Origin: Endomychus coccineus
Taxonomy: Eukaryota; Arthropoda; Insecta; Coleoptera; Endomychidae
DNA length: 64,000 nucleotides
Assembly: GCA_958510875.1 (NCBI GenBank)
Contig: OY294069.1
Location: 166,159,111-166,223,110, forward strand
Direction of reading: 5' to 3'
The position numbers were made by a program, and so were the translations under genes. The notes under the pieces are model-generated. The model was not told where the DNA came from. It saw nothing but the letters and a program-made list of their open reading frames with translations, and did no database searches. Positions 1-64,000 of the stretch are shown piece after piece. Numbering within the stretch: the first letter of the stretch is position 1; each line of letters begins with the position of its first letter.

Positions 1-25
1 CAAGTCAACCATAGAGTTTCCAGAC
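1..25 (-). CDS. baz: possible next 3' exon of par-3 (cut by window edge)
   Basis: On the minus strand an acceptor (catacag) is followed at 25 by bases that complete the AG left by the exon ending at 916, giving R-S-G-N-S-M-V-D-L without a stop up to the window edge. Only phase and acceptor support it; nine residues are too few to recognise. Confidence 0.3.
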
Positions 26-915
26 CTGTATGTACGACCGTGACTTTTCCTAGGCGCCATCCATAGAAACTTGTTTGTTGCATTATTATAATGAATTGGG
101 TCGATGCAGTGGCGTAGATAGAGGGGTGGGTCAAGGGGACCAATCCTTAATGTGATAATCTACTAACTAAATTCTAAGTAAACAGTCCCCCCACCCATCG
201 CAAAAAGATATTTACGCCATTATGATGGAATACATCGACACAGTGCCATCCAGATGAAGACACACGAATCTATGTACCATTTAGAAAATAATTTTGGAAA
301 TTGCATAGTTCAGAAACATTTTATAAACGACTTGACGTTAGTAGTGAACATTGTGTAATACATATTACCCATATGAAATGATTGTTTTATAAGATGTAAA
401 TATCACAACTACGGACTGATATTATTATAATATTTTAAACTACAAAAAAGGCGAGGAACAGAAAAAAATAGACCTCTTGAGCGTTTTCTTGACAGATCGG
501 AAGTTTCTTAACGAGCTGCAAATATGAAAATACGGCCGTGTTATAAATTCAGGACAATAATCTTGGAATTTCTAGCGCAATTTGGGGGAATACTTGCGGT
601 CTATACTATTACTATCAATTAACAACTTTTTTGGAATTGATAGAGGCGCCAAAAGAAATAAAATACCGTTATACAACACCAAAGATCAATAACCAGCATT
701 ATTGATCTCAAGTGTTACCTAAACGAATTCGAGACATGTATTTGTAAACGTGTTTACAATATGAAGCAAATTATCAGTCGGAAAATATCTACAAATGGAA
801 AATTTAATAATAAGACAGTATAATATCACTAACACTAACACGTACAAGCTGTGAGAGGTTAGTAAAGCGTTACATGCATGCCTATGATAAAAGAATTGGA
901 AATAATTGGCATTAC
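26..915. other. non-coding stretch, probably par-3 intron
   Basis: AT-rich sequence with stops in all frames and no recognisable element. It lies between the donor at 915 and the possible exon at 1-25. Confidence 0.5.
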
Positions 916-29817
<28,902 letters not shown>

Positions 29818-31239
29818 CTAAAAAAAAAAGGAGTTATACTTAGTATTTTCATTCAGACAGCGAATCATATGGAAGCAGTAATTGTACAGGAGATAAAAGG
29901 AGAAGCAATTAAAACAGAATAAATCACTTTCGCACTGTTGAAAATATTGCTTTGATCAACAACCTTCAGACAGAAAACTAGATGTTCTAGAGTCCACCAG
30001 AAGATGCATGATATTCGCTAGGTACATCACTATTTTCTTTTGGGTAAAGACATATATGTATTTTGCCACTACCGAGAAAATTTGAATATCTATTTTTATT
30101 CTTCCATTGATTACAAAAATCGATTTTCCGATGATATCAAGTCAGTATCAGATAATGACAATAACTTACAGAAACGTCTACGTAACACCACTTTTGGGGG
30201 AATATACAGCGTGATCAGTTAAGGGCGGCTCTCGGCCATACCTCATAATTCATTATTAAAGTAGCCATGAGAAAATCCTGGAAATTATTTGGAAGTGGTT
30301 GAACTTAACCTGCTGCTGGAGACGTCGACTTAGACGAGCATATTGCCGGAATGCTAACATTGCATTTTCAAAGCACTGGAAAAATACTGCCAACATATCG
30401 TAAGCTTCTTCATTTGTGAAAGGCATTTTCAGAGAGTTAGGTATAATAAATTATACAATATTAGATTTTGTTTATCGGTATTTATCTGTCAACAGAACAA
30501 ACACAAAAGCTTACTTCACAAGTTCTTTTGATTTAATTCATGGCCTCCTGTGCAGTAATGGAGTGGCTCAGTAGACTTACTAACCCAACGAAGAATCCAC
30601 TCGAGAGTTTAAATTGTGGATATTTGCCTATACCGTATGGAAATGCAATAGCGAAAACAATTCCTCCATAATCCTTCTGATAAAATTAAATTAGAGGTAA
30701 TAGGTTCATGTGTCACGAACGTACATTTTTCACTACAACTTTGAAACTAAAAGACATATCTGCGGTTTTCAGGTTTTTTTGGCAAATTTAATCTTATTTC
30801 CGATTATCAAGTCATAATTATACCGTATGATTCAAGTTTTCGGGATAAAATCAAAAAAACTGGTATCATTACAAATTACGCCCTCTAGCAATTTTATTAG
30901 GAACTATCGTGTACCAATAGATTCGACAATTGAAAGTACATACCTCTTCTATACAAGCTCAAGTTTACTAAAATCGAATGAGTCGTTTAGAAACTACATC
31001 GATTTAAATGATTACACTATCAATAGCTTACCCCACTCTTATCGAGGTCGGTACGCCAATGAGCTTCGAAAGAAAATGATGCAAAATTGTCTAACTTTTC
31101 TATGGATGTTAACAAAGAAATTTGGAATTTTAATATTTAATTTTCAATTGCGCCTCCTTGCGGCAAAATGCGGAACATAAAACTAATTTCCAGGATTTTC
31201 TCATGGCCACTTAGTCCAGGCAACGAACCGGAAAAAAAA

Positions 31240-32410
31240 TACGGTGAGCTAGAATTGAATTTCAAAATTTTCTTTGCATTTTGTTCCTAATACCCCATAG
31301 ATCATTGATGACTATCAAGACCGCGGGGGTCGACCTTTCTACCCCCGCCCCCCCAAAACGGGGTTTTAATTAACTCCTCAGAGGAGCATTCTTATAAAAA
31401 CAATCCAAAAGTTTAAATAATTAATGAATTAAGAGCCGAAAATTACCCCTAGTATGTTTTTTGGGTCGCTGATCACGATTCCTCAGTTAGTTTTCCCAAA
31501 AAACTCTGTCCAGATGGAAAATTTAGGAAATTTGAGATTTTCCTGAGACGGTTATGAATAATAAAGTATAATTTTGTTGCCGAATTTTCCATCTGGAGCT
31601 TTCGCTTCAAATCGGCGTCGAATCGATCCAACAGCTGTGCATAATATACTCCGGTGATCGTTTTGCCCCTTTCAAGGTAATCGATATGGACGATACTTTG
31701 TGCATCCCAAAAAACTGTCGCCATGACTTTGTTGGCCGATAAACCCACTTTGGCCTTTTTCGACTTCGATTCGCCAGAACAAGTCCACTGTTTCGACTGT
31801 ACGGCCTCCGGTGTGTTGTGATGGATCCATGTTTCGTCCACGGTTACGAAACGGCGGAAAAAGTCCTTCTTATCGCGCTTGATCATCGCCAAACACTAGA
31901 CTACAGGTCATTTCTACAACAAAATCATACTTTATTATGCATAACCGTCTCAGCAAAATCTCAAATTTCCCGAATTTTCCATCTGGAGAGTTTTTTGGGA
32001 AAAATAACAGCGGAATCGTGATCAGCGACCCAAAAAACCTACTAGAGGTCATTTTTGCAACAAAATTATACTTCATTATTCATAACCGTCTCAGGAAAAT
32101 CTAAAATTTCCCGAATTTTCCATCTGGAGAGTTTTTTGGGAAAAATAACAGCGGAATCGTGATCAGCGACCCAAAAAACTTAGTAGAGGTCATTTTTGCA
32201 ACAAAATTATAAATTATATATTATATATAAATTTTCCAAAACATTTGGATTGTTTTTATAAGAATGCTCCTCTGAGGAATTGAAACCCCGTTTGGGGGGG
32301 GGGGGGGGGTTAGTAGAAAGGTCGACCCCGGGGTCTTGATAGTCATGAACGATATGATATATGGGGTATTAGGAACAAAATGCAAAAAAATTTTGAAATT
32401 CCAGCTTACT
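31240..32410. repeat. inverted arms (~175 bp) with inner ~140-bp repeats
   Basis: 31240-31415 and 32235-32410 are inverted copies (gcattttgttcctaatacccc / ggggtattaggaacaaaatgc) that include a C/G homopolymer. Inside, a ~140-bp unit (ataaccgtctcag, cgaattttccatctgg, gtgatcagcgacccaaaaaa) occurs inverted at ~31450-31582 and direct at ~31915-32046 and ~32055-32186. Confidence 0.8.
31587..31892 (-). mobile_element. mariner transposase fragment
   Basis: It reads MAMIKRDKKDFFRRFVTVDE, TWIHHNTPEAVQSK, KAKVGLSANKVMATVFWDA and LERGKTITGVYYAQLLDRF. This includes the first catalytic Asp (VDETW). It stops abruptly after DLKRK, before the HQDN block, where the ~140-bp repeat begins. Both ends are cut. 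Confidence 0.88.
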
Positions 32411-32556
32411 ATATATTTTTTTTTATAATGACCTTTTTCCCGGTTTATTGTCTGGACTAACTGTAATAATGAAATTTTTTCCCCACATTTCTAGTCCAAG
32501 TAGTTTCTGAGATATGACCGAGAGCCAACCCCCACACCCTTAACTGATCACGCTGT

Positions 32557-33875
32557 ATAATGTATACAAGATCCATATTACTGGCATCCACTCATCTGCC
32601 CATGAAGAAAGCACCAATTCCAGGATTCGGACCTATCATCTTCGCAACAACAAGCTTTCGTAAGAGTTTCATATCGCATCGTTATATCATAAGTATTGAG
32701 TCATACAAACATTGTAAAAGTTAATTCAAATTGTAGAATTGTAATATTCATTCGTACCTTACACACGTATATCAATTTATTAATTTTCATTTCAAAACAT
32801 ATTCTTCAGATATACTCGTAAATATTCTTAGTATATCACTGTAATCAAGTACACCGTTGAAGAAATTTAAAGAGCTGAAGAATGATGAGAAACAAAGGAT
32901 GGCTAGGCCTCCAAAAGACATAATAATAGTTCTTTGATGTTTCGTTTCAAGGTCTGGTAATCATGACCTTGGTTGTGCAAGTATAAGAACCATGGTGAAA
33001 ATTATCATAATACATTGCGATATAACTCGACAATCCATTTATAATGTACTCGTCATTGCACTATGCATCATAATCGAATGAAATATTTCTACTACATTGG
33101 TAGTCGGTTACATATATTTCTCATTTATTAACTAAGCTAATTAAAAACAGGTTACCTCTTCCAGATTGTTGAACCTCAACAATGTCACATTTACGAGGAT
33201 GGTTCAGATATAAACCGGTATTTTGTGCTGCATTTTTTTAAGGAATATAAAGTAGGCGCTAGTCTTCGGAATTACGTTTGTAATTAAATTGCGATTCAAA
33301 TAATCCGTCTGGAGAGGTTAACATTAAAACAATTATCTTGTTGGCAACAAATAATGGACCACAAGCACACCCATTACAGCCAGTTCAGTAAATAGCATCC
33401 AATGACTCTTTCTAATGGAAAAAAAATGAAACTTAGCGTCTCAGAATCGAAATCAATAATTCATATAATAAGTATTTGATATTTCAAAAGAACCTTAGAA
33501 GTGTTAAGTAATCATCTAGGTTCGAAACTGGTTCAATTACAAGTTACTAAATTATGTTTATTATAACAGTTTAAGATCAACTTTTGATACCAAACGTCAA
33601 AAACTTATCCATAGGTATACAAAGGTCGTTCATTCGCCATTTGCAGAATTAAAACATAGTCGTGTTATCCACTGTAGGCGCGGAAGAAGAATTGATCTTT
33701 ATTTGATACGTCATGGTATGTTTCGCTAGTGCCATGGGGCTAGTTCCCAATAATGTAGAATCTGTTTCAAATCCCAAATTGCCCTGATATATCGCCAATT
33801 GAATATACTTTTTGCTGGAATGTTTGCAGCAAAATCCACTTTGTATCCAAAAAGGGAGACCTCAAGGAATGTGCG
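32557..33875. other. no recognised content
   Basis: AT-rich. The 33767-33964 minus frame is a shadow of the LINE fragment that follows. Confidence 0.5.
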
Positions 33876-34080
33876 CCAGAATTAACACCAGTTTTCTGCC
33901 CTTGTATACAAACTTGGTGTGTTTTCTCTAAGCTGGAAGATAGCTCGAGCCCAACCAAATCCAAATAAAGGAAAGAAGACCCTTCCTAATAATTATAGAA
34001 CCATTGCATTGCATTGTTATCTGTGATCTCTGAAGTGATGGAGAAAGCAATTAACATCGAGCTCATAATAAATAAAATAA
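33876..34080 (+). mobile_element. short LINE RT fragment
   Basis: Plus strand reads SLSWKIARAQPNPNKGRKDP and, after stops, LLSVISEVMEKAIN, matching the first RT block of CR1/jockey-like elements (A.vqPIPKKGd ... sVlSKVMEKiiN). Confidence 0.65.
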
Positions 34081-34675
34081 AATATTTCAAGTAAAGATTT
34101 CATGAAATATTATAATTTTGATGAAAATTATGTGTTTTTGTTTATGAAATAAATTCCAGCAAATTTATAACAAATTCAAGAGTTGCAGTTTTCAATATGT
34201 TATAAGATTCTAATAAACTTAATTTGTATCTTTTTTCATGTGGGTACATGTATTGTAGGAAATATATAAATATTCAAAAATACGTTATATTTCTGTATAG
34301 TAATTATGATTCCAGACTCAAGACTTGACTGATTGTAATATAGTCAATTTGTGCCTTTGTTCTTTGTACGCCAAAAACATCACAGAATTTAGAATTACCC
34401 TGTACAATGTATTTCAAATTTTTACAAAATATCTGGATTAGTTAAATCATATTAATGTTGTTTTGAACCTCGTTTCATTATACAATTTTAGTTCCCTTTT
34501 ATCACATTTTGTAATACCTACTTGTACAAAAAAATAATTTTATCATCTTTTTTTTGTTTCAAAAGGTATTTCATATTGTAATTATTCATAGATTGTAATC
34601 AAAATATCCAATAGTTTCTTATGCAAATTATTATATTATTTATGCCTAACTTCTTCCTACCAAACTTCAATTTTC

Positions 34676-35160
34676 TATCGAACAGCGAAGTAAGGTCTTC
34701 CCCTGTGGCTATAACCTCCAAACCTTCAAGAAAAAAGATTTGGAAATTTCAATTGGCCGCCTACATCGTGCGATTTTAACATCTTCAGATTTTTCTTTGG
34801 GGCTACGTTAAGAATAAGATGTACGCTAAAGCTCCAGCAAAGATTCAGTGGCTTAAAGACAATATTACAACCGTAACTGTGCGGAATTTGGCCGATATCG
34901 TATTTCATCAATACCCGCATACACTTTATTACTTTTGATTTGAATAAAAATATAGATTTTTGCAAGAATCCTCGATTTGAACACCATACAGTCTTTTTTT
35001 TTATCGAACAGACAAGTTGTGGAACTCTTTACCTAGTGAGGTCTTACCCTATGCCTATAACCTCCAAACCTTCGAATTCGAATGATTATCTCCTCTGCCA
35101 ACACTCCACCGGTGGCTGATATGATGTTCTTCGAACATTTCCCTCTCGTGTAATCAAAGT
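34676..35160 (+). mobile_element. LINE 3' end interrupted by IS630 transposase C-terminus
   Basis: ggctataacctccaaacctt occurs at ~34709 and tgcctataacctccaaacctt at ~35053, each the end block of a CR1-like LINE (VVELF, then SSANTPPVADMMFFEHFPLV at ~35090-35150). Between them 34755-34935 (plus) reads WPPTSCDFNIFRFFFWGYVK and later KAPAKIQWLKDNI, the last catalytic block and tail helix of an IS630-type transposase. Confidence 0.65.
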
Positions 35161-35199
35161 ATAAAAAAACGTATTATTCAGGTTTATAAATTTATATTT

Positions 35200-37395
35200 T
35201 TGTGTATATATTAATTTTATATAACAGTGTAAAATGTAGTTTATATTAAACTAGCTTTATCTAAATCTTTTAGGTGTTGGATCAGGTTTATTGTAATAAT
35301 CGATCGAGTACAGTTCACAAAAAAATAAGCATTTTATAACCGGAATGAATCTAATGAAAAATACTTCTTTTTGCCATTCCTTAATTAATAAGTGAATCTG
35401 ATACTAAAATAGATAAGCCTTTATTTGGTACTATTGAATTTGGATTCCACTTGAATATTTGTTCAACTGATAATAAACAATGCCTTTTTGTGCAGCTAGA
35501 AACAGTAAGTATCTACCCTATTTTTCTATTTTAAATAATTACATGCATTTATTTTTTTCCTCAAACACTACAACAATTTTTGATTTCCATTTAAGAAGGT
35601 CAGAGCAAATCGAACAGCGATAAAATTGAAACTTTTTTGGAAATGCCTCAACTTGTGATTAAGGGGAAAAAATTGAACAAACATTTTGCATTGACTCTTT
35701 TTTATTAGACACGACTTATCTCGGAACGCAGTTTACCCGATCAACCTGCTTCTATTTGAACCCTGAAGGATTTATTGCCCTAAGGTACAGGCCCGTTATT
35801 AGATATTCAGATATTCTAGCCTGCATTAAGGTTTATTGCTTCCAACCATATTCCAAGTTGACCTAAACATTTCCAAGAATTGGTATTTCTTTTGCAATTT
35901 AGTTTGCACGATTGCACTGGTGTGATTTGTATGAAATCAATGACTGTAATAGCTGAAATTCTTCGCATATCAAGATGAGGGTAATTGGTATTGATCTTTA
36001 ACGAAACTTTCTAAGCCGCCTTTCAATTAAGCCCAACATTACGAATTCAACGCACGACATTTAATAAGTTAATGGCACGTCATTGGCTAAACGAGAGAAA
36101 ATATCTTGATTGCCATTGCCGTCGTTGCATCGAATGCCAGATCTCGATGAATATTTGTCCAGGAAAGTAGAACGTCAACGGCCTCTGATACACACAGATA
36201 AGTAGAGGCATCGCAATTAAAACTAATTCGATATTGAAGGAAACTGGGAGAAGAATAATTACTGCAGTCTGCAAAAATGGCTAACGTGATTTCAATTCTG
36301 TACAAGATTACTTTTTAACGGATATTCCGTCATAAATAAAAGATATACCTAATATAATTACAAAAAAGTGAGTCCATATTGAAGCGCGCTAACTGCTGAC
36401 GAATGTAACTAACAACATGCTTAATAAGTGGTAATAATCATTAAGTATGAACGATTTAATCAAAGTCTCGTTTTCTCATTTACAAGAATTGCATTTTTTC
36501 AAGACCACAAGGAGCCTCCTATATGAATAATTACCTCGCTATAAACATGCGAGTAAGCAGGGTTTCTTGGTCTATGTCTTCAAATGTTAATCTTTATGGT
36601 GTTTTAGTAATATCTGCGACTATAAATATTCACATTACCAATATCACTTTATAGTAAGTTACTATTGTAAGCGATTTTAATAAAATTGATCCACTACTCA
36701 ATTGTAGCCCTTTAGTTGCATCAAACAAGAAAATTGCGAGAAAAAGATCTTAAATAACAGCAGAATAGAAATTTTGAACCTTCTAAAAGATCAAAGATTA
36801 TAAATTATGACTAGTTGATGAAAAATCTATAATTTCTTCGATATTTGTTTAAATTAACATGCTTTTCAAAGTATTATTTCTCCTCTATAATAGTTCGGAA
36901 GTTTTTGAACTTGAGTTTTGTTACGGGTTATATCGCACTAGCTATTAACTGTTTCATTTTAAATCTTTGTAATTTGATATTTTATTAAACCATCTGTAAT
37001 TCTCATAGTCATAATATAGGGGCTGTGCTACGTTAAGTATAGTTAGAACCAATGATAAAACAGATTATCAGACCAGTATATTTATTAATTGACACATTGA
37101 CCTACGAATCTATAAAATAATCCAGAATCTGAGAGAATTTTGACATTCTTTTCTTGTTATACTGTCTTTATTAATAGTGGTAGGCAAAAACATAACACAC
37201 ACTTTGACTTGTTTGTAGCCCTCTTGAATTTAACTGTGAGATTTTGGAACACTGGCTTATGTCTCAGGTGGCAACTTCTATTCAAATATAAGGCGGCAAC
37301 TAAGTTTGTTATTGATTTAAGATCATTGCAACTTTGTTGTTGATCAGCATTTGTTATCCATTTCTGTCAATGTTGAAAGAAAAAACTTACCAGTT
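35200..37395. other. no recognised content
   Basis: AT-rich. A minus frame at 36087-36305 (72 codons) has protein-like composition but no match to a family I know. Confidence 0.4.
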
Positions 37396-37398
37396 TTC

Positions 37399-37540
37399 AT
37401 AATGGAGCCTTACACGATTGCTCAACGAATTAAAATCATTACAACTTTTATTTTTGACGAGAATATGGAAGTTAGACGTAGAAGAAAAAATGTAGAAACA
37501 ACTTGTGGAAAGTACGGTTTGAAATCTTTCTTAGAATAAT
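37399..37540 (+). mobile_element. possible transposase N-terminal fragment
   Basis: MEPYTIAQRIKIITTFIF resembles the N-terminal helix-turn-helix of IS630/DUF4817 transposases (MxxYTxxQRxxIVxxFxE). It decays into Lys/Arg-rich sequence within 46 codons. Confidence 0.45.
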
Positions 37541-37879
37541 GGCAGAGAAGTGCCAGGTAGGGTTGGTGGAACATTTTACTATGTTTTGAAGTTGTACAAC
37601 ACTAAACCTATTGAAACTTATTTTAATAGCTTTGTTTTGACATTAAAACACTGACTAACGGGTATTCGATGGAAAAATGCAAAATCCAATGAACAAACAG
37701 TGTTTATTGGTTAATAACCGCGGTTTGGGCTGGCTCCTCACCAGACACGTTTGAAAAATATGAATTTTACATGAATTCTTGTAGGTACTTACATACCGTT
37801 TTTTAATTAGGTTTAATGCTGAATCAATAGGATAAAATTATTTTGTCGCTGGATGGATTCCGCGTCACAATAGCTCGAC

Positions 37880-38302
37880 TTGATGCCGACGTTTCGCCAA
37901 CCATTACAGGTGGCATCTTCAGGGCAGGCTTGAGGCTTGAACTGAAACTGGTTCTACTGGTTTCTGTAGCCGTATTTATTGTAGGAAAAATCCTTCACGC
38001 TACATAGTTCACTGCCTTTGTTCCGGTGGTTAACTTCGTTCCGGCACCTGACCCTGCCGTTGTGCGATCATGTGCGGAGTTGAATTTTCGAGGATGGGTT
38101 TCCAAATGTTGGGAAGGTAATATCCTGAGTCACGGTTCAGATTATTCGGATGTTTTAGGATTTCTATAGCTTCAAGGATTTTTCGCTGGTAGAAGTTTGG
38201 GGCTCGGACTAGGATTTTAGTATCTTCAAAAAGGATTTGATGATTTGTGTTAAACTTGTGTTCCGCAGTTCCCCTAAGTTCCCTCAGTTCCCCTAAGACC
38301 AA
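37880..38302 (-). mobile_element. Penelope-like element 3' end (GIY-YIG tail and terminal hairpin)
   Basis: Minus 38030-38302 reads LRGTAEHKFNTNHQILFEDT, KILVRAPNFYQRKILEAIEI and KHPNNLNRDSGYYLPNIWKP, the C-terminal part of the GIY-YIG endonuclease domain of Penelope elements. Downstream at 37882-37922 lies a hairpin ending gaaacgtcggc. Confidence 0.88.
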
Positions 38303-39045
38303 TTGTCAGCACTATCGGATCTCCTACTTATAAACTCTCTCGATACCTGTCATCTATTCTCAAACCCCTTGTACGTGAATCCAATAGTTTTATCCTAAAT
38401 TCCTTTCATTTCGTTGAATAACTTCAAACGTTGAAAGTTGACCCATGCGATTTGCTCGTCAGCTTCGACGTTGAATCACTGTTTACCAATGTTCCCATTC
38501 CAGACACCCTTTCCATAATTTCTCAATTGTTACCTGCCAAAAACATTTCAACGGACTTGCTACCGTTAATTGATTTTTGTCTATCCTCCACATATTTTCT
38601 ATACGATGGCAAGTTCTACGAGCAGTCCTCGGGAGCTGCCATGGGTTCCCCACTTTCCCCGATCATAGCTAATATCTTCATGGAAGCTTTTGAACAAGAT
38701 GCCATTGACTCATCTGTTCTCAAGCCGAAATGTTGGTTTAGATATGTCGACGATACTTTCGTTATTTGGCAACATGGTCGCGAAAAGCTTGTTCCCTTCC
38801 TCAATCATTTAAATTCATTACATCCCAATATCCGTTTCACCATGGAAGTCGAATCGCAAGGTTCACTCCCGTTCCTGGATGTATTGGTTAGTCGACAGAC
38901 TGACGGTACTTTAGGACATTCTGTGTATCGGAAACCCACCCATACCGATAGATACCTCAATGGTCTTTCCCACCACCACCCTGCCCAAAAGCAATCTGTC
39001 ATAAACTCCCTGGTCCACAGAGTCTTTTATTGGAAACAACTATAA
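38303..39045 (+). mobile_element. Penelope-like reverse transcriptase fragment, opposite orientation
   Basis: It begins within IVSTIGSPTYKLSRYLSSIL; the 38431-39045 open frame (204 codons) then gives DLLVSFDVESLFTNVPI, SSGAAMGSPLSPIIANIFM, CWFRYVDDTFVIW (catalytic YVDD) and GSLPFLDVLVSRQTDG. These are RT motifs of Penelope. The frame is uninterrupted, suggesting a fairly young copy. It stops at VFYWKQL, and the GIY-YIG part does not follow but lies inverted on the other side of 38302/38303. Confidence 0.92.
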
Positions 39046-39740
39046 CTTAATAAGTGATATTATGTGCAATACCTCTAACATGTTCTAGTATATTAATTGG
39101 GTCAAACTGTTCGGCTAATCGTCGGATTCTTTCCTCAGTGTCTCGGTATTGTCTTTTTGAGGATACTGATGGTTCGCCTGATATATATTGCTCTATTTTC
39201 ACTGGGCATCGAAACTTGTATGACAACCTCCCAGAGCATTATTTGTTTCGGCCAATCCACTGAGAACTATATCTCATAAGAAATCCACGTAGTGTGTGAA
39301 AATAGTGGATCTCGCCGACGTTGCTGTCTCATAGGTCGTCCTATCCAGGTATCCTCGAAATAGTCAATGTCATTATGGGTCTCTGCAAGTAAGGCGTCAC
39401 TATCCACCAGCAACTGCAATGCTAGATAATGTAACGGCACAAAGGCTAAAGCGTTTAACAATCTCATTTTTAGAGCAAAGTCTGCATCTGTGTCATATTT
39501 TTTCTTAAGGCCTTCTTGTTGTAGTTTTCTGTAGGGACACTGACAAAAATAAAAGAAGCATCCACGAACCCGACATTCCGGAAGGTTTGTAGTCGATGCC
39601 TTGAACGCTGCTCTTTCAAAATCAATCATTATGCTGATGGAGGGTCTGGCGTTTGGACATCTTTCCATTATCTGTTGTATAACTCTTGAGTAAGATTGTT
39701 CAATCTTGTCCAGCAATAGTCATAGATCAGGGGAATTGAA
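39042..39740 (-). mobile_element. MULE (Mutator-like) transposase fragment
   Basis: 39267-39716 reads ARPSISIMIDFERAAFKAST, VRGCFFYFCQCPYRKLQQEG, RLLNALAFVPLHYLALQLL: the second Asp (DFE-A) and the GC-F-F-Q block of the MULE domain. After stops, LAETNNALGGCHTSFDA (TNNxxEGWH region) follows to ~39042. The N-terminal half is missing. Confidence 0.85.
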
Positions 39741-40800
39741 ATGTTTTCTTTCAATCCATGAACTGTATATAATTGGACGAACATATGTGGAAGGTTCCAT
39801 GGGTGCTCTTTATCTGGATGTTTCGTGTCAGAATTTTATCTTCGGAGAACTGTTCTTCGAAGAATAGATTTTCGGACTGTTCTTCGAAGAAATGTTTTTT
39901 CGAAAAATTGCTTTTTGAAGAACTGCTTTCGGAGAACTTACCTAGAACCCAAAATCAGTGTTCACGTTTGTGGATGTTCAAGTTATGGTATGTTCACATT
40001 ACCGATATTATACTGTACTTCCATTTCAGAACCTATGAATGACGAGAAAACATTCTAGTTTATTTTTGTCATTAATTCCTCGAAATGTTCAGATAAGCTT
40101 CTTGTTATACTTCAGGCTGTATTGCAGTCCTACTATACTGACAATGTAAACGATTTTTCCAATTTAACCCAACCAAATTATATTGAATTACTTTATTAGT
40201 GTAATATTCGATAGTAACCATATACAGCGACAGTAACCACATTGAGGCCAGATTAAAAATTGATAAAATTATTCTGTTTCTGTTTTATCCGTCGTGTGAA
40301 TGGCGGCCGCAATAAATGTAAAAGTGAATGCCCTGGGTCGTGAAAGAAATCAAGAGTAAAGAGAGAAAGTACTTAATTAAGATAACACTCGACACTTTAA
40401 TCTAGTATATTAACCCTGAATTAACGAACATATTGCCTGAAAAGTACATTAAGACCATGTATCTAAATCTCAACTATTCAAAACTTCAATTATCATTCCG
40501 TTTTGTCAATAAAATGTAAATACAGTAATAAAAACGTTGTAAGCTCACAATACAATCAGGTTGTATTTTGACGTTCAAACCGGCTGGCCATATTAATAAT
40601 GATCGCTTTCCAATTAGCTATATTTTGACCTACACAAATCATTCTTGGCATCCACTCTCACTACAAGGTCTTTGAAATTTTCACTCTCATCTCAATACGA
40701 TTATATCAGATGTATCGAAATGAACTTCAACAATGCCAACAATTTTGTCTTATTGTTCGTCTAATTCTGCATTATGTGACAGGAAATTCTGTTCAGATTG
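39741..40800. other. no gene; short TTCGAAGAA-type repeats
   Basis: 39835-39940 contains several degenerate copies of ttcttcgaagaa/ttcggagaact. The rest is AT-rich with no recognised element. Confidence 0.4.
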
Positions 40801-42035
40801 AAGGAGGTTCGGTAGTGTTAGCGGCAGTGGCGTATAATAAAAAAAATAAAAACGTGTGGCACTCGGGGACTGCCGCGGTGAAGCTAGCATAGCATTTTTT
40901 CTCAACTTATGCAATTATAATTATTTATTTATTTTTAATTTAAGCAGTATTTTTTTTTCTTTGATATTAATTCAAGTTTTTTCTTTGATATTAATTCAAG
41001 TTACACTTTTTGAGCGTGGTGACCGATAAAAAAACAATTTTTTTTCTTTTATTGAATAAATGAGAAGTTAATATCGTTTAAAATATTTTAATTATCTTAC
41101 AATACATGTGGGTTATTCAGGAATTTGTTATCATTGAAACTATAGGTTTATGGTAACTGAAATAAGAGACATAAGTTTGAGACTTGATATCCTCTAAATA
41201 TCTGGTAAATACCGCGTCAATGGTGGCCCCATATTTTGTTGTGGATTCTTGTGGATCATTATTCATTTTCAAATTCAATTTTTCCGAAAGAAAAGTTGTC
41301 AACCGCTCTGATTTTTTATCAGCGAAGTTGATGTTGAAATCGCCAGCCAAGATAAGTGGAAATTTATTACCATTTGTACCAAGTATTTTCGACCCTTCTT
41401 CAGTGTACTCCAGTAAAGTGCGATGAATAAAATGCTCTACCTCGTCCAATTTTGGATTCGGAGAAATGTTAATTGCTACCATGACTATGTGTAGGCCATT
41501 TCTAAGTTTGCATAAGCACGCACAAATATCTCCAAAAAATGAGCGCCTAACATTAACATCGCTAACGTGGGCAATATTTATTTCAATATTCGGAGTCATA
41601 ATATTAGTTACATTATTATTATTTTGGTAAATAGCTACCCCACCTTTTGGAACAGTATCTCGTTTGAATTGAACAATACAATTGAAATTAGGTATTTCAA
41701 TCGGATTATCATGCGCCATGCAAGATTCGGTAAGAAGTAACACATTTGTTTGTCTCGTAACTGAATCTTGTAAATCGTATTTGTGACTATTTAGACTTTG
41801 GCAATTGAAAGTCATTATTGAAATGCCATTTCTATTACTAAGGAAATCTAAGACACTTTGAGCTGTCGTCTGAACACTATTTAAAGGCAGTCTTTTGATT
41901 TCTTGCAACAAAGATGCAGTCGATGCAGCTTGCCTTCGATTATTATAAAACTTGAATCTAGAATTATCGTTTTTTGTCGTGATATACAATTTTTCAATAT
42001 TAGTCACCCGAGAGAGCGCAACATAAACGAGTTCC
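40801..42035 (-). mobile_element. Helentron 3' part: Pif1 helicase end plus EEP endonuclease
   Basis: From 42035 the minus strand reads QELVYVALSRVTNIEKLYIT, helicase motif VI of Helitron Rep/Hel proteins, then directly a C-terminal endonuclease/exonuclease/phosphatase domain (41117-42007): IMTFNCQSLNSH, VLLLTESC, LILAGDFNINF, GATIDAVFTR, YFSYHKPIVS. This fusion defines Helentrons. The last motif, normally SDHxP, has Tyr for Asp, so the nuclease is probably inactive although the 296-codon frame is open. Sequence 40830-40900 (cggggactgccgcggtgaagc) probably belongs to the element's terminal non-coding part. Confidence 0.88.
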
Positions 42036-42039
42036 TGTT

Positions 42040-42512
42040 ATTTTTCGTTACGGAATTTCTTGATTCGGTTGCCGCGCTCAAAGCCCGCGATAAAAGCTAT
42101 ATGCAATATATGCAATAGCTTAATAGAAACAGGTACTCTCAGGTCTCTGCTACGCGCGTCTAACGTATAAACTCTAACTGACGCGTAGCGAGCTCCTAGT
42201 AAGAGGCATATGTCAAAATGATTTCGTTCGTAGCTAATTACATAGGACGTCTGGAGTTCGTGCAATTGTTTTTAGATAATTCGAACCTTCTTATTTCGAT
42301 AGGCCACGTGAAAATCCCGGAGTCTAAAGCGCTAGAGTGTTATAACATTCGTATAAAATAGCGAAATTTCTCACATTTAGAAACTTCAAATTAATTAATT
42401 AATTTGACACATGTTAGGTGTTTAGGTCTTACATTATTTTTCGTTACGGAATTTCTTGATTCGGTCGCCGCGCCCAAAGCCCGCGATAAAAGCTGTATGC
42501 AATAGCTTAATA
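42040..42512. repeat. ~75-bp direct repeat flanking a Helentron-associated spacer
   Basis: ttcgttacggaatttcttga and the following ccgcg-cccgcgataaaagct stretch occur at 42045-42118 and again at 42438-42511. The 320 bp between them share sequence with the interior of the 27959-28910 element. Confidence 0.75.
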
Positions 42513-42555
42513 CACTATTAATTTCAAAGAGGCACATTTTAATTTCTAATTTACT

Positions 42556-42635
42556 TTACTCTGATGATGGCTACTTGGTGGCTGAAAAGTCCTCAGTACT
42601 TTAACAGTATTTTTAGTGGATAAGGGTGATTATTT
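42556..42635 (+). repeat. Penelope-type terminal hairpin followed by array-unit sequence
   Basis: ctgatgatggctacttggt then ggctgaaaagtcctcag forms a hairpin with flanking CTGATGA and GAAA, followed at ~42606 by tttaacagtatttttagtgg and ataagggtgattattta, the start of the 72-bp array unit, here in single copy. Confidence 0.7.
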
Positions 42636-42637
42636 AT

Positions 42638-42785
42638 AGAATTACTTTGTTTTCATACCACTTTTAATAATAACATGAGAATGTTACTGCAGTTTCAACA
42701 GCGAAGTGTCATTATGAAACAGATATCTCTTTTTCAAGTTATTATTAAAAGTGGTAATAAACAAAGTAATTGTTCTTTCATTTAA
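42638..42785. repeat. small palindrome (~36-bp arms)
   Basis: gaattactttgttttcatacc-acttttaataataac is mirrored by gttattattaaaagtggtaa-taaacaaagtaattg around a ~70-bp loop. Confidence 0.75.
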
Positions 42786-43349
42786 TCATTTGATTAGACC
42801 ATAATTGTTTAGTCCAGTAAAGAAATATAATATATCTTTTATAAGGTTCATTACAGTTTTATAAACTTTCCATTCATAGAATATTGTTTGCAACATGTTA
42901 CCGTGGGAAAGTAAAACCATTTTAGCTACGTTTGTTTTGTCCAGTAAAAGGACCCCGAAGCAAATACCAATTACACGCAAAAAGGATAATTATGTTAAGG
43001 GCTTTATGACAAGTGAAAGATCAGTCGAATCAGGACAAATGAGTGCCAAGGACTGACAATTTTTATTTAGTTTCTCTCTTATAACAAATATTCAAGAACA
43101 TCCATTGTGAAGGTGGTATACTTGAAACATTTGTGAATGTGATGAGATAGGTTTGCTTCATTATTCTTCAAAAATTGAAATTAAATATAAATTTTAAAGT
43201 GAAACGTAATAATTTTCATATGAAAAATTCTTAAATAAATATCTACTTGTTGTCGACAAGTTACGCTTTCGTCCAGAATATCTTTTGTCATGTTTTGTGC
43301 CCTTGCTGGTTAATAAAATTTGGAGTTGGTTGCGGGGAGGTCAAGTAAC
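42786..43349. other. no recognised content
   Basis: AT-rich with no frame or repeat of note. Confidence 0.5.
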
Positions 43350-43925
43350 TAAAACCACTTAAGCTCTGTTGCCATCACCGTTTGGAGGGGGGGGGGGGCT
43401 TTGCCCCCAAATGCACGTATGCCACTTAACTGGGCCCATTGTGCGTCTCATGGTCAAAAGCCTATTCTAGCAGGTTTGTGGGCCGCCACAAACTCAGAAT
43501 ATTGCCAGTCCTAGCTACCATAAGTTCTTCTGGGTGAAGTTTTGATTCACCGAAGTATCGGTGGGTGAGGGATGCTAATGCTGGGCATTCCAACAGGATG
43601 TGAGAGGGAGTTTCTTCAGCCTCTCTGCATTTCCTACATATTGGAACATCTGCGATGCCCATAGTATGAAGGTGTCATTAAGACAACAGTGGCCGGTTAG
43701 GATTCCAGTCATCTCTCTGAGGTCCCTCCGGTTCAGAGAAAGAAGTTTCATGGAGAGCCTAGGCACAGGCTTTTTGAAGAAGAGCTTGGCCTGCTTCATG
43801 CGTTCATGCAGTTCAGACCATTCTTTATTCAGTCAGCCCAGAAGGGCGAGAACCCCCACGCAATTTGATAAAGCGACCATTGGCTCCGGCCGACAGGGGC
43901 GCCAAACGACCCTTGCATGACCAGG
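43350..43925 (-). mobile_element. LINE 3' fragment (RNase H end and Cys/His tail)
   Basis: Minus strand 43575-43799 reads KLLSLNRRDLREMTGILTGH and 43462-43662 reads PICRKCREAEETPSHILLEC, SLWRPTNLLE. It is the same family as the tail at 24970-25300. A G homopolymer lies at 43387-43400. Confidence 0.85.
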
Positions 43926-44872
43926 TTCGTTGCCGACGTTTCGACTTTTATAAAGTCAAACTTCAAGGTACTACAATAAGGATTATGATTACTACTGGTT
44001 TTGATAAATAAAAACAAAGAAGGGTGGCAAAATGAGGTTGGGAATTAAATGATGAAAAATACATTGAGGTTAATAAAATACATGTAAATTTATATTATAA
44101 ATAGTTCAACTCACTGACACGTATTAAAATGGATGAAAATTTAAAAGTGACTATAGAAAATAACAGGTTACTTACAATACCAATGGGTTTTTTGTGGTGA
44201 AAGCATTTAAATAAGTACGGACATTTACATATAAACTTGAATATTTGTATATTCACTATTCAGAAGTTAATATTTGTCTACTACGAAGAGAGAGTTTGTA
44301 TTCGAATGAAGTTATTCCATGGAGATTGAAAGGATTTTCTTTTTATTGGTTGATTCGTGATTTCTTATATATTCATGTCAACGTAACGTGTGATCAAAGG
44401 CGTACTGGATTTGTTGTTATCTTGCTATTAAATGACTTATTAAAAAATAGTAAGAATTAAATAAAAATTGGGTATCTGTTTTTATATTAAAATCACTTTC
44501 ATATGTTTTTATATTTATCATCTCTTGCATAATTATTTGTTGATAGTTGTGTTGTTTTCCTACAATTTTAGTATTTTCAAAATCAAGTTTGTGTAAATTT
44601 TTGTTTGTATATTCTGCAAGACCTGTTTTATTTGTAGTTTCTATAATGTTTTCGATTGTTTTGATTTTAACGTGGTGAAATACTTTTTAACGGTGTTTTT
44701 ATTTTTGAAAGCAATATTGAAGGGCACATCCGTAAATATCTTCAGTAACATTCTTAGGAAAAATCTGTTTTCTCTTGGTTCATTGAAAAGGAGTTTGTTA
44801 GTTAATTTTGTAGGGTAATTGTTTTTTAAAAGATATTTTTTGATTGTTTTAAGATTTTTTTGGTGGGATCAA
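43926..44872 (-). mobile_element. Penelope-like element C-terminal part
   Basis: Reverse strand 44680-44872 gives LKTIKKYLLKNNYPTKL and DVPFNIAFKNKNTVKKYF (linker after the RT). 44450-44620 gives TGLAEYTNKNLHKLDFENTK and NYQQIIMQEMINIKTYESDF, the GIY-YIG C-terminal region. The terminal hairpin with gaaacgtcggc is at 43931-43968. The RT domain that should lie to the right is absent; the tandem array starts ~50 bp away. Confidence 0.8.
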
Positions 44873-44924
44873 TGTAGGGCCCTATATTTAAAATAATGTT
44901 AGTTTTTTGAGTAGTCGGAAAGCT

Positions 44925-47900
44925 TTAACAGTAGTTTTAGTGGATAAGGGTGATTATTTCTTATTTACAGTGTATCCACAGTGTGAACTTAGTGATTTAA
45001 CAGTACTTTTAGTGGATAAGGGTGATTATTTCTTATTTACAGTGTATCCACAGTGTGAACTTAGTGATTTAACAGTACTTTTAGTGGATAAGGGTGATTA
45101 TTTCTTATTTACAGTGTATCCACAGTGTGAACTTAGTGATTTAACAGTACTTTTAGTGGATAAGGGTGATTATTTCTTATTGATAGTGTATCCACAGTGT
45201 GAACTCGCTACTTTCACAGTACTTTTAGTGGATAAGGGTGTTTATTTCTTATTTACAGTGTATCCACAGTGTGAACTTAGTGATTTAACAGTACTTTTAG
45301 TGGATAAGGGTGATTATTTCTTATTGATAGTGTATCCACAGTGTGAACTCGCTACTTTCACAGTACTTTTAGTGGATAAGGGTGTTTATTTCTTATTTAC
45401 AGTGTATCCACAGTGTGAACTTAGTGATTTAACAGTACTTTTAGTGGATAAGGGTGATTATTTCTTATTGATAGTGTATCCACAGTGTGAACTCGCTACT
45501 TTCACAGTACTTTTAGTGGATAAGGGTGATTATTTCTTATTGATAGTGTATCCACAGTGTGAACTCGCTACTTTCACAGTACTTTTAGTGGATAAGGGTG
45601 TTTATTTCTTATTTACAGTGTATCCACAGTGTGAACTTAGTGATTTAACAGTACTTTTAGTGGATAAGGGTGATTATTTCTTATTGATAGTGTATCCACA
45701 GTGTGAACTCGCTACTTTCACAGTACTTTTAGTGGATAAGGGTGATTATTTCTTATTTACAGTGTATCCACAGTGTGAACTTAGTGATTTAACAGTACTT
45801 TTAGTGGATAAGGGTGATTATTTCTTATTGATAGTGTATCCACAGTGTGAACTCGCTACTTTCACAGTACTTTTAGTGGATAAGGGTGTTTATTTCTTAT
45901 TTACAGTGTATCCACAGTGTGAACTTAGTGATTTAACAGTACTTTTAGTGGATAAGGGTGATTATTTCTTATTGATAGTGTATCCACAGTGTGAACTCGC
46001 TACTTTCACAGTACTTTTAGTGGATAAGGGTGATTATTTCTTATTGATAGTGTATCCACAGTGTGAACTCGCTACTTTCACAGTACTTTTAGTGGATAAG
46101 GGTGTTTATTTCTTATTTACAGTGTATCCACAGTGTGAACTTAGTGATTTAACAGTACTTTTAGTGGATAAGGGTGATTATTTCTTATTGATAGTGTATC
46201 CACAGTGTGAACTCGCTACTTTCACAGTACTTTTAGTGGATAAGGGTGTTTATTTCTTATTTACAGTGTATCCACAGTGTGAACTTAGTGATTTAACAGT
46301 ACTTTTAGTGGATAAGGGTGATTATTTCTTATTGATAGTGTATCCACAGTGTGAACTCGCTACTTTCACAGTACTTTTAGTGGATAAGGGTGTTTATTTC
46401 TTATTTACAGTGTATCCACAGTGTGAACTTAGTGATTTAACAGTACTTTTAGTGGATAAGGGTGATTATTTCTCATTTATAGTGTATCCACAGTGTGAAC
46501 TCGCTACTTTCACAGTACTTTTAGTGGATAAGGGTGTTTATTTCTTATTTACAGTGTATCCACAGTGTGAACTTAGTGATTTAACAGTACTTTTAGTGGA
46601 TAAGGGTGATTATTTCTCATTTATAGTGTATCCACAGTGTGAACTCGCTACTTTCACAGTACTTTTAGTGGATAAGGGTGTTTATTTCTTATTTATAGTG
46701 TATCCACAGTGTGAACTCGCTACTTTCACAGTACTTTTAGTGGATAAGGGTGTTTATTTCTTATTTACAGTGTATCCACAGTGTGAACTTAGTGATTTAA
46801 CAGTACTTTTAGTGGATAAGGGTGATTATTTCTTATTTATAGTGTATCCACAGTGTGAACTCAGTAGTTTAACAGTAGTTTTAGTGGATGAGGGTGATTA
46901 TTTCTCATTTATAGTGTATCCACAGTGTGAACTCGCTACTTTCACAGTACTTTTAGTGGATAAGGGTGTTTATTTCTTATTTGCAGTGAATCACAGTATG
47001 AACTAGGTATTTTAACAGTACTTTTAGTGGATACGGGTGATTATTTCTTATTTATAGTGTATCCACAGTGTGAACTTAGTGATTTAATAGTAGTGGATAA
47101 GGGTGATTATTTCTTATTTATAGTGTATCCATAGTGTGTTCACACTACTTTAACAGTACTTTTAGTGGATAAGGGTGATTATTTCTCATTTATAGTGTAT
47201 CCACAGTGTGAACTCGGTACTTTCACAGTACTTTTAGTGGATAAGGGTGTTTATTTCTTATTTACAGGGAATCCACACAAACTAGGTATTTTAACAGTAC
47301 TTTTAGTGGATACAGGTGATTATTTCTTATTTATAGTGTATCCATAGTGTGTTCACACTACTTTAACAGTACTTTTAGAGGATAAGGGTGATTATTTCTC
47401 ATTTATAGTGTACCCACAGTGTGAACTTAGTGATTTAACAGTACTTTTAGTGGATAAGGGTGATTATTTCTTATTTATAGTGTATCCACAGTGTGAACTC
47501 AGTAGTTTAACAGTAGTTTTAGTGGATGAGGGTGATTATTTCTCATTTATAGTGTATCCACAGTGTGAACTCGCTACTTTCACAGTACTTTTAGTGGATA
47601 AGGGTGTTTATTTCTTATTTACAGTGAATCACAGTATGAACTAGGTATTTTAACAGTACTTTTAGTGGATACGGGTGATTATTTCTTATTTATAGTGTAT
47701 CCACAGTGTGAACTTAGTGATTTAATAGTAGTGGATAAGGGTGATTATTTCTTATTTATAGTGTATCCATAGTGTGTTCACACTACTTTAACAGTACTTT
47801 TAGTGGATAAGGGTGATTATTTCTCATTTATAGTGTATCCACAGTGTGAACTCGGTACTTTCACAGTACTTTTAGTGGATAAGGGTGTTTATTTCTTATT

Positions 47901-50900
47901 TACAGGGAATCCACACAAACTAGGTATTTTAACAGTACTTTTAGTGGATACAGGTGATTATTTCTTATTTATAGTGTATCCATAGTGTGTTCACACTACT
48001 TTAACAGTACTTTTAGAGGATAAGGGTGATTATTTCTCATTTATAGTGTACCCACAGTGTGAACTTAGTGATTTAACAGTACTTTTAGTGGATAAGGGTG
48101 ATTATTTCTCATTTATAGTGTATCCACAGTGTGAACTCGCTACTTTCACAGTACTTTTAGTGGATAAGGGTGTTTATTTCTTATTTACAGTGAATCACAG
48201 TATGAACTAGGTATTTTAACAGTACTTTTAGTGGATACGGGTGATTATTTCTTATTTATAGTGTATCCACAGTGTGAACTTAGTGATTTAATAGTAGTGG
48301 ATAAGGGTGATTATTTCTTATTTATAGTGTATCCATAGTGTGTTCACACTACTTTAACAGTACTTTTAGTGGATAAGGGTGATTATTTCTCATTTATAGT
48401 GTATCCACAGTGTGAACTCGGTACTTTCACAGTACTTTTAGTGGATAAGGGTGTTTATTTCTTATTTACAGGGAATCCACACAAACTAGGTATTTTAACA
48501 GTACTTTTAGTGGATACAGGTGATTATTTCTTATTTATAGTGTATCCATAGTGTGTTCACACTACTTTAACAGTACTTTTAGAGGATAAGGGTGATTATT
48601 TCTCATTTATAGTGTACCCACAGTGTGAACTTAGTGATTTAACAGTACTTTTAGTGGATAAGGGTGATTATTTCTTATTTATAGTGTATCCACAGTGTGA
48701 ACTCAGTAGTTTAACAGTAGTTTTAGTGGATGAGGGTGATTATTTCTCATTTATAGTGTATCCACAGTGTGAACTCGCTACTTTCACAGTACTTTTAGTG
48801 GATAAGGGTGTTTATTTCTTATTTACAGTGAATCACAGTATGAACTAGGTATTTTAACAGTACTTTTAGTGGATACGGGTGATTATTTCTTATTTATAGT
48901 GTATCCACAGTGTGAACTTAGTGATTTAATAGTAGTGGATAAGGGTGATTATTTCTTATTTATAGTGTATCCATAGTGTGTTCACACTACTTTAACAGTA
49001 CTTTTAGTGGATAAGGGTGATTATTTCTCATTTATAGTGTATCCACAGTGTGAACTCGGTACTTTCACAGTACTTTTAGTGGATAAGGGTGTTTATTTCT
49101 TATTTACAGGGAATCCACACAAACTAGGTATTTTAACAGTACTTTTAGTGGATACAGGTGATTATTTCTTATTTATAGTGTATCCATAGTGTGTTCACAC
49201 TACTTTAACAGTACTTTTAGAGGATAAGGGTGATTATTTCTCATTTATAGTGTACCCACAGTGTGAACTTAGTGATTTAACAGTACTTTTAGTGGATAAG
49301 GGTGATTATTTCTCATTTATAGTGTATCCACAGTGTGAACTCGCTACTTTCACAGTACTTTTAGTGGATAAGGGTGTTTATTTCTTATTTACAGTGAATC
49401 ACAGTATGAACTAGGTATTTTAACAGTACTTTTAGTGGATACGGGTGATTATTTCTTATTTATAGTGTATCCACAGTGTGAACTTAGTGATTTAATAGTA
49501 GTGGATAAGGGTGATTATTTCTTATTTATAGTGTATCCATAGTGTGTTCACACTACTTTAACAGTACTTTTAGTGGATAAGGGTGATTATTTCTCATTTA
49601 TAGTGTATCCACAGTGTGAACTCGGTACTTTCACAGTACTTTTAGTGGATAAGGGTGTTTATTTCTTATTTACAGGGAATCCACACAAACTAGGTATTTT
49701 AACAGTACTTTTAGTGGATACAGGTGATTATTTCTTATTTATAGTGTATCCATAGTGTGTTCACACTACTTTAACAGTACTTTTAGAGGATAAGGGTGAT
49801 TATTTCTCATTTATAGTGTACCCACAGTGTGAACTTAGTGATTTAACAGTACTTTTAGTGGATAAGGGTGATTATTTCTTATTTATAGTGTATCCACAGT
49901 GTGAACTCAGTAGTTTAACAGTAGTTTTAGTGGATGAGGGTGATTATTTCTCATTTATAGTGTATCCACAGTGTGAACTCGCTACTTTCACAGTACTTTT
50001 AGTGGATAAGGGTGTTTATTTCTTATTTACAGTGAATCACAGTATGAACTAGGTATTTTAACAGTACTTTTAGTGGATACGGGTGATTATTTCTTATTTA
50101 TAGTGTATCCACAGTGTGAACTTAGTGATTTAATAGTAGTGGATAAGGGTGATTATTTCTTATTTATAGTGTATCCATAGTGTGTTCACACTACTTTAAC
50201 AGTACTTTTAGTGGATAAGGGTGATTATTTCTCATTTATAGTGTATCCACAGTGTGAACTCGGTACTTTCACAGTACTTTTAGTGGATAAGGGTGTTTAT
50301 TTCTTATTTACAGGGAATCCACACAAACTAGGTATTTTAACAGTACTTTTAGTGGATACAGGTGATTATTTCTTATTTATAGTGTATCCATAGTGTGTTC
50401 ACACTACTTTAACAGTACTTTTAGAGGATAAGGGTGATTATTTCTCATTTATAGTGTACCCACAGTGTGAACTTAGTGATTTAACAGTACTTTTAGTGGA
50501 TAAGGGTGATTAGTTCTTATTTATAGTGTAGGTATCCATAGTGTGTTCACACTACTTTAACAGTATTTCTAGTGGATAAGGGTGATTATTTCTCATTTAT
50601 AGTGTATCCACAGTGTGAACTCGGTACTTTCACAGTACTTTTAGTGGATAAGGGTGTTTATTTCTTATTTACAGGGAATCCACACAAACTAGGTATTTTA
50701 ACAGTACTTTTAGTGGATACAGGTGATTATTTCTTATTTATAGTGTATCCATAGTGTGTTCACACTACTTTAACAGTACTTTTAGAGGATAAGGGTGATT
50801 ATTTCTCATTTATAGTGTACCCACAGTGTGAACTTAGTGATTTAACAGTACTTTTAGTGGATAAGGGTGATTATTTCTTATTTATAGTGTAGGTATCCAT

Positions 50901-52262
50901 AGTGTGTTCACACTACTTTAACAGTATTTCTAGTGGATAAGGGTGATTATTTCTCATTTATAGTGTATCCACAGTGTGAACTCGGTACTTTCACAGTACT
51001 TTTAGTGGATAAGGGTGTTTATTTCTTATTTACAGGGAATCCACACAAACTAGGTATTTTAACAGTACTTTTAGTGGATACAGGTGATTATTTCTTATTT
51101 ATAGTGTATCCATAGTGTGTTCACACTACTTTAACAGTACTTTTAGTGGATAAGGGTGATTATTTCTCATTTATAGTGTATCCACAGTGTGAACTCGGTA
51201 CTTTCACAGTACTTTTAGTGGATAAGGGTGTTTATTTCTTATTTACAGGGAATCCACACAAACTAGGTATTTTAACAGTACTTTTAGTGGATACAGGTGA
51301 TTATTTCTTATTTATAGTGTATCCATAGTGTGTTCACACTACTTTAACAGTACTTTTAGAGGATAAGGGTGATTATTTCTCATTTATAGTGTACCCACAG
51401 TGTGAACTTAGTGATTTAACAGTACTTTTAGTGGATAAGGGTGATTATTTCTTATTTATAGTGTATCCACAGTGTGAACTCAGTAGTTTAACAGTAGTTT
51501 TAGTGGATGAGGGTGATTATTTCTCATTTATAGTGTATCCACAGTGTGAACTCGCTACTTTCACAGTACTTTTAGTGGATAAGGGTGTTTATTTCTTATT
51601 TACAGTGAATCACAGTATGAACTAGGTATTTTAACAGTACTTTTAGTGGATACGGGTGATTATTTCTTATTTATAGTGTATCCACAGTGTGAACTTAGTG
51701 ATTTAATAGTAGTGGATAAGGGTGATTATTTCTTATTTATAGTGTATCCATAGTGTGTTCACACTACTTTAACAGTACTTTTAGTGGATAAGGGTGATTA
51801 TTTCTCATTTATAGTGTATCCACAGTGTGAACTCGGTACTTTCACAGTACTTTTAGTGGATAAGGGTGTTTATTTCTTATTTACAGGGAATCCACACAAA
51901 CTAGGTATTTTAACAGTACTTTTAGTGGATACAGGTGATTATTTCTTATTTATAGTGTATCCATAGTGTGTTCACACTACTTTAACAGTACTTTTAGAGG
52001 ATAAGGGTGATTATTTCTCATTTATAGTGTACCCACAGTGTGAACTCAGTAGTTTAACAGTAGTTTTAGTGGATGAGGGTGATTATTTCTCATTTATAGT
52101 GTATCCACAGTGTGAACTCGCTACTTTCACAGTACTTTTAGTGGATAAGGGTGTTTATTTCTTATTTACAGTGAATCCACACAAACTAGGTATTTTAACA
52201 GTACTTTTAGTGGATACGGGTGATTATTTCTTATTTATAGTGTATCCACAGTGTGAAGTCTC
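44925..52262 (+). repeat. 7.3-kb tandem array of a 72-bp unit with higher-order structure
   Basis: The unit runs acagtacttttagtggataa, gggtgattatttcttattta, cagtgtatccacagtgtgaa, cttagtgattta (72 bp). About 29 units in 44925-46990 keep exact 72-bp spacing and alternate as 144-bp dimers. From 46990 on, units of 65-74 bp form larger repeats: a marker phrase recurs at 47165, 47803, 48369, 49007, 49573, 50211, 50572, 50933, 51146 and 51784 (steps 638, 566, 638, 566, 638, 361, 361, 213, 638). Each unit carries the inverted pair gtggata/tatccac. Because 72 is divisible by three, a 699-codon frame (44907-47006) of 24-residue repeats is open; I do not treat it as a protein. Confidence 0.97.
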
Positions 52263-53599
52263 ATAGTTTACCAGTACACTAAGCATGTCAACCCCTAATA
52301 CATCACGAGAGACTATTATTGAGGGTAATACGATTGGGAAAATTGCACTATGCACTTGGCATTTTGCTGGTTGATAATTTTGGTCCCAATTCACAGCGAG
52401 TACAAATAGATAGTATAACGTAAAATATGAAGTATAACCAACAAATAATTCTTATCTACTCTTATTCAAATAAATGTCTAGTGTTTGACTAGCTAGATTT
52501 ATAATATTTGTAGTTTCCCTAATATATTGTGGAGAGTAAAACAATAAAGTAAGTATATGATGTAATAAAGGAAATTTTATCGTCTAGTCTACAGTCTCTT
52601 CCTTCGCTTTATGGTACTTATATATTATATGAATGATTAAATTTATTCACAAGAAATACAGTAACATTGTCATAAATTGAATAATAAAATAAAATTCACT
52701 TTAATTTTCAATGTCATGTTACTTCTACATTTTTATTATTCTTCATTATTTATTCCATGATTACAGAACATTATTAAAACTTCTTCTGATCATATTGCAC
52801 AATCCTTAATTGATCTTCACTATTTGTGCTCAAAGAATATATTTTCACTAGAAATACATGAAGAATTTTGGGCGTGACAACTTCAGCATTATAAAATTCA
52901 ATAAACGCCAAGTGAAAAGGTATTACTCAGGAATAGAGTAGCAGAAACATAAATACCTGTAAACGCAACTGAAAAAAGAGATCAGTTACCTAATAAAATA
53001 CAAAAATTACTCCATTAATTTTAAGCGCTACGACTCGATAACTGTCACAATATAGTTAAATTGATCTTAATAATATCATAAGAACTTTCAAAACACTACG
53101 GTACTTACAGCAAAATATTCAGGTTTTTCAATAATTCTTAATAGGTTTGCACTATATTTCATATTTATTAATACCAAACAAACGCAAGCAGTAAGAAAAG
53201 ATAGAGCGACACTACTTAAATTCTTGAATGTAACAGAAATTGAATCTAAGAAGTTATCAGGGCTCCCCTACCTGAATGCCAGCTGTCAATGCCTTGATTT
53301 TTAATATCCGTTTCTAGGAATTCTTTGAGACTAACACTCTACCTGGCGTCAGTATTCGAAATATGTGACCCTTCGGGTTTTACCGTAATTACACCTTCGC
53401 TATCTGATCAATTACAGGCACAATGAGGTAGCTGAAATTTATTTTAAACGTTATCACAATCTATGGTTTCGGCGTTTACGTGTAGTCTAAAATCATTTTA
53501 ACTTTCGGAAGTTGAAGGATTAAACTCGAATTTACAAATCTAAATTTAATTCTCGAGCTCCCGAAAATTTATATCACAAGTTTAACATGTACAGGCTGG
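52263..53599. other. no recognised content
   Basis: AT-rich sequence after the array, with no repeat or frame of note. Confidence 0.5.
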
Positions 53600-54824
53600 A
53601 CAAATTTCGATGTTTGTTTAGGGTAAGTCGGCAACTTTTAATGATTCTTGAACCAGGTATGAATTATATGTAAATTCTCGGGAAATAGGTCACACTAACA
53701 CATATGCTTATTATTTTCGTCTTATGTCTAAAACGGGATTTCTTAAAACTAATTGTATATCAGCACAAATCGTCCTTTTCGCTTTCCTTTTGTAATCAAA
53801 TTGATGGTTATAATCAAAACTCGGTAACTATAGGAGATACAAAAAATGGAATCCACATTCTTGATCTTTTTTTTTTGAGACAAAAAGACTGGCGGTAACA
53901 AAAAATTGCTATTGTTTTTTTTTTCGAGTTATAAGCAAAAGTTCGATTTTTCTGGCACATGTGAATTCGTGGTTGTTTGTAAAGTTAGGAGAAAATAACC
54001 TTTACATTCTTGATGCACTTTTTTCTGAATAATACAGTGATTAAAATAAGGTGCAATTTCGAATTATGGCGTAAAGTTGTATTTTTTCAAATGGGAATCA
54101 TAGATGGCTATGGTTTAGTTAAAACATATTTTTTTCTCTTTCTAACTATGTATCATATGTCGAATCGCTTTTGAGGTGTAAGTCTTTGATAGCCAAAATA
54201 ATATTTACTACTTTGCGTTTTTTTATATTTATTTCAAGTAGGTGGGTTTCATCTATGACATTATTAACATATTAACGATTTTCTTCACGACATAATAACA
54301 ATTAATTCATTTTATCGTAAAAGTGAAGATGTCTCACCAAATTTAAGAGAAATATCATGTTAGAAAGCTCTATTCAAAGTAATAACAATATTTGATATTG
54401 TATCAAAAATATATTTGAAAGAAGACACCCTAATAAAGATATTTTAAGAGCGACTCGACATATGATATATAGTTACAAGGATAAAAAAAATCTTTTCAAC
54501 TAAACCATAGCCAACTATACTTCCCATTTGAAAAAATACAACTTTTGGCCATAATTCTAAATTGCACCATATTTTTCAAATTTTCTCGATGCCACTGGAT
54601 TATAGAGAAAAAAGCCTACAGAACTTCTCATAACTTTACAAACAATCACGATATTCACATGTGTCTAAAAGTCGAAAAACCGAACTTAGGTTAGTAACTC
54701 GAAAACAAAAGACCCTAGAAAATGTTCGTGAATTTTTCTGAAAAAACAAGAACGAGAATGTGACTTCTATTTTTTTGAATCCCCTATAGTTACCGATTTA
54801 CCCTATACAAACATCGAAATTTGC
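53600..54824. repeat. large fold-back element with interrupted left arm
   Basis: Left arm 53600-53636 plus 53813-54180 is the inverse of 54455-54824 (caaatttcgatgtttgt / acaaacatcgaaatttg; ctatggtttagtt / aactaaaccatag; cacatgtgaat / attcacatgtg). A 176-bp insertion (53637-53812) splits the left arm only. The loop is ~275 bp. No transposase. Confidence 0.85.
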
Positions 54825-55610
54825 CCCCCTCTCTACTGCATTTGTCAAATATTGATATTGAATTGATTTTTTCTTTACTTTGTAATATTCCATTTTCAAA
54901 CAAATGAAAATATAATTGTTCATTTTTGTGAAATTGACTTGTTCAAATTAGAAATTGAAATCAATACTAAAGGAAAATCTATTTATGTACTTTATATGTT
55001 TAAATATGGATATTGCTTAGGAATATAAATGATATAGATATTTATGTTAATTGGGAAACAACTGATTCATTATTATTTAAACTGAAACATATACCTATAT
55101 TTTAGGAGTCTTCGAATCGAAAAATAATTGAAATATGCATATTTAGTGCATGATGAACCATAACATTATTATACAAACAGCTATTCAAATTAATAATTCT
55201 TGAATTTATTAATTAATGTCCCTCGAACGTTATCAAATCCCTGCCAACAATGGTTATGAAAATTATTCATATTTGATGAGCAATATCACCAATGTTGGAG
55301 ATAATAATGATAATAAGTTATTTGATTCAATGTTATCTTTGATTATGAAATATGTTTAAAAGGTATTCATGACGGTTTACACTTTACATAAAGTTCGCTA
55401 TACATGATTCAAGGTGTAGAACTCAATTCAGCATTTCTGGTGAAAATTTCAAGCTGAAAACTAAGGTCATGGGCAGTTGTAAAAAGAACACTTGAAGGAG
55501 ATATCATCAATTATCTTGAATCCGGTATTACTTGATACAGAGGAGGTGCCTCAAAGTACAGATCCGGTCCGGTACGTATCCTCTTCAACACATTATCTGA
55601 AATTTGAGTT
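54825..55610. other. no recognised content
   Basis: AT-rich. Confidence 0.5.
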
Positions 55611-56160
55611 ACGAGGGCAAAGTGAAAAGTCCCTGAAAAACAAGAAATGATTTATTTGGTCAAAACTTATTTTATTTCTCAACATAAACTCTTTGTAGCC
55701 CAATACACTCTGTCCGACGTTTTTCAAATTTTTCGATCCCTTCCAGATAATACTCGGGAATCCTTCAGAATAGGCATTTCTTTCAGTGATGACCTCACCG
55801 TTTGGGCCAAACCTCTTTCCGCCGAGCCATTTCTGCAAGTTTGGAAATAGATAAAAATCGCAAGGAGCCAAATCTAGAAAATATGGTGGCTGACGAACCA
55901 ATTCGTAGCGCAATTCATGCAATTTTGCCATAGCGACTGCGGACCTGTGCGCCCGTGAGTTGTCCTGGTGGAAGAGCATTTTTTTCTTTGCCAAATGCGG
56001 CCGCTTTCGCTTCAAATCGGCGTCGAATCGATCACACAGCGCTACATAATGTACGCCGGTGATCGTTTTGCCCTAGATAATCGATGTGGCCGATACTGTG
56101 TGCATCCCAAAAAACTGTCGCCATGATATTGATGGCCGATAAACCCACTTTGGCACACTA
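55611..56160 (-). mobile_element. mariner transposase 3' half
   Basis: Reverse strand reads MATVFWDAHSIGHIDYLG near 56110, then after a short gap KKKMLFHQDNSRAHRSA, QPPYFLDLAPCDFYLFPNLQ and a C-terminal helix ending near 55620. HQDN and PCDF hold the second and third Asp (34 apart, DD34D). The end motif acgagggcaaagtgaaaagtc is at 55612. The N-terminus is missing and there is a frameshift near 56075. Confidence 0.9.
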
Positions 56161-57064
56161 CTCGATGGAAAAAGTCGAGATGATGAAAACTCCGCTGTTT
56201 TGTCAATTAATGCTACGAAGAAATATGACCGAAAAGAGATAAAACAATGAATTCCGGATCGGGAAACAGTTATCAAAAAGAATATTGTTTGAAAGCATTG
56301 GGAAGTCATTTCAAATGTTTAACAAAGCTATATACAGATTCATATCTGCAAATTCTATTTTCAGTCGCATCAAATAAATAACAAATACGAAAGTAGTTCA
56401 ACAGTTGATTAAGTTTGTATTATGGGAATGAATCAATAGTAGGCACTATTAATGTGCAGCTGGCTCATTGTTTTATCGCCAAACAAATAATCAACGTACA
56501 AATATGGCGATCACAACATCTGATACACATGGGAAACAGTCTAGAATGCAGAGGAAGTTGGCAGGTTTTCCGCTCGTTACGAGAAAAAACCATCAAACTA
56601 TCCAGCAGTATGACCAATCTTGGTTTATTTGCAATTTCACACGACTCATTTCCATCTGTATTAGGTAAAGTGTTCCTCGGGTAATTTGAACACGTTTACA
56701 AGCAGAGTCAACTCATTTGCAGTCGGTATTCAAACTTTTTAGTTCTACAACTTCCGGTCTTCAGAATTTCCCAGCCTATTATTTGATACACCATGGGATA
56801 AGCCAACATTTTCAGTTTACGTCGCGATTGTTGGTGCTGATAAAATCGTTATTTATATGCTATATTTTCTTAGTTCTTCTTTCAGCAAATTATGGAAACA
56901 ATTGATCAAAGTTGCCCCTACAATTAAAATCACGTCCACGATTCATTTGACAATAATGAACAAATCACCCGAAATTTGAACCAATGTCAAATGAACCATT
57001 TAAATCAACTATTCAAAACAATTGCCAAGGAACCTTTGTCATACTAGCAATAACTTTGATTATT
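56161..57064. other. no recognised content
   Basis: Non-coding. Short frames on both strands without family motifs. Confidence 0.4.
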
Positions 57065-57236
57065 ACGAGGGCAAAATGAAAAATGAAACAAGAAATGATT
57101 TATTAAAAAATAGGCGTTTGTTTCAGCGATGACCTCATCGTTGGAGCAGAATCTCTATCCGCCGAGCCATTTTTCCAAGTTTGGAAATATATAAAAATCG
57201 CAGGGGGCCAAATCTGGAAAATATGGTGGCTGACAC
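57065..57236 (-). mobile_element. mariner 3' terminal fragment
   Basis: acgagggcaaaatgaaaa at 57065, then sequence matching 55640-55900 with a deletion, including the stretch corresponding to the PPYFxxLAPCDFYLF region. Second copy of the same mariner family. Confidence 0.8.
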
Positions 57237-58182
57237 ATTTTTACAAAATTCCATATTAACATAATGTCCGAAAATGCTTCAATAAAAAACTAGAACGCTT
57301 TAAAGATGGGGGCTAAAATATGGTTTTGGCATTATATCTCAGGAACCACAATATTCCAATCTTTCAATTTTGATAATTTAACCATTATCGATGCAAGAAT
57401 TTTTTATACGGCACCAGTCGATGAAATATCTTACCATGGGCAGTACTACAGGGCACCTGCAATATATTTTCTACTTTACTTTTAATCGCATCTTTCTGTT
57501 TATTTTAACAATATTTACTATGCATGCTCCGGCCGACATCGGCCTACTAACCGTCCCAGTGACAGTTCTGGCGACCTGGCGGTCTATACCACTGGACATG
57601 CATATCAGTGTATTGACAGTTGCGCGCTTTTTCTAATTTTCAGTGGCTCATCCTAGCCAAACGACATAACTTTTTTTTAATTGTTAAGAGTTTTTGGCAT
57701 ACAGTCTAGTCTCATTCGAACGATACCTCAACCACCACTCGACTCCCTGTATTTTCTCTATCGAACTAGTCACTAACTAACGCTATTAATATATTAGTTT
57801 TTCGGGTTAATTTTGCTCCTAAAAGGTATTCTTGGTCATTTTTGAGAAAAACCGATTTAAAAATGGTCGTGCATTCTCTTATTATTTAATTTAATTCAAT
57901 TTGATATAATAAAATAAAACCCTTTCTGAAAAATAATAGATACTTGAGTAAGTTAATTTCTGCTTTTTTCTGTCAATTAATTTGCATATAAGTTGAGGTT
58001 GAAAATCATTGTTAATGGCTATAACCTTGATTGTATTCAATTATCCATTCAGGTTTTCAGAAGAAAGGAATTGTAAAATTGTGACTACGGATGCGTGAGG
58101 GTAAGGTCTAGGAAATTTATTTTGCTTCCTAGAGTGAACTTAATATTAGGATAGATATTATTAATGAAGGATAAAAAACCAT
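57237..58182. other. no gene recognised
   Basis: Non-coding; contains a short palindrome ggccgacatcggcc at ~57532. Confidence 0.4.
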
Positions 58183-58500
58183 TCAATTGTCGTGATCATC
58201 ATTTACATATCTAAACCAGCAATGAATATGTGTTTTAGTTAGAGTGGAACTTATTATAGTTTCTTCAATATAAGACATGAAAATATCTGCCAAAAGAGGG
58301 CAGGGGGATCCCATAGCGAATCCATTATTTTGTGTGAATTTGTTTCTATAATGTATGTGATAAAAAACAAAGTAAAAGTGTTTCATTTTTTCGTTGAGAC
58401 TTGGCCGAGAAGGCGGAATTTTTTCGAAAATATATAAATTACAGGATACAGGAGGGGGGAACATAACCGCACAAAAATTCAGCTGCAGGTATTTGTACAT
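58183..58500 (-). mobile_element. Penelope-like RT fragment
   Basis: It reads NKFTQNNGFAMGSPCPLLAD, IFMSYIEETI and CWFRYVNDDHDN: the GxAMGSPxSPxLADIFM block and a damaged YVDD (YVND). The lineage differs from 38303-39045 (Tyr-Ile-Glu after IFM). Both ends are truncated. Confidence 0.85.
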
Positions 58501-58767
58501 TGAAAATAAAATGCCTTAGCTAACAGATTAAGTGGCAAAAATAAATAAAAACTTGAAAAATATCTCTAAAAAAGGTGAAAACCCCGTTTTTTGTAGAAAA
58601 AAGTGTTCTCACCCACTTTCGGATGTAGACAAACTAGGATTAAAAACAATTTCCCATGGGTCGTTATTTCCCAACCGTTCCGTAAATTGACACCACTAAA
58701 CGTGTCAAACAACAATTATAAAAAAGTTATAAAAATTATAACTTATTAGTTATTGAATGTATCTTAC

Positions 58768-58959
58768 CGATGTTGAAACGGTGTCGTCCGGAATACTCGA
58801 GGCTCGTGTTATTGATATTCTGGTCGTCGATCGTCCTGGAACATTTCGCTGGAGCTTTTCAACGTTGTAAGTGTGCCTCCAGCCGAACAGTTGAACAAGT
58901 TTTTCTGCAACCTCGTTACACTTCGGCGTTGCACTAATTGTCTGACAGGTGTCGAACAT
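58768..58959 (-). CDS. candidate ATG exon, possible alternative first exon of par-3
   Basis: A 64-codon open segment starts at an ATG (58959) and ends at a good donor TCG|GTAAGA in phase 0. It reads MFDTCQTISATPKCNEVAEK, LVQLFGWRHTYNVEKLQRN and later SIPDDTVSTS. GC content (about half) is well above its surroundings. Its strand and phase are exactly those needed to splice to the CR1 exon at 29817. I do not recognise the peptide, and it is not the usual Par-3 start. It could equally be the first exon of another gene or a retained transposon piece. Confidence 0.4.
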
Positions 58960-58971
58960 TTCACGTCAGAG

Positions 58972-59392
58972 AAACTGGCTGTATTAAACCTTTGGTCTTT
59001 ATGTGCAAGCTACATTCAGACGTCATACACTGTTATTATGGTATAGTTTTTTCACGAGCATAATTTCCGATGATTACTGTCACATTCTACAAAAACACGT
59101 TCTATTTCATTTCGATATACAAGATATTGCAAGAAAATATAATATTAATTCAAGTAGTCATAGCAGCAAGGTAGTTTTTATGTGCCCCAAAGTATGTATC
59201 AAAAACGAAAGTGGGAAATCAAACTGGTTATTTTTCATAATACAAAAAAAATTATAGTAGTGATGTTTAATTCATATTTACTGCTCGATTCAGAACATGG
59301 ATTAATTAAAAATTGTATGTTTGAAGTGATATTATTCCTTCTTTTAGCTTATTCACCCTTAAATTATATATAAATCTTTCAATTCCTTTCAG
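58972..59392. other. no recognised content
   Basis: AT-rich. It ends in a strong polypyrimidine tract (aatctttcaattcctttcag) before the next entry. Confidence 0.4.
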
Positions 59393-59522
59393 ACCAAAAT
59401 CCCAAACTTGTCCTCTTCATTAGATATCCGAGCACTAGAAGTTCTTCTTTTAACTTATGGAAGCCATACATTAGTAGATCATTTCAAAGATCTTATAGTA
59501 GCAACATTTCCAATACACCAAG
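59393..59522 (+). CDS. unassigned exon-like segment
   Basis: It follows a good branch/polypyrimidine tract and acceptor cctttcag. It reads TKIPNLSSSLDIRALEVLLL and TYGSHTLVDHFKDLIVATFP, then IHQ, to a possible weak donor AAG|GTTGTA. The composition is protein-like (amphipathic helices) and free of stops over 43 codons in AT-rich DNA. I do not recognise a family, and no neighbouring exon was found. Confidence 0.4.
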
Positions 59523-60009
59523 GTTGTAACTTCCACTTTTTTCCTTTCATTCTTATCACCTTGCCTTGGGGTGGTGGTGATTGATTATAAAAATAAGTTG
59601 GGTTTTGTCACTGCATGGACAACTGTTCCATAATGATGTATCTCCAGTAGAAATTTGGTTCAAAATACCATATTTCTTGTTTCAACAAACGAAGGAATTC
59701 ACGTTAACACACTCTGTCTTTTCTAGATGCCAATGGGATATGGGATATATTCAAGATTGATGTGACTTGATTATAGAGCAGACCGTCAGTTTCATCCATA
59801 CTAAGTTATTTTTTTCATAAGTGAATCACTTGTTGTGCGATATCTCAGTATCTAATGACCAAATTATCCTAAAACAGTCATTGTGAGTCGCATAATACCA
59901 TAAGTATATGTTCTTAATGTCCTTTCTATCCTCCTACTATTTAACAACAATCTGATGCTCCCGTGTATTACTTTCACGGAATATTGTCATTGTGAGTAGC
60001 TTAATTTTT

Positions 60010-60920
60010 TTTTCTATACTTTGACTATACAAAAGGAAATCTTATAGTGTTCGGAGGACATCGTGTGCGTTGAGAGGGGAGATAGGAATTCGAATTTTTG
60101 GAGGAAAGATCTCACTAGGCAGAGTTTCAGAGCTTCGCCGTTCTATAGAAAAATGAAGTCTGGTGGGGTGAAGTTCGACACATATCGAGCTTGAGAGTGA
60201 AGGGGTGATTACCTTGAGCTCGTCTAATCAGCCTTCTTCAATTTCTGATGAAGGGGTGACTTTTTAGAGCCCATCCAGTCCGCCTATCTGGAATATCTCA
60301 TGGTGGAACAACAGACAAGATTTCTGATGAACACCGACCATGGAAATATCTATAGAAATGGGAGAGAACGCCCACTTTTCTACGATATTAATAAATTCAT
60401 AAGTGTGCCATCATCAATCAGAAGAATATCTCTCTTCCATGAGCTTCAGCGTATATTTGGGAGCCGTACTCCAAACATGTGAACAGTACTGCAAGAAGAT
60501 CGAATCTGTGCTTTGTAGATTATGAGGAGCTGCTGCGATGTAAAGTAGTAGCTCCTGGCACGGAATAGAAGCGGTTTTCGCAATGGAGCTCCAATGATCA
60601 TCCCATGAGAGGGTGCTGTTGGTGGTGATCCCGAGCGTGTATATGGAAGACTTCATAGGAACAGTTGAACATGACATCATCGTATTAGAGATTGTGGGAT
60701 CCGCCTTCCTGGAGAAGACGAAAGCTTGAGTTTTGGTTGCATTAAACTCCTACTAGATCATCAGATCACCATTTCAAAATCGTTGCCAGATCACAATTAC
60801 TTGCGTCCACCTGTCCCTGGCTTCATTGGATGGTATAGGGGCCCTAGATGAGAAAGCGGTATGAAGTGTACCATCATCTGCAAAGCTGTAAATGGGACAG
60901 CTGGTGACTTCCAACAGAAT
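60010..60920 (-). mobile_element. CR1/jockey-like LINE RT remnant
   Basis: From 60920 leftwards the minus strand reads CPIYSFADDGTLHTAFSS (catalytic F-A-D-D), EFNATKTQAFVFSRKADP, YTLGITTNSTLSWDDHWSS, LQSTDSIFLQYCSHVWSTAP, then the decayed C-terminal region (NGEALKLC) to ~60100. Several frameshifts and stops. Confidence 0.85.
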
Positions 60921-61860
60921 ATGTACTAATGTCCTCTAAATCCTCCTAAGCCCTCTAATTACTATTTTACAACAATCTGATGCTCCGGTCTATAATTGCT
61001 TTTACGAAACTTTGTCAAAACAGCAATGGACTGAAGATTTTATATATTGTAGGTACTTTGGTGATGGCATGATGCTCAAAACCAAATTGATTGATATGTG
61101 ATATATTCCAATTAAATGAATCTGGTTCTGAGCTTTATTGCAATTACTAAATTAAGTCTTTTCAACCCCCACATTGAGCGTTCAAAATTACACGTTTGTA
61201 TCCGTACGGGTACTCACGCATCCATCTCTGTTGCAAGGCGATTACATTTGAAAGTAAGAAACACAGCTTGAATCTCGCCGCTATTAATTTTTTTTGCAGA
61301 TGAAAACTTATCAGTTTGACTTACAGCACTATCGCCAAGAGCATTGTACCTCACAAAAAAAACTAGACATGAACATAACGAGTTCATGTTACCACGAAAC
61401 TTGCAATTACATTATTTTCTCATTTCATTTTACTGATAACTGGCATGGATCCGTTATGTTTAACGTGCTTGTTTTTATCAGGCTACATATGTAAATCCCT
61501 CGGGTGACTATCTATTCTATTCTACTGAGTGTAGTTAGTTTCTTTTGGGATATAAAAAGGTCCAATAACTATCCACCTTTCCACTATAAGTAGCTATTCG
61601 TGTTCTGGCTTTTTTGGTAGAAGAGGTCATTTCAATGAAGAGACCAATGGACTCTTGTAGAGTACGTGGCGTCAGACGAAATAATGTCTTTTAATTGTTT
61701 GGTACTGTATTCGCCATGATAATAATGTTCAATAAATTCGTTTTTACCTCTAATAAGCTGAATGAAATTTTGAATGATAGCCTTTGTAACCAAATGAATT
61801 CACAATCAATGCTGAATGGAAAGTACATCAGTATTGAAATCACTTCAAAATAATAATTTA
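60921..61860. other. no recognised content
   Basis: AT-rich with no frame of note. Confidence 0.4.
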
Positions 61861-62450
61861 TGTTAGCTTAACATCTCCTGGAGTAGATCCCGAACCCAAT
61901 TTTCCATGTCTGTTTTCACAAATCCCCTCGAATTTCACGAATTGTGGTTCTCAAGTTCTCATGAAGCAGGGAAAAAAGTCCAATTAACAGATCCATTTCT
62001 TGAAATGGTTCTGTAAATCGATTATTTCCGTTGCTGAATCACATTTAACACCCATCCTGTTGGAACCAGTTGTTCATCAGATCCTTTCCCTTCAATCGTG
62101 GCACTCCTTTGACCGTAGTAAATGAGTTGCCTTGTTCGCTCTTGAAGAAATGCGGACCATTTACTCCACCGACATGAAATTCACACCAAATAGTCATTCA
62201 ATTAGGATGTATTTGTCGTTCCAAAATCACTTGTCGATGAGTCTCTGCTCAAATTATGCAATTTTGCTTCCCAACAAATCCATCGAGCCAAAAATGAGTT
62301 TCATGGCTGAATGTGGACTATAAGTCCTTCAATCATCGATCTATCTGGACGATTATGACGACCAGCAATTGGTCCAAGTGTACCTTCGTGAAGTTGTTGC
62401 AAAATGAGAATATTCGTAGTAAATAATTTGCAATCGTTTTTTGACTGGGT
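61861..62450 (-). mobile_element. IS630-type transposase remnant, heavily decayed
   Basis: Reverse-strand fragments across frames: SAMKLIFGSMDLLGSKIA (first-Asp region), then WFQQDGC near 62075 (second Asp), FQEMDLLIGLF and a tail ending ~61870. Order and spacing match the DDE domain of the IS630/DUF4817 family. Confidence 0.6.
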
Positions 62451-62479
62451 GTTTCTCCATGATTTTATTCCAAAAAACT

Positions 62480-63370
62480 ATTCAATGCCAAACGGTATCC
62501 CTAGATACCCCTACCCGCGATCCAACGATCGGAATCTCATGGACCAACGGGTTCCATGCCCTCAGAGAGCTATCGGATAGACAGTGGTTATCGGTTTGGT
62601 GTAGTGCCCGCGGTGTGAGAGAGGCAAAACTTTAAATTATTCGGAAACCCTACTCTCTATGATCAAACTGGCGAGAGGACTTCTTACAGACCGCTGTCAT
62701 CTAAATAGACGACTATACTTAATGGGCTATGATTAACCACGTTATAGTGTCTAGAGACCTCGAATTCGGCCCAGCAGATACACACTAACCATAATAATAT
62801 CAATTTTTGGAGGGCTTATACATACAAAATTATAAGAACATCCTATTGATACCTTAGAGAACAATATTCAACGATTAGCCCAATGAAAAAATCTCGATTT
62901 TGTTGTTTATGAGGAGAAATTCGATTCTAGCATCAGTTTTAACATTAAATGAAGATTAACTACGTTACAGTGTCTACAGACACAGAATTCAGCTCATCAG
63001 ATACACACTAACCATAATAAAACAATTTTTTGAAGGGCTTATAGATACAAAATTACAAGAACATCCGTTTGGTACCTTACAGAACAAGATTCAACGATTA
63101 CCTCGATTTTTCAAGATCTTTCGATTCTTCGTTGATCGTTGATGACACAGGTAGATGCAGAAAGGCGGACGAAACTGCCTCTCATATGCTACTAGAATGT
63201 CCAACAAAGGCTTATCTTACGCTACATCACTTCGGAAGCGCATACATGCGACCTGAAACCATAATAGACATCACTCCAAGCAGTCTTATGCCTGATGGAT
63301 GGGTTTTGTTTCAAGAGGCGCACAATGGACCCAATCAAGTGGTCTAAGTGCTCAGGACTTGACCGCCCTC
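62480..63370 (+). mobile_element. LINE 3' fragment with internal ~150-bp duplication
   Basis: 62660-62735 reads LLTDRCHLNRRLYLMG, and 63130-63280 reads DDTGRCRKADETASHMLLEC and LTLHHFGSAYMRPE, the RNase H end and Cys/His tail of the LINE family seen at 24970 and 43462. Between them 62735-62890 and 62955-63110 are diverged direct copies (agatacacactaaccataat, ggagggcttata-type). Confidence 0.75.
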
Positions 63371-64000
63371 GCTTTGTTTGCTTGATTCAAAAAGCTAATA
63401 TATAGACCAAGAAAATATTTCAGTTTAGAGGGAATGACACTAAGCTGAAGCGACATACTGAGTTACATCAATTACTAATTCAAAACTCATTCTCTTCAAT
63501 TATATTTCTTTACGATGGTAACTTTATTATACGGTTATTGGTAAGGTGCAACAAAACATTTAATTACATTTTCTTCTGTATATTGTCAGACATTTACTAG
63601 TAAAAGTTATAGTGAAGGAACAACAATTGCATCTCTACTTTCTCTAATATGTTAAGTGCATGTAAATTATGATAAACCATTTTCTACAGTGTCCCATATT
63701 GTAGTAAAGAATTATCTATTGGAACATGCACATGATGGAGAAACTGAAATGTGGCGCGGTTATTACTGACCGTTTGATACTTCGATAGGTTATTATAAAA
63801 TTACCGTTGGAAAGTAAAGGCATGCGATTTTTGAAATATTTGCACATAACATATTCATGACCTCGGCAGTCGGAACGATATTGAAGCCTTCGCTATATCT
63901 TTATATATTACTGCGATCGTGCATATCGAAGAAAACTGTTATTTGAGGATATCAATTTATTTATTTCCCATACCTACGAATAGGAAATTATTTGAATTGT
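63371..64000. other. no recognised content
   Basis: AT-rich to the window edge. Confidence 0.4.

Follow-up and report, generated by a model that had tools for sequence, protein, structure and literature searches.

A 7.3-kb array of 72-bp repeats probably derived from part of a small inverted-repeat element in Endomychus coccineus

We analysed a 64-kb stretch of DNA from Endomychus coccineus, referred to here as the window, which contains a long tandem array of 72-bp monomers and, elsewhere, a single copy of a small inverted-repeat element with sequence related to the monomer. The array most likely descends from the family to which this single element belongs. The reading that we prefer is that the array arose by partial tandem duplication of such an element, followed by amplification, and we put the probability of this reading as a whole at about 0.68. 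That all steps took place at the present single insertion is the likelier reading and a plausible one, at slightly less than even odds. The features on which these conclusions are based are collected in Table 1.

The original prediction of a 7.3-kb tandem array was borne out. Tandem Repeats Finder reports a period of 72 bp and 103.2 copies, and wrap-around alignment divides the array into 104 segments, the first and last of which are partial, representing 25 sequence variants. Most segments are 72 bp long (74 of the 104); others measure 69 bp (11), 71 bp (seven) or 66 bp (seven), and two monomers have 76 bp. The mean pairwise difference among the 102 inner segments is 0.11, and it is lower among the 26 left-hand segments (0.066) than among the remaining 76 (0.12). 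Superimposed on the monomers is a higher-order repeat: positions 46984-49308 are identical to 48188-50512, an exact match of 2325 nt at a shift of 1204 bp. This exact repeat could reflect either a very recent amplification or an assembly loop. With about 103 head-to-tail monomers, 25 variants and the 1204-bp period, the locus has the long array of homogenised monomers that characterises a satellite. Variants seen only once are enriched at the array ends (5/10 in the outer ten segments, a value as extreme in 15 of 20000 random placements). This agrees with unequal exchange and is suggestive only, the enrichment being weakened by the inclusion of both partial segments among the five. Expansion of the array driven by a hairpin was also considered and given no weight: the monomer DNA forms a hairpin only mildly better than shuffled sequences do (z -1.29), and 20 of 200 shuffles fold as well.

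Table 1. Positions in the window of the array, its edges, its dispersed relatives and a neighbouring element
Feature	Position	Strand	Basis
Tandem array	44923..52277	+	Tandem Repeats Finder, wrap-around alignment and length counts
Higher-order block with an exact 1204-bp period, equal to 17 monomers	46984..50512	+	Sequence identity at shift; monomer order
Left flank, with marginal resemblance (GAGTAGTCGGAAAG) to the element stretch preceding the monomer	44883..44922	+	Free and anchored alignments
Right edge, where the tip of the element (GTCTCATAGTTTA) overlaps bases that match the start of another monomer	52258..52277	+	Anchored alignments, simulation
Single-copy inverted-repeat element, 190 bp	29128..29317	-	Arm alignment; monomer corresponds approximately to the right half in the minus-strand reading
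Third, partial copy	42536..42635 (start approximate)	+	BLAST, nhmmer (E 1e-7)
Unrelated MITE-like inverted-repeat element, 4 nt past the end of the third copy	42640..42771	.	Sequence and arm alignment; outer arm limits as aligned

The single element has 47-nt terminal inverted repeats that are 77% complementary and are separated by 97 nt (29127-29317 in the arm alignment). In the minus-strand reading the left arm is followed by some 30 nt, then by a stretch with the hairpin and GAAA, a monomer-like half that includes most of the right arm, and the tip CTTTTATAGTTTA. The list of open reading frames contains no coding frame of at least 150 aa at this locus. The element is thus short, non-coding and bounded by terminal inverted repeats, and its small size and inverted repeats would fit a MITE. 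The dinucleotide TA is found at both ends and is part of the inverted repeat itself, so that a target-site duplication is not callable. Beyond the array, BLAST and nhmmer identified only two significantly related loci in the window. A 21-nt match to the monomer also occurs at 13961-13981 (E 0.002 with the monomer and 6e-4 with the left edge), and nhmmer does not report it. Relatives were sought in viral, bacterial and archaeal collections as well, with no exact matches in viral contigs or genome contigs, a result that says little.

When the array was masked, the monomer matched the single element with an E value of 3e-13 and the third locus, at 42592-42635, with an E value of 2e-16; at both loci it is homologous to part of the element. 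The repeated 72 bp had been described as exactly the middle of the element, which does not hold. The monomer corresponds to the right half and closes with ~26 nt from the inner part of a terminal inverted repeat: TTTACAGTGTATCCACAGTGTGAACT, a 26-nt stretch near the monomer end, is identical at 24 of 26 positions to the reversed left arm. These comparisons support the deduction that the small inverted-repeat element gave rise to the satellite monomer or that the two have an immediate common ancestor. The direction from element to satellite is favoured, because the monomer combines unique sequence from the interior of the element with part of an arm of the inverted repeat. The element is also the likelier source because the arm sequence occurs twice and inverted in the element, and once per unit and in direct orientation in the array. 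Over 42 nt, the segment at the left edge is the variant closest to the single element (4 mismatches versus 5 to 10 in 23 other compared variants), which is a weak point in favour of our preferred explanation.

The third copy contributes a different view of the same family. Its homology to the element starts at about the first position given in Table 1 and stops at the last, and it comprises a stretch with CTGATGATGG, a hairpin and GAAA, then CTCAGTACTTTAACAG, and finally about 40 nt of monomer. The bases that it carries to the left of the monomer are absent from the array and show what lay there. Among protein-like frames in the window are a helicase-endonuclease frame at 41120-42037 on the minus strand and an exon-like frame at 14509-15012. 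Of 51 proteins listed as matches to the former, the best is 96% identical over 75% of the query, and one from Aphis craccivora is 82% identical; 24 matches were listed for the exon-like frame.

The order of events that we infer begins with a small non-autonomous element of about 190 bp or more, with terminal inverted repeats, that would have been partly duplicated in tandem. The duplicated piece would have begun at AGTACTTTAACAG in the interior of the element and have ended with CAGTGTGAACTC, within the inner portion of the right inverted repeat. The first head-to-tail junction probably formed through a 3-nt microhomology, CTC. With the breakpoint marked by a slash, the third copy reads GTCCTC/AGTACTTTAACAG (GTCCTC/AGTACTT), the element arm GTGAACTC/TTTTATAG, and the monomer consensus GTGTGAACTC/AGTACTTTAACAG (GTGTGAACTC/AGTACTT). 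The CTC common to the breakpoint in these three sequences fits a microhomology-mediated tandem duplication. For the CTC junction we depend on one sequence, the third copy, since the AGTA in front of CTTTAA in the monomer is missing from the single element. Subsequent growth of the array could have occurred by unequal exchange or by a rolling-circle-type amplification, probably involving monomers and dimers at first and, lately, blocks of 1204 bp.

If the array was born within an insertion of the element, element sequence might be expected at its edges, and the original prediction was that both edges are still attached. The right edge comes closest to this. Past CAGTGTGAA it has GTCTCATAGTTTA versus GTCTTTTATAGTTTA in the element, and anchored after CAGTGTGAA it extends the element tip with a score of 16, equalled by 2 of 10000 segments (5000 places, both strands). 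Monomers mutated at three rates reached this tip score in 0, 1 and 1 of 3000 cases. The only GTGTGAAGTC in the array, which is the form found in the element, is also located at the right edge. Nevertheless, the same bases together with the next six extend the monomer CTCAGTAGTTTAACAGTA with a score of 20 over 19 nt, higher than that of the tip, this being the best of five distinct monomer continuations. The right-edge match thus stands as a resemblance to the element tip that is rare by chance, and a further monomer scores higher. The final 15 bases of the array are ambiguous in this respect. Simulated sequences composed of an element tip followed by random DNA, or of a monomer followed by random DNA, reached both scores in 0 of 600 cases each under two mutation settings. 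The best fit (score 25) was obtained with a model in which the tip is followed by a monomer start, a model that was composed after the sequence had been viewed.

The left edge is less clear. Aligned freely to the element, the 40 nt adjacent to the array are ordinary: 2614 of 20000 shuffles did as well, as did 399 of 8005 40-mers from the window on one strand and 395 of 8005 on the other. Anchored beside the monomer, the same 40 nt reach a score expected by chance in 20 of 5000 cases, and a short local test gave 151 of 10000; anchored to the third copy, they score 0. The element matches the flank with a score of 13 versus 2 for the best of seven monomer ends. Over 130 nt the flank is unremarkable, with 828 of 1756 random flanks as good. 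The predicted left-edge match is therefore marginal when anchored and ordinary when aligned freely or over the longer distance. BLAST and nhmmer searches with the whole element detected no significant match to a left inverted repeat beside the array. A scan that allowed six edits for the first 21 nt of the element, up to 1 kb to the left of the array, gave a match at 44090 in the expected orientation and matches at 44237, 44355 and 44502 in the opposite one; all four are at the six-edit limit, as are most matches across the window. A search for inverted repeats was confined to each flank alone and is not informative on arms lying at opposite sides of the array. Of the two edges described as still attached, then, the right is so at best and the left is marginal, its terminus not being found by BLAST or nhmmer. 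At best, the array would appear to be attached to the element on one side. Counting against our preferred explanation are the higher score of the right-edge bases as monomer, the weakness of the left edge, the left inverted repeat that the searches did not find, the small number (two) of significantly related loci in the window outside the array, and the dependence of the CTC junction on the third copy.

The state of the edges bears on whether the array was born where it now lies. It could instead have formed in another copy of the element, or free-standing, and have been brought to its present site by recombination, excision and reintegration, or capture. The element-like right edge would then have travelled along or be coincidental, and element sequence would be present on one side only. 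We regard this as unlikely overall, though a real contender. The one-sided attachment is what it predicts, the left inverted repeat was found neither by the homology searches nor by the six-edit scan, and another, truncated monomer is a possible reading of the right edge. In addition, one-sided "intermediate" arrays of an oyster satellite have been ascribed to recombination or aberrant rolling-circle replication (PMC12628747). The resemblance of the right edge to the element tip argues against arrival of a ready-made array, as does the marginal resemblance of the left edge, which the element matches better than any of the monomer ends does. An alternative that we consider quite improbable reverses the direction, with the element having captured a satellite monomer, or element and satellite both deriving from a third source. 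The region of the single element that corresponds to the monomer has clean limits close to one monomer, and for miDNA4 it has been suggested that a MITE captured tandem repeats that already existed (PMC12628747). However, the arm sequence contained in the monomer recurs inverted at the other end of the element, and a second, inverted acquisition would be needed. We also rejected, as having practically no likelihood, the idea that the array is coding. A frame of 704 codons is listed as open through 44892-47006, and the lengths 72, 69 and 66 are multiples of three, but 3094 of 5000 shuffled 72-mers, when repeated, have at least one open frame of the six, and the seven 71-bp and two 76-bp monomers disrupt the frame.

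A further alternative concerns the class of the source. Instead of a DNA transposon, the element could be a piece of a Penelope-like retroelement (a pseudo-LTR whose tail is inverted), and the array could come from sequence immediately 3' of a motif resembling a hammerhead; this we consider improbable. It draws on the third copy, which carries CTGATGA, a hairpin of seven pairs and GAAA. The window contains one exact CTGANGA core with a stem of at least 6; such cores averaged 0.015 over 200 mononucleotide shuffles, and three of the shuffles had at least one. With a stem of at least 4 there are two exact cores versus 0.1 expected, and the second, at 37922 on the minus strand, is found directly downstream of 38033-38305 (minus), a frame that, judged by eye, we take to resemble the endonuclease end of Penelope. 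PF00078 was detected in a separate frame, 38422-39045. Another endonuclease-like frame with weak similarity (28%, E 2e-5 for that pair) occurs at 44420-44686 on the minus strand, about 240 bp to the left of the array. Penelope pseudo-LTRs of about 180-220 bp, some of them inverted, are described from Adineta vaga (PMC3846280), and a hammerhead from a Penelope-like element of Anolis (PMC11167929).

Several results oppose a Penelope-type source. Rfam models at relaxed thresholds gave no hammerhead in the third copy or the single element, and the predicted RNA fold of the motif is ordinary (z -0.44, with 64 of 200 shuffled sequences doing as well); a functional hammerhead in the third copy is thus not supported. 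The poor single-strand fold is not decisive against a hammerhead, because small Penelope-associated hammerheads, according to the title of one study, reportedly cleave as dimers. Searches with tblastn, using three frames of the window, identified no Penelope coding piece beside the single element or the third copy, and the CTGATGATGG part is missing from both the single element and the array. When one mismatch and a stem of 4 were allowed, the scan returned 12 cores across the window, most of them attributable to chance. None of these 12 lies inside the array, and a retrozyme, which would have a type I hammerhead in each monomer of 150-450 bp, was rejected on this basis and on the monomer length of 72 bp. 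In the version of this alternative that says most, the satellite would be seen soon after its birth from a hammerhead-bearing Penelope-type end, with the inner inverted tail fused, through a 3-nt microhomology, to sequence immediately 3' of the hairpin of the hammerhead; an early junction between tip and monomer would survive at the right edge. We hold this to be a long shot. Were it true, the novelty would consist of the readable birth junction and the link to a hammerhead; in a literature search that drew largely on records other than full texts, we found no earlier description of either for a satellite with Penelope matches.

Birth of the array from a small non-autonomous element, the reading that we prefer, has precedents. 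The closest for a monomer derived from an inverted repeat is Tetris, a foldback element of Drosophila virilis. There, as here, kilobase-size arrays have a monomer that comes from the inverted repeats of a non-autonomous element; assembly contigs show the Tetris repeats with and without element flanks (PMC4079207). The inverted repeats of Tetris, however, are up to 1,735 bp long and themselves contain tandem repeats of about 220 bp (TIR-220), and fibre-FISH revealed no array consisting of TIR-220 only (PMC4079207). Unlike Tetris, the present element of 190 bp has one equivalent of the monomer, which is 72 bp long, and no short-array intermediates were seen in the window. Xstir, from the Xmix MITE of Xenopus, and miDNA4, from a Tc1/mariner MITE of Xenopus tropicalis, occur in MITE, composite and array forms; they resemble our case, by description only, in that a tandem repeat comes from a MITE interior or terminal inverted repeat and microhomology has been proposed (PMC9659126, PMC12628747). 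Arrays associated with Helitrons in Crassostrea gigas share with the present array the element sequence on one side (PMC12628747), whereas the element studied here has inverted repeats. Satellite families that partly match Penelope elements occur in the flea beetle Omophoita octoguttata and are similar, again by description only (PMC11846391); in our case the Penelope link belongs only to the improbable alternative discussed above. Metazoan retrozymes form tandem repeats, as here, and have monomers of 150-450 bp (PMC7229834). A dispersed relative in the window has a hammerhead-like motif, but the monomer of this array is 72 bp long and lacks a hammerhead core. Retrozymes have themselves been suggested to come from Penelope-like elements (PMC11722881).

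The original prediction presented the array as direct evidence that a satellite had arisen from a transposon; such evidence would not be new in kind (PMC4079207, PMC9659126, PMC12628747). Many satellites that come from MITEs and other elements are listed in reviews (PMC9659126), and composite MITE-plus-array forms, microhomology models and one-sided arrays have also been described (PMC12628747). Tetris, Xstir, miDNA4 and the one-sided oyster arrays make the origin of satellites from miniature elements well documented. What is new is a local example in which a 3-nt junction can be read and a higher-order repeat is exact at 1204 bp. Because the general route is already documented, its value is that of a clean worked example rather than of a new principle. 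In most satellites the signs of how they arose have been erased. In the present case the monomer, a pair of dispersed relatives and a candidate for the first junction all lie within 25 kb, and the steps from a mobile element to a homogenised array can therefore be written base by base and could be tested in related genomes.

Near 38 kb, a reverse-transcriptase fragment is accompanied on the opposite strand by a frame that, judged by eye, we take to resemble the C-terminal end of a Penelope endonuclease. A CTGAAGA-hairpin-GAAACGTC motif occurs at 37922, after this endonuclease-like frame. Another minus-strand frame, ~240 bp from the left edge of the 72-bp tandem array, shares 28% identity with it (E 2e-5) in one pairwise comparison only; tblastn did not recover this second frame even with an E cutoff of 1.

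Open frames considered in the window
Feature	Position	Strand	Basis
Reverse-transcriptase fragment	38422-39045	+	PF00078 match
Endonuclease-like frame	38033-38305	-	Resemblance by eye to C-terminal end of Penelope endonuclease
Frame similar to the endonuclease-like frame	44420-44686	-	Single pairwise comparison
Helicase-related frame	41120-42037	-	Relatives annotated as helicases; endonuclease/exonuclease/phosphatase model matches
704-codon open frame	44892-47006	+	Runs across the array

The helicase-related frame is presumably Helentron-like. Its product is 96% identical to one database record and 82% identical to an Aphis craccivora helicase, and the 71-bp stretch directly upstream (42038-42108) is repeated at 42434-42504 with 96% identity. 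A dispersed repeat (28600-28824 and 42162-42397, 79% identity between copies) lies ~300 bp from the single element, the 190-bp inverted-repeat homologue of the array monomer, and 140-170 bp from a third, partial copy of that element. This adjacency is probably coincidental, because the relative orientation is not the same at the two sites.

The long open frame through the array is expected by chance at a 72-bp period, as 3094 of 5000 shuffled 72-bp units had an open frame. Self-comparison of the window also identified long inverted or near-palindromic repeats (6235-6841, 1455-1859 and 4577-5842), whose sequence arrangement appears similar to that of large foldback or MITE insertions. Two short plus-strand matches to the monomer, TTTTAGTCGATAAG at 13869-13882 (E 3.6, not above chance) and GTTTAAGTGGATAAGGGTGAT at 13961-13981 (E 0.002), are spaced ~93 bp apart and together possibly represent a decayed relative.
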